64,000 nt of DNA from Listeria ivanovii subsp. ivanovii (GTDB lineage Bacteria > Bacillota > Bacilli > Lactobacillales > Listeriaceae). The stretch is taken from positions 1,286,001-1,350,000 of the forward strand of contig NZ_LT906478.1 in NCBI RefSeq assembly GCF_900187025.1, read 5' to 3'. The position numbers and the translations under genes are program-made. The notes beneath the pieces were generated by a model, which saw only the letters and a list, made by a program, of their open reading frames with translations, was not told where the DNA came from and searched no databases. Shown here piece after piece: positions 1 to 64,000 of the stretch (position 1 is its first letter; the number at the start of each line of letters is the position of its first letter).

Positions 1-1653
1 GCTAATTTAGTGAAACGCATGGATGAACTTCGTATTGAGAAGAAAATTGAAGGTATTTCAGAAGTACGCGATGAAACTGACCGTACTGGACTTCGAATTG
101 CTGTCGAACTGAAAAAAGACGCCAATGCAGAAGGCGTACTGAATTATCTGTTTAAAAATACCGATTTACAAGTCAGCTATAATTTCAATATGGTTGCTAT
201 TCACAATAAACGTCCAGAATTAATGGGAATCATTCCGATGTTGGATGCGTATATTGAACACCAAAAAGAAATTATTACGAAGCGTTCTGAATATGATATT
301 CGAAAAGCGCGAGCTCGTCAGCATATTTTAGAGGGATTAATTAAAGCTTTATCGATTTTGGACGAAGTTATTAAACTAATTCGTGGTTCGAAAGATAAAC
401 GAGATGCAAAATTAAACTTGCAAACAACTTATGATTTCAGTGAAAAGCAAGCCGAAGCAATCGTTTCTTTACAACTTTATCGTTTAACCAATACCGATAT
501 TCATGAACTTCAAAGTGAATCCAAATCACTTGCAGAACAAATTAGTGTATTGGAAAAAATCTTAGGTGATGAAGCAGAACTTGTGGCTGTTTTAAAAGCA
601 GAGCTAAGCGAAATTAAGAAAAAATACAAAACAGCTCGTCGGACAGAAGTACAAGCAGAAATAGCAGAAATAAAAATCGATACAGAAGTGCTAGTCGCAA
701 ACGAAGATGTTATTGTATCTGTAACGAAAGAAGGTTATGTGAAGCGTACAAGCCAACGTTCTTATGCTGCATCAAATGGTAAAGAACTAGCGATGAAAGA
801 AGCTGATCATGCAATCTTTATTAAAAAGATGAACTCACTTGAATCGCTTTTACTATTTACAAGTAAAGGGAACTTCATTTACCGACCAGTTCATGAGCTA
901 CCAGATATTCGCTGGAAAAACTTAGGTGACCATGTTAGTCATCTAGCAAGTGATTTATCTGCAGGTGAGGAAATTCGTTCAGTCATCGACATTCCAACCT
1001 TTACAGAAGAACAACGATTTTTATTTGTTACGAAAAACGGGATGACCAAACAGTCTATAATCACCAATTATAAGCCACAACGCTATTCGAAGTCGATGAT
1101 GGCTATTAAGTTAAAAGATGACGATGAACTTTTAAATGTGCATTTAATTGATGGAACAGAAGATATTTTCCTTGCAACAAAAAATGGGTATGGATTGCGA
1201 TATCCAATTGCCGAAATTCCAGAATCTGGTGCTAGAACCGCTGGTGTAAAGGCAATTAACCTAAAACAAGATGATAAAGTTGTTGGTGGGGTAGTTCTTT
1301 CGCCAAATGATCCAAGGCATATCCTACTTGCTACACAACGCGGTTCTCTGAAACAAATGAAAGCAAGTGAATTTGAACCAATTTCTAGAGCAAAACGTGG
1401 CTTACTAATGTTACGAGAACTGAAGAATAATCCACATCGCTTTATTGGCATCACGCTTGCTGACAATAAAGATCACTTGTTTATAGAAACGAACACAGAC
1501 CAAATTGTTGAAATTGATGTAGCTAATCTACGTGTAACGGATCGTTATTCTAATGGTTCCTTTGTATTAGATGAAACGATGGAAGGTGAACCAGTGTCCA
1601 TTTGGCTCGATATACCAGAAATAAAAGATACAACAGATTCTAAAGATGAATAG
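1..1653 (+). CDS. parC: DNA topoisomerase IV subunit A, C-terminal part (partial)
   Basis: The reading frame is open from base 1, so the gene enters the window already in progress. About 550 residues are visible: the end of the breakage-reunion domain with its long coiled coil (about residues 90-220), then the GyrA/ParC-type C-terminal beta-propeller with repeated strands such as LLLFTSKGNF and ILLATQRGSLKQ. ParC pairs with ParE to decatenate daughter chromosomes. The active-site tyrosine and the quinolone-resistance region lie upstream, outside the window. ParC rather than GyrA is inferred from the luxS neighbour, which follows parC in Listeria, and from the short acidic tail. Confidence 0.93.
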   Translation, partial: ANLVKRMDELRIEKKIEGISEVRDETDRTGLRIAVELKKDANAEGVLNYLFKNTDLQVSYNFNMVAIHNKRPELMGIIPMLDAYIEHQKEIITKRSEYDIRKARARQHILEGLIKALSILDEVIKLIRGSKDKRDAKLNLQTTYDFSEKQAEAIVSLQLYRLTNTDIHELQSESKSLAEQISVLEKILGDEAELVAVLKAELSEIKKKYKTARRTEVQAEIAEIKIDTEVLVANEDVIVSVTKEGYVKRTSQRSYAASNGKELAMKEADHAIFIKKMNSLESLLLFTSKGNFIYRPVHELPDIRWKNLGDHVSHLASDLSAGEEIRSVIDIPTFTEEQRFLFVTKNGMTKQSIITNYKPQRYSKSMMAIKLKDDDELLNVHLIDGTEDIFLATKNGYGLRYPIAEIPESGARTAGVKAINLKQDDKVVGGVVLSPNDPRHILLATQRGSLKQMKASEFEPISRAKRGLLMLRELKNNPHRFIGITLADNKDHLFIETNTDQIVEIDVANLRVTDRYSNGSFVLDETMEGEPVSIWLDIPEIKDTTDSKDE

Positions 1654-1658
1654 GAAAA

Positions 1659-1698
1659 GGATCTTTGCTTAGAAAATAGGCAAAGATTCTTTTTTTTG
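1659..1698 (+). terminator. Rho-independent terminator of parC
   Basis: ATCTTTGC at 1661-1668 pairs with GCAAAGAT at 1680-1687, extended two pairs outward with one G-U. A run of eight T follows. It sits 6 nt after the parC stop. Confidence 0.9.
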
Positions 1699-1705
1699 AT
1701 ATAAT
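1697..1705 (+). promoter_or_regulatory. Extended -10 promoter of luxS
   Basis: TG-A-TATAAT at 1697-1705 is a perfect extended -10 immediately behind the parC terminator and 30 nt before the luxS start. No good -35 is visible, as expected for an extended -10 promoter, so luxS is probably its own transcription unit. Confidence 0.6.
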
Positions 1706-1734
1706 GGCAAAGAATAAGAGGAGGGGTTATTTAA

Positions 1735-2202
1735 GTGGCAGAAAAAATGAATGTAGAAAGTTTTAATTTAGATCATACAAAGGTTAAAGCACCTTTTGTT
1801 AGGTTAGCGGGCACAAAAGTAGGCGTGCATGGTGATGAAATTTATAAATATGACGTACGGTTTAAACAACCAAATAAAGAACATATGGAAATGCCAGCAC
1901 TTCATTCTCTAGAGCATTTAATGGCAGAACTTGCTAGAAATCACACCGATAAATTAGTAGATATTAGCCCAATGGGATGCCAAACAGGTTTTTATATATC
2001 TTTTATCAATCATACCGATTATGATGATGCACTGGAAATCCTTGCTACTACTTTAACTGATGTTTTAGCAGCGACAGAAGTACCTGCATGTAATGAAGTA
2101 CAGTGTGGTTGGGCGGCAAGTCATAGTCTCGAAGGTGCTCAAGCTCTTGCAGAAGAATTCTTGGATAAAAGAAGTGAATGGAAAAATGTTTTCGGCGAAT
2201 AA
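1735..2202 (+). CDS. luxS: S-ribosylhomocysteine lyase (AI-2 synthase)
   Basis: This 155-residue protein has the usual LuxS length. It splits S-ribosylhomocysteine into homocysteine and DPD, the precursor of autoinducer-2, in the activated methyl cycle. Metal ligands and catalytic residues are visible: the HSLEH motif at residues 57-61, C82 in the GCQTGF segment, and C124 in NEVQCGW. The start is GTG at 1735 with a GAGGAGGGG Shine-Dalgarno 9 nt upstream. It is flanked by terminators on both sides and is therefore monocistronic. Confidence 0.97.
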
Positions 2203-2300
2203 TTAGCATGAAACATAAATGGAACCTAACGATTACAAACAGCAGCTATTGGTCTTTTTACTAGTAGCAATTAGCCTTTTAATTTCACGTGAAAAATAAA

Positions 2301-2342
2301 AATAACAATTCGCCCATTTTAGGGCGGATTGTTATTTTTTCA
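2301..2342. terminator. Bidirectional terminator between luxS and oatA
   Basis: A 15-bp stem (2301-2315 with 2322-2336, one wobble) has a T run on the plus side and an A run on the left. It serves luxS on the plus strand and oatA on the minus strand. Its right arm contains the oatA stop codon. Confidence 0.85.
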
Positions 2343-4191
2343 TAGTATTAGTTAGCAAAGTTACATATGCTTTAGAACCACTTTTGGTTAAATGGACGCC
2401 ATCTTTTCCAAAATATTGGGGGTTATTTACAGCTTGCGAATACCAATCAACTACAGTGACATTCGATCTATCAGCTGCATTTGCAATACTCTTGTTTACT
2501 TCCGCTTCCCATCCACGAGGTACTTTTGTATTAACAAGGTAGATTGAAGCTTTATCGAATTGATCTAAAAGAGTGTCTAATTGTGATTCAGTGAACGGTC
2601 CATTGGTACCAAGCTCAAGTATAACAGCACTTCCAGAAGCGTTATACTTTTTATAACCGGTCGCCGTGGTTATTGCATCTCTTAATTGCCGACCAACAAG
2701 ACCATCAATCGTAATATTTGGCACCGCTTCTTTTAAATAAGGCTCAATGTCAATCATTATTGAATCACCAAGTGCAAGTGTCTGGGTATAAGAAATAGTC
2801 CCGTTCGAAGCAATTGGTTTACTTTTTCCAGGGGGGGCTTTTTCAGGTGGTTTTGCTGTTTCTGTTTTCTTTTTAGTGTCTTTATCATCAGTCTTTTTTT
2901 TAGGTGGCGACTTCTCACTGTCAGATGAATCTGTTTTTACGGAAGTCGTTTGTTTCTCGGCATTTGTATTAACAGGTAATATATTAGTCATTGCAAGAGA
3001 GAACAACACTAATACTGTTGCGAGGCCAGTGATACCAAGCCATTTCCCTACAGGCTTATTTTTCCAAACGAAATAGTTTTTGTCTTTGAAACCCTTGAAA
3101 TAATTAATAAAACCGTTTTTTCGAATAGGCGTTTCAATAAATCGGAAAGATAGCTCGGCAATAATAAAAGTGGCAGCAACTTGTAAGATCGCTCGCCAAA
3201 TATTTGGCTGGCCAACTTCAAAAACAGGAGTCGTTAATGTGATAATTGGATAGTGCCATAAATAAATGCCGTAAGAACGAGTTCCAATCCATCTTAGTGG
3301 TTTAAAACTAAAAATTTTACTTAAGTAAGATGCTGGATGTGAGATAGTGGCAATCATAGTTACGCCGATAATGGCAACAAACAGTAATCCGCCACGATAT
3401 AAAAATGGTTGATATTCACTCACAAATGCTGTAAATACAAGGAAAAGTAAAATGCTGAGAGTTCCGGCTATATTTAAAACTGCTTTACTTTTTTTAGGAA
3501 CAACAGGGCTTAGCCGATTAAAGGGCCAAACAAAGGCAAGGGCGCAACCTGCTAGTAAATCGAATGCACGAGTATCTGTTCCATAATAAACACGACTAGG
3601 ATCAGTTCCTGGGTCATACAGAATAGTCATCCAAATAGCAGAAAGAAGTCCAAGCCCGATAACGATTTTTAAAAGTAATTTTGGATTTTTAACCCAACGT
3701 AAAAATACAAGTAAAAATGCTGGCCAAATTAAATAGAATTGCTCTTCAATTGCGAGTGACCATAAGTTTTTAAGTGGTGAAGGAAGCCCGAACGAATCGA
3801 AATAGGAAACGTTATGGAAGATAAACCACCAATTACTCACATAGAAGAAAGAGGCGATAGCGTCACCACGTAGATTTTTTAAAATTTCAGGATGGAATAA
3901 AACCGAATAGATGACAACAACTACAATCATTATATATACAGCTGGAATAAGCCGTCTAAAACGTCTCAGCCAAAATTGTTTTAATTGAAGAGTTTGTGTT
4001 TTTTCCCATTGTGTTAATAAAATATTGGTAATTAAGTACCCAGATAATACGAAAAATATGTCGACTCCAATGAATCCACCTTTTGCCCAACTGAAATTCA
4101 GATGATAGGAAATGACTGCAATAACAGCGAGCGCTCGAAGTCCGTCAATACTCGGAACATATTTTCTACTGTAGCGAGTAGTCCTTTTCAA
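2332..4191 (-). CDS. oatA: Peptidoglycan O-acetyltransferase
   Basis: The 619-residue protein has the OatA architecture: an N-terminal acyltransferase-3 domain of about ten membrane helices (residues 10-405), a Lys/Pro/Ser-rich linker (410-465) and an extracytoplasmic SGNH/GDSL esterase domain. The catalytic triad is visible as GDS (S477) and D597/H600 in the DGVHLT motif. OatA acetylates the C6 hydroxyl of N-acetylmuramic acid, which gives lysozyme resistance. Translation starts at TTG 4191 after AGGAG; the ATG just upstream is out of frame and stops at once. It corresponds to lmo1291 by position. Confidence 0.93.
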   Translation of the reverse strand: MKRTTRYSRKYVPSIDGLRALAVIAVISYHLNFSWAKGGFIGVDIFFVLSGYLITNILLTQWEKTQTLQLKQFWLRRFRRLIPAVYIMIVVVVIYSVLFHPEILKNLRGDAIASFFYVSNWWFIFHNVSYFDSFGLPSPLKNLWSLAIEEQFYLIWPAFLLVFLRWVKNPKLLLKIVIGLGLLSAIWMTILYDPGTDPSRVYYGTDTRAFDLLAGCALAFVWPFNRLSPVVPKKSKAVLNIAGTLSILLFLVFTAFVSEYQPFLYRGGLLFVAIIGVTMIATISHPASYLSKIFSFKPLRWIGTRSYGIYLWHYPIITLTTPVFEVGQPNIWRAILQVAATFIIAELSFRFIETPIRKNGFINYFKGFKDKNYFVWKNKPVGKWLGITGLATVLVLFSLAMTNILPVNTNAEKQTTSVKTDSSDSEKSPPKKKTDDKDTKKKTETAKPPEKAPPGKSKPIASNGTISYTQTLALGDSIMIDIEPYLKEAVPNITIDGLVGRQLRDAITTATGYKKYNASGSAVILELGTNGPFTESQLDTLLDQFDKASIYLVNTKVPRGWEAEVNKSIANAADRSNVTVVDWYSQAVNNPQYFGKDGVHLTKSGSKAYVTLLTNTMKK

Positions 4192-4339
4192 AATAACATC
4201 TCCTAAATGTAATAAATAATTCTATGTGTAACCTTAGACAGAGATAAGAAAGTCTTCTGTTTCAAGCTCCATACTATAATAACACAGATAAATCAAGAAG
4301 TAATTTAAAAAGACAGTTTTATTTATTGATTTTAATAAT

Positions 4340-4369
4340 TTGAGTATATTGGCTTATTTTTGATATAGT
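4340..4369 (+). promoter_or_regulatory. Sigma-A-like promoter of the glycerophosphodiesterase gene
   Basis: TTGAGT at 4340 and TATAGT at 4364 are spaced 18 nt apart, 31 nt before the start of the 4401 gene. The rest of the 4192-4400 gap is AT-rich and shows no other clear structure. Confidence 0.5.
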
Positions 4370-4400
4370 AAAAATAAGCTAAAAGTTTGGAGGGAGAAAA

Positions 4401-5108
4401 ATGACAGAGGTTTTTGCCCATCGCGGTAGCAGTGGAACACACCCTGAAAATTCTTTGCCGGCAATGAAAGAAGCGATAAATTCGGGGGCAGATGGAATTG
4501 AATTAGACATCCATGTACTTAAAACTGGAGAATTAATTGTGATGCATGATGAAAAAGTAGATCGGACAACAAATGGTTCGGGATATTTAAAAGATTTTAC
4601 GCTTTCTGAAGTAAAAAAATTAGCCATTGGAAATCGTTTGTTTCGTAAAGTGTGCGTACCAACTTTAGAGGAGGTTTTTACTTTAATTGAAGATTCGGGT
4701 GTTATACTTAATATTGAATTAAAAACAGACATCTTTGAATATCAAGGAATTGAACAAAAAGTAGTCGATTTAGGAAAGAAATATCCCAATGTCAAAGTTA
4801 TGTACTCCTCCTTTAATCCGCATACCTTAGTTCGGTTGCGAGAGCTAGATAGGACATCCAGACTAGCACTTATTACACATGAAAACTTGGATGCTGTATT
4901 AGATTTACATAAAAAAATCCAGCTAGATGCTGTGCACCCGCCAATCCAAGCGAAAGATACTCCAATTTTAAAAGAAATTCCTGCACGATATTGGACAGTA
5001 AATAAAGAGGAGGATATGACATATTTTTGTGCTATTAAAGCCAAAGGGATAATGACGGATTTCCCCGAGAGAGCAGTAGCGATAAGAAAAACTACCAATA
5101 ATCAGTGA
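4401..5108 (+). CDS. ugpQ: Glycerophosphodiester phosphodiesterase, cytosolic type
   Basis: This 235-residue GDPD-family TIM barrel hydrolyses glycerophosphodiesters to sn-glycerol 3-phosphate and an alcohol. The family signature is clear: HRG at residues 7-9, an ENS segment, the GIELDIH metal-binding motif and MHDEKVDRTTNG. There is no signal peptide, so it is cytosolic. The start is ATG 4401 behind a GGAGGGAG ribosome site. Its product is the substrate of GlpD, encoded next, which makes a functional pair even though glpD has its own controlled leader. The symbol follows common usage for this family. Confidence 0.88.
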   Translation: MTEVFAHRGSSGTHPENSLPAMKEAINSGADGIELDIHVLKTGELIVMHDEKVDRTTNGSGYLKDFTLSEVKKLAIGNRLFRKVCVPTLEEVFTLIEDSGVILNIELKTDIFEYQGIEQKVVDLGKKYPNVKVMYSSFNPHTLVRLRELDRTSRLALITHENLDAVLDLHKKIQLDAVHPPIQAKDTPILKEIPARYWTVNKEEDMTYFCAIKAKGIMTDFPERAVAIRKTTNNQ

Positions 5109-5122
5109 GCAAAACGCTTTCA
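5108..5122 (+). promoter_or_regulatory. cre site (CcpA operator) of glpD
   Basis: AGCAAAACGCTTTCA matches the cre consensus WTGAAARCGYTTWCW at 13 of 15 positions, including the central AACG/CTTTC. It overlaps the -35 region of the glpD promoter, a position expected to repress. glpD is CcpA-repressed in Bacillus subtilis; binding here is inference. Confidence 0.65.
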
Positions 5123-5146
5123 TTCTAACTAGTTAAAAGCTATAAT
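5118..5146 (+). promoter_or_regulatory. Sigma-A promoter of glpD
   Basis: TATAAT at 5141-5146 is a perfect -10. The -35 (TTTCAT, 5118-5123) is poor at 17-nt spacing and is overlapped by the cre site. Transcription would start near 5153, giving a leader of about 175 nt before glpD. Confidence 0.65.
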
Positions 5147-5183
5147 GATAGCAAGTTAATAAATATTATTGTCTGAGATATGG

Positions 5184-5237
5184 AGAGACTGCAAAAGGCG
5201 AGCGCAATCGTCTTATTTTGCAGTCTCTTTTTGTTTT
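5184..5237 (+). terminator. Leader terminator/antiterminator of glpD
   Basis: A perfect 13-bp stem (AGAGACTGCAAAA, 5184-5196, with 5216-5228) has an inner GCGA/TCGT pairing and is followed by TTTTTG and more T. It lies inside the glpD leader, downstream of the promoter. In B. subtilis the glpD leader carries a terminator relieved by GlpP with glycerol 3-phosphate. The same mechanism is inferred here from position and form. Confidence 0.8.
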
Positions 5238-5329
5238 TTAGCTTAATCAAGTTTCAGCTAGATTGAAAAGTGGAAAAGTGACAAGAAGACATAATGCAGA
5301 TGGTAAACAATTTGAAAGGGGTAGTAAAA

Positions 5330-7006
5330 ATGGTACAATTATTTTCAGCATTTGACAGAGAAACAATTGAAAGAAATCTACAAGAGGAGAAATTTGATTT
5401 AGTCATCGTTGGTGGAGGAATTACCGGCGCTGGGATAGCACTTGATGCAACGACAAGAGGTATGAGTGTGGCACTTGTCGAAATGGGTGACTTTGCCAGT
5501 GGGACTTCAAGTCGTTCTACAAAATTGGTACACGGTGGGTTACGTTATTTACAACAATTTGAAATTAAAGAAGTAGCCGACTTAGGGAAAGAACGAGCAA
5601 TCGTTTATGAAAATGGAGCACATGTAACTACCCCTGAGTGGATGATGCTCCCCTTCCATAAAGGCGGAAATATGGGTAAAACAACGGCATCATTTGGGAT
5701 TCGTCTATATGATTATCTAGCAGGTGTTAAGAAAAATGAGCGTCGTAAAATTTTAAGCGCTAAAGAAACATTAGCTAAAAATCCATTCGTTAAAAAAGAT
5801 GGTTTAAAAGGTTCAGGGTATTATGTAGAGTACCGTACGGATGATGCACGTTTAACGATTGAAGTAATGAAAAAAGCAGTAGAACTAGGAGCTAATGCCA
5901 TTAACTATACAAAAGCAGAACACTTTTTGTATGGTGACAATAAACAAGTAGTTGGCATCACTGTAACGGACCGCTTATCTGGTAAAGCTTATGATATTAA
6001 AGGACACCGCGTTATTAATGCTGCTGGTCCTTGGGTTGATAAAGTAAGAAAACTAGACTACGCAACCAATAATAAACACTTGCGCCTAACAAAAGGAATT
6101 CACTTAGTTATCGATAAACAAAAATTCCCGATGGAGCAAGCGGTATACTTTGATACACCAGATGGTCGGATGGTCTTTGCAATCCCTCGTGATAAAAAAG
6201 TATATGTTGGGACAACGGACACGGTTTATGATGAAGCGGTAATTAATCCAAAAGCACTAGAATCCGATCATAACTATGTCATTAAAGCCATTAATTATAT
6301 GTTCCCAGATGTTCACATAACTGAAAAAGATATTGAATCTAGCTGGGCTGGTGTTCGTCCATTAATTTATGAAGAAGGAAAAGATCCATCTGAAATTTCC
6401 CGTAAAGATGAAGTTTGGTTTTCCGAAAGCGGCTTAATTACAATGGCTGGTGGGAAATTAACTGGATACCGCAAAATGGCTGAAAAACTATTAGATGATG
6501 TTTCTAAAACGTTAGCAAAAGAAACCGGAAAGAAATACAAACCCGTGCAAACGAAACATTTACCAATTTCCGGTGGAGATATAGGAGGTTCCGAACAATT
6601 AGAAGCATTCCTTTCGAAAAAAGCGAAAGAAGGAAATAACCGTTTTGGTTGGACACTGGAAGAAGGAAGAGAAATTGCTAAACGTTTTGGTAGCAATATT
6701 GATCAACTATTTACCTATGCTCAAGAATATAAAGATACAAATGAAACTACCTTGCCTAATAGTTTATATGCAGAGTTACGCTATTCGATTCAACATGAAG
6801 CAGTAACAACCCCAGTAGATTTTTTACTTCGCCGGACAGGTTATTTGCTCTTCGACATGCCTTACTTGCTTAAATGGAAAGATGCGGTAGTTGATGAAAT
6901 GGCGAAACAATTCCACTGGGATGAAGCAACAAAACAAACATATATAGAGGAATTAAATACGCAAATAAATGATGCCAGAGAACCTGCTGATTGGCATGAT
7001 AGATAA
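5330..7006 (+). CDS. glpD: Aerobic glycerol-3-phosphate dehydrogenase
   Basis: This FAD-dependent dehydrogenase oxidises glycerol 3-phosphate to dihydroxyacetone phosphate and feeds electrons to menaquinone at the membrane. The dinucleotide-binding motif GGGITGAG is near residue 33, followed by the conserved [17 protein letters not shown] block and a C-terminal DAO_C domain. ATG 5330 (558 aa) is preferred over ATG 5294 because GAAAGGGGT lies 8-9 nt before it. Alignment to B. subtilis GlpD from memory is collinear. Control is by the cre site and leader terminator upstream. Confidence 0.95.
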
Positions 7007-7018
7007 AATTAAATACAG

Positions 7019-7054
7019 AAAAACGCATTTCTATCAAGAATTGCGTTTTTTTTT
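7019..7054 (+). terminator. Terminator of glpD
   Basis: AAAAACGCA at 7019-7027 pairs with TGCGTTTTT at 7042-7050, and the T run continues to 7054. Confidence 0.85.
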
Positions 7055-7131
7055 ATAAAAAATACATTTTAGCTATTCTCAAGATAACTTTTTCATGGTA
7101 CATTGATTACAGGTGAAAAGGAGGTTTTTTT

Positions 7132-8049
7132 TTGAATAGCATTCCTGTCATCGTCATCGTTGGTCCAACTGCAGTCGGAAAAACAAGTCTAAGTATCGAA
7201 CTAGCAAAGAAGTTTGATGGTGAAATTATTAGCGGGGATTCCATGCAGGTTTACCGTGGATTAGATATTGGTACTGCAAAAATCACATCAGAAGAAATGG
7301 CTGGCATTAAACACTATTTAATAGATGTGACAGAAGTAGAAAAACCATTTACAGCTGCGAAATTCCAATCAGAAACAAAAAGTTTCCTGGAGTCGATACA
7401 TAACCGTGGGAAATTACCTATTATTGTTGGTGGAACCGGTCTTTATATTCAATCCATTTTTTATGATTATGATTTTGGACAAACCGGTGGAGATAAGGCT
7501 TATCGGGCGGAATTAGAACAACTAGACAACGATGCTTTATGGCAAATGTTAAATCAACTTGATCCGAAAAGTGCCACGCTTATTCATGAAAATAATAAAC
7601 GTCGTGTCATTAGAGCGCTAGAAGTGATGCACACAACTGGAAAACCTTTTTCAGAGCATCAAGTTCATCACGAACCAAATAATCGGTACAAGCCTCTCTT
7701 TTTGGGATTGGATTTAGCAAGAGATACACTGTATAAACGAATAAATGAGCGTGTAAATAACATGTTCCAACAAGGTTTAGTAGAAGAAGCGAAAACATTA
7801 TACGATCGAAAATTAGCCGATGTTCCAGCGATTCAAGGTATCGGTTATAAAGAATTATTTGCTTATTTTGAAGGGCGTAGATCATTAGAAGAAGCAAAAG
7901 AGTTAATTCAGAAAAATTCGCGTCACTATGCGAAGCGGCAGTTTACATGGTTTAGAAATCGAATGGATATTAACTGGATCCAAGCGGATACTAATAAAAC
8001 AGTGCTAGAAGCGATAGAAAAAGTGAATGCTTTTTTGAAGTCTAAATAA
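7132..8049 (+). CDS. miaA: tRNA dimethylallyltransferase
   Basis: The 305-residue MiaA transfers the dimethylallyl group to A37 of tRNAs reading UNN codons, the first step of i6A/ms2i6A formation. A P-loop GPTAVGKTS lies at about residues 11-19, followed by the family signatures [17 protein letters not shown] and [10 protein letters not shown]. Translation starts at TTG 7132, 7 nt after AAGGAGG; no ATG is available nearby. A possible promoter is TTCTCA (7076) with TACATT (7099), 17-nt spacing. hfq follows after 114 nt, as in many Firmicutes. Confidence 0.95.
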
Positions 8050-8058
8050 GCTTTTTCT

Positions 8059-8084
8059 GTTTGGTAATAAGAAATAAAGGGTAT
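8059..8084 (+). promoter_or_regulatory. Sigma-B promoter of hfq
   Basis: GTTTGG at 8059-8064 and GGGTAT at 8079-8084 are separated by 14 nt, matching the sigma-B consensus (GTTT, about 14-16 nt, GGGWAT). It lies about 80 nt before hfq. Sigma-B dependence of hfq is established in L. monocytogenes; the site here is read from sequence. Confidence 0.8.
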
Positions 8085-8163
8085 TTGAAATTAGCCAACC
8101 AATAAATGAGTTGGGATTTTGGGAAAGATTTAGTAGAAGATATAGAGATTGGAGAGGGAAATT

Positions 8164-8397
8164 ATGAAACAAGGTGGACAAGGATTACAGGATTATTACT
8201 TAAATCAATTACGTAAGGAAAAGATTCTTGCAACAGTATTTTTAACAAATGGTTTTCAATTAAGAGGGCGTGTTGTAAGTTTTGACAATTTTACGGTATT
8301 ACTTGATGTCGAAGGGAAACAACAACTTGTATTTAAACACGCAATTTCAACTTTCTCCCCGCAGAAGAATGTAGCTTTAAATCCTGATGCGGAATAA
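8164..8397 (+). CDS. hfq: RNA chaperone Hfq
   Basis: A 77-residue Sm-like protein. Sm1 ([16 protein letters not shown], about residues 27-42) and Sm2 (the KHAIST segment, about residues 62-67) are intact, with the conserved YKHA-type motif present as FKHA. Hfq forms a hexameric ring that binds U-rich and A-rich RNA. The start is ATG 8164 behind GGAGAGGG; an upstream in-frame start at 8149 would add five residues without a ribosome site. It has its own sigma-B promoter and a terminator follows. Confidence 0.97.
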
Positions 8398-8410
8398 GCA
8401 GTTCATTTAA

Positions 8411-8452
8411 AAGGTAGGAAACTCGTTTTACGACGTTTCTTACCTTTTTTTT
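8411..8452 (+). terminator. Terminator of hfq
   Basis: AAGGTAGGAAAC (8411-8422) pairs with GTTTCTTACCTT (8435-8446) with one wobble, followed by a T run to 8452. Confidence 0.88.
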
Positions 8453-8503
8453 ATGCTGAAAATATGCTACGATTAGTTTTGTCTGAAAAAGGGAGAAATG
8501 TAT

Positions 8504-9748
8504 GTGGAACGTGAGAAGATAATCTTAGTTGGTGTTTTTTTGCCAAATAAAACAGAAGAAGTTTTTTGGAATTCAATCAGTGAACTTCATAGCCTAGCGA
8601 AAACAGCGGATGGGGAAGTGGTAGATGAACTCATTCAAAATTTAGAACGAGTAAACCAAGCTTCTTTTATCGGTTCTGGTAAACTGGTAGAGCTTGCTGA
8701 GCTAGTAGAAATGCATAAGGCGGATGTAGTTATTTTTAATAGTGAACTCAGTGCTACCCAAGTACGTAATATATCTAAAGCTGTGGATGCACGTATTATT
8801 GATAGAACCCAATTGATTTTAGATATCTTTGCGATGCGAGCTAAGTCAAAGGAAGGTAAGTTGCAGGTAGCCTATGCTCAATATAAATACTTATTACCTC
8901 GACTAAGTGGACAGGGTGTTTCTCTGTCTAAACTCGGAGGCGGAATCGGTTCGAGAGGTCCAGGTGAATCAAAACTCGAAATGGATAAACGGCATATTCG
9001 CGAAAAAATGCATGATATTAAATTGCAGTTAACGCTCGTCGAACAACATCGAAAACGAATCATTGACAGACGAAATGACCAAGATATTTTTCGCTTTGGA
9101 TTAATTGGTTATACGAATGCTGGGAAATCGACTATTTTCAATCGACTCACGAATGAAACAACTTTAGAAGAAGATAAATTATTTGCGACTCTAGATCCAA
9201 CAACACGAAAGATTCGATTTTCAGGCGGATTTCAGGCGCTTTTAACAGATACAGTAGGATTTATTCAAGATTTGCCAACGACGCTTATTGCAGCTTTTCG
9301 TTCGACTTTAGAAGAAACAGCTAATGTGGATGTTTTAGTTCATGTTGTCGACGCATCCGATAGGGATTATTTGCAACATGAAACAACGGTATTAGCTTTG
9401 TTAGAGGAGTTGGAAATGAGTCATATTCCATTATTAACAGTTTATAATAAAATGGATCAAGTAGCAGTAACGTTTATTCCCGACCAGCCAGAGCATTTAC
9501 AAATTTCTGCGCTAGATCCTGCAGCACCTAATATATTAAAACAACGAATGATTGAATTGATTGAAAAAAACTGGAGCTATTTTACACAAGAACTTTCCGA
9601 AAAAAACGGTAAAGAATTAGCCCAAATAAAACAAAAAGCATGGATTACGAAACTAGCGTATCTGGAAGAAAAGCAAGCGTATTTAATTGAAGGATACCAG
9701 CCGAGAAAGGAGTCTACTAATGACTGGAATTCAAATAGTGAGAGCTAA
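8504..9748 (+). CDS. hflX: Ribosome-associated GTPase HflX
   Basis: About 414 residues: an N-terminal HflX domain with the glycine-rich loop LSGQGVSLSKLGGGIGSRGPG, a coiled coil, then a GTPase domain with G1 GYTNAGKST, G3 DTVGFI and G4 NKMD. HflX splits stalled or stress-damaged ribosomes. GTG 8504 is preferred over ATG 8498 because GGGAG is 8 nt from the GTG but only 2 nt from the ATG; the other start adds two residues. The 3' end overlaps the next gene by 29 nt. Confidence 0.93.
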   Translation: MEREKIILVGVFLPNKTEEVFWNSISELHSLAKTADGEVVDELIQNLERVNQASFIGSGKLVELAELVEMHKADVVIFNSELSATQVRNISKAVDARIIDRTQLILDIFAMRAKSKEGKLQVAYAQYKYLLPRLSGQGVSLSKLGGGIGSRGPGESKLEMDKRHIREKMHDIKLQLTLVEQHRKRIIDRRNDQDIFRFGLIGYTNAGKSTIFNRLTNETTLEEDKLFATLDPTTRKIRFSGGFQALLTDTVGFIQDLPTTLIAAFRSTLEETANVDVLVHVVDASDRDYLQHETTVLALLEELEMSHIPLLTVYNKMDQVAVTFIPDQPEHLQISALDPAAPNILKQRMIELIEKNWSYFTQELSEKNGKELAQIKQKAWITKLAYLEEKQAYLIEGYQPRKESTNDWNSNSES

Positions 9749-10946
9749 AATAGAAAAGCAAATTTCCTCATTGCAAAACAAGACGGATCAAATAGCAGAA
9801 TTTAATCAAGCGAAAGTATTAGATGCATTTCAAGCAAATAAAGTAAGTGATTTTCATTTTCATCCAACGACCGGATATGGATACGATGATGAAGGAAGAG
9901 ATACATTAGAACGAGTATATGCAGCCGTTTTTCGTACAGAAGCTGCTCTTGTTCGACCGCAAATTATTTCCGGAACACATGCTATTTCGACCGTGTTATT
10001 TGGTATTCTTCGTCCCGGGGATGATTTATTATATATCACTGGGACTCCTTATGATACGTTAGAAGAAATAGTCGGAATACGTGCTAAAGGACAAGGCTCA
10101 CTTCGAGATTTCCAGATTGGCTATGACGCAGTTGCTTTAACGAAGAAGGGCGATGTGGATTTTACCGAAGTTGCACAAAAAATGACTTCTAAAACAAAAG
10201 TAGTTGGTATTCAACGTTCCAGAGGTTATGCAGATAGACCCTCATTTACAATAGAGAAAATTGCAGAAATGGTTGCTTTTGTAAAAAATATAAATCCAGA
10301 AGTCATTGTTTTTGTCGATAATTGTTATGGAGAATTTGTCGAAAAACTAGAACCGACAGAAGTGGGGGCAGATATTATTGCCGGCTCTTTAATTAAAAAT
10401 CCAGGTGGAGGACTTGCTAAAACTGGTGGATATATCGCTGGTACAGAAAAATTAGTGGAGTTATGTGGATACCGATTAACTACCCCAGGAATAGGTAGAG
10501 AAGCAGGAGCCTCATTATACAGTTTATTAGAGATGTATCAAGGATTCTTTTTAGCTCCTCATGTTACCGCACAAGCCATTAAAGGAGCAAGATTTACTGC
10601 TGCAATGCTTGCTGAATTTGGGGTGGAAGCAGACCCGGTTTGGGATGCGCCAAGAACGGATTTAATTCAAAGTGTTTCCTTTCATGATAAAGCTAAAATG
10701 GTTGCTTTTGCACAAGCAATCCAAGCAGCTTCTCCAGTTAACGCACATGTTTTACCAATCGGTGCTTATATGCCTGGTTATGAAGATGACGTGATAATGG
10801 CAGCAGGGACATTTATTCAAGGGGCTAGTTTAGAGTTAACGGCAGATGGACCAATTAGAGAACCGTACCAATTATACGTACAAGGTGGTTTGACATATGA
10901 ACATGTCAAAATCGCTGTTACTCGAGCAATTGAAAATACGCTTTAA
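9720..10946 (+). CDS. PLP-dependent Cys/Met-metabolism family enzyme (aluminium-resistance family)
   Basis: A 408-residue fold-type I PLP protein of the family named after aluminium resistance and annotated as methionine gamma-lyase-like (YnbB in B. subtilis). The conserved VFVDNCYGEF segment carries the PLP-ring aspartate and the SLIKNPGGGLAKTGGYIAG stretch contains the Schiff-base lysine. The physiological substrate is not known to me. ATG 9720 is chosen for AAAGGAG 7 nt upstream; the reading frame extends further 5' but without a ribosome site. It overlaps hflX and is probably co-transcribed with it. Confidence 0.82.
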   Translation: MTGIQIVRAKIEKQISSLQNKTDQIAEFNQAKVLDAFQANKVSDFHFHPTTGYGYDDEGRDTLERVYAAVFRTEAALVRPQIISGTHAISTVLFGILRPGDDLLYITGTPYDTLEEIVGIRAKGQGSLRDFQIGYDAVALTKKGDVDFTEVAQKMTSKTKVVGIQRSRGYADRPSFTIEKIAEMVAFVKNINPEVIVFVDNCYGEFVEKLEPTEVGADIIAGSLIKNPGGGLAKTGGYIAGTEKLVELCGYRLTTPGIGREAGASLYSLLEMYQGFFLAPHVTAQAIKGARFTAAMLAEFGVEADPVWDAPRTDLIQSVSFHDKAKMVAFAQAIQAASPVNAHVLPIGAYMPGYEDDVIMAAGTFIQGASLELTADGPIREPYQLYVQGGLTYEHVKIAVTRAIENTL

Positions 10947-10985
10947 AAAAGTAACATCTATTTTGCAAAAAGCTTTTAACTTCTT

Positions 10986-11013
10986 ACCGCGAACATAAAG
11001 TTTGCGGTTTTTT
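10986..11013 (+). terminator. Terminator after the PLP-enzyme gene
   Basis: ACCGCGAAC (10986-10994) pairs with GTTTGCGGT (11000-11008), one wobble, followed by TTTTT. Confidence 0.85.
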
Positions 11014-11051
11014 TACTGTAAAAAAGCTTGGTGTAGATATTTTTTATTAAA

Positions 11052-11068
11052 TGTTAGATTATCTTACA
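11052..11068 (+). promoter_or_regulatory. GlnR operator 1 of glnRA
   Basis: TGTTA-N7-TTACA is a perfect match to the GlnR/TnrA box TGTNA-N7-TNACA. It ends 5 nt before the -35 of the glnR promoter. Confidence 0.88.
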
Positions 11069-11073
11069 TAAAT

Positions 11074-11102
11074 TTGACAAAACATCTAACGTACATTATA
11101 AT
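11074..11102 (+). promoter_or_regulatory. Sigma-A promoter of glnRA
   Basis: TTGACA (11074-11079) and TATAAT (11097-11102) are both perfect consensus elements with 17-nt spacing, 45 nt before glnR. Confidence 0.92.
11075..11091 (+). promoter_or_regulatory. GlnR operator 2 of glnRA (imperfect)
   Basis: TGACA-N7-TAACG keeps eight of ten box positions and overlaps the -35 element. Two operators, one upstream and one over the -35, is the arrangement known from B. subtilis glnRA. Confidence 0.65.
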
Positions 11103-11147
11103 GCTACTATCATCAAAAAAATAAATATGTTTTGAGGAGGAATTGTC

Positions 11148-11516
11148 GTGAGTGAAAAGGAAATACGGAGATCTATGCCGCTTTTTCCAATTGGGCCTGT
11201 GATGAAGCTAACCGATCTCACCGCTAGACAAATTCGCTATTATGAAGACCAAGGATTAATCCATCCGGCTCGAAATCAAGGAAATCACCGTTTGTATTCA
11301 CTTCAAGACATTGATGTTTTGCTAGAGATTAAAGATTATTTGAATGATGGTCTGAATATTGCGGGAATTAAGAAAATGTACCAAATGCAGCAAAAAGAAT
11401 CCAAAGAGCCATTAACAGATGACGATGTTCGTAAAATACTTAGAAAAGAAATGCAGCAAGCTGGGCGTTTTGTAAAACAAGATGCAACCGGGAAACAACA
11501 ATTACCAAGGTTTTAA
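11148..11516 (+). CDS. glnR: Nitrogen regulator GlnR (MerR family)
   Basis: This 122-residue repressor has a winged-helix MerR-type DNA-binding domain (residues about 14-80, TDLTARQIRYYEDQGL) and a C-terminal tail that senses feedback-inhibited glutamine synthetase. It represses glnRA when nitrogen is plentiful. The start is GTG 11148 behind GAGGAGGAA. glnA follows after 70 nt in the same operon, and the two GlnR boxes upstream point to autoregulation. Confidence 0.95.
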   Translation: MSEKEIRRSMPLFPIGPVMKLTDLTARQIRYYEDQGLIHPARNQGNHRLYSLQDIDVLLEIKDYLNDGLNIAGIKKMYQMQQKESKEPLTDDDVRKILRKEMQQAGRFVKQDATGKQQLPRF

Positions 11517-11586
11517 AAAAACAAGAAGAGGTATTTACTTTATTTAGAAGTTAATATAATTAGACTATTTAGGAGGAATTTAGATT

Positions 11587-12921
11587 ATGGTAAAATATAC
11601 AAAAGAAGACATTTTCCACTTCGCAGATGAACAAAATGTAAAATTTATTCGTTTACAGTTCACGGATATACTCGGGATTATAAAGAATGTGGAAATTCCT
11701 GTTAGCCAACTAAAGAAAGCACTAGATAATAAAATCATGTTTGATGGTTCCTCCATAGAAGGTTTTGTACGAATTGAAGAGTCCGATATGTACTTATTCC
11801 CAGATTTAGATACTTGGGTTGTATTCCCTTGGACAGCAGAAAAAGGAAAAGTTGCAAGAATGATTTGTGACATTTTCAACCCTGATATGACTCCATTTGC
11901 AGGAGATCCACGTGCTAACTTAAAACGTGTACTTCAAGAAATGGAAGAACTAGGATTTACAGAATTCAACTTAGGACCAGAACCAGAATTCTTCTTATTC
12001 AAATTAGATGAAAATCGTCGTCCTACTTTAGAATTAAATGATAGTGGTGGTTATTTTGATTTAGCACCAACAGACTTAGGCGAAAATTGTCGGCGTGATA
12101 TCGTGCTCGAACTAGAAGAAATGGGCTTTGAAGTAGAAGCTTCTCACCATGAAGTAGCTCCAGGCCAACACGAAATTGATTTCAAATATGAAGATGCCAT
12201 TACTGCTTGTGATAGTATTCAAACCTTTAAATTAGTTGTTAAAACAATTGCACGTAAACATGGATTGCATGCTACATTTATGCCAAAACCTCTTTTTGGA
12301 GTTAATGGATCTGGGATGCATTTCAACATGTCACTTTTCAACAAAGAGGGAAATGCATTCTTTGATAAAGATGGTGAATTAGAATTAAGTAAAACAGCAT
12401 ACCAATTCTTAGCAGGTATGTTGAAACATGCACGTGGATATACTGCAGTTACAAATCCGACTATTAATTCATTCAAACGACTAGTTCCTGGTTATGAAGC
12501 ACCTTGTTATATCGCTTGGTCAGGTAAAAACCGTAGCCCACTAGTTCGTGTACCAAGCTCTCGTGGGCTTAGTACTCGCCTTGAATTACGTAGCGTAGAC
12601 CCATCTGCTAATCCTTACTTAGCGATGGCAGTATTATTAAAAGCTGGTTTATCTGGAATTAAAGATGATTTAACACCACCAGCACCAGTTGACCGTAATA
12701 TTTACGGTATGAACGAAGAGGAAAGAGAAGCAACTGGTATTTTTGATCTTCCGGAAAGCTTAGGTCATGCTTTGATTGAACTTGAAAAAGATGATGTAAT
12801 CAGAGCAGGTTTAGGTGAACATATTTTTGAACACTTTATTGAAGCGAAAACAATTGAGTGTGATATGTTCCGTACGGCAGTTCATCCGTGGGAACGCGAA
12901 CAATATTTAGAAATCTATTAA
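11587..12921 (+). CDS. glnA: Glutamine synthetase type I-alpha
   Basis: The 444-residue enzyme makes glutamine from glutamate, ammonia and ATP. Signature blocks [33 protein letters not shown] and [17 protein letters not shown] are intact. R62, which mediates glutamine feedback inhibition in the B. subtilis GSI-alpha enzyme, is present; the adenylylation insert of the beta type is absent at this length. ATG 11587 follows TAGGAGGAA. It is the second gene of glnRA and ends at a strong terminator. Confidence 0.97.
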
Positions 12922-12930
12922 TATTTATCA

Positions 12931-12960
12931 CCCGCTTCCTAGTTTTGGAAGCGGGTTTTT
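12931..12960 (+). terminator. Terminator of glnRA
   Basis: CCCGCTTCC (12931-12939) pairs with GGAAGCGGG (12947-12955), a perfect 9-bp stem followed by TTTTT. Confidence 0.93.
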
Positions 12961-13004
12961 GTTGTGCAGTTGTGCATTAGACTTTTGCAAATGAAAGTAA
13001 ATAC

Positions 13005-13033
13005 TTGACGTTTTGTAAGAGGAGATTTATATT
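13005..13033 (+). promoter_or_regulatory. Sigma-A promoter of the ArsB-type transporter gene
   Basis: TTGACG (13005-13010) and TATATT (13028-13033) have 17-nt spacing, about 80 nt before the start. No ArsR-type dyad operator was recognised beside it. Confidence 0.7.
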
Positions 13034-13114
13034 CAACGATAAAGAAATAAAGTTGAAAAGCTCATTTAGTTTATAAGGGAGTATTAACGGAAGCGTTAGT
13101 AGTAAGGGGGAGTT

Positions 13115-14410
13115 ATGCAAGTCACATTAGCTATTTTAGTTTTTATTATTACATTAGTATTTGTTATTTGGCAACCTAAAAAACTATCGATTGGTTGGTC
13201 TGCGTGTGGTGGTGCTTTACTTGCGTTGCTATTTAGGGTCGTTACTTTTAAAGATATTGGAACAGTGACAGGAATTGTTTGGAATGCAACACTCGCATTT
13301 ATAGCGATTATTATTATTTCGCTTATTTTAGATGAAATTGGTTTTTTTGAATGGGCGGCTTTACATATGGCAAGCCTTGCTCGAGGGAATGGTTTATTGT
13401 TATTTGTCTTAATATCCATTTTAGGTGCTCTAGTCGCGGCTTTCTTTGCAAACGATGGCGCCGCATTAATTCTGACACCGATAGTCTTAGCAATGGTACG
13501 AGCGCTCCAATTTGATGAGCTAAAAGTGTTTCCGTTTATTATCGCTAGTGGTTTTATTGCGGATACAACCTCTTTACCACTCGTTGTGAGTAACTTGGTA
13601 AATATTGTATCAGCAGATTTTTTTGGTATTACTTTTTCTGAGTATGCACTTATGATGTGGATTCCGACACTTTTTTCGCTAATAGCTAGTATTTTGATTC
13701 TCTATATTTATTTTCGAAAAGCATTACCGAAAAAATATGACGATTCAGATCTTAAAGTACCCGAATCAGCATTAAAGGACAAGAAAATGTTTCATATATC
13801 TTGGTGGATATTAACCACCCTTATTATTGGTTATTTTTTAAGTAGTTTTTTGGAAATCCCAGTTTCTTTTATTGCATTATCTGTAGCGGCTATCTTTTTA
13901 TTATTAGGCGGAAGGAGTCAGGCTGTAGCCACGAAAGCCATTTTAAAAGAGGCGCCTTGGAATATTGTCTTTTTCTCTGTTGGGATGTATATCGTTGTAT
14001 ACGGTTTGCAAAATGTAGGGATTACTAAATTATTATCTCATGCAGTTGAATATGTAGCGAGTTACGGTTTGTTCGTAGGTACAATTGGGATGGGGGCTAT
14101 TGCAGCGCTCTTATCATCAGTTATGAATAATTTGCCGACAGTGATGATTAATGCACTAGCGATTGACCATACACCTTTTACGGGAGTTATGAAAGAGGCA
14201 TTAGTTTATGCTAATGTAATTGGTTCAGATTTAGGACCAAAGATTACGCCGATCGGCTCACTTGCCACATTGTTATGGCTCCATGTTTTAGCGCAGAAGG
14301 ATATCAAGATAAGTTGGGGGTTATATTTTAAAATTGGAATTGTTATAACAATTCCAGTGCTTTTTATCACATTAGTTGGTCTATACTTGTCTTTATTGCT
14401 TTGGAATTAA
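13115..14410 (+). CDS. ArsB/NhaD-type membrane transporter (arsenite efflux family)
   Basis: A 431-residue, very hydrophobic protein with about eleven predicted membrane segments and the ArsB-family blocks [14 protein letters not shown] and [16 protein letters not shown]. ArsB proteins export arsenite, alone or with ArsA. Here no arsR, arsC or arsA neighbour is present, so arsenic export is only inferred from family resemblance and another ion could be the substrate. ATG 13115 follows AAGGGGGAG. Promoter and terminator make it monocistronic. It corresponds to lmo1300 by position. Confidence 0.8.
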
Positions 14411-14414
14411 AAAG

Positions 14415-14450
14415 AAACCCGCAGTCTTTGGAAAAAGATTGTGGGTTTTT
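14415..14450. terminator. Bidirectional terminator between convergent genes
   Basis: AAACCCGCAGTCTTT (14415-14429) pairs with 14434-14448, 15 bp with two wobbles. A-rich on the left, T-rich on the right. It ends both the transporter gene and the minus-strand GNAT gene. Confidence 0.88.
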
Positions 14451-14970
14451 ATAATTTATAGAGTACATGTGGTTTAAGCGGATGATGTTCTGGTAATACT
14501 GGATGATCAAAGTTTGCTATTTTGGAGAGCTTGATTTTTTTCATCACTTGTTCAGAAGCTATGTTTAATGAAGCCGTAAAACTAAATATATCGACAATCG
14601 AAGTGTGTTCACGCGCGAATTGAATGCATCCGAGTGCGGCTTCTGTTGCATAACCTTGATTCCATACACTTTTTTTCAAGCGCCAACCAATTTCTGTACA
14701 AGGAGTGAAATCAGCTTCAAATGTCGCCTCGTGAAAACCGGTAAATCCAATGAAATCACCAGTAGTTTTTTCCTCGATTGCAAATAACCCGTAGCCAAAT
14801 AACGCTAGTTCTTGCTGATTTCTATCAAGAAGGGCATTACTTTCTTCTGGAGTTAATAAATTCGGAAAAAATTTCATTACGTTCGGATTTGTATTTAGTT
14901 TTATGAATGGAAGGTAATCATCCGGAAGATAATCTCGGGCGATTAATCGTTCTGTTTCAAAATAAATCAA
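14449..14970 (-). CDS. GNAT family N-acetyltransferase (RimJ/RimL-like)
   Basis: About 173 residues. The N-terminal FETERLIARDYLPDDY opening and the EIGWRLKKSVWNQGYATEAA block, which holds the acetyl-CoA pyrophosphate loop (Q/R-x-x-G-x-A), place it in the Acetyltransf_3 group that acetylates protein N-termini, ribosomal proteins or small amines. The substrate is unknown. TTG 14970 is chosen because AGGTGG lies 8 nt upstream; a GTG four codons earlier would sit inside that ribosome site. It starts 29 nt after the lexA stop and is probably co-transcribed with lexA. Confidence 0.82.
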   Translation of the reverse strand: MIYFETERLIARDYLPDDYLPFIKLNTNPNVMKFFPNLLTPEESNALLDRNQQELALFGYGLFAIEEKTTGDFIGFTGFHEATFEADFTPCTEIGWRLKKSVWNQGYATEAALGCIQFAREHTSIVDIFSFTASLNIASEQVMKKIKLSKIANFDHPVLPEHHPLKPHVLYKL

Positions 14971-14999
14971 TGCTGTAACCACCTATCAGAAAAGTAAGT

Positions 15000-15614
15000 T
15001 TAACGAATATCTCGATAAAGACCGATAACTTTTCCTAAAATAGTAACATTGTTTAAAATGATGGGTTCTAAGGCATCGTTTTCTGGTTGTAATCTAAAAT
15101 GATTCGCTTCTTTATAGAATCTTTTACAAGTTGCTTCATTTTCATCTGTCATTGCTACAACAATTTCTCCGTTTATAGCAGAACTCTGTTGTCTAACGAT
15201 TACTTTATCTCCATCAAGGATACCTGCGTTAATCATGCTTTCTCCGTCAATTTCAAGCATGAAAACATTGGTTTCTCCAGCGGCCATATATTCAGGAAGA
15301 GGAAAATATTCTTCAATATTTTCGATTGCAGTAATAGGCATACCAGCTGTTACTTTTCCGATAATGGGGATATTAACTACATTAGGTGTCTCTGCTTCAT
15401 CTTCTAAAGATAATATTTCAATCGCACGTGGTTTAGTAGGGTCACGTCTAATTAAACCTTTTCCTTCGAGTCGAGCAAGATGCCCGTGAACGGTGGAACT
15501 CGATGCAAGCCCAACAGCTTCCCCAATTTCACGTACGGAAGGTGGATAACCTTTTTCTTTTACTTCTGACTTTATAAATTCATATATATCTTGTTGACGT
15601 TTAGATATTTTCAT
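15000..15614 (-). CDS. lexA: SOS repressor LexA
   Basis: The 204-residue protein has an N-terminal winged-helix DNA-binding domain (residues 1-70) and a C-terminal S24 peptidase domain. The autocleavage bond A90-G91 (KVTAGMP), the catalytic S126 (DGESM) and K164 are visible, so RecA-stimulated self-cleavage should work. ATG 15614 follows GAGGTGA. It diverges from yneA across three SOS boxes, so it should repress itself and yneA. Confidence 0.97.
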
Positions 15615-15652
15615 GGTTTCACCTCATTAATTTAGTCGTTATTTATAAACTA

Positions 15653-15682
15653 AGTATAGCAAAAGAAAATCCAATATGCAAA
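15653..15682 (-). promoter_or_regulatory. Promoter of lexA
   Basis: On the minus strand TTTGCA (15677-15682) and TATACT (15653-15658) are spaced 18 nt. The -35 overlaps the first SOS box, consistent with autorepression. Confidence 0.6.
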
Positions 15683-15692
15683 CAAAGGTTCG
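15679..15692. promoter_or_regulatory. SOS box 1 (LexA operator)
   Basis: CAAAC-AAAG-GTTCG matches CGAAC-N4-GTTCG at all but one defined position. It overlaps the lexA promoter. Confidence 0.75.
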
Positions 15693-15700
15693 TTTTTTTA

Positions 15701-15729
15701 TTGACATATACGAACGACTGTTCTATAAT
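15701..15729 (+). promoter_or_regulatory. Sigma-A promoter of yneA
   Basis: TTGACA (15701-15706) and TATAAT (15724-15729) are both perfect, spaced 17 nt, with SOS box 2 between them. Confidence 0.92.
15711..15724. promoter_or_regulatory. SOS box 2 (LexA operator)
   Basis: CGAAC-GACT-GTTCT has one deviation from CGAAC-N4-GTTCG and lies between the -35 and -10 of the yneA promoter, where LexA would block polymerase. Confidence 0.88.
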
Positions 15730-15738
15730 ATAGAAAAG

Positions 15739-15752
15739 CGAACATACATTCT
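15739..15752. promoter_or_regulatory. SOS box 3 (LexA operator, weaker)
   Basis: CGAAC-ATAC-ATTCT has a perfect left half and a degenerate right half. It lies just downstream of the yneA -10, over the likely transcription start. Confidence 0.6.
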
Positions 15753-15768
15753 TTTGGAGGGGTTATTA

Positions 15769-16098
15769 ATGACTTTGAAATTATTTTGGAATAAATTTTA
15801 TGTTTCTATTATATTTGTAATTACTTGTTTAGTTTTGGGAATTGTTTTGATGTGTACGGTTGTTGGGAACGATAGCAATTATTCAGAAGTGAATGTGGAT
15901 GAGGGGGATTCTCTTTGGGCGCTTGCAGATCAATATGCAGGGAAGAGTGACATGGCAAAAGCAGATTTTGTGTCTTGGGTAGAAAAAGAAAATAATCTAA
16001 CAGACGGCCATGTGAAAGCCGGAGAATCAGTTGTTATTCCAGTCCATGAAACCAAGCTATTAAATAGTGATACGAGCATTCAATTAGCAAATCAATGA
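15769..16098 (+). CDS. yneA: SOS cell-division inhibitor YneA
   Basis: A 109-residue protein with one N-terminal membrane segment (about residues 11-33) and an extracytoplasmic LysM-like domain (about 40-93, starting [16 protein letters not shown]). YneA halts division during the SOS response until DNA is repaired. ATG 15769 follows GGAGGGG; the frame runs 31 codons further upstream, but that stretch is the promoter and SOS box region. Divergent pairing with lexA is the same as in B. subtilis. Confidence 0.93.
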
Positions 16099-16119
16099 GC
16101 GGGTTTTGGCTCTCATGTA

Positions 16120-16128
16120 TGATATAAT
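16120..16128 (+). promoter_or_regulatory. Extended -10 element before ynzC
   Basis: TG-A-TATAAT is a perfect extended -10, 68 nt upstream of ynzC. No clear -35. Confidence 0.5.
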
Positions 16129-16130
16129 GA

Positions 16131-16167
16131 TAAGAAAGCAGTTTATAGTTCACTGCTTTCTTATTTT
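16131..16167 (+). terminator. Hairpin after yneA, probable terminator
   Basis: TAAGAAAGCAGT (16131-16142) and ACTGCTTTCTTA (16152-16163) form a perfect 12-bp stem followed by TTTT. It lies just downstream of an extended -10, so it may instead cap the 5' end of the ynzC transcript. Confidence 0.65.
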
Positions 16168-16195
16168 AATATAATGAAGAAAAGGATGAAGCGCT

Positions 16196-16423
16196 ATGTT
16201 AGAAAAAGCTAAAATAGACCGTATTAATGAACTTTCAAAAAAGAAAAAGGCGGGAACAATAACAGCTGCTGAAAAAGTAGAACAAGATAAGTTAAGAAAA
16301 GAATATATAAAATCTTTTCGTACACACATGAAAGGTACCATTGAAAATACAACAATCATTGATCCTAAGGGGAATGATGTGACGCCGCATAAAGTGAAAC
16401 AAATGAGAAAGAATAATAACTAA
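16196..16423 (+). CDS. ynzC: DUF896 family protein YnzC
   Basis: A 75-residue, highly charged helical protein of the UPF0291/DUF896 family. The N-terminal two-helix part with [21 protein letters not shown] matches the family, and the C-terminus is basic. In B. subtilis ynzC lies in the SOS-controlled yneA operon; here it may be read from yneA or from its own extended -10. The molecular function is unknown. ATG 16196 follows AAAGGATG. Confidence 0.85.
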
Positions 16424-16500
16424 AAATTAGTATCAAATGAACATTTTCGAACAAATGAACAAAAATAACAATCAATTAAGCAATTTAGAGCATTTTTTGG

Positions 16501-16529
16501 TTGTGTTAATTAGTTTTTAGGCTTATTAT
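16501..16529 (+). promoter_or_regulatory. Sigma-A promoter of tkt
   Basis: TTGTGT (16501-16506) and TATTAT (16524-16529) are spaced 17 nt, about 40 nt before tkt. Confidence 0.65.
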
Positions 16530-16569
16530 TAAAAGTAGTTAAAATTATATTGAAGAGAGGATGTTTCAT

Positions 16570-18564
16570 TTGTTCGATAACACAGATACTTTAGCAGTGA
16601 ATACAATTCGTACATTATCAATTGATGCAATTCAAAAAGCAAATTCTGGTCATCCAGGATTACCTATGGGAGCAGCACCAATGGCCTACGCGTTATGGTC
16701 TCGCGTATTAAATACCAACCCGAAAAATTCCCACTGGTTTAACCGTGACCGCTTTGTACTTTCTGCAGGACATGGTTCAATGCTTTTATATAGTTTGCTA
16801 CATTTAAGTGGTTTCAAATTAGAATTAGAAGATTTGAAAAACTTCCGTCAATGGGAAAGCAAAACTCCAGGACATCCGGAATATCGTTATACGGATGGAG
16901 TAGATGCAACAACAGGCCCACTTGGTCAAGGAATCGCAATGGCAGTTGGTATGGCAATGGCAGAACGTCATTTAGAAGCGAAGTATAATAAAGATGGTTT
17001 TAATGTAGTAGATCATTATACTTATGCACTATGTGGTGATGGGGACTTAATGGAAGGTGTTGCTTCTGAAGCGGCTTCTTATGCTGGTCACCAACAATTA
17101 GGTCGACTTGTACTATTATATGATTCCAACGATATTTCACTTGATGGTGATTTAGATAAATCTTTCTCAGAAAATGTGAAACAACGATTTGAAGCGTATG
17201 GTTGGGAACATTTACTTGTAAAAGATGGTAATGATACAGCGGAAATTTTAGCAGCAATCGAAAAAGCAAAACAAAATACATCACAACCAACAATGATTGA
17301 AGTAAAAACCGTGATTGGTTTTGGTGCCCCAAATGAAGGTACTAGCAAAGTGCATGGTGCTCCATTAGGAGAAGAAGGTATACTAGCGGCGAAAAAAGCA
17401 TATGGCTGGAACTATGAAGAAAAATTCTTTGTTCCTGAAGAAGTAACTGCTCGCTTTAAAGAAACGATTGGGAAACGTGGTGAGAAAGCAGAAGCAGCTT
17501 GGAATGAATTATTTGCTTCTTATAAAGCAAAATATCCGGAGCTTGCTAAACAATTAGAAGATAGTTTGAATAATAAATTACCAGCTGATTGGGATGCTGA
17601 GTTACCAGTGTATGACGATTCAAAAGCATTAGCTAGCCGGGCTTCCAGTGGAGAAGTAATCAATGCGCTAGCTGCGAAAGTACCGACTCTATTCGGTGGT
17701 TCTGCTGACCTTGCTGGTTCTAATAATACAACGATTAAAACAGACGGCGAATTTACAAAAGCAACGCCAGCTGAACGTAACATTTGGTTTGGAGTTCGTG
17801 AATTTGCAATGGGCGCTGCTCTAAATGGTATGGCTCTTCATGGTGGTTTACAAGTTTATGGTGGAACATTCTTTGTCTTCTCGGATTATGTTCGTGCAGC
17901 AATTCGTTTATCGGCAATTCAACATTTACCTGTAACTTACGTAATGACGCATGACAGTATTGCGGTAGGAGAAGATGGACCAACTCACGAACCTATCGAG
18001 CAATTAGCTAGTTTGCGTGCAATGCCAGGACTTTCTGTTATTCGTCCTGCTGATGGAAATGAAGTAGTAGAAGCTTGGAAATTAGCGATTACAGCTACTT
18101 CCACTCCGCATGTGCTTGTACTTACTCGTCAAGGGTTACCAACATTACCAAATTCTGCTAAATTAGCTGCAGAAGGCGTTAAAAAAGGTGCTTATGTCAT
18201 CTCACCAGCTACAAAAGAACAGCCAGATGCAATCATTCTTGCAAGTGGTTCTGAAGTAAACTTGGCTGTTGAAGCTCAAAAAGAACTTCTAGCCGGGGGA
18301 ACTGATGTATCTGTTGTAAGTGTGCCTTCATTTGATCTATTTGAACAACAATCAGCAGAATATAAAGAAAGTGTTTTACCAAATGCTGTAAGAAAACGTG
18401 TAGCAGTGGAAATGGGCGCTAGCTTTGGCTGGGAACGCCATGTTGGTTTAGATGGAAAAGTAATTGGAATCGACAAGTTTGGTGCATCAGCTCCAGGAGA
18501 AACAGTGATTCATAATTATGGCTTTACGGTAGAAAATGTTGTAAATACAGTGAAATCACTTTAA
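16570..18564 (+). CDS. tkt: Transketolase
   Basis: The 664-residue thiamine-diphosphate enzyme moves two-carbon ketol units in the pentose phosphate pathway. The N-terminal [17 protein letters not shown] block, the ThDP motif GDGDLMEG and the [18 protein letters not shown] block are intact. TTG 16570 is chosen because GAGAGG lies 9 nt upstream; ATG 16561 directly abuts that site and would add three residues. Listeria lacks a complete oxidative TCA cycle, which makes this pathway an important sugar-phosphate source (general knowledge). Confidence 0.95.
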
Positions 18565-18574
18565 TTAATAGAAG

Positions 18575-18613
18575 CAGGTCGCTGCTAGTTTTTCTAGAGC
18601 GACCTGTTTTTTT
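18575..18613 (+). terminator. Terminator of tkt
   Basis: CAGGTCGCT (18575-18583) pairs with AGCGACCTG (18598-18606); an inner CTAG/CTAG pairing adds stability and seven T follow. Confidence 0.93.
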
Positions 18614-18719
18614 ATTGGGATATTTGATTGCGCAGTAGTGCCATTAATGATATAATTACGAGGTTGTTTGAAGCTTTTATTGCTAAATTGATCAAGATAA
18701 TATGTTTTAATGAAAAGTA

Positions 18720-18748
18720 TTGTCTGTTTAATATAAATCAAGTACAAT
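18720..18748 (+). promoter_or_regulatory. Sigma-A promoter of yneF
   Basis: TTGTCT (18720-18725) and TACAAT (18743-18748) are spaced 17 nt, 37 nt before yneF. Confidence 0.7.
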
Positions 18749-18785
18749 AAAAGAGGATTTTGTTTCAAGGAGGAGAAAAGAGACT

Positions 18786-19025
18786 ATGTGGATTTACATT
18801 CTTGTCGGCATTATTTGTTTGCTAGCTGGTCTTGCGGGAGGATTTTTTATTGCGAGACGTTACATGATGAGCTATTTAAAAAACAATCCGCCAATTAACG
18901 AACAAATGTTACAAATGATGATGGCTCAAATGGGTCAAAAACCATCACAAAAGAAAATTAACCAAATGATGAGCGCGATGAACAAACAGCAAGAAAAAGA
19001 AAAACCAAAAAAGGCGAAGAAATAA
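18786..19025 (+). CDS. yneF: UPF0154 membrane protein YneF
   Basis: A 79-residue protein with one N-terminal membrane segment (about residues 3-24, GG-rich), a Met-rich cytoplasmic part ([11 protein letters not shown]) and a very basic Lys-rich tail. This is the UPF0154/YneF family; its function is unknown. ATG 18786 follows AAGGAGGAG. The yneF position after tkt is shared with B. subtilis. Confidence 0.88.
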
Positions 19026-19040
19026 TATTTTACAATGTAA

Positions 19041-19084
19041 AACCCTTCGAAATTAGTAACTATTAATTTCGAAGGGTTTTTTAT
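19041..19084. terminator. Bidirectional terminator between yneF and the accessory operon
   Basis: A perfect 15-bp stem (AACCCTTCGAAATTA, 19041-19055, with 19064-19078) has T runs readable on both strands. It ends yneF on the plus strand and the six-gene minus-strand block. Confidence 0.93.
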
Positions 19085-19887
19085 TATAAATATCTAGTTA
19101 ATAACGGGAAATCTTTAAATTTTATATCATATCCTAAAATAGCTAGTTTTATTAATAAGGTTTGTGTAAATTGTTTAATATTTATTACTGGAATTTCCGG
19201 ATTAATTATAGGTATATTTTCCGAGAAGGAGATAAGCCATTTTTTTACTTCTGTATAAGTTAATTTTTGTAGCGAAAGTGCTGTAATTATAATTGTACTT
19301 AATCGTTCATCTTCTTCACCTGTTAACATGACTTTGTTTCCTTTATAAAAACTAGTTATGGCATTCATAATAATTTTCACTTCTTTATTTCTTATCGAGA
19401 TTTGATAGACTAGTTCATCCAAAGCATCTGCTGTGTGGGCAATACAATGTGCCCAACCTTTTCCTTTTACAAAAGAGCGGGTATCTTTTTCGATAGTAAG
19501 TAATTTTGTTAATGATGTGTATGTTGTTTGTACTTCTTTATCTGTTAAAAAATGATGCACTTTATTATTAGATAAGAGTAAGGCGATTATTAGAGTTAGG
19601 AATGAGCGCTGAAAAATAGCATCGCTTTCTTTTGATTTTATTTTATAGAAAAGATTTTTTTCGTTCAAAGCATAGTAATAGATAGTCTTTTTTTGTTCAT
19701 AGGATAAGTTATCTTTTGTAAGTAGCCATTCAGAAAAAATATTATATGCTACTTTATCTCTTAATTCACAATCAGTGGAAGATAGACAAAGTAAGAAAGT
19801 ATTTATTATTTTATCTGCTTCCTTAACGTTTGGTGGTAATTGATAGTTATTCAGTTTGAGTGAATTGTATAAATTTTTATCTAACAA
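19084..19887 (-). CDS. DUF2785 family protein
   Basis: A 267-residue helical protein. The block GKGWAHCIAHTADALDEL at residues 142-159 is the hallmark of the DUF2785 family, whose function is unknown. No membrane segment or signal peptide is visible. TTG 19887 follows AAAGGGAG by 7 nt. It is the last gene of the minus-strand block, starting 15 nt after the methyltransferase stop and ending just before the terminator. A role in the same process as the upstream genes is only suggested by the spacing. Confidence 0.7.
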   Translation of the reverse strand: MLDKNLYNSLKLNNYQLPPNVKEADKIINTFLLCLSSTDCELRDKVAYNIFSEWLLTKDNLSYEQKKTIYYYALNEKNLFYKIKSKESDAIFQRSFLTLIIALLLSNNKVHHFLTDKEVQTTYTSLTKLLTIEKDTRSFVKGKGWAHCIAHTADALDELVYQISIRNKEVKIIMNAITSFYKGNKVMLTGEEDERLSTIIITALSLQKLTYTEVKKWLISFSENIPIINPEIPVINIKQFTQTLLIKLAILGYDIKFKDFPLLTRYL

Positions 19888-19902
19888 GTTGTTACTCCCT
19901 TT

Positions 19903-20633
19903 TTATATTTTACTTGCTAAAATAATTAGCATCATTGGACGACGATATTCATCTTGCATCTCTGGTAAATCTTTTAATTCAGGTGCTGGTTGTGGTTCGA
20001 TAATACGTTTAATTTGAAAGCCATTTTTTATTAAGATTTGGATGTAACTGGTTAATGTACGGTGATACTTTTGAACTTCTTCACCTAGGAAGTTTGTTGT
20101 GCGTAATGATTCGTTAAAATAATCATCTACAGGCCAATATAAGTTATTACCTTGTTCGTCTGTGATCCAAGCTTGCGTGCCTTCAGCGGTAAACACAGGA
20201 TGCTCCACAGAAAAAATGAATTCACCATTTTGTTTTAAATTTGTGTGTACTTTTTGGCAAACGGTATTAAAATCAGCTACATAGTGAAGTGCAAGGGAAC
20301 TTAAAACAACCTCGTAACTTTCAGGTTCTAACTCAATATCTTCAATAGCTTTTTGTTGATAACTAATAACAGCTGAAGTTGTTTTTTGTTGTGCTTTTCT
20401 TAGCATTCGTTCAGATAAATCTACGCCTACCACTTTTTTTGCACCCTGTTCGGCAGCGTATATACAGTGCCAACCGAACCCACAACCTAAATCAAGAACT
20501 GTTTTTGGTTGAAGTCCGGAAGCAACTTTTTAAATTCATGCCATTCGCCAGCAGCTTTTAGTCCTTCTTTGGAACGGGGCATTTGGCTGTATTGTTCAAA
20601 GAAATGTTGATTATCATATTTATTTTCTTTCAT
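19903..20633 (-). pseudogene. Class I SAM-dependent methyltransferase, frameshifted
   Basis: The gene starts at ATG 20633 behind AGAAGGA and encodes KEGLKAAGEWHEFKKLLP, then stops after 48 codons. The methyltransferase continues in another frame as GLQPKTVLDLGCGFGW, the SAM-binding motif I, through VVGVDLS to the C-terminus. Restoring one G at the CCGGA around 20515-20519 (giving CCGGGA) would rejoin both parts into 243 residues, the usual length for this family. The substrate is unknown. Either a real inactivation or a sequencing error. Confidence 0.85.
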
Positions 20634-20653
20634 TTTAATCCTTCTCCCTAAAG

Positions 20654-21160
20654 TTAATCAGATACTTGACTAAATTCTTTATCTAAGAAGAGGTGAGCGA
20701 GTCCACTCACTTGTTTTAAGCGTAAGATTTCATTAGCATCCATACCGATATTTTTCATAATCCAGTTATCAGACATACCGCTATCCGCTAATTCGCCTAC
20801 AATATTCGACATTAACTCTACATTATGAAATCCGCGAGCTCGGTTATGCCGGATAGTAGAGGCAATCCGGTTGACGGCATTTTTTTCTAGAATAACAACT
20901 GGAACCATCTCGTTTTCTCTTTCTCGAATGCGTTTAGATGTTTGTATGATTGTAAACCGATGAAAGCCATCGATTATTTCATAGTTGCCAAAATCTTCTA
21001 AAGGATAACAGACGATTGGTTGTGTGAATCCATCTTCCCAAATGGATTTTTCTAGTAATTTTAATTCAGTTGCGGGAACCGTGTTCGGGTTGTAATTATT
21101 TGCTTGAAGTTTGGAGTAGTGGACAGGGATAACGTTATAAACAGGACTTTTGTAGTTCAT
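20654..21160 (-). CDS. ParB/Srx-fold domain protein (IbrB-like)
   Basis: A 168-residue protein with a ParB N-terminal-like domain: VHYSKLQANNYNPN opening, GFTQPIVCYP, DGFHR at residues 64-68 and RHNRARG at 104-110. These correspond to the nucleotide-binding/nuclease motifs of the ParB superfamily. The C-terminal third (ELMSNIVGELADSGMSDNWIM) looks like a helix-turn-helix. It is far too short for a chromosome-partition ParB. A ParB-like gene next to a PAPS-reductase-like gene recalls the IbrB-IbrA pair. It starts 9 nt after the stop of that gene, behind GAGGTGATA, so translation is coupled. Confidence 0.8.
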   Translation of the reverse strand: MNYKSPVYNVIPVHYSKLQANNYNPNTVPATELKLLEKSIWEDGFTQPIVCYPLEDFGNYEIIDGFHRFTIIQTSKRIRERENEMVPVVILEKNAVNRIASTIRHNRARGFHNVELMSNIVGELADSGMSDNWIMKNIGMDANEILRLKQVSGLAHLFLDKEFSQVSD

Positions 21161-21169
21161 TATATCACC

Positions 21170-22474
21170 TCATAGGATATTATTATATTTTTCTAGTGCT
21201 TTCTTTCGCTTTTCAAGTTCCAGTTTTGTTTGACCGAATCCCATATATTTGCAAGAATAATCATTTTTCAAAATGGCGATACACATCCGTTTATATGTAG
21301 GGACGCTTGAAAATTCTTTGATTTTTAGGTCATCTGGATATTCTTTGAAGCGAACAACTTCCATTTTATTTGTATACGTTCGGTTATTCTTTGGAGCGCC
21401 AAGGAAGTCTGCTTGTACATTTAAGCTTCTTAATTCTTCTACTATTTCAACTTTTAGAGCACCGCCCGATTCGGTCCAATAGTTGATACTTGTTTTAAAT
21501 TTTTTTAAGTAACGCTCTCTAGTGTAGCTTGGCAAAGTCGTAAGTAAGAATTCTAAATAGGACTTCCAAGTATGATTTTTCGGTAATTTAATTTCTTTCC
21601 AAGCCATCGCTGAAGTGCCTCCATAAATTGCAGTAAAATTGGCTCCATTCACTCTGCCAACAAGCTTGGACCAAAGATCTGGTTCAATCACGCGATATAA
21701 TTTAAGGCTTTCAGTGGCGGAATCGTTAAATGGACTAGCGACACGCATATCGTTAATAGTTAATCCAGCGTGGAAGAATAAATCGTAAATTTTGTTATAA
21801 TTCCAAGTGAATTTTGCATTAGCAACCCAAATATCATCCACTAACCAATCATGAATAGGGTAGCCGTTATAAATATTATTCGCAATTTCTGTTGTCCAAT
21901 TGTATGTTTGATACATCCGTTCTTTTTTATGGATGGCATTATAACGATTTAGTGATTCTTGTTGTCGAATTCCAATTAAGACAATGGTTTTTTTTGCGCC
22001 AGTTTTTTTATGTAACCAATGAATGATTTTTCGATTAAATTCATAATCCCAAATCCCGTGGAAATCGAAGTCGAAAGAAGCATTATCTTCATTAATGACA
22101 AAAGGGAAGTTAGGCATATCCCTTACCCAAATATCTTTATTGGATTTTTCCCAAGGTATCCAGTGATCGGTAAACATCGAAACAGCTGATTGTGCAGCGA
22201 TAGGAAGACAGCACCAAACTGGCTCAATTAGGTCTAAGTTATTGTTTAATGTTTTTGTTACAAATTCTGTTGTTGCAGTATATTGTCCTTCATAATCCAA
22301 ATGATAAACATATATTTTTTTGCGAATTTGGTGTTTTCGCATATAATCAATGACTAGTTGGAGCATGACGGCACTATCTTTTCCACCTGAAAAAGAGACG
22401 ATAATATTATCGAATTCAGAAAATATCACCTCTAATCTTTCTTGGGAAGCTTCAAGAACTGTTTTAGAATGCAT
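21170..22474 (-). CDS. PAPS-reductase-like PP-loop ATPase (IbrA/DUF3440 type)
   Basis: A 434-residue member of the adenine-nucleotide alpha-hydrolase superfamily. The PP-loop SGGKDS is at residues 29-34, followed by YVYHLDYEGQYTATTEF and GIRQQES. The long C-terminal extension with MRVASPFNDSA and YKRMCIAILKND resembles the DUF3440 extension of IbrA. Relatives include true PAPS reductases and sulfur-transfer proteins of DNA phosphorothioation (DndC type), but the usual PAPS-reductase C-terminal ECGLH motif is not seen, so assimilatory sulfate reduction is unlikely. It overlaps the helicase gene by 11 nt. Confidence 0.82.
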   Translation of the reverse strand: MHSKTVLEASQERLEVIFSEFDNIIVSFSGGKDSAVMLQLVIDYMRKHQIRKKIYVYHLDYEGQYTATTEFVTKTLNNNLDLIEPVWCCLPIAAQSAVSMFTDHWIPWEKSNKDIWVRDMPNFPFVINEDNASFDFDFHGIWDYEFNRKIIHWLHKKTGAKKTIVLIGIRQQESLNRYNAIHKKERMYQTYNWTTEIANNIYNGYPIHDWLVDDIWVANAKFTWNYNKIYDLFFHAGLTINDMRVASPFNDSATESLKLYRVIEPDLWSKLVGRVNGANFTAIYGGTSAMAWKEIKLPKNHTWKSYLEFLLTTLPSYTRERYLKKFKTSINYWTESGGALKVEIVEELRSLNVQADFLGAPKNNRTYTNKMEVVRFKEYPDDLKIKEFSSVPTYKRMCIAILKNDYSCKYMGFGQTKLELEKRKKALEKYNNIL

Positions 22475-23663
22475 TCATAATCACCTCAAAAGAGTTTTTT
22501 TGCGAAAGTTCTTTTTTTATTTCTTGTAATAAATTAGTTTTTTTAGATATATTGCTGTCAATAATATGATCAAGTCCGACATTGCCACTTAAGTCATGAT
22601 AATAGCAATCATTTACTTGTCCCGTTCGATAAATTCGCCGTTCGGATTGGTCACGCTGCGAGTAGTCAAAAGTTTTATCAAAATAAATAATTTGGTTATA
22701 GGCTTGTAGATTAAATCCGTAAGAAGATTTTGCAAAAGTGGTTACTTTTACATTTGGAAATACTTTTAGGAGAGCTTCTTCGGATCGTTTGTATTTGCAA
22801 AAAATAATGGTTGTATCTTCTTTGCCGCTGACTAAAGATTCCGTGATGGTGAATTTTTCTGAAGAAAGACAATAACAATGTTGCATGACTTGGGACATTT
22901 CCAGAAAGTTTATATTAATCGTATAAGCAGCTGCTTTTTGGAGATAATCCTCTTTTAGCTCATAATATTTCTTTAAAAGATCTTCATCAATTGAATAACC
23001 ATGACGAATATAATGCCAATCAATTTTTAAATCTACGGATGAAGAAAAGATAAAAGGAGTGATTAATTTATAAAGATACTCTAAATTATGGTATTTTTTA
23101 ATAATATCCATGGATTGCTTACTTGTTTCGGTTAATTGAGTAATGGTGACATATTCGCAAAATGTTTTTTTGAATTGTGAAAAAGTTAAATTTAATATTT
23201 TGGGTGATAAAAATTCTAATTGCGACCATAAGTCCAAAATATTCCGACTTAAAGGTGTTCCATTCATTATCAGTTTATAGTTGGCTAAACGAGAAAGTTT
23301 GATTGCTCTTTGTGTTCGAAGGGCGTGTTTGTTTTTTATTTTCAAACTTTCATCCATAATAATGTAACTATTGTTAGCTTTCTTAAGTTTATCTCGGCAA
23401 GTGAGGTAAAGTTGATCTGAATTAGAAAGAGACTCAATTCCAACGATATCTTGAGGGAATTGGTAGTCCCATTTACTAATTTCCTTTGCTAGGTTATCTT
23501 TCGTCTGGAAAGGAGTGAGCCAAAGAACATAATCCGGTCGCACATTTTTAATTAATTCGCAGGCAACTCGGGTTTTCCCAGCACCGGGCTTCATAAATAA
23601 GGCACCAACTTTATATTGTTGTAATTTTTCTAAAGCTAATTGTTGATTATCTAATAAGGTCAT
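22464..23663 (-). CDS. SNF2-type DEAD/DEAH helicase-like ATPase
   Basis: A compact 399-residue superfamily 2 protein: Walker A KPGAGKT at residues 25-31, Walker B/DExx as MDES at 103-106, motif III NGTPLSRN at 134-141, and motif VI QSERRIYRTGQ with arginine fingers at 339-349. The RTGQ ending is typical of the SNF2 group. It has no accessory nuclease or DNA-binding domain. Related minimal SNF2 proteins are common in phages and defence loci. It overlaps the preceding gene by 17 nt and the next by 11 nt, so the set is translationally coupled. Confidence 0.85.
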   Translation of the reverse strand: MTLLDNQQLALEKLQQYKVGALFMKPGAGKTRVACELIKNVRPDYVLWLTPFQTKDNLAKEISKWDYQFPQDIVGIESLSNSDQLYLTCRDKLKKANNSYIIMDESLKIKNKHALRTQRAIKLSRLANYKLIMNGTPLSRNILDLWSQLEFLSPKILNLTFSQFKKTFCEYVTITQLTETSKQSMDIIKKYHNLEYLYKLITPFIFSSSVDLKIDWHYIRHGYSIDEDLLKKYYELKEDYLQKAAAYTININFLEMSQVMQHCYCLSSEKFTITESLVSGKEDTTIIFCKYKRSEEALLKVFPNVKVTTFAKSSYGFNLQAYNQIIYFDKTFDYSQRDQSERRIYRTGQVNDCYYHDLSGNVGLDHIIDSNISKKTNLLQEIKKELSQKNSFEVIMNAF

Positions 23664-24021
23664 TGTTAATTATCACATCTTTTTCCAATTTTTTAGGTAT
23701 ATGCGTTCGGACTTTTATGATCGTATCATTGACTTTTTTGGTATGAAAAGACTGCGAGATTTCTTTATTTTCTTTGTCGAAGGCGAGCATCATCTCCTCT
23801 GCATCAATTACTTTTTTTTCTGTATGTTTCTTTAATTGAAATTTCCAGGTATTTGGAAAATAAAAATAACTGAATTTTGCTGAAATAGAAAATACCATTT
23901 TTTTAGGAAGTAAGAAAAAATAACCTTGATACTCGCTATTCATTGGCATTTCAATAATTGATTGATTATCCCATTGCTCAATCTGTTCACTATATGTATG
24001 AATTTTGTTCCATTTAACCAT
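23647..24021 (-). CDS. Hypothetical protein, first gene of the accessory operon
   Basis: A 124-residue protein not recognised. It is rich in aromatic residues (YFFLL, FSYFYFPNTWKFQL) and ends with a charged tail, IPKKLEKDVIINNDLIR. No signal peptide, membrane helix or catalytic motif is evident. ATG 24021 follows GGGAGAT by 9 nt. It overlaps the SNF2-like gene by 17 nt, so the two products are probably needed in fixed ratio; a partner or adaptor of the helicase is a guess. Confidence 0.65.
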   Translation of the reverse strand: MVKWNKIHTYSEQIEQWDNQSIIEMPMNSEYQGYFFLLPKKMVFSISAKFSYFYFPNTWKFQLKKHTEKKVIDAEEMMLAFDKENKEISQSFHTKKVNDTIIKVRTHIPKKLEKDVIINNDLIR

Positions 24022-24083
24022 TTAAAGCAAATCTCCCGTGTGTTTTGTCGTTTTAGTTCAAAATTTATCTATTTAATGGTTCC

Positions 24084-24092
24084 ATTTTATCA
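24084..24092 (-). promoter_or_regulatory. Extended -10 promoter of the accessory operon
   Basis: On the minus strand TG-A-TAAAAT lies about 65 nt before the first gene. No clear -35. The remainder of the 24022-24322 gap is AT-rich; pyrH must start from its right half, where only weak elements are visible. Confidence 0.5.
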
Positions 24093-24322
24093 TAAAAATT
24101 AGTATTGTATGGTACAAAAAAGGAATTTCTATGAATTTTAGCTTAGTAAATTTGAAAAGGAAAGCGTAAAATTGTGAAATAGAGGCGATTTTGTTACTTT
24201 TAAAATGTTTTTTCATTTTTTAGTAGAAAACACTTTTGTAATAGCTAGCTTTTTAGTAGAATAGATAATGGTGGATAGAGTTTTTTTCTATCTATGAATA
24301 GAATATGAAATTGGAGGCTATT

Positions 24323-25051
24323 ATGGATACCCCAGATTATAAACGAGTTGTATTAAAATTAAGCGGTGAAGCACTTGCCGGAAATGATGGCTTTGGAATT
24401 AACCCAAGCGTAGTCAATTTGATTTCTGCTCAAATCAAAGAAGTAGTAGAATTAGGAGTAGAGGTAGCTATTGTTGTCGGCGGCGGAAATATCTGGCGTG
24501 GTAAACTTGGTAGTGAAATGGGAATGGACCGGGCAGCAGCTGACCAAATGGGAATGCTTGCAACTATCATGAATTCTTTATCCTTGCAAGACTCTCTTGA
24601 AAATATTGGAGTTGCTACACGAGTACAAACATCGATTGATATGCGCCAAATCGCAGAACCGTACATTCGTCGTAAAGCAATTCGTCATCTTGAAAAAGGT
24701 CGCGTAGTTATATTTGCTGGTGGAACAGGTAACCCATACTTCTCCACGGACACAGCAGCAGCACTTAGAGCGGCTGAAATCGAAGCGGATGTTATCTTAA
24801 TGGCGAAAAACAATGTAGATGGTGTCTACAATGCTGATCCAAAACTAGATGAAAATGCGAAAAAATATGAAGAATTATCTTACCTTGATGTTATTAAAGA
24901 AGGCTTAGAAGTAATGGATACTACTGCTTCATCACTCAGCATGGACAATGATATTCCATTAATTGTTTTCTCGTTTACAGAACAAGGTAACAATATCAAA
25001 CGTGTTATTTTAGGTGAAAAAATCGGAACTACTGTTAGGGGGAAAAAATAA
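24323..25051 (+). CDS. pyrH: UMP kinase
   Basis: A 242-residue amino-acid-kinase-fold enzyme that phosphorylates UMP to UDP. Motifs KLSGEALAG near the N-terminus, [10 protein letters not shown] and [18 protein letters not shown] are intact. ATG 24323 is chosen because GGAGG lies 6 nt upstream; ATG 24305 would place that ribosome site inside the gene. The stop overlaps the frr start by one base (TAATG), the usual pyrH-frr pairing. Confidence 0.96.
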
Positions 25052-25608
25052 TGAGTAAAGAAGTATTATCGAAATCAAAAGAAAAAATGGAAAAAGCAGA
25101 ACAAGCATTAACTAGACAACTTGGAACAATTCGCGCTGGTCGTGCCAATGCCTCACTTTTAGATCGTTTAACTGTTGATTATTACGGCGCACCAACACCT
25201 GTCAATCAAATGGCTTCAATCAGTGTTCCTGAAGCTAGAATGTTACTTATTACTCCATATGATAAAACTATTTTAGGCGAAATCGAAAAAGCTATTTTAA
25301 AATCAGATCTTGGTTTAACACCCAATAATGATGGTTCTGTTTTACGCTTGTCCATTCCACAATTAACGGAAGAGCGTCGTAAAGAGCTTGTTAAAGAAGT
25401 AAAAAAAGAAGCGGAAGAAGCAAAAGTAGCAGTTCGTAATATCCGTCGTGAAGCAAATGAAGACTTGAAAAAATTAGAAAAAAATGGCGATATCACAGAA
25501 GATGATTTACGTTCATATGGTGAAGATGTACAAAAACTAACAGATGAAAGCATCAAAAACATCGATAGCATCACGAAAGATAAAGAAGCGGAAATCTTAG
25601 AAGTTTAA
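25051..25608 (+). CDS. frr: Ribosome recycling factor
   Basis: The 185-residue RRF splits post-termination ribosomes together with EF-G. The pattern of a three-helix bundle with an inserted beta domain is present, with [17 protein letters not shown] near the N-terminus and [20 protein letters not shown] near the C-terminus. The start overlaps the pyrH stop, and a terminator follows. Confidence 0.97.
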
Positions 25609-25662
25609 TTGATACTTTTACTAGTAGTAACAAATAAGATAGCATCCTTTTAAGTTGAAATG

Positions 25663-25708
25663 ACATTCCTAATTCTTTCCATATGTGTTGGGTTAGGAAT
25701 GTTTTTTA
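25663..25708 (+). terminator. Terminator of pyrH-frr
   Basis: ACATTCCTAA (25663-25672) pairs with TTAGGAATGT (25693-25702), followed by TTTTT. Confidence 0.88.
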
Positions 25709-25835
25709 ATGGATAATTCCATCTCTCATGAAACTCTCATCTGTTCACATGGAATTTTTAGTACATTAATTGATTCTTTTTTGTTATTATAGGTATAGAC
25801 ATGCTCTAAGAAGTGTATCAATTGGAGGATTTATG

Positions 25836-26594
25836 ATGTTTAAAAAGCTATTTCGACAAGATGAAAATATATTAAATAGTGAACTTGCAGAAGATTTGCC
25901 AATCCCGCGTCATGTAGCTATTATTATGGATGGAAATGGACGATGGGCAAAGAAACGTTTCTTGCCAAGGATTGCTGGGCATAAAGAAGGTATGGATGTC
26001 GTAAAACGTGTTACTCGATACGCAAATGCAATAGGTATTGACGTTCTGACACTCTATGCTTTTTCAACTGAAAATTGGAAACGGCCTACAGATGAAGTGG
26101 ACTTTTTGATGAAACTACCTGTAGAGTTTTTTGACTCTTTTGTACCAGAGTTGATAGAAGAAAACGTTCGTGTTAATGTGATGGGGTATAGAGAAAATTT
26201 ACCCGACCATACGATGCGTGCAGTTGAAAAAGCAATTGCTGACACGGCACATTGTACAGGATTAACACTTAATTTTGCCTTGAATTATGGTGGTCGTTCA
26301 GAAATTGTTACAGCAGCAAAAGAAGCAGTGAAAGAATTAATCTTAGACGGTAAGTCAGCTGATGATTTAACAGAAACTATGTTGAATGACCACTTGATGA
26401 GTAGTGGACTTGGGGATCCAGATTTATTAATAAGAACAAGTGGAGAACTTAGACTGAGTAATTTTATGCTATGGCAACTTGCTTATAGCGAATTTTATTT
26501 TACAGATACACATTGGCCTGATTTTTCAAAAGAAGACTTTTTACAAGCGATTATTGAATATCAAAACAGGTCGCGTCGTTTTGGTGGGCTCTAG
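25836..26594 (+). CDS. uppS: Undecaprenyl diphosphate synthase (cis-prenyltransferase)
   Basis: A 252-residue enzyme that elongates farnesyl diphosphate with eight cis-isoprene units to give the C55 lipid carrier for peptidoglycan and teichoic acids. The MDGNGRWAKKR motif with catalytic D32 and the DLLIRTSGELRLSNFM block are intact. ATG 25836 is preferred over ATG 25833 for its 8-nt distance from GGAGG; the difference is one residue. It opens an envelope cluster with cdsA, dxr and rseP. Confidence 0.95.
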   Translation: MFKKLFRQDENILNSELAEDLPIPRHVAIIMDGNGRWAKKRFLPRIAGHKEGMDVVKRVTRYANAIGIDVLTLYAFSTENWKRPTDEVDFLMKLPVEFFDSFVPELIEENVRVNVMGYRENLPDHTMRAVEKAIADTAHCTGLTLNFALNYGGRSEIVTAAKEAVKELILDGKSADDLTETMLNDHLMSSGLGDPDLLIRTSGELRLSNFMLWQLAYSEFYFTDTHWPDFSKEDFLQAIIEYQNRSRRFGGL

Positions 26595-26607
26595 GGAGGA
26601 AATAAGA

Positions 26608-27396
26608 TTGAAAACAAGAATTATTACTGCAGTTGTTGCGCTGATATTTTTTATTCCATTTGTTGTTTTTGGGGGAATTCCATTTGAATTATTGAGTATA
26701 TTACTTGCAACAATTGCTCTTTATGAAGTACTCATAATGACAAAGCAACGGATTTTTTCGGTGAATGGAGTAGTCACTGTATTACTGATGTGGTTAGTTG
26801 TCGTGCCAGACAGATATTTGAATTTTTTAGCAAAAATCCATATTACTGAAATGGAAATTATTTTTATTTTGATGGCAATATTACTTGCTTATACGGTGTT
26901 TTCACGGAACAAATTCCATTTTGATCAAGTGGGGATTAGTATGGTTGCCGCTTTTTATACTGGATTCGGCTTCCATTACTTGGCGTTAACTCGTGATGCT
27001 GGTTTAATGTATGTGTTATTTGCATTATTTATTGTTTGGTCGACCGATACCGGGGCTTACTTTATTGGAAAAGCAATCGGAAAACATAAACTTGCGCCAA
27101 ATGTAAGTCCGAATAAAACAATCGAAGGCTTCATTGGTGGAATTATGTGCGCGCTAGTTGTTGGTGGAGGATTTTATTATTTCACCTATCTACCTGGGAA
27201 TATAGTTGTGATTTTAGCTTTACTTATATTCTTATCTATTTTTGGACAACTAGGAGATTTAGTTGAATCTGCTTTAAAACGGTTTTATGGTGTCAAAGAT
27301 TCTGGGAAGATTCTACCAGGTCATGGTGGCATTTTAGACAGATTTGATAGCTTGTTGTTCGTATTACCTTTGCTACATATACTTCAAATTATTTAA
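26608..27396 (+). CDS. cdsA: Phosphatidate cytidylyltransferase
   Basis: A 262-residue integral membrane enzyme making CDP-diacylglycerol from phosphatidate and CTP. Around eight membrane segments are visible and the C-terminal CdsA signature is present as [22 protein letters not shown]... (signature motif near residues 220-245). Translation starts at TTG 26608, 7 nt after GGGAGGA and 13 nt after the uppS stop; the frame extends upstream inside uppS without a ribosome site. Confidence 0.93.
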
Positions 27397-27410
27397 TTGG
27401 AGATGGGATA

Positions 27411-29829
<2,419 letters not shown>

Positions 29830-29863
29830 AACATAAATAAAAAGGGAAAAAGGGGTGTTTTAA

Positions 29864-31570
<1,707 letters not shown>

Positions 31571-31586
31571 TAACATGTGACACTTT

Positions 31587-31645
31587 GCCAGATGAAACTT
31601 TTGCTCGTTTGATAAACGGGTGATGAGGGACATCTGGCTTTTATA
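31587..31645 (+). terminator. Probable terminator after proS
   Basis: GCCAGATG (31587-31594) pairs with CATCTGGC (31631-31638), with an inner CTCGTTT/AACGGG stem. The T tract is weak (TTTTAT), so partial read-through into polC is likely. Confidence 0.65.
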
Positions 31646-31672
31646 AATTTGGATAAAGGGGTGTTATTCGGA

Positions 31673-34600
31673 ATGACTGCTAAAGAGGAAGAAAAACAAG
31701 AGCGATTTCAGCTGCTAATGACACAAATTGGCTTGGAAGATGTAGTTACTTATGAAGAGTTTACAAAAGAAGCTAAAATAGAAAAACTAGTAGCTGATAA
31801 AAAAAATAAGACATGGCAATTTCATTTGCATGTCCCACAAATTTTTCCAGCGGCACTTTTTCATATGATGGATGTTGGAATGAAAAGGGCTTTTAGTGAA
31901 ATCGCCACAACAGAAATGCAAATAGTCCCTGAAAACCAAACCATTAACGAAACACTCATTCAAGACTATTGGAATTTAATTGTAGAGCCAATTAGCAAAC
32001 AATCTCCAATGATTGGCAAATTACTCTTAGAACAAAAGCCGACATTTAAGGAACCACATTTTATTGAGATTGCCGTGCATAACGACATGGAAGAAACAAC
32101 TATTCAACAAAGATTCCAAGCAAAAATTATCGAAAGTTATGGAAGTGCCGGGTTTCCACGTTTGGCACTGAAAACACATATTTTAGACCAATCTGAAACA
32201 GAAGAATATAAAGCATTTGCACAAGCTAAAATAGAAGAAGATCAGAAAAAAGCAGCCGAGGCAGTTCAAGTAATGCAAAAACGTCAAGTAGAGGCACAAA
32301 ATGGAAGTGCCTCTGCAGCACCACTTTCAGGTCCATTCCAAATTGGCTACAAAATTAAAGATGATGAGGAAATCAAGCGCCTCGGAGATGTTTACGATGA
32401 AGAACGACGCATAACTGTTCAAGGTTTGATTTTTGCAACGGAAATTAGAGAGCTCCGCAGTGGTCGTAGTCTTTTACAATTTAAAATTACCGATTACACT
32501 AGCTCGATGATTATTAAAATGTTTTCTCGTGATAATGAAGATGCAGCAATGTTTCAAAATTTGAAAAAAGGCATGTGGGTGAAAGTTCGCGGTAGTGTTC
32601 AAAATGATACTTTTGTTCGGGACTTGATCATGATGGCGCAAGATATAAATGAAATCGCTGGAGTGAAGCGTCTTGATAAAGCGGAAGAGAAACGTGCAGA
32701 ACTTCATCTACATTCACCAATGAGCCAAATGGATGCGACATCTTCCGTTGATTCACTCTTCAAACAAGCTGCGGATTGGGGGCATAAAGCAATTGCGATT
32801 ACGGATCACTCTGTAGCACAATCTTTCCCGGAAGCATATGGGGCTGGGCAAAAATATGGATTAAAAGTTATTTTTGGTATCGAAGCGAATTTGATTGATG
32901 ATGGGGTGCCAATCGCATATAATGACCAACATATTCTCCTGAAAGATGCCACTTATTGTGTATTTGATGTGGAAACAACAGGGCTATCGGCTGTTTATGA
33001 TACGATTATCGAATTAGCTGGAGTAAAAATGAAAAACGGTGAAATCATTGATAAATTTGAAGCATTCATTGATCCTGGACATCCACTTTCTGCAACGACG
33101 ATTAATTTAACAGGAATTACGGATGACATGGTGAAAGGTTCTGATCCGATTGAGGTTGTGCTTCAACGATTCAAGGAATGGAGCGCCGACGATATTTTAG
33201 TGGCCCACAATGCCTCTTTTGATATGGGATTTATCAATACCGCTTATGAAAAAGTAGGAATTCCAAAAGCGAAAAATGCGGTAGTAGATACACTGGAGCT
33301 AGCTCGTTTCCTTTACCCACACTTTAAAAATCACCGTTTAAATACGTTAACGAAAAAGTTCAATATTATATTAGAACAACATCACCGTGCTGTTTTTGAT
33401 GCCGAAGCTACAGCATATTTAGCTTGGAAATTAATTAAAGATGCCAAAGAAATGCACGACATCGAATACCATGATTCGTTAAATGATTATATGGGAGAAG
33501 GCGATGCATATAAACGCGCTAGACCTTTCCATGCTACTATCTATGCTCAAACAGCTGTTGGTTTAAAAAATCTATTTAAATTAATTACGATGTCTAATAT
33601 TAACTATTTTTATCGTGTTCCACGTATCCCACGTTCTCAACTGAAAAAACTTCGCGAAGGTTTGATTATTGGAACAGCTTGTAGCCAAGGGGAATTGTTT
33701 GAAGCAATGATGCAAAAAGGGATGCAGGCTGCCGAAAAAGTTGCAGAGTTTTATGACTTTATTGAAATTCAACCGAAACCAGTTTATGCGCCATTAATTG
33801 AGCGAGAACTTGTTCGGGATGAGAAAGCATTAGAAGAAATTTTGAAAAATATCGTTCGTGTTGGTGAAAAAACCGGGAAACCAGTAGTGGCGACAGGGAA
33901 TGTACATTACAAAGACCCAGTGGACAAAATTTATCGTAAAATTTTGATTCATTCCCAAGGTGGCGCTAACCCGCTGAATCGTGCTGAACTGCCGGATGTT
34001 CATTTCCGTTCTACTGATGAAATGCTAAAAGAGTTTGCTTTTCTTGGAGAAGAGAAAGCAAAAGAAGTGGTTGTCACCAACTCTAATTTAGTAGTCGACT
34101 GGATGGAAGAGCTAAAACCGATTAAAGATGAACTTTATACACCAAAAATTGAAGGTGCAGAAGATGAAGTTCGTAATATGAGCTACAATATGGCACACCA
34201 ATTATACGGTGAAAAATTACCAGAAATTGTCGAAGCGAGACTTGAAAAAGAATTGAAAAGTATTATCGGCCATGGATTTGCGGTTATTTACTTAATCTCG
34301 CATAAACTAGTTAAAAAATCGCTTGTTGATGGTTATCTAGTTGGATCACGTGGATCGGTTGGTTCTTCCTTTGTTGCCACAATGACAGAAATAACGGAAG
34401 TAAATCCACTTCCACCACATTATCTCTGTCCAAATTGTCAAGACTCGGAGTTCTTTGACGATGGTTCAATTGGTTCTGGTTTTGACTTACCAGATAAAGA
34501 CTGTCCTCATTGCGGAACAGCCTATCAAAAAGAAGGGCAAGATATTCCCTTTGAAACATTCTTAGGATTTAAAGGAGATAAAGTACCCGATATTGATTTA

Positions 34601-36007
34601 AACTTTTCAGGTGATTACCAACCAGTTGCCCACGCTTATACAAAAGAAATATTTGGAGAAGATTATGTTTTTCGCGCTGGAACAATTGGTACAGTAGCGG
34701 AAAAAACCGCATTTGGTTATGTTCGTAATTATGAAAGAGATATGAATATGACGATTCGTGGGGCGGAAATTGATCGTCTTGTAGCTGGTTGTACTGGCGT
34801 TAAGCGGACAACTGGGCAACATCCAGGAGGAATTATTGTTATTCCGAATTATATGGACGTATACGATTTCACACCTGTACAATTTCCGGCGGATGCGACC
34901 GATTCAGAGTGGAAAACAACTCATTTTGATTTTCACTCCATCCATGATAATGTGCTTAAACTTGATATACTTGGACACGATGATCCGACAGCTATCCGGA
35001 TGTTACAGGATTTAAGTGGTATCGACCCAAAAACAATTCCAACCGATGATCCCGACGTGATGAAATTATTTGGTTCCACTGAATCACTTGGTGTAAAACC
35101 AGCAGATATTGATTCTAAAACAGGGACACTTGGTATTCCTGAGTTTGGAACACGTTTCGTACGGCAAATGCTTGAACAAACCAAACCAACTACTTTTTCC
35201 GAGTTAGTTCAGATTTCTGGTTTGTCTCATGGTACAGACGTTTGGCTTGGTAATGCTGAAGAACTGATTAAAAATAAAACATGTGAGCTTCCAGATGTAA
35301 TTGGTTGTCGTGATGATATTATGGTTTTCCTGATTTATCAAGGTCTAGAAAGCTCTTTAGCCTTTAAAATTATGGAATCCGTTCGGAAAGGGAAAGGGTT
35401 AACAGAGGAAATGGAAGAAGCGATGATGGCAAACAATGTCCCGCTTTGGTACATTGAATCCTGTAAAAAAATTAAGTACATGTTCCCGAAAGCCCATGCA
35501 GCAGCGTATGTTCTCATGGCAGTCCGAATCGCTTACTTTAAAGTGCATTATCCGCTCTACTTCTATGCTACTTATTTCACTGTTCGTGCAGATGATTTTG
35601 ATTTGACTTCGATGGTAAATGGAAAGGAAGCAGTAAAAGCAACGATGAAAGAAGTGAACGATAAAGGAATGGAAGCTTCTACGAAAGAAAAGAATCTATT
35701 AACCGTTCTAGAAATTGCGAATGAAATGCTTGCTCGCGGTTTCCATTTCCAAAAAGTAGATTTGTATAAGTCTTCCGCTGATGAATTTATTATTGATGGG
35801 GACTCACTTATTCCACCATTTAATGCGATTCCAAGTCTTGGAACCAACGTAGCGAAACAAATTGTAGCAGCTCGTGAAAATGGTGAATTTTTGTCCAAAG
35901 AAGACTTACAGCAACGAGGAAAAGTGTCTAAAACAATTATTCAATACATGGATGACCAAGGATGCTTAGAAGGATTACCCGATCAAAACCAACTGTCACT
36001 CTTCTAA
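31673..36007 (+). CDS. polC: DNA polymerase III alpha subunit, Gram-positive type (PolC)
   Basis: A 1444-residue replicative polymerase with its own proofreading. Order: N-terminal domain, OB domain (about 235-320), PHP domain ([23 protein letters not shown]), inserted DEDD 3'-5' exonuclease starting at FDVETTG, then palm-fingers-thumb with a CPNC/CPHC zinc-binding stretch and the [12 protein letters not shown] catalytic block. ATG 31673 is preferred because AAAGGGGTG lies 9 nt upstream; TTG 31649 lacks a ribosome site. It is the only large gene here and is followed directly by the nusA operon promoter. Confidence 0.97.
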
Positions 36008-36020
36008 AAAAGGGCAAAAC

Positions 36021-36049
36021 TTGCTTGTAGTCACAATTTGTGATAAACT
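36021..36049 (+). promoter_or_regulatory. Promoter of the rimP-nusA-infB operon
   Basis: TTGCTT (36021-36026) and TAAACT (36044-36049) have 17-nt spacing and an extended TGA before the -10. It lies 14 nt after polC and about 140 nt before rimP. Confidence 0.65.
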
Positions 36050-36078
36050 TATTTAAGAAATACTACGATAACTCAGCC

Positions 36079-36108
36079 AAGCGTGGGCCAATGCCCACGC
36101 TTTCGTTT
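36079..36108 (+). terminator. Hairpin in the rimP leader (polC terminator or attenuator)
   Basis: A perfect 10-bp GC-rich stem (AAGCGTGGGC, 36079-36088, with 36093-36102), 4-nt loop, followed by TCGTTTT. It lies downstream of the operon promoter, so it would act on both polC read-through and rimP transcription. A second stem CTGCCA/TGGCAG (36116-36139) follows. Confidence 0.7.
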
Positions 36109-36188
36109 TGCAAATCTGCCAAAGAGTCACCTGTGGCAGAAGTAGGAGACGAATTAGCTGGAAAAGCGTATCTCTTAAGGAGGCTGAA

Positions 36189-36656
36189 ATGAGTAAAGTA
36201 CTAGATCAAGTAGAAGCAATAGTTGCTCCGATTACGGACGAACTTCATTTGGAGCTCGTAGACATTGCCTTTGAAAAGGAAGGCCCAAACTGGTTTTTGC
36301 GAATTTTTATTGACAAAGACGGTGGCGTAGATATTGACGAATGCGCAGCTGTCAGCGAAAAAGTCAGTGAAAAAATGGATGAATCTGACCCAATTACCCA
36401 AAATTATTTTTTAGAAGTTTCATCACCTGGGGCTGAACGACCGCTAAAAAAAGAACAAGATTTTGTAAACGCGGTATCAAAATACGTCCATGTTACTTCT
36501 TATGAACCAATTGATGGTCGCAAGATGTGGGAAGGAACACTAGAAAGTTTTGACGGAGAAATGCTAGTCATTACAATCACGGACAAAACACGCAAAATCA
36601 CTTGTGAAATTCCGAAAGACAAAGTAGCAAAAGCAAGATTAGCAATTCAATTTTAA
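36189..36656 (+). CDS. rimP: Ribosome maturation factor RimP
   Basis: A 155-residue protein needed for 30S subunit maturation. It shows the two-domain RimP layout: an alpha/beta N-terminal domain (ELHLELVDIAFEKEG, DIDECAAVSEKVSE, LEVSSPGAERPL) and a C-terminal SH3-like barrel. ATG 36189 follows AAGGAGG; the frame is open far upstream but that region is the leader. First gene of the rimP-nusA-ylxR-ylxQ-infB-ylxP-rbfA cluster. Confidence 0.95.
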   Translation: MSKVLDQVEAIVAPITDELHLELVDIAFEKEGPNWFLRIFIDKDGGVDIDECAAVSEKVSEKMDESDPITQNYFLEVSSPGAERPLKKEQDFVNAVSKYVHVTSYEPIDGRKMWEGTLESFDGEMLVITITDKTRKITCEIPKDKVAKARLAIQF

Positions 36657-36682
36657 AAAGTGAATAAGGAGTTGAATCAAAA

Positions 36683-37801
36683 ATGAGCACAGAATTATTA
36701 GATGCTCTTCATGTGTTAGAACATGATAAAGGTATTTCAAGAGAGGTACTAGTGGAAGCAATTGAAGCTGCTCTCACATCTGCATACAAAAGAAACTTTA
36801 AAGATGCCCAAAACGTACGAGTAGATTTGAATATGGAAAACGGCTCTATCCGAGTTTTAGCAAGAAAAGAAGCCGTAGAACAAGTATTTGATTCTCGTCT
36901 TGAAATTTCAATGGAAGAAGCACACAAGATCAACCCAGTTTACAAACCTGGCGATGTAGTGGAGCTGGAAGTAACGCCAAAAGATTTCGGACGAATTGCC
37001 GCACAAACAGCGAAACAAGTTGTTACGCAACGTGTTCGTGAAGCTGAACGTGGTATCATTTACGATGAGTTTATCGACCGTGAAGATGATATTATGACAG
37101 GTATCGTAGAACGTCAAGATTCTCGTTTTATCTATGTAAATCTGGGTAAAATCGAAGCTATTTTGTCACAAAATGAGCAGATGCCAAATGAAACATACCA
37201 CGCACATGATCGTATCAAAGTTTATTTAACTAAAGTAGAAAAAACAACCAAAGGGCCACAAATCTTTGTATCTCGTACACACCCAGGTCTTTTAAAACGT
37301 CTTTTCGAAATGGAAGTTCCAGAAATTTATGATGGTGTCGTAGAAATCAAATCAGTTGCACGTGAAGCTGGAGACCGGTCTAAAATCTCTGTTTACACTG
37401 CGAATGAAGAAGTTGATCCAGTTGGCGCATGTGTCGGACCAAAAGGCGCACGTGTTCAAACAATCGTTAACGAATTAAAGGGCGAAAAAATCGATATCGT
37501 TGAATGGTCAGAGGATCCTTTCACCTTTGTTGCCAATGCACTTAGCCCTTCTAAAGTGTTAGATGTTATTGTAAACGAAGCTGACCAAGCAACTACTGTT
37601 ATCGTGCCAGATTACCAATTATCTTTAGCAATCGGTAAACGTGGTCAAAATGCCCGTTTAGCAGCGAAATTAACTGGTTGGAAAATCGACATCAAGAGCG
37701 AAACTGTTGCAACTGAGCTAGGAATCTATCCTCGTAATAACGAAGACGTGACTCCAGTAGAAGAAGCAGAAAGCGAAACTTTGACAGAAGATGAAGATTA
37801 A
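36683..37801 (+). CDS. nusA: Transcription factor NusA
   Basis: A 372-residue NusA. Order: RNA-polymerase-binding N-terminal domain (1-125), S1 domain (about 130-200, ERQDSRFIYVNLGK), KH1 and KH2 (about 230-345, GACVGPKGARVQ and LAIGKRGQNARLA). The acidic repeats of E. coli NusA are absent, as is normal in Firmicutes. NusA controls pausing, intrinsic termination and antitermination. ATG 36683 follows AAGGAGTTG. Confidence 0.97.
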   Translation: MSTELLDALHVLEHDKGISREVLVEAIEAALTSAYKRNFKDAQNVRVDLNMENGSIRVLARKEAVEQVFDSRLEISMEEAHKINPVYKPGDVVELEVTPKDFGRIAAQTAKQVVTQRVREAERGIIYDEFIDREDDIMTGIVERQDSRFIYVNLGKIEAILSQNEQMPNETYHAHDRIKVYLTKVEKTTKGPQIFVSRTHPGLLKRLFEMEVPEIYDGVVEIKSVAREAGDRSKISVYTANEEVDPVGACVGPKGARVQTIVNELKGEKIDIVEWSEDPFTFVANALSPSKVLDVIVNEADQATTVIVPDYQLSLAIGKRGQNARLAAKLTGWKIDIKSETVATELGIYPRNNEDVTPVEEAESETLTEDED

Positions 37802-37815
37802 AAAGGAGAATTATC

Positions 37816-38100
37816 ATGCGTAATAAAAAAATCCCCCTTCGAAAATGTATTATTACCGGCGAACGCTTGCCAAAAGGCGAACTTCTTCGTATTGCGTATT
37901 CGAAAGACGGAGCGCTTACGATAGATCCTACAGGAAAAGCACCTGGACGTGGTTTTTACATCGTTAAAAATGTAGAAGCGTGCGAAAAAGCAAAAAAGAA
38001 AAATGCTATCTTTCATCAACTAAAAACGCCAGAACAAGAGGCCTTTTACGACGAACTAATCGCTTATGTGAAGTCTCTCGAGGAATCTACTAATGGATAA
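37816..38100 (+). CDS. ylxR: YlxR family nucleic-acid-binding protein (RnpM-like)
   Basis: A 94-residue basic protein of the DUF448/YlxR family. The motifs PLRKCIITGE, AYSKDG and GRGFYI are characteristic. In B. subtilis the family binds RNase P RNA and has been named RnpM; that role here is by homology. It overlaps ylxQ by 8 nt and is embedded between nusA and infB, as throughout the Firmicutes. Confidence 0.92.
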   Translation: MRNKKIPLRKCIITGERLPKGELLRIAYSKDGALTIDPTGKAPGRGFYIVKNVEACEKAKKKNAIFHQLKTPEQEAFYDELIAYVKSLEESTNG

Positions 38101-38392
38101 AAAAGCACTTTCCTTATTAGGCCTTGCAAATCGAGCGCGGAAAATTACAACTGGCGAAGAATTAGTATTAAAAGCAGTTAGAAATGGGAAAGCAAAAATG
38201 GTTCTCATTTCAGAAGATATATCCGAAAAAACCGAGAAAACAATCCGCAACAAGTGCGAATATTACCATGTTGTCGTGAAACAGGCCGGTACCCGGGAAA
38301 TGATTGGGGGTGCAATCGGCAAAGACACACGTGCAATAATTGCCATACTTGATAAAGGATTTGCTGTTAAATTAGCAGAATTACTCGGTTGA
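38093..38392 (+). CDS. ylxQ: L7Ae-family ribosomal protein YlxQ
   Basis: A 99-residue member of the L7Ae/L30e/S12e/Gadd45 fold. [23 protein letters not shown] and [10 protein letters not shown] match the family RNA-binding core. Relatives bind kink-turn RNA, and B. subtilis YlxQ does so in vitro; the cellular target is not settled. ATG 38093 overlaps the ylxR end. It sits between ylxR and infB. Confidence 0.92.
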
Positions 38393-38414
38393 ATCTTATA
38401 CGGAGGTGTACGAC

Positions 38415-40757
38415 ATGAGTAAAGTTCGTGTATATGAATATGCAAAAGAACATCAAGTATCCAGCAAAAAAGTTATCGAGGCACTTAAAGATTTAGGGAT
38501 TGAAGTGGCTAACCATATGTCCACTATTAATGAAAATGCTTTAAGACAGTTAGACAAAGCCGTTGATGGCACAAATAAAAAAGCCGAAGCACCTAAGAAA
38601 GAAACGACTAGCAACGAAAATGGAAATAGTAAGGGGCCAAACAAACTAAATATGACAAATAGTAATGAAAAATCGAGTAAACCAAATAAACCTGCAGGCC
38701 AAAATACAAAACCTGCAACTACTAACAAAAGCCAAGGTGCAAAACCAGCGTCAACTAAACCAGCAAACACAACGAATCAAACACAAACAACTGGCAACCA
38801 ACAAACTGGTGGACCAAAACGCAATAACAATAATAGCAATCGCCCAGGCGGCGGCAATTCCAACCGTCCAGGCGGAAACAATCGTCCGAACCGTGGAGGA
38901 AACTTCAACAACAAAGGACGTAACACTAAGAAAAAAGGTAAATTAAATCACAGTACAGTTCCACCGACTCCGCCAAAACCAAAAGAACTTCCTGAAAAAA
39001 TTGTTTTCAGCGAATCTTTGACAGTAGCAGAACTTGCAAAAAAATTATACAGAGAACCATCTGAACTAATCAAAAAATTATTTATGCTTGGTGTTGTAGC
39101 AACAATCAACCAATCATTAGATAAAGATGCGATTGAACTTATTTGTTCGGACTATGGTGTAGCTGTAGAAGAAGAAATCAAAGTCGATATTACAGACTTA
39201 GATGTTTACTTCGAAAATGAATTAAATGAAGCAGTCGACGAAGCAAAACTTGTCGAACGTCCGCCAGTTGTTACGATCATGGGGCACGTTGACCATGGTA
39301 AAACAACTTTACTAGACTCTCTTCGTAATACAAAAGTGACGCTTGGAGAAGCAGGCGGGATTACCCAACATATTGGTGCCTACCAATTAGAAATTCATGA
39401 CAAAAAAATTACTTTCCTTGATACTCCAGGACATGCTGCTTTTACAGCAATGCGTGCTCGTGGTGCTCAAATCACAGATATTACGATTTTAGTTGTTGCA
39501 GCAGATGATGGAGTAATGCCACAAACAATTGAAGCTATTAACCACGCTAAAGCAGCTGGTATGCCGATTATTGTTGCTGTAAATAAAATTGATAAACCAC
39601 AAGCGAATCCAGACCGTGTTATGCAAGAATTAACAGAGTATGAGTTAGTTCCAGAAGCTTGGGGTGGCGATACCATTTTCGCACCAATCTCAGCTAAATT
39701 CGGTGAAGGACTTGAAAACTTGTTAGATATGATTTTACTTGTATCTGAAGTAGAAGAATTAAAAGCAAATCCTGATCGTCGAGCTATTGGTTCTGTTATT
39801 GAGGCAGAACTTGATAAAGGCCGTGGTCCAGTTGCAACTTTACTAGTACAAGATGGAACACTAAACATTGGTGATCCAATTGTTGTTGGTAATACATTTG
39901 GGCGTGTCCGTGCTATGGTCAATGATTTAGGCCGTCGTGTGAAAAAAGTCGGACCAAGCACACCGGTTGAAATTACTGGTTTAAATGATGTGCCACAAGC
40001 AGGCGATCGTTTCGTTGTGTTTGAAGATGAAAAAACGGCTAGAAATATTGGGGAAACTCGTGCTAGTCGTGCATTAGTAGCGCAACGTTCTGCTACTAAC
40101 CGCGTAAGCTTAGATAACTTATTTGAACATATGAAAGCTGGCGAAATGAAAGAAGTTAACGTTATTATCAAAGCAGACGTACAAGGTTCTGTAGAGGCCC
40201 TTGCTGCTTCCCTTCGTAAAATTGATGTAGAAGGAGTTAACGTAAAAATCATTCATACTGCAGTTGGTGCAATCAATGAATCAGATATTACTTTAGCAGC
40301 AGCTTCTAACGCTATTGTGATTGGATTCAACGTTCGTCCAACCACTCAAGCTCGTGAAGCAGCAGAAAACGAAAGTGTAGATATTCGTCTGCACCGCGTT
40401 ATCTACAAAGCAATTGATGAAATTGAAGCCGCAATGAAAGGGATGCTTGATCCAGAATTCCAAGAAAAAATTATCGGTCAAGCACAAGTTCGCCAAACAA
40501 TCAATGTTTCTAAAGTTGGTACAATTGCCGGATGTTTCGTAACAGATGGTAAAATTACGCGTGATAGTGGCGTTCGTATTATTCGTGATGGAATTGTTGT
40601 TTTCGAAGGCGAAATTGCTACCCTTAAACGCTTTAAAGATGATGCTAAAGAAGTAGCAAAAGGCTATGAATGTGGTATTACCGTTCAAAACTTTAATGAT
40701 ATCAAAGAAGATGACGTTATCGAAGCATACGTTATGGAAGAAATTGAAAGAAAATGA
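38415..40757 (+). CDS. infB: Translation initiation factor IF-2
   Basis: The 780-residue GTPase delivers fMet-tRNA to the 30S subunit. A short N-terminal helical domain ([19 protein letters not shown]) precedes a low-complexity Asn/Gly/Lys/Pro-rich linker (about residues 50-180). The G domain carries [16 protein letters not shown] and NKID; C-terminal beta-barrel domains follow. ATG 38415 follows GGAGGTG; an in-frame GTG three codons earlier overlaps that site. The stop overlaps the ylxP start (ATGA). Confidence 0.97.
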
Positions 40758-41032
40758 TTCAATCAGTTGTTAGTGAATTTTTCATGCAGGAACCACAAAA
40801 CCTCAAAGAAAAACGCGCTATCCTGAAACGAATTTTAACTAGAGCAAAACAAAAATTCAATGTCTCCATTGCCGAAACCGATTTTCAAGATTTATGGCAG
40901 CGAACCGAAATAAGCTTTGCTGTTGTGTCTTCCTCTCACATCCAAGCAGAAAAAGAAACGAGAGAAGTACTTGCTTTTCTCGACTCTTTTCCTGAGTGGG
41001 AACGGGCAGAAACAGTAATGGAGAAGTTATAA
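40754..41032 (+). CDS. ylxP: DUF503 family protein YlxP
   Basis: A 92-residue protein of the DUF503 family. The N-terminal strand, the SLKEKR-type helix start (here [26 protein letters not shown]) and the C-terminal [11 protein letters not shown] are typical. Function is unknown, but the gene is nearly always between infB and rbfA, suggesting a link to ribosome assembly. It overlaps infB by 4 nt. Confidence 0.92.
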
Positions 41033-41047
41033 AAGAGGTGAATACAC

Positions 41048-41392
41048 TTGAACGTAAGAGCTAATCGTGTTAGTGAGCAAATGAAAAAAGAATTGGGCGA
41101 TATTTTGAATCGTAAAATCAAAGACCCACGCTTAGGTTTTGTAACTGTAACTGGAGTTGATGTTACTGGTGATTTACAAGAGGCAAAGGTTTTCATCTCC
41201 ATTCTTGGTACCGATAAGGAAAAAGAAAATACGTTACTCGCACTTGCGAAAGCGCATGGCTTCATCCGCTCTGAAATCGGTCGCCGTATTCGACTTCGTA
41301 AAGTTCCTGAAATGTCTTTTGAAATAGATAATTCCATCGCTTACGGAAATCGAATCGATGAATTACTTCGTGACTTAAATAACGATCAATAA
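41048..41392 (+). CDS. rbfA: Ribosome-binding factor A
   Basis: A 114-residue KH-type protein required for late 30S maturation and cold adaptation. [18 protein letters not shown] opens the protein and the conserved [13 protein letters not shown] and [11 protein letters not shown] segments follow. Translation starts at TTG 41048 after AGAGGTGA, 15 nt after ylxP. A hairpin terminator follows before truB. Confidence 0.95.
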
Positions 41393-41400
41393 TAAATAAC

Positions 41401-41470
41401 AGTTTAAGGCAATCCCTTTATCTTCTCATTCATACGGGATGTAAGTGGGTCATTGTCTTAAGCTTTTTTT
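41401..41470 (+). terminator. Terminator between rbfA and truB
   Basis: AGTTTAAGGCAAT (41401-41413) pairs with ATTGTCTTAAGCT (41452-41464), 13 bp with wobbles, with inner CCC/GGG pairing and seven T. truB and ribF may be reached by read-through; no clear promoter lies between. Confidence 0.8.
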
Positions 41471-41488
41471 CTTAGAAGGAGGAGCTTA

Positions 41489-42403
41489 ATGAACGGCATT
41501 ATCCCACTGTGGAAAGAACGCGGGATGACAAGTCATGATTGCGTTTTTAAATTAAGAAAAATTTTACATACAAAAAAAGTCGGACATACAGGTACGCTCG
41601 ATCCAGAAGTAGAAGGCGTACTCCCGATTTGTATCGGACGTGCCACAAAACTTGCTGAATATGTAACTGATGAGGGCAAAGTATATGTAGCAGAAATAAC
41701 ACTTGGCAAATCAACTACAACAGAAGATGCGACTGGCGAGACTGTCATGACAAAAGAGATTGAAGAAATTTCAGCAGAAGAACTTCAAGCTGCACTTACT
41801 AAACTGACGGGGAAAATCACCCAAATTCCACCAATGTTTTCAGCTGTAAAAGTCAATGGCAAGAAATTGTATGAATATGCAAGAGCTGGAATAGAGGTAG
41901 AAAGGCCATCCAGACAAGTGGATATTTATTCATTAATCCGCTTAGATGGTGATATGGCGCTAACTGAAACGAACCCGACTTTCCGCTTAGAGATTTCATG
42001 TGGAAAAGGAACTTATATTAGAACGCTCTCGGTAATGATTGGCGAATTGTTAGGTTATCCAGCCCATATGTCCAAACTAGAACGTACCCGTAGTGGTTTT
42101 TTCAAAAAAGAAGATTGCCTAACTCTAGCGGAAATTGATGAAATGATGCAAGCGAATAATAGCGAGTTTTTATACCCACTTGAAAAAGGGATTGAATCAA
42201 TGGAGAAATTAGTTATTGATGAAGAAATACATGCGAAAGTTCTAAATGGGGGCTTATTACCAGTTTCTTTATTTAGTAGCCTGCAAGATGAACCTCGTGC
42301 AGCGCTTATTTTTGAAGATAAATTAACCGCAATTTATAAACCGCATCCAGAGAAAAAAGACCTTTGGAAACCAGAAAAAGTCATTGAGTTACAGCAAGCA
42401 TAG
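41489..42403 (+). CDS. truB: tRNA pseudouridine(55) synthase
   Basis: The 304-residue enzyme makes pseudouridine 55 in the T-loop of tRNAs. The catalytic motif HTGTLDPEVEGVLPICIGRATK is intact with its aspartate at about residue 38, and a C-terminal PUA-like extension is present. ATG 41489 follows GAAGGAGGAG. ribF follows after 70 nt. Confidence 0.96.
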   Translation: MNGIIPLWKERGMTSHDCVFKLRKILHTKKVGHTGTLDPEVEGVLPICIGRATKLAEYVTDEGKVYVAEITLGKSTTTEDATGETVMTKEIEEISAEELQAALTKLTGKITQIPPMFSAVKVNGKKLYEYARAGIEVERPSRQVDIYSLIRLDGDMALTETNPTFRLEISCGKGTYIRTLSVMIGELLGYPAHMSKLERTRSGFFKKEDCLTLAEIDEMMQANNSEFLYPLEKGIESMEKLVIDEEIHAKVLNGGLLPVSLFSSLQDEPRAALIFEDKLTAIYKPHPEKKDLWKPEKVIELQQA

Positions 42404-42473
42404 TAATTGCGGTCGCAACTTTCTTATATTATGATGTTAGAGGAATTCGAATTTAGAGGAGAAGTGGCAAAAA

Positions 42474-43418
42474 ATGAAGACGATATACTTACATCATCCG
42501 ATTACAACGGACGAATGGACTGACGTAAAAAAAGTAATGGCACTTGGCTTCTTCGATGGTGTTCATTTAGGACATCAGGCGGTCATTAAACAAGCGAAAC
42601 AGATTGCGGAACAAAAAGGCCTTCAAACTGCAGTTTTAACTTTTGATCCCCATCCTTCTGTTGTTTTAAGTAACATTCGAAAACAAGTAAAATATCTAAC
42701 GCCGCTTGAAGACAAAGCTGAAAAAATGGCTGAACTTGGTGTAGATATTATGTATGTAGTTCGCTTTACAACTCAATTTTCCGAACTATCCCCGCAAGCT
42801 TTTGTGGATAAATACTTAGTTGCCTTGAATGTAAAACACGTAGTAGCTGGTTTCGACTATTCTTACGGCAAAAAAGGCGAAGGGAAAATGACCAACCTAG
42901 AAAGCTATGCAAACGGTCGTTTTGAAGTTACGATTGTTGATAAGCAAACAGCCGCTAGCGACAAAATAAGCTCTACCAATATCAGACGTGCAATTACAGA
43001 AGGCGAACTAGAAGAAGCAAATCAATTACTAGGCTATCCGTACACAACAAAAGGAACTGTTATTCATGGCGATAAGCGTGGTAGGACAATAGGTTTCCCA
43101 ACGGCGAATATCTTAGTGAACGAAGATTATTTGATTCCAAAACTTGGTGTCTACGCAGTGAAATTCCGTGTGAATGGGGAAACTCATCTCGGTATGGCTA
43201 GCATTGGTTATAATATTACTTTTAAAGATGATCAAGCGTTATCCATTGAAGTTTACATTTTGGATTTCCACCGCGAAATTTACGGCGAAGAAGCAGAAAT
43301 AGAATGGTATCAATTTTTCCGTCCTGAGCTTAAATTTAATGGTGTAGAAGGTCTGATTGCCCAATTAGAAAAAGACGAGCAAGATACAAGAGCTTTTTTT
43401 GCTGATTTAGATGATTAA
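42474..43418 (+). CDS. ribF: Bifunctional riboflavin kinase / FAD synthetase
   Basis: A 314-residue bifunctional enzyme. The N-terminal FAD-synthetase (nucleotidyltransferase) domain shows GFFDGVHLGHQ and the C-terminal riboflavin kinase domain shows GDKRGRTIGFPTAN. Together they convert riboflavin to FMN and FAD. ATG 42474 follows GAGGAG with a slightly long spacing. The truB-ribF order is conserved in Firmicutes. Also called ribC in Bacillus and Listeria. Confidence 0.95.
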   Translation: MKTIYLHHPITTDEWTDVKKVMALGFFDGVHLGHQAVIKQAKQIAEQKGLQTAVLTFDPHPSVVLSNIRKQVKYLTPLEDKAEKMAELGVDIMYVVRFTTQFSELSPQAFVDKYLVALNVKHVVAGFDYSYGKKGEGKMTNLESYANGRFEVTIVDKQTAASDKISSTNIRRAITEGELEEANQLLGYPYTTKGTVIHGDKRGRTIGFPTANILVNEDYLIPKLGVYAVKFRVNGETHLGMASIGYNITFKDDQALSIEVYILDFHREIYGEEAEIEWYQFFRPELKFNGVEGLIAQLEKDEQDTRAFFADLDD

Positions 43419-43466
43419 ACTACTATTTCTGCTTGCTTTTGGAGGCTAAATAGTGTATCTTTAAAT

Positions 43467-43528
43467 CTGTACGAACAGAACCATTACTTGGCTTTTTGCG
43501 ACTCACCGACGCTAGGCTCAGTAATTGG
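43467..43528 (+). promoter_or_regulatory. Structured leader of rpsO
   Basis: The 137-nt gap before rpsO contains a small CTGT-acga-ACAG hairpin (43467-43478) and a longer imperfect stem with CCATTACT (43481-43488) against AGTAATTGG (43520-43528). Ribosomal protein S15 represses its own mRNA in several bacteria through leader structures; such a role here is inference. Confidence 0.45.
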
Positions 43529-43555
43529 GGATATTTTAGAAGGAGGTGGAAAGAA

Positions 43556-43825
43556 ATGGCTTTAACTCAAGAACGCAAAAATGAAATTATTGCAGAGTAC
43601 CGTGTCCATGATACAGATACTGGTTCACCAGAAGTACAAATCGCTGTATTAACTGCTGAAATCAATAGCTTAAATGAACACGTTCGCGTACACAAAAAAG
43701 ATCATCACTCTTACCGTGGATTAATGAAGATGGTAGGTCACCGTCGTAACCTATTAACTTACCTACGTAAAAAAGATGTCCAACGTTACCGCGAACTTAT
43801 CAAACGTTTAGGTTTACGTCGATAA
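43556..43825 (+). CDS. rpsO: 30S ribosomal protein S15
   Basis: The 89-residue S15 binds the 16S rRNA central domain early in 30S assembly. The helical S15 signature ([35 protein letters not shown]) is complete. ATG 43556 follows AAGGAGGTGG, an unusually strong ribosome site; the frame extends 20 codons further upstream without one. rpsO-pnp adjacency is widely conserved. Confidence 0.98.
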
Positions 43826-43837
43826 AAACCAGACGAA

Positions 43838-43868
43838 AGCGGGATACCAAAAGTTCCCGCTTTTTTTT
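43838..43868 (+). terminator. Terminator of rpsO
   Basis: AGCGGGA (43838-43844) pairs with TCCCGCT (43855-43861), followed by eight T. It separates rpsO from the pnp leader. Confidence 0.9.
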
Positions 43869-43911
43869 GAGTATTAAGCATATTAAACTTTGGAAAACAC
43901 GCCTAAGAAGC

Positions 43912-44035
43912 GAAACTTTATCGCATGAATCCAAAAACGTGTTAAGAAACGCTTGTTTATAACAGGTTTTTGGATTCATGTGTGCTTTAGAAATTCTAAA
44001 GTGTGCGTGAACATTATTATGCATGGTAAAGTTTC
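43912..44035 (+). promoter_or_regulatory. Multi-stem leader RNA of pnp
   Basis: Three stems fit together: an outer stem GAAACTTTA (43912-43920) with TAAAGTTTC (44027-44035), a perfect 15-bp hairpin CATGAATCCAAAAAC (43924-43938) with 43966-43980, and CTTTAG (43985-43990) with CTAAAG (43996-44001). An AACACG/CGTGTT pairing (43896/43938) would compete with the long hairpin. In E. coli a pnp leader hairpin is the target of autoregulation by RNase III and PNPase. Confidence 0.7.
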
Positions 44036-44069
44036 TGGTTTGTGTTTCCTAATAAAAGGAGATTAAAAC

Positions 44070-46241
44070 ATGTCTGAAAAACAAGTATTTTCAACAGAAT
44101 GGGCAGGTAAAACATTATCTGTCGAAGTAGGTCAATTAGCAAAGCAAGCAAGTGGAGCAGCATTAATTCGTTACGGAGATACAGTTGTTTTAACAGCAGC
44201 TGTAGGTTCAAAAAAACCACGTCCAGGTGACTTTTTCCCGTTAACAGTTAACTATGAAGAAAAAATGTACTCTGTCGGTAAAGTTCCCGGTGGATTCTTA
44301 AAACGTGAAGGACGTCCAAGCGACCGTGCAACATTAACAGCTCGTTTAATTGACCGTCCAATTCGTCCACTTTTTGCAGAAGGTTTCCGTAATGAAGTTC
44401 AAATCACTTCCACAGTATTCAGTGTAGACCAAGATTGCTCACCAGAAATGGCAGCAATGTTAGGATCATCTGTAGCGCTCGTGATTTCTGATATTCCATT
44501 TGATGGCCCAATTGCAGGTGTGGATGTTGGTCGCATTGATGGCAAATACGTTATCAACCCAACTATTGAACAAGCAGAAAAAAGTGATATTAGCTTAACA
44601 GTTGCTGGGACACATGATGCAATCAACATGGTAGAAGCAGGAGCGAAAGAAGTTTCAGAAGAAGCAATGCTTGAAGCGATTATGTTTGGTCATGAAGAAA
44701 TTAAACGTCTTTGTGAATTCCAACAACAAATTATTGACGCTGTTGGAAAAGAAAAACGCGAAATCGAATTATTTGTAAGCGATCCTGAACTTGAAGCAGA
44801 AGTAAAAGCAGCAAGTGAAGGTAAAATGAAAGCAGCAATCAAAACAGAAGAGAAAAAAGCTCGTGAAGCTGCTATTGAGGATGTAAAAGAAGAAATTTTA
44901 GAAAGTTACAAAGCGAAAGAACTTGAAAATGAAGCAGAAGTTCTTAGTGAAGTAGCACATATTTTAGAAATGATTGAAAAAGATGAAATGCGTCGTCTTA
45001 TTTCTCAAGATAAAATTCGTCCAGATGGTCGTAAAGTAAACGAAATTCGTCCGCTTTCTTCTGAAGTTGGTTTACTTCCACGCGTCCATGGTTCTGGTTT
45101 ATTTACTCGTGGACAAACCCAAGCTTTAAGTGTTTGTACGCTTGCTCCATTACGCGAACACCAAATTATTGATGGCTTAGGAACGGAAGAATACAAACGT
45201 TTCATGCATCATTATAATTTCCCGCAATTTAGTGTTGGGGAAACTGGTCCTCGTCGTGCTCCTGGTCGTCGTGAAATCGGTCACGGTGCTTTAGGTGAAC
45301 GTGCTTTACAATATGTAATCCCTTCTGAAGAAGATTTCCCATACACTATTCGTCTTGTATCAGAAGTACTTGAATCGAATGGTTCTAGTTCTCAAGCAAG
45401 TATTTGTGGATCTACACTTGCTATGCTTGATGCGGGTGTGCCAATTAAAGCACCAGTTGCAGGTATCGCAATGGGACTTGTGAAACTGGGCGATGATTAC
45501 ACTATCCTTTCAGATATCCAAGGTATGGAAGATCATTTTGGCGACATGGATTTCAAAGTTGCTGGGACAAAAGATGGTATCACTGCACTTCAAATGGACA
45601 TTAAAATTGACGGATTAAGCCGCCAAATTTTAGATGAAGCATTAACTCAAGCTAAAGAAGGTCGCTTGCATATCCTGGAACACTTAACAAGCACAATTAG
45701 CGCACCACGCGAAGAACTTTCTGCGTATGCACCAAAAATTATTACCCTTAACATTAAACCAGAAAAAATTAAAGATGTTATTGGACCTGGTGGAAAACAA
45801 ATCAATGCAATTATTGAAGAAACTGGCGTGAAAATTGATATCGAGCAAGATGGTACAGTTTATATTGCTTCTCAAGACCAAGCAATGAACCGTAAAGCGA
45901 TTGCGATCATTGAAGACATTGTTCGCGAAGTTCAAGTAGGGGAAGTTTACACAGGTAAAGTTCGTCGTATTGAAAAATTTGGTGCATTTGTTGAATTATT
46001 CAAAGGAACGGATGGTTTAGTTCATATTTCTGAATTAGCACATGAACGCGTAGGAAAAGTAGAAGATATCTTAAAACTTGGTGATGAAGTTACTGTGAAA
46101 GTTATCGAAGTCGATCATCAAGGCCGTGTTAACTTATCGCGTAAAGTATTACTTGAGAAAAAAGAACAACCAGAAGGCGATAAAAAACCGCAAGCTGAGA
46201 AAAAATACTATCCTAAGAAAGACAAGCCTGAATCTAAATAA
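44070..46241 (+). CDS. pnp: Polyribonucleotide nucleotidyltransferase (PNPase)
   Basis: A 723-residue phosphorolytic 3'-5' exoribonuclease and degradosome component. Two RNase PH domains are separated by a helical domain, followed by KH (about 555-615, [13 protein letters not shown]) and S1 (about 620-690, [15 protein letters not shown]) domains and a short Lys-rich tail. ATG 44070 follows AAAAGGAG. The elaborate leader upstream suggests post-transcriptional control. Confidence 0.97.
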
Positions 46242-46244
46242 TGC

Positions 46245-46284
46245 AAAAAGCAAGTAGCCTGAAAAATGGCTACTTGCTTTTTTT
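46245..46284. terminator. Bidirectional terminator between pnp and the rsgA paralogue
   Basis: A perfect 15-bp stem (46245-46259 with 46268-46282) with A5 on the left and T8 on the right ends pnp on the plus strand and the convergent GTPase gene on the minus strand. Confidence 0.92.
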
Positions 46285-47339
46285 TATTTGTTTTTTGGTC
46301 GCTTTTTATATTGTGTCCTAATTGTTTTTTGAATAGTTTTCCAACGATCCCGTTCTTGCCTTGCTAATGCTGGACTATTTTTTCTAGCATGATAAGCTAG
46401 CTCTTTCTGTAATTTAAGCCAGTTTTCATAATGTTGCATGGAAAGGGTACCATCTGCTAATGCTTCTTGAACAGCACAACCAGGTTCCTGTGTATGTGAA
46501 CAATCGTGAAAGCGACAATGTTCAGCAAGTTCTTCCACATCGGAAAAAGTGATATCAAACCCGGACTGATTTAGCCCAATTCCAAATTCTCGCATGCCCG
46601 GCGTATCAATCACAATCCACCCGTTTTCCAGTAAATGCATTTCCCGATGTGTAGTAGTATGCTTTCCTTTACTATCATCTTCTCGAATACCAGCAGTTTT
46701 CATCAAAGTTTCGCCAGCCAGTGCATTGATAAAAGAAGACTTTCCAACGCCAGAAGAGCCAAGTAAGACGAGCGTGCTATGGGGCTTCAAATCGCGTTCT
46801 AATACTTCAAAACCTTTATGTGATAAATTATCCACATAATAAGTTGGGACGCCATAAGCAACTGTTTCTAGCTGGTCTGTATACGTAGTTAAGTCTGTAA
46901 CTAAGTCCGCCTTTGTTAAAATGATAACAGGAGAAGCGCCACTATCCCATACAACAGTCAAATAACGTTCTAAGCGATTCAAATTAAAATCATGATTTAA
47001 ACTCATTACAATTAGCGCATAATCAAAGTTTGCCGCAATTAATTGTTCCTCAGAATCTTTATTCATTCGAGAAAAAACCGTTTTCCGTTGTAGAACAGAA
47101 ATAATTTGAGCAGTTTGCGTTAAGTCAATACTCAACTCAACAAAATCACCAACAGCAGGAAGGGCAGAAGACGATAACTCGTAGAAATTCCCACGTTTTA
47201 ATTTAGCCAAAAATTCTCCTTGTTCTGTTATAACTCGGTAAGAATCTCTAAAAACAGCAGTAACCCTCCCATAGTTTGACTCATTTGCTATCGTTTGTTC
47301 TTTAAAAAAACTTATGAAACCATATTTTTCTAATACCAA
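46284..47339 (-). CDS. RsgA/YjeQ-type circularly permuted GTPase (second paralogue)
   Basis: A 351-residue protein with OB fold (about 20-85), permuted G motifs (G4 TKAD at 142-145, then G1 GSSGVGKSS at 194-202, then G3 DTPG) and a C-terminal zinc finger CRFHDCSHTQEPGC. RsgA checks the 30S decoding centre during assembly. The canonical Listeria rsgA (B. subtilis YloQ) lies elsewhere in the fmt-sun-prpC-prkC cluster, so this is expected to be a divergent extra copy. TTG 47339 follows AAAGGAGCG. Confidence 0.85.
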   Translation of the reverse strand: MVLEKYGFISFFKEQTIANESNYGRVTAVFRDSYRVITEQGEFLAKLKRGNFYELSSSALPAVGDFVELSIDLTQTAQIISVLQRKTVFSRMNKDSEEQLIAANFDYALIVMSLNHDFNLNRLERYLTVVWDSGASPVIILTKADLVTDLTTYTDQLETVAYGVPTYYVDNLSHKGFEVLERDLKPHSTLVLLGSSGVGKSSFINALAGETLMKTAGIREDDSKGKHTTTHREMHLLENGWIVIDTPGMREFGIGLNQSGFDITFSDVEELAEHCRFHDCSHTQEPGCAVQEALADGTLSMQHYENWLKLQKELAYHARKNSPALARQERDRWKTIQKTIRTQYKKRPKNK

Positions 47340-47369
47340 TTTTTTCGCTCCTTTTTAGGTGGGAGCACT

Positions 47370-47426
47370 CTATAAGCAAGATACCCCCGTATTATTTATG
47401 AGGTTTACCATCTTTACAATTGCCAT
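47370..47426 (-). CDS. Possible 18-codon leader ORF
   Basis: In the 179-nt gap upstream of the GTPase gene, ATG 47426 follows AAAGGATGATG by a few bases and opens 18 codons (MAIVKMVNLINNTGVSCL). A second overlapping 14-codon frame (47392-47436) is also possible. Neither is recognised. It could be chance. Confidence 0.2.
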   Translation of the reverse strand: MAIVKMVNLINNTGVSCL

Positions 47427-47462
47427 AATTCATCATCCTTTCTTTCTTAGATAATAACATAA

Positions 47463-47515
47463 AAACAGCTAGAACATAAAGGCGAAATACTAATCGCCTG
47501 AAGTTCTAGCTGTTT
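47463..47515 (-). terminator. Terminator of the yqzC-like gene
   Basis: AAACAGCTAGAAC (47463-47475) pairs with GTTCTAGCTGTTT (47503-47515), with an inner AGGCGA/TCGCCT stem. The T run reads on the minus strand. Confidence 0.8.
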
Positions 47516-47518
47516 GTA

Positions 47519-47986
47519 TTAATTTTTATGTGCTAGGATTTTTGCGATAGTTTCGTAACTCATATCACTCTTTAAGTTATATTTACCATCACGAATATAT
47601 TTTTCATAATTATTGTCTTTTAAGTATTTATCAAACTCAGAAGAACTCTTAATTATCCCATTGGCTTGTAATTCATCGCCGGCTTTTGAGGAAGGGTCTC
47701 CTTTAGAAATTGTCAAAGTATAACTTTTTACTTTCTTAGCTTCTTCCGCTTTCTTTTTGGCCGCTTTTTTAGCTTCGTCATCAGCTGCTTTATCGACTTC
47801 TTGTTGAGCTAATAATTTTTCATATTTCGTTTTCCATGTGTCTGAGTTATCTTCAGAAACGTCTTTAGTTGGCGCGGCATTTGTTTCATCTGCTTTGGTT
47901 GGAGTCGAGAAAAACTGATCATAAACCAGTAAGACAACGGCAGATACTAAAAAACCTAATGCCAACATCCGTAAGTTTTTCTTCAC
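47519..47986 (-). CDS. Membrane-anchored protein with MltG/YceG-like domain
   Basis: A 155-residue protein: one membrane segment (about 7-25), a spacer, an Ala/Lys/Glu-rich coiled coil (about 52-86), and a C-terminal domain (about 88-153) whose pattern (SYTLTISKGDPSSKAGDELQ, IIKSSSEFDKYL, GKYNLKSDMSYETIAKIL) resembles the LysM-like N-terminal domain of MltG/YceG lytic transglycosylases. The catalytic domain of MltG is missing. By position it corresponds to YqzC of B. subtilis. A cell-wall role is inference. ATG 47986 follows AGGAGG-type sequence. Confidence 0.7.
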   Translation of the reverse strand: MKKNLRMLALGFLVSAVVLLVYDQFFSTPTKADETNAAPTKDVSEDNSDTWKTKYEKLLAQQEVDKAADDEAKKAAKKKAEEAKKVKSYTLTISKGDPSSKAGDELQANGIIKSSSEFDKYLKDNNYEKYIRDGKYNLKSDMSYETIAKILAHKN

Positions 47987-48014
47987 AGAGTAGGCTCCTC
48001 CTTTAATTTTAAAA

Positions 48015-48371
48015 TTAATGTTTTAAATATTCTTCAATGATTTGTTCCACTTCTTCTTTAGGAAGGGAAGATTGCTCCGCGATTTCCGATGTTACAATTC
48101 CAGAAGTATAAAGTGTAATCACTTGTTTTTTCATTAATTCACGAACTTTTGGACTTTCAGGAACTTGCTCAATTTGCGTATCTGGGCTGTCCAGTTTCAT
48201 TGCTTTTTCTAATTCAGAGACACGTTTTTTTAACTCGAAATTTTCTTGCATCCACTGAGAAGCAACATCTTCCAGTTCTTTTTCTAATTGCTTATTATCA
48301 CCTTTTTGTAAGAATGAAATAACAAATAGCGCAATAGCAGCAATCAATAAGATAATTATGACTGTGGTCAT
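48015..48371 (-). CDS. Small membrane protein with coiled coil and helix-turn-helix-like tail
   Basis: A 118-residue protein: one N-terminal membrane segment (about 3-22), a coiled coil (about 30-60) and a C-terminal stretch TLYTSGIVTSEIAEQSSLPKEEVEQIIEEYL, which has the spacing of a helix-turn-helix. Not assigned to a family; positional counterpart is YqzD of B. subtilis. ATG 48371 (MTTVIII) is chosen as the first residue of the membrane segment; AGAGAGGTG lies 14 nt upstream, rather far. The 28-nt gap to the next gene suggests an operon with it. Confidence 0.65.
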   Translation of the reverse strand: MTTVIIILLIAAIALFVISFLQKGDNKQLEKELEDVASQWMQENFELKKRVSELEKAMKLDSPDTQIEQVPESPKVRELMKKQVITLYTSGIVTSEIAEQSSLPKEEVEQIIEEYLKH

Positions 48372-48489
48372 AGGTTTTATACACACCTCTCTTCCATAAA
48401 CTCTACTACTAGTTATAGCATAATTTACCTTAAAACACCATCCGAAATAAGGTTTTGTAAAGAAAATAAAAAGAAAATGCACAGAGACC

Positions 48490-48518
48490 TTGCAACAACT
48501 GTATAAAAATGATATTAT
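48490..48518 (+). promoter_or_regulatory. Sigma-A promoter of rpmG
   Basis: TTGCAA (48490-48495) and TATTAT (48513-48518) are spaced 17 nt, 48 nt before rpmG. Confidence 0.75.
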
Positions 48519-48566
48519 TATACAGGTTTAGTAAATAAATTCGTCAGTCGAGTTGGAGGGAAAACA

Positions 48567-48716
48567 ATGCGCGTTAATATTACTTTAGAATGCACTGAAT
48601 GCGGTGATCGTAATTATATCACTACTAAAAATAAGCGTGAAAATCCGGAACGTATTGAATTAAAAAAATATTGTCCAAGATTACGCCGTGTAACTTTACA
48701 CCGCGAAACTAAGTAA
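48567..48716 (+). CDS. rpmG: 50S ribosomal protein L33
   Basis: A 49-residue L33 that starts at ATG 48567 after TTGGAGGG. It begins [17 protein letters not shown] and ends TLHRETK, like RpmGA of B. subtilis. The first zinc pair CTEC is present, but the second is YCPRLRR with only one cysteine, so zinc binding is probably lost or incomplete. This form is common in the RpmGA group. Its own promoter and terminator flank it. Confidence 0.95.
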
Positions 48717-48747
48717 GCAGCAGGATTTTCATTCTGTTGCTTTTTTT
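48717..48747 (+). terminator. Terminator of rpmG
   Basis: GCAGCAGGA (48717-48725) pairs with TTCTGTTGC (48732-48740), two wobbles, followed by seven T. Confidence 0.8.
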
Positions 48748-48772
48748 ATTCTGTTAAAAGGGAGATGTCAAG

Positions 48773-49312
48773 ATGGAAGACAAACGCCTAATCAGGGAAA
48801 AAGTTTTACGCAACCTAAACGATATAGATAAAGTAGAGCACCGCGAACGATCTATCAAACTTGCAGAAAAACTGTTTGAATTGCCAGAATGGAAAATGGC
48901 AAATGTTATCGGTCTAACTTTAGCAAGGCACCCAGAAATTGAAACAGAAACAATTATGTTACAAGCAAAAAAAGATGGGAAAACAGTATTAATTCCAAAA
49001 ACATACTATCCAAGTAGAAACATGGAATTTAAACAGATGGATTCCGTGCATCCCCTTGTAAAATCTAAGTTCGGTATTTTAGAACCAAACGAGCTGACTG
49101 AAACAGTAGCAAAAGATAAAATTGATTTGTTACTTGTTCCAGGTGTTGCTTTTAACAAGGCGCAATTCCGAATTGGTTTTGGCGGAGGATTTTATGATCG
49201 CTTCCTAATGGATTTCAAAGGCGATACTATTTCCTTGTGTTTTTATGAACAAAAGCAAGAATTCTCGCAAGAAAGCCATGATAAACCAGTTTCTATCCTG
49301 ATTGAAGGATAA
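48773..49312 (+). CDS. fthC: 5-formyltetrahydrofolate cyclo-ligase
   Basis: A 179-residue enzyme that converts 5-formyl-THF to methenyl-THF with ATP, salvaging folate trapped as folinate. The C-terminal ATP-binding signature RIGFGGGFYDRFL is intact, and the N-terminal KRLIREKVL opening is typical. ATG 48773 follows AAGGGAGATG. Folate one-carbon units also connect to the glycine cleavage genes at 57.8 kb. In B. subtilis it is yqgN, upstream of yqgP (gluP), the same order as here. Confidence 0.92.
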   Translation: MEDKRLIREKVLRNLNDIDKVEHRERSIKLAEKLFELPEWKMANVIGLTLARHPEIETETIMLQAKKDGKTVLIPKTYYPSRNMEFKQMDSVHPLVKSKFGILEPNELTETVAKDKIDLLLVPGVAFNKAQFRIGFGGGFYDRFLMDFKGDTISLCFYEQKQEFSQESHDKPVSILIEG

Positions 49313-49346
49313 GTAAAAATAAATACATAGAAAATAGAGTGGATTG

Positions 49347-49375
49347 TTTACAACGTCCATTTTTTTGCGTATAGT
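49347..49375 (+). promoter_or_regulatory. Sigma-A promoter of gluP
   Basis: TTTACA (49347-49352) and TATAGT (49370-49375) are spaced 17 nt, about 36 nt before the gluP start. Confidence 0.7.
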
Positions 49376-49410
49376 AGTAAATATAATTTGTAATGAAAGC
49401 AGGGAATTTT

Positions 49411-50949
49411 TTGAGCTTCCAAGAACAATATGTCTTTTGGCGCCTAACCAACTATTTCTTGGGTATTGAAAAATACCGTTTAATCCATCTTCACGAAGAG
49501 AAACAAGAACTTTGGTTAGAAAATACAAGTCAGAAAAAAAGACCAGTCATCCGTATTCAAATGAAAGAATTAAGTTGGGCTAATGTAGTAGAGCGTGACG
49601 TTACCCATACTATGCACGTCTCTGAGAATCTTCGGAAGCAGATGGGGCGCCTTAAGTTGCCGCTTATTAATATTTATATAACTCCATTTGAACCAATGGG
49701 TGATATTTCACCTTATTTTGGAAAGCCAATTACTTCTCCAAATGAAAAAGTGAAAATAGAGAATATTTTACTGGCAAATGAACAAATGAAAGAACAGCTA
49801 AACACTTTTATTAAATCTTTGGAATTACCGGAAGACGCTTTTATTCTTCCAGATGAAATAACAAAAGAAATGGTAACAAAAGAACGTGAACAAGTAATTA
49901 CGTATATTACTACAAAAGTAAATGAAGAACAAAAAGTTGCTAGAAATTCAAAACCAACTGTAACTTATGCATTTATCGGATTATTAATTGCCGCTTTTCT
50001 ATGGGTTACTTTCCAAGGTGGAACGACTGATTCCTTTAATTTAATTAAATGGGGTGGAAAGTTCAATCCACTTATCTATGCTGGTGAATGGTGGCGCTTT
50101 ATTACACCAATTTTTCTTCATAGTGGTTTAATTCATTTAGCTTCCAATGCAGTGATGCTTTATATCGTAGGTGCTTGGGCAGAACGTATTTATGGAAAAT
50201 GGCGTTATGTGCTTATACTAATTTTAGGTGGTATTTGTGGTAATATAGCCAGTTTCGCTTTAAATATGAATTTATCTGTTGGTGCCAGTACAGCGGTATT
50301 TGCCGTAATGGGAGCACTGTTGTATTTAGTTGTATTAAAACCAAATGTTTATGCAAAAACAATCGGTGTTAGCATTGCTTCGCTTGTAGCAGTGAACTTA
50401 TTGCTGGATGTATTTTCTTCTCAAATCGATATTGCCGGGCATATTGGTGGATTAGCTGGCGGATTTTTGCTGGCAGGCGCCTTATCACTCCCGAATCAAT
50501 TCTTCCATTGGCGTCGTCTTGCGTATGGTATATCGCTTGTTGGAATTACTATTTTATTTCTTTACTTTGGTTTTCAAAAAGGAACGCAGCAATATGATCC
50601 GGCACAAGCCAACTATGCTGTACAAAAATATTTACAAGATGACAACAAAAGCGAAGCAACTAAGATTTCTGCTAATTTGATTGAAAGTGGAAGTGCAGAT
50701 GCTTATTCATATACGTATGCGGCATCTATTGCATTACAAGATAAACAAGTAGATACAGCAGAGGAAATGGCGAAAGAAGCAATCAATATTGATAAAGACT
50801 TACCAGAACCACATTATTATTTATCAGTTTGTTATCAAATAAAAGGCGATAAACAAAATGCAATAAAAGAAGCAGATATTGCTAAACAACTTTCTAACGA
50901 CCCATTTTTCGATTCTTATTACGATAAGTTAACAGAAACAAAAGAATAA
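49411..50949 (+). CDS. gluP: Rhomboid-family intramembrane serine protease GluP
   Basis: A 512-residue polytopic protein. A cytosolic N-terminal domain (about 1-180) precedes seven membrane segments with the rhomboid dyad: GASTA (S293) and AGHIGGL (H344). The C-terminal extracytoplasmic or cytosolic part (about 410-505) carries TPR-like repeats. The B. subtilis homologue YqgP cleaves the magnesium transporter MgtE under manganese stress. TTG 49411 is chosen because AGCAGGGAA precedes it; ATG 49393 has no ribosome site. Confidence 0.92.
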   Translation: MSFQEQYVFWRLTNYFLGIEKYRLIHLHEEKQELWLENTSQKKRPVIRIQMKELSWANVVERDVTHTMHVSENLRKQMGRLKLPLINIYITPFEPMGDISPYFGKPITSPNEKVKIENILLANEQMKEQLNTFIKSLELPEDAFILPDEITKEMVTKEREQVITYITTKVNEEQKVARNSKPTVTYAFIGLLIAAFLWVTFQGGTTDSFNLIKWGGKFNPLIYAGEWWRFITPIFLHSGLIHLASNAVMLYIVGAWAERIYGKWRYVLILILGGICGNIASFALNMNLSVGASTAVFAVMGALLYLVVLKPNVYAKTIGVSIASLVAVNLLLDVFSSQIDIAGHIGGLAGGFLLAGALSLPNQFFHWRRLAYGISLVGITILFLYFGFQKGTQQYDPAQANYAVQKYLQDDNKSEATKISANLIESGSADAYSYTYAASIALQDKQVDTAEEMAKEAINIDKDLPEPHYYLSVCYQIKGDKQNAIKEADIAKQLSNDPFFDSYYDKLTETKE

Positions 50950-50961
50950 GAGGTTTTTACT

Positions 50962-51174
50962 ATGAAAACAGTATATGATGTTGCTCAATTGTTAAGAAAG
51001 CATGGCATTATCGTGTATTTAGGAAAGCGACAATATGACATTGAAATGATGGAATATGAGATAACGGAACTTTTCAAACATAATATTCTAGATAGAGAAG
51101 TTTTTGCTAGTGCGAGAAGCATTTTAAAACAAGAGTTAATTAAGGAACAACGAAAAAATAGTAGTTTAAACTAA
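50962..51174 (+). CDS. yqgQ: YqgQ family protein
   Basis: A 70-residue helical protein of the DUF910/YqgQ family, with the characteristic YDVAQLLRKHGIIVYLGKRQYDIEMMEYEI. The family folds as a three-helix bundle and may bind nucleic acid, but no function is established. It lies 12 nt after gluP and 25 nt before glcK, the same order as yqgP-yqgQ-glcK in B. subtilis, so the three form an operon. Confidence 0.9.
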   Translation: MKTVYDVAQLLRKHGIIVYLGKRQYDIEMMEYEITELFKHNILDREVFASARSILKQELIKEQRKNSSLN

Positions 51175-51199
51175 ATTGACTATAAGGAGAACAGAAGTA

Positions 51200-52168
51200 A
51201 TGAACAAAAAATTAATTGGTGTAGATTTAGGCGGCACAACAGCAAAATTAGCAATCTTAACAAAAGATGGCGAAATCGAAGAAAAATGGACAATTGATAC
51301 AAATATTGATGATAATGGTTCGCATATCGTAAAAGACATTGGTGACTCAATCAATCAAAAATTGACAGATTTACAACTAGATAATGATATCTTTTATGGG
51401 ATCGGAATGGGGACTCCTGGTACTGTTAACTACGAAACTGGAACTGTAAAAGGTGCTTATAATTTAAACTGGGCAGAAGAACAAAATGTGAGTGAAGACT
51501 TAGAAAAAATTACTGGATTAAAAATCACTTTAGACAATGATGCAAATGTTGCAGCTCTTGGTGAACGCTGGAAAGGCGCTGGAGAAGGTGGTGCAAATGT
51601 TGTATTTGTAACGCTTGGAACTGGTGTTGGCGGTGGAATCTTTGCAGAAGGAAAAATATTGCATGGTGTTCGAGGTGCAGCTGGTGAAATTGGCCATGTG
51701 ACTGTAGTTCCAGAAAACGGCTATGACTGCACTTGTGGTAAGAAAGGCTGTTTGGAAACAGTGGCCTCAGCGACAGGAATCGTTCGAGTTGCAAAAGATT
51801 TAGCGAAAGAATTTACTGGTGAATCAAAACTTAAAGAAGCAATCAAAAATGAAGAAAACATTACTTCTAAATTGATTTTCGAATTAGGTGCTGAAGGAGA
51901 CGAGTTAGCTAAAAAAACAATTGATAAAATTTCTTTCTATTTAGCTCTTGCGCTCAGCCATATTGGCAACATGTTAAATCCAGAAAAGATTATTATTGGT
52001 GGCGGAGTTTCAGCGGCAGGAGATCAGTTACTTACCCCTGTTAGAAATTATTTTGAAACAATGGTATTCCCAGCAGTGAAAGAATCAACCAAATTATCTA
52101 TTGCGACAAAAGGGAATGACGCAGGGGTAATTGGAGCTGCTTGGTTAGCAATACCAATTGAAGATTAA
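51200..52168 (+). CDS. glcK: Glucokinase (ROK family)
   Basis: A 322-residue ROK glucokinase that phosphorylates free intracellular glucose. The N-terminal ATP-binding GVDLGGTTAKLAIL, the ROK signature around EIGHVTVVPENG and the CTCGKKGCLETVAS zinc-binding region are all present. ATG 51200 follows AAGGAGAA; the frame extends eight codons upstream. It ends the gluP-yqgQ-glcK operon and has a strong terminator. Confidence 0.94.
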   Translation: MNKKLIGVDLGGTTAKLAILTKDGEIEEKWTIDTNIDDNGSHIVKDIGDSINQKLTDLQLDNDIFYGIGMGTPGTVNYETGTVKGAYNLNWAEEQNVSEDLEKITGLKITLDNDANVAALGERWKGAGEGGANVVFVTLGTGVGGGIFAEGKILHGVRGAAGEIGHVTVVPENGYDCTCGKKGCLETVASATGIVRVAKDLAKEFTGESKLKEAIKNEENITSKLIFELGAEGDELAKKTIDKISFYLALALSHIGNMLNPEKIIIGGGVSAAGDQLLTPVRNYFETMVFPAVKESTKLSIATKGNDAGVIGAAWLAIPIED

Positions 52169-52178
52169 TTATTTCTAC

Positions 52179-52216
52179 AAGCTACAATAATACTCCATTA
52201 TTGTAGCTTTGTTTTT
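52179..52216 (+). terminator. Terminator of glcK
   Basis: AAGCTACAATAA (52179-52190) and TTATTGTAGCTT (52198-52209) form a perfect 12-bp stem; TGTTTTT follows. Confidence 0.9.
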
Positions 52217-52242
52217 ATGAAGTGAATCTTTCTATGGGCTTT

Positions 52243-52268
52243 GTTTTAGCTTACTATGAAAAGGGTAA
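52243..52268 (+). promoter_or_regulatory. Candidate sigma-B promoter of the lipoprotein gene
   Basis: GTTTTA (52243-52248) and GGGTAA (52263-52268) are separated by 14 nt, close to the sigma-B consensus, about 30 nt before the start of the downstream lipoprotein gene. Confidence 0.6.
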
Positions 52269-52299
52269 AATTTTAGCATAGAGAGATTGGAGGCAAAAG

Positions 52300-53391
52300 A
52301 TGAGAAAATCAACTACTATTTTGCTTATCGTCATATCAATGGGCTTGATTTTTATCTCTTTTGGTTGCGCGAAGGAAAAAGAAACGCCAAAAAAGACAAC
52401 AAAAGATGTCCAAGCTATTCAAATTAAAACAAAGGAATTTCAGCGGGTTGTTGGATGGCTATCAAAAGACTCTGTTTTGCTTCAAACTAAAGCAAAAGGA
52501 CTCAGTTATTTCGATGAATTAAATATCTATACAGGAAAAAAGCGAACTATCTTTCATACAAAGGAATCAATCTCGGAAGTTCAAATTAGCCCAGATTATA
52601 GAAATATGTTACTTTATTCCGCTGAGTCAAGTGAGAAAGCAGCGATGAGGATAATTGATTTAGATGATGGAAGTATTGTTGCCTCAAGAGAAACAGATCC
52701 ACTTACAACTAATTTTTACTGGAACGATGAATCTCCTGAAAAAATAATGTTAGTAATTTATAGTCCAGAATGGGATTTTCATGTAGAAAATTGGGATTAT
52801 ACACTAAATCAAGTTGATAAAGTGGATTTAGTTTCACCATTTGTTTCTTGGTATGGAGATAATTTAATCATTTCAAATAACAAGGATAAACCAGATGATG
52901 AACTAGGAAACTTATATTTACAAGATATTCGAGATAATTCTAATAAGAGTTTAATTGTGGCAAATATTATGCAATTTGCTGTCCATGATAATGTTCTAAT
53001 TACAATAGAGAAGTCGTCTGATGAGAAATTATTGTATGAATTTAGAACAATTGGTTTTCAAAATTTTTATTCCTATACTTCAGCTCGAGAATACGATGAA
53101 TTGGGCACTTTTGTTCCATATTTCGATGCGAATTTTGATAAAAATGCCTTTCTGACATTTGAACCCTATGAGAGCGCTAAAATAAGTGGGAATCAGAATG
53201 AATATAAGTTAGTAAAGGTTAATCCGACGACTAATAAAGAAACAACTGTTTTAGACTTGATGGATAATCAACCGATATTATCCTATGAAACAGGAAACTT
53301 AATTCTCTATGGTTACCTCTATGACAAAGTAATAAACACTAAAACAGGTAAAATGTATAATTTAGTTAATACTCCAACAAAATCATTTTAA
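52300..53391 (+). CDS. Lipoprotein, YqgU-like
   Basis: A 363-residue exported protein. The N-terminus (MRKS, then a hydrophobic stretch) ends in the lipobox ISFGC at residues 19-23, so C23 should be lipidated after SPase II cleavage. The mature part shows repeated YISPDYRNMLLYS-like beta-strand units (for example QISPDYRNMLLYSAES), suggesting a beta-propeller. The position after glcK matches yqgU of B. subtilis and lmo1340. Function unknown. ATG 52300 follows TTGGAGGC. Confidence 0.78.
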   Translation: MRKSTTILLIVISMGLIFISFGCAKEKETPKKTTKDVQAIQIKTKEFQRVVGWLSKDSVLLQTKAKGLSYFDELNIYTGKKRTIFHTKESISEVQISPDYRNMLLYSAESSEKAAMRIIDLDDGSIVASRETDPLTTNFYWNDESPEKIMLVIYSPEWDFHVENWDYTLNQVDKVDLVSPFVSWYGDNLIISNNKDKPDDELGNLYLQDIRDNSNKSLIVANIMQFAVHDNVLITIEKSSDEKLLYEFRTIGFQNFYSYTSAREYDELGTFVPYFDANFDKNAFLTFEPYESAKISGNQNEYKLVKVNPTTNKETTVLDLMDNQPILSYETGNLILYGYLYDKVINTKTGKMYNLVNTPTKSF

Positions 53392-53392
53392 C

Positions 53393-53428
53393 AACGAATT
53401 CCTATTTTTTAGGGTTCGTTTTTTTTAG
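53393..53428. terminator. Bidirectional terminator between the lipoprotein gene and comGG
   Basis: AACGAATTCCT (53393-53403) pairs with AGGGTTCGTT (53411-53420) with one bulge, followed by eight T. It overlaps the end of comGG on the minus strand. Confidence 0.7.
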
Positions 53429-53741
53429 CTATAATGATATTTTTCGAAAGCAGGTAGCCATTCTCTAAAAGAATATGGCATTTGAATTCATTAGATTTAT
53501 TATTGATAGACGCACATTTAATCTCAGAACGACCATATGTTTCTGTAAAATTTGATTGGACAGATGCTTTTTTCATTTTTATAATGGTTAAATTAAGTTC
53601 CGCTGAAGCCAAGTAATAGTTTTGAATCATCTTTTCATATTCTACCTGCCTTTTAAAAATAGAAACGCTACCAGTAACAATTAAGATAGTTAGTAAAGCG
53701 ATAAAGATAGTAAAAGGAAGGGTAAATGCATTTGGTTTCAT
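53409..53741 (-). CDS. comGG: Competence pseudopilin-like protein ComGG
   Basis: A 110-residue protein with an N-terminal membrane segment (about 6-26) preceded by NAFTLPF, a degenerate prepilin-like start. It is the last gene of the comG operon; in B. subtilis ComGG is a minor pseudopilin that helps assemble the DNA-uptake pseudopilus. Sequence conservation in this family is low, so the name rests mainly on position. ATG 53741 overlaps the comGF stop by 4 nt. Confidence 0.8.
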   Translation of the reverse strand: MKPNAFTLPFTIFIALLTILIVTGSVSIFKRQVEYEKMIQNYYLASAELNLTIIKMKKASVQSNFTETYGRSEIKCASINNKSNEFKCHILLENGYLLSKNIIIAKKNEP

Positions 53742-54205
53742 GGCTGTTCCTTTGTTTTGGGTAATGGAAAGTGTGAGGTATAGAATGTCGAATCCGAGAA
53801 AATAACTTCCAAAATTAATTGATTATTATTTTTTATAAACTGCCATTCTTTTATTTGGGTTAATAAAGGCTCATGTCCTTTGCCATCAACTTGTCGTCTT
53901 AGTAAGTTACTAAATTTTGTATAAGTGATTTTTTTATTTTCTACTTGAAAAGATAGCTGCTCTTTTTCTACTTTAACATTGCTTGCTTTTCCCCACTCTA
54001 ATCGCATCTGTATTAAAAAAAGTTGCCATTCAGTCGTTTGATCTAAATTACTAAGTTCGATAGTTTTGTGATAACATTGAAAAAATAGTGGTATAAGCGA
54101 GCTAATGCTTAAAATAATTGTAATAGAGAGGATAGTCTCAAGAAGTGTAAATGCTGGAGAACCATCTTTATAATATACATTTTTCTGTCCGTTTATTTTT
54201 TGCAC
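53738..54205 (-). CDS. comGF: Competence minor pseudopilin ComGF
   Basis: A 155-residue type IV pilin-like protein. The prepilin motif is PAFTLLETIL, with cleavage expected between A and F, followed by a membrane helix (to about residue 43) and a beta-rich C-terminal domain with LEWGKASNV. Translation starts at GTG 54205; AAGGAGG lies 11 nt upstream, a slightly long spacing. It overlaps comGE and comGG, so the set is translationally coupled. Confidence 0.88.
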   Translation of the reverse strand: MQKINGQKNVYYKDGSPAFTLLETILSITIILSISSLIPLFFQCYHKTIELSNLDQTTEWQLFLIQMRLEWGKASNVKVEKEQLSFQVENKKITYTKFSNLLRRQVDGKGHEPLLTQIKEWQFIKNNNQLILEVIFSDSTFYTSHFPLPKTKEQP

Positions 54206-54452
54206 AAATTTGAATGCCTCCTTTTTCTTGATAACTTTTTATTTGATTATCATTAAAATTGATGGGGATACTATCATGTAGTAATAATTCACTATGCTCA
54301 AACAGCTTTTGATGGAGCTCACTTAATCCTTTTTCTTGCTCTATTCTTTGAAATATAGTTATAGAGAGAGGTAGTAAAAAGCTGCAAATTAAGGAGAATA
54401 ACAAGAGAGAAACCATACTTTCAACTAAAGAAAATCCATTAATCCAGTTCAA
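54168..54452 (-). CDS. comGE: Competence minor pseudopilin ComGE
   Basis: A 94-residue pilin-like protein with the prepilin motif GFSLVES, cleavage expected after G, then a membrane helix with VSLLLFSLICSFLLPLS. TTG 54452 is chosen because AAGGGG lies about 10 nt upstream inside the comGD end; a TTG seven codons further upstream would lie inside that ribosome site. It overlaps comGD and comGF. Confidence 0.83.
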   Translation of the reverse strand: MNWINGFSLVESMVSLLLFSLICSFLLPLSITIFQRIEQEKGLSELHQKLFEHSELLLHDSIPINFNDNQIKSYQEKGGIQICAKNKRTEKCIL

Positions 54453-54867
54453 TTCTAAAGCGCCCCTTTCCAATTTGAAATATTAATTTGTAGTTTTTAG
54501 CTTTACCAATAAAGCGAACGGTAGTAAAACGATTGATAGAACCGTCCAAACCTGAGAAACGAAATTTTTCTGATCTACTCTGATTTAATTTTAGTGAATT
54601 AGAAAATGAGACAGTGATAAGGGAATTATTTATTGTAGCAGCTGTTAATTGATTTTCAGGGGGCGAAAAAGTAATCATCGTCTCTTGGCCACTTGTAATC
54701 GCATATAGCTGGGCATAATATATAGTAGCTTTCATTTCTTCTAATAATTGTTTTTCGGTAAGTGTTGAAATGGTATTTGATATCGGGAAGATAGTTAGGG
54801 TTACCATAGTAAGGCTAATAGATAAGACTAGTAACATTTCTAATAATGTAAAAGCGTTAGTTTTCAT
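54439..54867 (-). CDS. comGD: Competence minor pseudopilin ComGD
   Basis: A 142-residue pilin-like protein with NAFTLLEML at the N-terminus (cleavage A5-F6, E10 as the usual glutamate of the helix) and a beta-rich C-terminal part of the GspH type. ATG 54867 overlaps the comGC stop by 4 nt (ATGA). ComGD is a minor component of the competence pseudopilus. Confidence 0.9.
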   Translation of the reverse strand: MKTNAFTLLEMLLVLSISLTMVTLTIFPISNTISTLTEKQLLEEMKATIYYAQLYAITSGQETMITFSPPENQLTAATINNSLITVSFSNSLKLNQSRSEKFRFSGLDGSINRFTTVRFIGKAKNYKLIFQIGKGRFRIELD

Positions 54868-55187
54868 TTGTTTTCGGAAACATTTCCTGATCTATCGATT
54901 GTAATGCTATTTCCATTAGGACATGATTTTTGATTAGCTTTTAAGTAACCACCACTTACTAAATCACTAACTGAGGGCATTGCATTTTTTTCTAGTTGAT
55001 AAGATTGAACTTGACCTTGAACCATCGAAACAAATGCCTCACAGCCTTTGTTATTAATAGATTTACTTTGTGAAACGATATTTGGAATGGTTAATAACAA
55101 TAAAACACTAACAACTAATAAAACAATAAGCATTTCCACTAAAGTAAAACCACGTTCATCACGCCAATCTATTTTTCTTTTAAACAT
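54864..55187 (-). CDS. comGC: Competence major pseudopilin ComGC
   Basis: The 107-residue major subunit of the DNA-uptake pseudopilus. The prepilin peptidase site is RGFTLVEMLIVL (cleavage G13-F14, E18 at +5), followed by a membrane helix, and a cysteine pair (NKGCEAF, QKSCPNG) that can form the disulfide known in B. subtilis ComGC. ATG 55187 follows AAAGGAGG; the frame runs on upstream through the comGB end without a ribosome site. Confidence 0.95.
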   Translation of the reverse strand: MFKRKIDWRDERGFTLVEMLIVLLVVSVLLLLTIPNIVSQSKSINNKGCEAFVSMVQGQVQSYQLEKNAMPSVSDLVSGGYLKANQKSCPNGNSITIDRSGNVSENK

Positions 55188-55201
55188 GTAGACTTCCTCC
55201 T

Positions 55202-56233
55202 TTAAATTTGATTTACCATCGAAAACATTGGATATAAAATAGAGAGATAAATGGATATGATTAAAATACCAATAATAATAAATACGACAGGTTGAATAAA
55301 AGAGAATAATTTTTCTGTTTTTAGTAAAGCTTTTTGGTGACAAAGATTGTAGTAAAATAGTAATTCTTCGGCTAAACGTCCATTCTTTTCTCTATGAGCA
55401 ATAATATAATAAAGTTCTTTTTCAAAAATAGGCATTTGTGCTAAGGCTTTTGTTAAAGGGAAACCTTCCTCAAGGGAGGAGAGAATTCGTTTTGCAATTA
55501 CCTGGAAAAATTGTGGGGAAGACTTACTTTCGAATAATTGCATAATATGAGTAATAGACAATCCGCTTTTTAAAAGATAGCCCATTTCACGCGAAAAAAC
55601 CTGTGAATAATGAATTCGTGAAAATTGACATATATAAGGAATGCGACAATAAAAATAAGCCCGTTGATAAGCATTTTTTTGCTTTTGCTTTTTGATAAAG
55701 AAACGGATGCTTAAAAAAAGCAAAAGCAAGAAGGCTCCTAAAATAATTGGGACTTTTTCTAGTAAAAAATAAGTGAAGCTTGATTCCATTGAACCATTAC
55801 TAGATAATTGCGCGAATAAAAGCTCGAACTTGGGAAGTAGAAAGATTCGTAGTAAAAAGAAAACTAAAATAACGGTAGAGAACAATACGAGAGGGTATTG
55901 GAAAGCTTTTTTTAAAGCAGTTTGTTCCTCTGCTTTTCGCTGCATATGAAGGCCGGTTTCTCGAACTGTTTGAATGAAAAAGCCGTGACTCGTGGCATAG
56001 TGAAGTTGAGAACATATAAACTCCGGAAAACCATTTTGTTGAAGTGAATGAGCAAAGGAATTCCCGAGCGAGAGAGAGGCAATAATTTTTTCATAACGAG
56101 TATGTTCTTTTGGAGAAGTGATGGTCAAATAGCTAATTGTAGCTTCGAGAGAAAATCCTTTATCGAGTAAACTAGCGGTTCTGATTAAAAACTCGCCATC
56201 ATCTTTCCAGTTAATCCTTTTAAAAAAAGCCAT
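55202..56233 (-). CDS. comGB: Competence inner-membrane platform protein ComGB
   Basis: A 343-residue GspF/PilC-type polytopic membrane protein. Two copies of the GspF domain are visible (GEFLIRTASLLDKGFSL and SREMGYLLKSGLSITHI starts), each followed by membrane helices. It anchors the pseudopilus and ATPase ComGA. ATG 56233 lies within the last codons of comGA (14-nt overlap); the ribosome site is weak (AGAAAG), so translation depends on coupling. Confidence 0.93.
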   Translation of the reverse strand: MAFFKRINWKDDGEFLIRTASLLDKGFSLEATISYLTITSPKEHTRYEKIIASLSLGNSFAHSLQQNGFPEFICSQLHYATSHGFFIQTVRETGLHMQRKAEEQTALKKAFQYPLVLFSTVILVFFLLRIFLLPKFELLFAQLSSNGSMESSFTYFLLEKVPIILGAFLLLLFLSIRFFIKKQKQKNAYQRAYFYCRIPYICQFSRIHYSQVFSREMGYLLKSGLSITHIMQLFESKSSPQFFQVIAKRILSSLEEGFPLTKALAQMPIFEKELYYIIAHREKNGRLAEELLFYYNLCHQKALLKTEKLFSFIQPVVFIIIGILIISIYLSILYPMFSMVNQI

Positions 56234-57233
56234 AAGCAATTTCTTTCTGTTGAATTTCTTGAAGCGTATGTTTAGGCTTAGTTTGTTGTTTATTGGATTG
56301 GAAGTAGGACTGAATATTTTGTTTAGATAAAACTTCATAAATAGCGGTTCTTTTCCTTTCCAAATGGCTACAGTTCGGATGACACTTGGGGCCGCAATAA
56401 ACACAATATAGATGGACTAGTTGTTGAAAACTAATGCCTAGTAAACATTGAGCAAGTTCCTCCTGACTGATACCAAATTCTAGCAATCTTAATAAAACAC
56501 CGTAAGAATCGCCTGCGTGAACAGTACTTAAAACTAAATGTCCAGTTAATGCGGCACGAATAACCATTTTTGCTGTTTCTTCATCCCTAATTTCTCCAAT
56601 AATTAAAATATCGGGGTCATGACGAAGAACTGCACGAATCAATGATGCATAGTTTAGATGTGCTTTTTCATTAATTTCAACTTGAAGAAATTCTGGAGAA
56701 TAATGTTCTACGGGATCTTCAATCGTTATAACCTGAAGTTCGGAATACTTCTTAATAAAAGAAACTAAACTATACATCGAGCTAGATTTCCCGCTGCCGG
56801 TGCTACCAGAAAATAAAAACAAGCCGGTTTGATTGGTGCATTGTCGAATAATTTGTTCGGTCAAATGTGGAAAAAGACTAGATTTCATAAACGGAATAGG
56901 ATTTTTATAACGGAAAATACGCATAACAAGGCTTTCTCGAAAGTCTTTATTTGGAATGGTAGAAAGTCTTAAAGCAACTTTTTCAACAGCCAGTTCTTTT
57001 TCATAACTTCCAGATTGCGGCTTTCTTTTTTCGCTTATGTCTAAAGCGGCTTGAAATTTAAGAAAAGAAATTAATTTTTCAGCAGTTTCTCTTGGGAGAT
57101 AACGGAGTGGGAATAAGGTTCCATGAACTCTTAGACGTAACAAATAACGGTCTTTGAAAGGGTGAATATGAATATCACTTGCATTAATTTTTACTGCTTG
57201 AGATAGAATATCATCCATTAATTTTTGTGGCAT
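56220..57233 (-). CDS. comGA: Competence traffic ATPase ComGA
   Basis: A 337-residue GspE/PilB-type secretion ATPase powering pseudopilus assembly. Walker A GSTGSGKSS, the Asp box ITIEDPVEH, Walker B DILIIGEIRD and the His box STVHAGDS are complete; a CVYCGPKCHPNC cysteine cluster follows, the tetracysteine zinc site of this family. ATG 57233 follows AAGGAGG by 5-6 nt; an upstream frame extension lacks a ribosome site. First gene of the comG operon. Confidence 0.94.
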   Translation of the reverse strand: MPQKLMDDILSQAVKINASDIHIHPFKDRYLLRLRVHGTLFPLRYLPRETAEKLISFLKFQAALDISEKRKPQSGSYEKELAVEKVALRLSTIPNKDFRESLVMRIFRYKNPIPFMKSSLFPHLTEQIIRQCTNQTGLFLFSGSTGSGKSSSMYSLVSFIKKYSELQVITIEDPVEHYSPEFLQVEINEKAHLNYASLIRAVLRHDPDILIIGEIRDEETAKMVIRAALTGHLVLSTVHAGDSYGVLLRLLEFGISQEELAQCLLGISFQQLVHLYCVYCGPKCHPNCSHLERKRTAIYEVLSKQNIQSYFQSNKQQTKPKHTLQEIQQKEIAYGFF

Positions 57234-57607
57234 AACAACCTCCTTACAAGTCATATTCTGCATACTTCTTTTAAATCCTTTGTTAGATTTTTTTCACAAA
57301 AAATAAAAAAGTGTTTTTATGGAGGTGAAATTAAAACTTAGCTACTAAATTTAAATAAAAATATCTTTTTCAATGAGTAATTCTGGCAAAAAAACTTTTT
57401 TTCTTTTAAGCTGTTTTCACAATCTTTGTGCACAGAGTCACATGCGTATGATTATACTGAATAAATACAATAAAACCCTTACATTCCGAACTAATATCTA
57501 AATTTAAGAATTTCTAGGGATAAAAACTAATTATTTGCCGAACAATAGAACTCATGATAAGCTATAGAAAAGGCAAATACATAATCGAATTAGCGGGTGA
57601 ATGTAAA
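57234..57607. other. Intergenic region between comGA and gcvT
   Basis: The 540-nt gap holds the comG upstream region (ComK-like boxes), an AT-rich divergent promoter zone with a TATACT near 57452, and the glycine riboswitch. No protein-coding gene is supported; a 66-codon frame over the riboswitch is a chance ORF. Confidence 0.75.
57305..57402 (-). promoter_or_regulatory. ComK-box-like AT repeats upstream of comGA
   Basis: Three AAAA-N5-TTTT elements lie upstream of comGA: 57305-57317, 57358-57370 and 57388-57400. The last two have centres 30 bp apart, about three helical turns, which is an allowed ComK AT-box spacing. The -10 and -35 of comGA are not obvious. Confidence 0.6.
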
Positions 57608-57698
57608 CAGAGAGACTGCAAAAATGCAGCGCCGACGGGGAAAGCATTTAGATGTGAAACTCTCAGGCAAAAGGATGTTTACGGGACGCAACTCTGGA
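57608..57698 (+). ncRNA. Glycine riboswitch (single aptamer)
   Basis: The conserved glycine-aptamer core is present: AGAGACTGC, GCGCCGACGGGGAAAGC, GAAACTCTCAGGCAAAAGGA and GGACGCAACTCTGGAG, with P1 formed by CAGAG (57608) and CTCTG (57692). Only one aptamer is visible, instead of the usual tandem pair. A terminator follows before gcvT, so glycine is expected to turn the gcv operon on. Confidence 0.93.
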
Positions 57699-57718
57699 GG
57701 TACTTTTGTTTCACGACA

Positions 57719-57746
57719 GGGCTTATGAATCATATAAGCCTTTTTG
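57719..57746 (+). terminator. Expression-platform terminator of the glycine riboswitch
   Basis: GGCTTAT (57720-57726) pairs with ATAAGCC (57734-57740), followed by five T, 28 nt before the gcvT start. It is probably prevented when the aptamer binds glycine. Confidence 0.85.
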
Positions 57747-57773
57747 CTATGTGAAAAAAAGGAGGATATAAAT

Positions 57774-58862
57774 ATGACAGAATTATTAAAAACACCGATT
57801 CATCCACTTTATGAAAAGTATGGAGCGAAAACCATTGATTTTGGTGGATGGGACTTACCTGTTCAATTTTCTGGTATTAAAGCAGAACATGAAGCCGTGC
57901 GAACGAATGCAGGGCTATTTGATGTATCTCATATGGGAGAAATCTTTGTGGAAGGCGCTGAAAGTACAGCATATTTACAATACTTGTTATCAAATGACAT
58001 AGAAAAAATAAAAATAGGCAAAGCGCAGTATAACATTATGTGTTACGAAAATGGTGGCACAGTAGATGATTTAGTTGTTTATAGATTATCAGAGACTAAG
58101 TACTTACTAGTTGTCAATGCAGCAAATACAGAAAAAGATTATGACTGGATAGTAAAAAACATTAAGGGTGATGTTACTGTCTCCAATGTTTCTTCCAAGT
58201 ATGGGCAATTAGCACTTCAAGGTCCTGATGCGGAAAAAATACTTACTAAATTAACTAATGTTGATTTGAGCGCGATTAGTTTCTTTGGTTTTGTAGAAGA
58301 TGCGGATATCGCAGGTGTAAAAACAATTATTTCTCGGAGCGGTTATACTGGCGAAGATGGATTTGAAATTTACATGCCAAGTGAGGATGCTACCAAAGTA
58401 TTTGAAGCTATTATGGCAGAAGAAGTATTGCCAATTGGTTTAGGTGCTCGAGATACACTACGTTTAGAAGCAGTACTTGCGCTATACGGTCAAGAATTAA
58501 GCAAAGATATTACACCACTTGAAGCAGGGCTTAATTTTGCTGTGAAATTAAAAAAAGAAGCTGATTTTATCGGGAAAGAAGCCCTTATTAAACAAAAAGA
58601 AGCAGGTTTGACTCGAAAATTAGTCGGAATTGAATTAATTGAACGAGGAATACCACGTCATGATTATCCAGTATTTCTAAATGGAAAAGAAATTGGGGTA
58701 GTTACTTCAGGAACGCAATCGCCGACACTTGGAACCAATATTGGCCTAGCTTTAATAGACATAGCGCACACAGAACTTGGACAAGAAGTAGAAATAGGTA
58801 TCCGGAATAAAAAAATAAAAGCTAAAGTAGTGGCAACACCATTTTATAAACGTGCAAAGTAA
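57774..58862 (+). CDS. gcvT: Glycine cleavage system T protein (aminomethyltransferase)
   Basis: A 362-residue T protein that takes the aminomethyl group from lipoylated H protein, releases ammonia and makes 5,10-methylene-THF. [10 protein letters not shown]-type opening, FDVSHMGEI and the [13 protein letters not shown] block are present. ATG 57774 follows AAAAGGAGG. First gene of gcvT-gcvPA-gcvPB under the glycine riboswitch; gcvH is not in the window. Confidence 0.96.
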
Positions 58863-58877
58863 AAAGGAGGAAATGAA

Positions 58878-60224
58878 ATGGCAAAACATCGTTATTTACC
58901 AATGACGGAACAAGATGAAAAAGAGATGCTTGATACAATTGGAGTAGCATCAATTGATGATTTATTTCAAGATATTCCAGAAAAAATTAGATTTAAAAGA
59001 GACTATAATTTAAAACCGGCGAAATCAGAACCAGCATTACTACGAGAATTATCCAAACTTGCTTCTAAAAATGCAAATACAACTGAATATACCTCATTTT
59101 TAGGAGCTGGTGTATATAGCCATTATATTCCTACAGTAGTGGATCATGTGATTTCTCGGTCTGAATTTTATACAGCATACACTCCCTATCAACCAGAAAT
59201 CTCGCAAGGGGAATTACAAGCCATTTTTGAATTTCAAACGATGATTGCTGAATTAACGGGAATGGATTTAGCGAATTCTTCGATGTATGACGGTGGAACA
59301 GCACTTGCAGAAGCAGCGATGTTAGCAAGTGGACATACGAAGCGTAAAAAAATACTTATTTCAGGAGCAGTCCATCCAGAAAGCATCAATGTATTGAAAA
59401 CATATGCTTCTGGACAACATATTGAAGTAGAAGTGATACCAGAATTAGATGGTAAGACAGATATGGATGCACTAAAAAAGGCACTTACAGATGATATTGC
59501 TGGATTTGCTGTACAATATCCCAATTTTTATGGTCAAGTAGAACCATTAGCAGAAATGGAGAAGTTAATTCACGAAAATAATTCATTGTTACTTGTTTCT
59601 AGTAATCCACTTGCGCTTGGTTTACTTACGCCACCAGGGGAATTTGGTGCAGATATTGTTGTTGGTGATTCACAAGTCTTCGGTATCCCAGAGTCTTTTG
59701 GTGGACCTCACTGCGGATTCTTTGCCGTAACCAATAAATTAGTGCGAAAAGTACCTGGTAGACTTGTTGGGGAGACAGTGGATGAAAACGGAAAACGTGG
59801 TTACGTATTAACATTACAAGCGCGAGAACAACATATTCGTCGAGATAAAGCTACTTCTAACATATGCTCAAACCAAGCTTTGAATGCTCTTGCATCATCG
59901 GTTGCAATGGCAACATTAGGGAAAGTAGGTTTACCTGAAATGGCAAAACAAAACTTAGATAAATCTCATTATGCCAAACAAAAATTCCAAAAAAGTGGAT
60001 TTGAAGTTTTATTTTCAGATAGTTTTTTCAATGAATTTGTCATCAAGCTTTCGAAACCAATCAAAGAAGTTAATGAAGCACTTTTAGATGAAGGAATTAT
60101 TGGAGGATATGACCTTGGATTTTACGATGCTAAATACGAAAATCATATGCTTGTTGCAGTAACAGAGATGCGTACAAAAGAAGAAATTGATGCCTTTGTG
60201 GCAAGTTTGGAGGGTGTAAAATGA
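58878..60224 (+). CDS. gcvPA: Glycine dehydrogenase subunit 1 (P protein, N-terminal half)
   Basis: A 448-residue protein, one half of the split P protein that decarboxylates glycine and passes the aminomethyl group to H protein. [12 protein letters not shown] and [19 protein letters not shown] are conserved glycine-dehydrogenase motifs. It lacks the PLP lysine, which is in GcvPB. ATG 58878 follows AAAAGGAGG and the stop overlaps gcvPB by 4 nt. Confidence 0.96.
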
Positions 60225-61681
60225 ATTTAGAAGAGACAATGCCGCTAGTTTTTGAGCGCTCTATCCCGGGGCGAATTGGATTTAGTTTACCAGAAAGTAA
60301 CGTGCCCGAAACAAAAGCGACTGATTACTTTGATCCAACATATATTCGTTCTACACCAGCTGATTTACCTGAATTAAGCGAGCTAGAAATTATGCGACAT
60401 TATACGAATTTATCTAATCATAATTTTGGTGTGGACTCTGGTTTCTATCCATTAGGTTCTTGTACAATGAAATATAATCCAAAAATCAATGAGAAAGTTG
60501 CGCGGTTCCCAGGGTTTGCTAATATTCATCCCAACCAGCCTGAAAGTTCTGTTCAAGGAGCACTTGAACTATTATATGATCTGCAAACGAGTTTAGTCGA
60601 AATTACTGGGATGGATGAAGTGACACTACAACCAGCTGCAGGAGCGCATGGGGAGTGGACAGGACTGATGCTAATTCGTGCTTTCCATGAAAAAAATGGT
60701 GACACAAAGCGGACGAAAGTAATTATTCCAGACTCTGCACATGGTACTAATCCTGCATCTGCTGCAGTAGCTGGCTTTGACGTAGTAACGGTCAAGTCGA
60801 ACGAAAAAGGTCTTGTGGATGTTAATGATCTAAAAAAAGTAGTAGGCGATGACACAGCTGCACTAATGCTTACTAACCCGAATACACTTGGTTTATTTGA
60901 AAAAGATATTGTTGAAATGGCTGAAATAGTTCATGAAGCTGGTGGTAAATTATACTATGATGGTGCGAATTTAAACGCAATTATGGCAAAGGTTAGACCG
61001 GGTGATATGGGGTTTGATGTCGTCCACTTAAATCTTCACAAAACATTCACCGGTCCTCATGGTGGAGGTGGCCCTGGATCTGGTCCAATCGGTGTGAAGA
61101 AGGACTTAATACCATTTTTACCAACGCCGGTACTTACTAAAAAAGATAATTTTTACACATTTGATTACAATTATCCAGAATCTATCGGTCGTGTGAAGCC
61201 ATACTATGGTAACTTTGGGATTAATGTCCGTGCTTATACTTACATTCGGACAATGGGACCAGATGGATTGAAACTCGTAACAGAGTATGCGGTTCTAAAC
61301 GCTAATTATATGATGCGCAAATTACAACAGGCATATGATTTACCGTTTGATCAAGTATGTAAGCATGAGTTCGTTTTAAGTGGTAATAGACAGAAAAAAC
61401 TTGGTGTTCGCACAATCGATATTGCTAAACGTTTGTTAGATCATAATTTCCACCCACCTACTGTTTATTTTCCACTGATTGTTGGAGAAGCGATTATGAT
61501 TGAGCCAACTGAAACAGAATCTAAAGAAACTCTAGACTCATTTATTGATACGATGTTAAAAATAGCGAAAGAAGCAGAAGAAAATCCGGAAATTGTCCAA
61601 GAAGCGCCACATAGTACTTATGTGAAACGACTAGACGAAACCCGGGCTGCTAGAAAACCAGTGCTACGTTATCAAAAATAA
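60221..61681 (+). CDS. gcvPB: Glycine dehydrogenase subunit 2 (P protein, C-terminal half)
   Basis: A 486-residue PLP-binding half of the split P protein. The Schiff-base lysine is in [15 protein letters not shown], followed by the Gly-rich loop. [13 protein letters not shown]-type block (here [12 protein letters not shown]) near residue 75 is typical. ATG 60221 overlaps the gcvPA stop. The split P-protein is the usual form in Firmicutes. The operon ends at a strong terminator. Confidence 0.96.
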
Positions 61682-61685
61682 GCTA

Positions 61686-61721
61686 AAAAAACCTTGCCGC
61701 AATGCTGCGGCAAGGTTTTTT
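61686..61721. terminator. Bidirectional terminator between gcvPB and the rhodanese gene
   Basis: A perfect 16-bp stem (61686-61701 with 61706-61721), 4-nt loop ATGC, A6 at the left and T6 at the right. It ends the gcv operon and the minus-strand yqhL group. Confidence 0.95.
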
Positions 61722-62100
61722 ATTTAGCTTTTGTTTTACCTTTCCATTTACGGAAGCCGCCTTTAAGTTGGTAAACGTTATGATAACCACGTTTGTATAG
61801 CATGATTGCTGCACGGTTACTACGTTGAGCAGTTTGGCAATATAGGTAAACTGGTAAATCTTGGCGAATCTCTGTCGTACGGTTTTTCATTTGTGTTACT
61901 GGAATATTTCTAGCTCCAAGAATATGACCAGCATCGAATTCGTTTGGCTCACGAACGTCAATTAATTGCGCTTTGCGATAACCTTGCTTAAATTCTTCCT
62001 CTGTTAAAACTTTTACTGCTTTGCGACGCATTACAAACTGGTAAATTTCATATGCTAAAAGAATAACCAGAATAGTAATCGCTATAATCCAACTAATCAA
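61720..62100 (-). CDS. yqhL: Membrane-anchored rhodanese-like protein YqhL
   Basis: A 126-residue protein: one N-terminal membrane segment (about 3-20) and a cytosolic rhodanese domain (about 33-122) with QLIDVREPNEFDAGHI and the active-site loop YCQTAQRS, catalytic C about residue 88. Such proteins move sulfane sulfur or act as redox sensors; the partner is unknown. Translation starts at TTG 62100, 9 nt after AAAGGGG. Located beside gcvPB as in B. subtilis. Confidence 0.87.
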   Translation of the reverse strand: MISWIIAITILVILLAYEIYQFVMRRKAVKVLTEEEFKQGYRKAQLIDVREPNEFDAGHILGARNIPVTQMKNRTTEIRQDLPVYLYCQTAQRSNRAAIMLYKRGYHNVYQLKGGFRKWKGKTKAK

Positions 62101-62161
62101 TTGTGTAAACCCCTTTCATCCTGAAAACTGCTTTTTATAAAGCATCCTTTTCTATTATAAC

Positions 62162-62435
62162 TTATTTTTTGCCACCATCAATCACTTTGAAGGAAGATTT
62201 TCGTTTTTTCTTTGTTTTTTTCTTATCTGCATGTAGATTTTTGGATTGTTTTACTGCTTTTTGATAATTACTGTCGGTTTTTTTTATTAGATAGAAGTCG
62301 GAAAATCAAGGTGAAAATGATGGTTCCAATTAAAAGAGAGACTGCGAGGATGAAAAAAGATTTAAAATCACCCATCAAAAGACCAATTCCCACAAGGACG
62401 AGTAAAAAGATTACTATCAGCGGATATTTTTTCAA
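62162..62435 (-). pseudogene. Small membrane protein split at an A8 tract (SA1362-like)
   Basis: From TTG 62435, behind AATAGGAG, the frame codes for two hydrophobic segments (VIFLLVLVGIGLLMG and ILAVSLLIGTIIFTLIF), then stops at 62268-62270 after 55 residues. The other frame continues with TDSNYQKAVKQSKNL and a Lys-rich tail ending KSSFKVIDGGKK, stopping at 62162. One A less in the A8 tract (T8 on the plus strand at 62278-62285) would join both into 90 residues. By position and form it resembles the SA1362 family; that name is from memory. It could be broken, slippage-read, or a sequencing error. Confidence 0.72.
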
Positions 62436-62447
62436 TCGAACCAACTC

Positions 62448-63413
62448 CTATTCTAAAAGTTCCAGATTATCAGATTCATCATTGTTCGCAGGAGCTCCTT
62501 CTTTTTCAATACGTAACAACTCATTGAAAGAAGCAATCGCCACTTCTACTTGATCATTAGCAGGTTCTTTAGTTGTAAGTAGTTGCAGCCATAAACCAGG
62601 AACGCCTAAATATTTAAGCACAGGAATATTTCGACATTTATTTGTTAGTTGTAAAACTTCAAAAGCAACACCGAGCACAACTGGAATAAGCAAAATCCGG
62701 TCAACCACACGAAGCCAAAGCGGGTCAGTAGGGACGAGCAAATAAATAAACATACCTACAATGACCGTAAATAAAATAAAACTACTACCGCAACGATAGT
62801 GTAACCGAGACTGTTTTTGAACGTTTTCGACAGTTAACGGTAAATTTTGTTCATAACAATTAATCACTTTATGCTCAGAACCGTGATATTGAAAAACACG
62901 TTTGATTATCGGCGTCTGGGAAACAGCAAAAATGTAAGTCAACAAGAGAATCAATTTAAAAAAGCTTTCTAAAAAGACTTGTGCAGTGTCTCCTGGAACT
63001 ATCGGGCGAAATAATTCTGCTAAAAATACAGGGATAAGTGTCATAACGAATTTGGCGAATACAAATGATAAAATACCAATCACCGCAACCCCTAACCACA
63101 TGGCTACTTTCGATTCTTTTTTTTCAATTTTTTTCTCTTCTTCTGGATTATTTGGATCTTCATCGTAACGGTCCGTTGCAAATGCTAAATGCTTGGAACC
63201 AATCGCGCTAGATTCAATTAAAGCAACGATTCCGCGTAAAAAAGGAATTTTTTTAAGTCGCATCACCCAAACAGGGCTATTCTTTTGTAAATAAAAATAC
63301 TCTAATGAACCATCTATACGTCTGACGGCTGTTACAGTTTGTTTTTTACCACCAAACATGACACCTTCAACAACCGCTTGTCCTCCATATGATGGTACGT
63401 TTTGTTTGCTCAA
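62448..63413 (-). CDS. DUF1385 membrane protein
   Basis: A 321-residue polytopic membrane protein of the DUF1385 family (YqhQ in B. subtilis). The N-terminal GGQAVVEGVMFGG and the central QYHGSEHKVINCYE and RLHYRCGSSF blocks with conserved His, Glu and Cys suggest a metal site; four to six membrane segments follow. Function unknown. TTG 63413 is chosen because GGTGA lies about 6 nt upstream; ATG 63434 would add seven residues without a ribosome site. It precedes the split membrane protein and yqhL in one transcription unit. Confidence 0.8.
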   Translation of the reverse strand: MSKQNVPSYGGQAVVEGVMFGGKKQTVTAVRRIDGSLEYFYLQKNSPVWVMRLKKIPFLRGIVALIESSAIGSKHLAFATDRYDEDPNNPEEEKKIEKKESKVAMWLGVAVIGILSFVFAKFVMTLIPVFLAELFRPIVPGDTAQVFLESFFKLILLLTYIFAVSQTPIIKRVFQYHGSEHKVINCYEQNLPLTVENVQKQSRLHYRCGSSFILFTVIVGMFIYLLVPTDPLWLRVVDRILLIPVVLGVAFEVLQLTNKCRNIPVLKYLGVPGLWLQLLTTKEPANDQVEVAIASFNELLRIEKEGAPANNDESDNLELLE

Positions 63414-63592
63414 ATTTTTCACCAGCCTATTCATGTGTACTAATATGTTATTTTACGCTAAAAACTGTTTTTCGTATAGCAGCAAACATCTAAAAAAAGT
63501 TATTTTTTGTAAATTATGATAAAATAGTTTCGAACGTGTCGAGTAATACCTATTTTGCCCGCCTAAAATTTGAAAAAAGTGGAGGAATTAAA

Positions 63593-64000
63593 ATGTCTAA
63601 ATTAACTAAAATTCAAGAAACACTTGGAAAAGAAAAGATTGAAGCCGTTCTTGTCACAAGTGAATTTAATAGAAGGTATGTATCTGGTTTTACAGGAACT
63701 AGTGGTGTAGCGCTAATTTTACCAGAAAAAGCATATTTTGTGACTGACTTCCGATATACAGAACAAGCCGCAAAACAAGCAGAAGGATATGAAATTGTAA
63801 AGCATGAAGGACCGATTTTTGATACAGTAGAGGAATTGTTATCCCAAAATGCGACTAAAACATTACATTTTGAAGCAGATTATGTGACTGTTTCTGAATT
63901 TAAACAAATGGAACGTGTATTTAGTCGTGAATTAATCCCATTTACTGGCTTTTTTGAAGAAATGCGTAAAGTGAAAACCGCAAGCGAATTAAGAGCGATT
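63593..64000 (+). CDS. pepP: Xaa-Pro aminopeptidase (M24 family), N-terminal part (partial)
   Basis: The first 136 residues of a creatinase/prolidase-type peptidase are visible and the gene leaves the window. The N-terminal creatinase-like domain has VLVTSEFNRRYVSGFTG and AYFVTDFRYTEQA, typical of aminopeptidase P (YqhT in B. subtilis). The metal-binding domain lies outside. ATG 63593 follows GGAGGAA. An extended -10 (TGATAAAAT) near 63520 is a likely promoter. efp is expected next. Confidence 0.9.
   Translation, partial: MSKLTKIQETLGKEKIEAVLVTSEFNRRYVSGFTGTSGVALILPEKAYFVTDFRYTEQAAKQAEGYEIVKHEGPIFDTVEELLSQNATKTLHFEADYVTVSEFKQMERVFSRELIPFTGFFEEMRKVKTASELRAI

Follow-up and report, generated by a model that had tools for sequence, protein, structure and literature searches.

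The window, a 64,000-nucleotide stretch of Listeria ivanovii subsp. ivanovii DNA, carries on its minus strand, at 19084..24021, a compact block in which three enzymes, an SNF2-type ATPase, the PP-loop/DUF3440 protein IbrA and the ParB-like protein IbrB, are encoded in this order behind a small protein and are followed by a class I methyltransferase and a DUF2785 gene (Table 1). A sequence-only reading of the same DNA had described six packed minus-strand genes, and their coordinates, strand and packing hold: the small ORF and SNF2 genes overlap by 17 nt and the SNF2 and IbrA (PAPS) genes by 11 nt, gaps of 9 and 15 nt lie between IbrA and IbrB and between the methyltransferase and DUF2785, and the gap of 20 nt given between IbrB and the methyltransferase ATG (20634) measured 19 nt. 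The gene families it named were all matched in our profile scan (PF11922/PF01507, ParB_N, SNF2 and DUF2785); the IbrA/IbrB identity, the phage cassette and a break in the methyltransferase gene had escaped it. The frame opening at that ATG stops after 48 codons and 176 aa (19903-20433) lie in another frame, and the block therefore comprises 5 intact genes and 1 broken one. The methyltransferase frame is open over 243-250 aa in 12 of 15 Listeria genomes, the window's genome being among the 15, and has a stop in G003 and Ns in G015, while the DUF2785 gene is present in 6 of the 15. No Rfam family was found within 16500–26500 of the window. In PMC5736727 the genes lmo1309/1310 are already listed as IbrB/IbrA, together with the SNF2 gene lmo1311, and are described as restricted to Listeria sensu stricto; what is added here is the small ORF–SNF2–IbrA–IbrB cassette shared with phages.

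Table 1. Genes of the block and its putative control signals, in positions of the window.
Feature	Position	Strand	Support
Putative extended -10 promoter element TGATAAAAT	24084..24092	-	conserved in 15/15 Listeria genomes
Likely ribosome-binding stretch GGGAG	24033..24037	-	GGAG invariant in 15/15
Small ORF, 124 aa, cassette component	23647..24021	-	phrog_27058 9e-10
SNF2-type ATPase, 399 aa	22464..23663	-	PF00176 2e-13, phrog_62 5e-64
IbrA-type PP-loop/DUF3440 protein, 434 aa, counterpart of lmo1310	21170..22474	-	phrog_2302 5e-100
IbrB-type ParB-like protein, 168 aa, counterpart of lmo1309	20654..21160	-	PF02195 3e-7, phrog_2159 1e-69
Class I methyltransferase gene, frameshift-broken here	19903..20634	-	Methyltransf_11 5e-13 on C-terminal piece
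DUF2785 protein, 267 aa, optional tail gene	19084..19887	-	PF10978 1e-46
Terminator stem-loop	19039..19080	.	19-pair stem, stem in 15/15 genomes

The promoter-like element proposed before the first gene fared unevenly, since a generic promoter scan did no better than shuffles (31 found vs a mean of 25.9, sd 5.5) but the extended -10 is kept throughout, reading TGTTAAAAT in one of the 15 Listeria genomes and TGATAAAAT in the rest. The strong terminator placed after the last gene was corroborated: the stretch folds better than all 200 shuffles in each of the 15 genomes (z -4.0 to -9.3), and its stem is maintained across them though the stem sequence differs. The scan lists this stem on the plus strand, and a T-rich end is also present in the minus reading. 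The block is presumably transcribed as a single unit.

Fifteen of 25 Listeria genomes carry the block at one site (yneF–pyrH), flanked by tkt-yneF and pyrH-frr, and its inheritance across these 15 is broadly vertical. All four core genes are under purifying selection, with median dN/dS values of 0.04–0.14 among the Listeria genomes (small ORF 0.142, SNF2 0.061, IbrA 0.047, IbrB 0.044). For this and for the inheritance comparison each gene was represented by its best tblastn stretch, and the IbrA of G005, broken by a stop, enters both in part. Elsewhere the parts are rare: of 398 genomes sampled across the phylum, 4 have DUF3440, the window's genome counted, and the block's SNF2 type occurs in 18 of 295 genomes of the order, 17 of which are Listeria. 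The enzyme cassette, which a number of phages carry, is a well-maintained chromosomal part in one Listeria branch.

IbrA matched PF11922 (1e-84, 283.2 bits vs a cut-off of 25) and PF01507 (1e-11, 45.3 vs 22.5), and its PP-loop motif FSGGKDS is intact in 15/15 Listeria genomes, as are DGFHR and RHNRARG in IbrB and GxGKT, DES, NGT and RxxRxGQ in SNF2. The AlphaFold2 model of IbrA (pLDDT 89) gave partial fold matches to CysH, CysD and FAD synthase with a TM of about 0.3 by query length, and the fold search yielded no structural assignment for the DUF3440 half; the best PDB profile matches were FAD synthase (3e-6, confined to 34 residues) and, at 3e-5, CysD. The small ORF was modelled as a beta-rich protein (pLDDT 82.5) from a wider alignment (A5) that includes a Flavobacterium-type small ORF of unproven kinship, and its fold search returned no PDB match at E 0.001. 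When only the 15 Listeria proteins seed it, an iterated profile picks up the small-ORF forms of Streptococcus, Lactobacillus and Fusobacterium phages and never the Flavobacterium type (hhalign probability 5).

We compared gene neighbourhoods in 160 relatives, the best 80 of 193 confirmed on genome contigs and the best 80 of 287 on viral contigs, which, being the best matches, represent near relatives rather than a random sample. Near-duplicates occur among them (e.g., L053 and L132), and L049 spans 1.9 kb only, its pyrH neighbourhood being little informative. Within this best-match set IbrA and IbrB come together in 157 of the 160 loci, which bears out the earlier claim that the enzymes belong together and means that homologues of this pair are not scattered singly. 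The co-occurrence expected of the whole SNF2/PAPS/ParB triplet stands for IbrA-IbrB; SNF2 joins IbrA in only 41 of the 160 best matches, and most IbrAB pairs there are therefore without SNF2. The alignments took in 159 of the 160 PAPS proteins, 157 ParB proteins and 40 of the 41 SNF2 loci, all from the best 80 of 193 and best 80 of 287; the PP-loop motif is present in 152/159 IbrA relatives, the two ParB motifs in 156 and all 157, respectively, of the IbrB relatives and the Walker A pattern in 21/40 SNF2 relatives. An IbrA lacking any conserved cysteine was ruled out by C89 (157/159) and C408 (150/159) in these near relatives; the IbrA proteins of E. coli phage PhiR5_2 and Flavobacterium phage FCL-2 are without C89. 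IbrA may at most share the cysteine-dependent sulfur chemistry of DndC and its kin, which the sequence-only reading had brought up. In the same best-match loci (80/193 genome, 80/287 viral) the Listeria-seeded profile found the small ORF in 5 of 41 with SNF2 (L057, L067 on the opposite strand, L141, L145 and L160) and in 0 of the 119 others. A count of 18/41 (16 just upstream), with 1 marginal match in 119, came from a profile seeded with five position-picked ORFs and was rejected.

Around 16 SNF2-bearing genome-contig loci we scanned 122 neighbouring proteins, leaving out small-ORF hits, proteins shorter than 100 aa and proteins with unknown residues. No PADLOC family matched more than one of the 122, and 14 of the 19 families found were methyltransferase profiles; DNA methyltransferase and glucosyltransferase families gave single matches (25 of 109 families listed). 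The defence-island setting raised by the sequence-only reading was not borne out, given the position of the block between tkt-yneF and pyrH-frr in 15 genomes and the sparse PADLOC matches among these neighbours. An ectoine-synthase-like cupin adjoins the IbrAB pair in 24 of the 160 loci (best 80/193 genome and 80/287 viral). A family of 143-aa neighbours gave one PDB match only (0.55), one member being scanned without a Pfam match, and a 135-aa family gave one weak PDB profile match, to a polyprotein; a GNAT identity for the latter was discarded, as 1 of 15 members matched GNAT (0.008) and none in NCBIfam.

A cassette of the same order is present in Streptococcus phages Pika, D4276 and CHPC1148 and in Lactobacillus phages AQ113 and CR28, with identities to the Listeria proteins of 31-46% for SNF2, 40-52% for PAPS and 60-63% for ParB (ParB excluding CR28). 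These cassettes stand in accessory positions and, unlike in Listeria, no methyltransferase or DUF2785 gene is annotated adjacent to them; CHPC1148 also differs by one extra small gene between the small ORF and SNF2, and in D4276 a gene annotated AcrIIA5 lies directly before the small ORF. Fusobacterium phage phiFN37 carries the cassette in two halves, the Flavobacterium phages have the three enzymes in common with the Listeria block, and cro, regulator or antirepressor genes lie near the pair in five phages examined. The Moineauvirus phages carrying the enzymes are ones we take to be virulent, and the printed description of FCL-2 records neither integrase nor lysogeny. More widely, IbrA-type proteins match 210 phage records and 597 plasmid records, and for IbrB there are 221 phage matches, mostly below 60% identity; the labels seen there are phosphoadenosine phosphosulfate reductase, partition protein, IbrA/IbrB, DUF3440 or hypothetical; passages of PMC11318856 and PMC10434257 file the phosphoadenosine phosphosulfate reductase label in phages under host metabolism. 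A 7-deazaguanine link through a second ParB of phiFN37 and a protein annotated queuine tRNA-ribosyltransferase beyond its cassette was dropped: the former shows 25% identity over 84 residues only, the latter has no Pfam match at 0.01, and the two occur together only in L141 among the 160 best matches (80/193 and 80/287), whose 99–100% identity to the phiFN37 proteins makes it probably the same phage.

The anatomy of the block suggests a part in the chemical modification or the regulation of DNA. We tentatively favour, as possible and short of probable, a phage cassette that was domesticated and serves ATP-dependent modification of nucleic acid, with a possible effect on transcription as well, an estimate that rests mainly on the three enzymes. 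A phage-type cassette would have been acquired by the ancestor of one Listeria branch and kept there as one transcription unit; IbrB, with a ParB-like nucleotide fold and a helix-turn-helix-like stretch, and the SNF2 translocase would engage double-stranded DNA, and IbrA would spend ATP on activating, by adenylation, a group carried by a base or a small donor, whereupon the modification would be installed, with the small protein coupling SNF2 to the IbrA-IbrB pair. In phages the mark may serve restriction escape or the redirection of transcription, and Listeria may have kept the block for the same kind of marking, altered transcription being one of the results; this would account for the discovery of E. 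coli IbrAB through its activation of prophage genes. The phage cassettes of the same order, the conserved IbrA-IbrB pairing with the co-evolving residues reported in PMC7020466, the single site with low dN/dS and the rarity elsewhere, the kept PP-loop and ParB motifs, the fold matches to the adenylyl-handling CysD and FAD synthase as well as to CysH, the precedent of Dpd, the cupin neighbour and the AcrIIA5-annotated gene of D4276 speak for modification. Against it stand the transcriptional nature of the E. coli IbrAB experiment, the presence of SNF2 in only 41 of the 160 best matches and of its Walker A pattern in only 21 of 40 SNF2 relatives, the recognisable small ORF in only 5 of 41 SNF2 loci, the fold searches that placed neither the small ORF nor the DUF3440 half, and the little DNA-modification signal in the neighbour scans.

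Next after modification, and rather unlikely in our estimate, comes a transcription co-activator that leaves DNA unmodified, in which IbrB would bind DNA by way of its helix-turn-helix-like stretch, IbrA would be its ATP-dependent partner and SNF2 would remodel nucleoprotein or RNA polymerase; SNF2-type remodelling of RNA polymerase is known from RapA. Regulator genes near the pair in the five phages fit such a role, as does the naming of the family for its activation of prophage eib genes in E. coli (Sandt 2002, as cited in PMC6008420 and PMC4541368), and PMC5736727 files lmo1309/1310 and lmo1311 under transcription. However, one would not usually expect a conserved PP-loop in a pure regulator, the enzyme-like cupin next to the pair would go unexplained, and the enzymes also occur in phages presumed virulent. 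That SNF2 and ParB sense invading DNA in anti-phage defence or superinfection exclusion, with IbrA as effector, appears improbable: the PADLOC resemblance of SNF2 to ZorD and DpdE and the accessory location in phages, in one of them right after a gene annotated AcrIIA5, are consistent with it, but the resemblance is generic only (52.8 bits vs 1500 for the Zorya type I ZorD equivalog NF041790), the block has no nuclease or other known effector, PADLOC matches are sparse around relatives and inheritance in the 15 genomes is broadly vertical.

A role in nucleotide or cofactor metabolism, with an FAD-synthase-like IbrA making or modifying a nucleotide, IbrB as kinase or NTP sensor and SNF2 as passenger, is more improbable still, since the SNF2 partner points to DNA and the block contains no metabolic gene, even though FAD synthase and CysD head the PDB profile matches and ParB folds are described in PMC12704722 as able to bind ATP, GTP or CTP. 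Least credible, and very improbable, is the toxin-antitoxin pair proposed in print from profile hits, with lmo1309 as antitoxin and lmo1310 as toxin; PMC7020466 lists the pair in this way and reports co-evolving residues between them, but its toxin label is guilt by association, IbrA and IbrB are constrained about equally and the PP-loop of IbrA is intact.

Returning to modification, a broader reading, possible but less likely than not, is that IbrAB forms the core of an undescribed, widespread phage nucleic-acid modification system with exchangeable accessory sets, namely SNF2 plus the small protein, the 143-aa protein, often with the ectoine-synthase-like cupin, or the 135-aa protein, and that the Listeria sensu stricto copy is a domesticated one that marks its own DNA and thereby gene expression. 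The literature searched describes no chemistry for IbrA/IbrB-type proteins. The copy in 15 Listeria genomes, with its conserved promoter-like element, is removable as one block, and modification and regulation can therefore be told apart experimentally in a tractable bacterium.

Family scores rejected membership in phosphorothioation (Dnd), sulfate assimilation, Dpd and Zorya. Like Dnd, Ssp and BREX type 4, the block has a PP-loop PAPS-reductase-like protein (DndC 46.7 bits in PADLOC); unlike in Dnd, its IbrA lies far below the DndC equivalog cut-off (TIGR03183, 37.7 bits vs 290.4), the genome has no DndB match (TIGR03233) at 0.001 and a best DndD score (TIGR03185) of 22.8 bits vs 245.85, and the family scan found neither DndE nor a dedicated cysteine desulfurase in the block, in agreement with the earlier view that this is not a classical Dnd system. 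Sulfate assimilation, against which the earlier reading had argued, is likewise rejected, with 17.1 bits vs 154 for the curated CysH NF002537 and no ECGLH, the motif of assimilatory PAPS reductase (CysH), in the IbrA translation. Dpd joins the ParB-like ATPase DpdB and the SNF2 helicase DpdE to a base enzyme, a combination that the block would parallel, and DpdB drives base insertion into DNA according to a passage of PMC12839542; unlike in Dpd, the block contains no TGT, neither the TGT-type DpdA nor the DpdB profile was matched within it, IbrB matches no PADLOC family, and the catalytic part would be the PP-loop enzyme.

The sequence features of an IbrAB pair are found here, with DUF3440 and a PP-loop in IbrA and a ParB-like IbrB encoded adjacently across the 9-nt gap, the same order of a DUF3440 PP-loop protein and then a ParB-like protein as in IbrA/IbrB of E. 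coli phages and strains. A near-identity search in E. coli genomes returned nothing, the PhiR5_2 phage proteins IbrA and IbrB are 33% and 44% identical to their Listeria counterparts, and YbdN/YbdM of E. coli K-12 are likened to them by description only. Unlike E. coli IbrA/IbrB, the Listeria pair shares an operon with SNF2 and the small ORF and sits at a single chromosomal site in one Listeria branch.

The window annotation places a block of minus-strand genes between tkt–yneF on one side and pyrH–frr on the other, and these genes have the anatomy of an operon (see table). The overlaps and gaps between them described in the sequence-only reading agree with the gene calls within one base; its six intact genes do not, as the methyltransferase gene reads for only 48 codons before a stop and its remainder lies in a different frame. 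Elsewhere in the window, three minus-strand ORFs (47519-47986, 48015-48482 and 53738-54205) are each exactly 155 aa long with GTG starts and are possible duplicates.

Genes of the block, in order
Feature	Length	Start in window	Strand	Position in block
Small ORF	124 aa		minus	first
SNF2-type ATPase	399 aa		minus	second
PP-loop protein with DUF3440 domain (IbrA)	434 aa		minus	third
ParB-like protein (IbrB)	168 aa		minus	fourth
Methyltransferase gene, broken		ATG at 20634	minus	fifth
DUF2785 protein	267 aa		minus	sixth

Alignment of 15 Listeria genomes on the pyrH side revealed an extended −10 element (TGATAAAAT; variant TGTTAAAAT in one genome) kept about 63 bases upstream of the first ATG, together with an invariant GGAG; a simple promoter scan was by itself insufficient to reveal the block's promoter. 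Ahead of the convergent yneF, a stem-loop is kept in 15/15 genomes, with a stem sequence that varies among Listeria species, and in each of the 15 none of 200 shuffles folded equally well. We infer that the block is one transcription unit.

Next, 25 Listeria genomes were compared. IbrA and IbrB are each present in 18, while SNF2 gives some match in 19, comprising 15 at 84–100% identity, 2 distant forms (genomes G004 and G010) and 2 weak generic matches. The block occupies the same site with the same gene order in 15/25 genomes (the window genome and 14 relatives), among which the pyrH protein is 99–100% identical, compared with 86–93% in the other 10. We take these 15 as members of Listeria sensu stricto, since PMC5736727 lists lmo1309, lmo1310 and lmo1311 (counterparts of IbrB, IbrA and SNF2) among 151 gene products of all species of that clade that are absent or divergent in the other. 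G004 and G010 carry IbrA–IbrB with the divergent SNF2 elsewhere in the genome, G009 has a distant IbrA–IbrB, and G005, a draft genome in which IbrA is broken, has a distant IbrA–IbrB as a second copy. The methyltransferase gene is open in 12/15 block-bearing genomes; it is broken in the window genome and in G003, and Ns interrupt it in G015. DUF2785 is found in 6/15. By gene order, the DUF2785 counterpart should be lmo1307, classed as accessory in L. monocytogenes by PMC3692452; in the record of L. monocytogenes NCTC7974, full-length annotations exist for all six genes. The pattern of intact and kept genes therefore defines a core of four genes with a less constant tail.

The four-gene core is under constraint. 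Median dN/dS over pairs was 0.047 for IbrA, 0.044 for IbrB, 0.061 for SNF2, 0.142 for the small ORF, 0.069 for the methyltransferase and 0.163 for DUF2785 (6 genomes), with tkt (0.036) and pyrH (0.004) for comparison, all of them rough ratios because synonymous distances are near saturation in many pairs. Distances of the core genes intercorrelate at 0.90–0.96, versus 0.70–0.86 with those of tkt and pyrH, and the two trees of this comparison have several groups in common and disagree on the position of G024 and some neighbours.

Beyond Listeria, the block's SNF2 was found at E 1e-20 in 18/295 genomes of the order, 17 being Listeria, and DUF3440 in 4/398 sampled genomes of the phylum, the window genome included. 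Phage records matching number 210 for IbrA, 221 for IbrB, 561 for SNF2, which belongs to a broader family, and 14 for the small ORF, two of them Listeria contigs of host-derived look. Close relatives of the block genes are found in phages. The order small ORF–SNF2–IbrA–IbrB occurs in Streptococcus phages Pika, D4276 and CHPC1148 and in Lactobacillus phages AQ113 and CR28, and Fusobacterium phage phiFN37 has IbrA–IbrB ahead of small ORF–SNF2; in the cassette phages the SNF2 is 31–46% identical to that of Listeria and the small ORF is confirmed. Flavobacterium phage FCL-2 has SNF2–IbrB–IbrA preceded by a small ORF that is a counterpart by position and only possibly related, and Mycobacterium phage Gaia and E. 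coli phage PhiR5_2 carry the IbrA–IbrB pair with no such SNF2 annotated alongside. In these phage records the genes occupy accessory-looking positions, flanked by lysis and regulatory genes or by terminase and portal, or beside antirepressors or an integrase. In D4276 (locus L211), a gene annotated as the anti-CRISPR AcrIIA5 (2984-3406) lies directly upstream of the cassette.

Some records appear misfiled. OR848903.1 (locus L022), OR848947.1 and OR847553.1, "Listeria phage" contigs of 2.5–3.2 kb, contain parts of the chromosomal operon at 85–88% identity in IbrA, SNF2 or IbrB and look like host DNA. NZ_LR134403.1 (L216; 407 kb), filed as an L. monocytogenes plasmid, contains tkt, pyrH and frr and looks like a piece of chromosome; NZ_CP030101.1, likewise filed, is 2.9 Mb.

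We then surveyed the neighbours of the 160 nearest IbrA relatives (the best 80 of 193 on bacterial contigs and the best 80 of 287 on viral contigs), counting related rows as they come. IbrB is in the locus in 157/160, bearing out the earlier proposal that the enzymes belong together, and a block-type SNF2 is in 41. A small-ORF profile seeded solely from Listeria matched 5/41 SNF2 loci and 0/119 others; one seeded by position, whose count is partly circular, matched 18/41 and, marginally, 1/119. A 143-aa family adjoins IbrA–IbrB in 52 loci (for example viral L198:9054-9482), never overlapping the 41 SNF2 loci, with no Pfam match for the one member scanned and no good PDB match for the profile. 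An ectoine-synthase-like cupin (Pfam 1e-32, one member scanned) adjoins the pair in 24 (for example viral L210:4507-4893), and in 21 cases it separates IbrA from IbrB. A family of 135-aa proteins occurs in 28 loci, in 26 cases directly before IbrA. In phage Gaia (L019) the cupin is annotated as a single protein with ParB. The picture is of IbrA–IbrB as a constant pair whose accessory proteins can be exchanged.

Among 122 neighbour proteins of 16 SNF2 loci from bacterial contigs, the PHROGs matched (25 of 109 families shown) include terminase large subunit (2 proteins) and, once each, integrase, head and tail proteins, DNA methyltransferases and a glucosyltransferase family. PADLOC matched 19 families, 14 of them methyltransferase profiles and the others BrxL, PD-Lambda-5_B, mad2, dCTPase and DolB, each on one protein, giving no support to a defence island; the surroundings look partly like prophage and partly like ordinary chromosome.

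The PP-loop motif of IbrA is kept in 152/159 relatives. An AlphaFold2 model of IbrA (pLDDT 89, from 68 sequences) had 60 hits in the PDB at E 0.001. CysH, CysD and FAD synthase head the list, aligned over about 235 columns, and TilS and NcsA rank further down (TM by query length about 0.3); none clearly accounts for the DUF3440 half. Adenylation would be the favoured chemistry, because the majority of these enzymes form adenylated substrates or act on them. Two cysteines are conserved across near relatives, so a sulfur step is possible as well. IbrB keeps DG(F/Y/H/W)HR in 156/157 and R(H/N)NRARG in 157/157 relatives; by eye, IbrB would have likenesses to the SerK-type motif and to helix-turn-helix parts of ParB. 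A PNAS 2025 survey (PMC12704722) shows CTP, ATP or GTP binding by ParB folds and frequent links of these folds to mobile elements; its main text lacks the terms PAPS, IbrB and phosphosulfate. SNF2 motifs are intact in 15/15 Listeria, and a Walker A pattern in just 21/40 SNF2 relatives either argues against a strict ATPase need or reflects the crudeness of the pattern. The small ORF model is confident and beta-rich over residues 1–80, with no match in the fold search.

Our best guess, held tentatively, is that the block modifies nucleic acid. Somewhat behind it we rank a pure transcription co-activator. In print, PMC9068703 treats ybdNM regulation in E. coli K-12, and PMC4541368 and PMC6008420 report IbrA/IbrB in phages and retell the work of Sandt and colleagues on eib activation. 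In PMC7020466, lmo1309/1310 are put forward from profile hits as a toxin–antitoxin pair, and residues of the two are reported to co-evolve. No description of the four-gene cassette was found in the portions of open-licence literature searched, which is not proof of absence. The interest of the block is that of a phage cassette with a clean chromosomal copy on which to study its chemistry. As the sequence-only reading had proposed, it is not a classical Dnd system; for comparison with Dpd and type-4 BREX, the source is PMC12839542.
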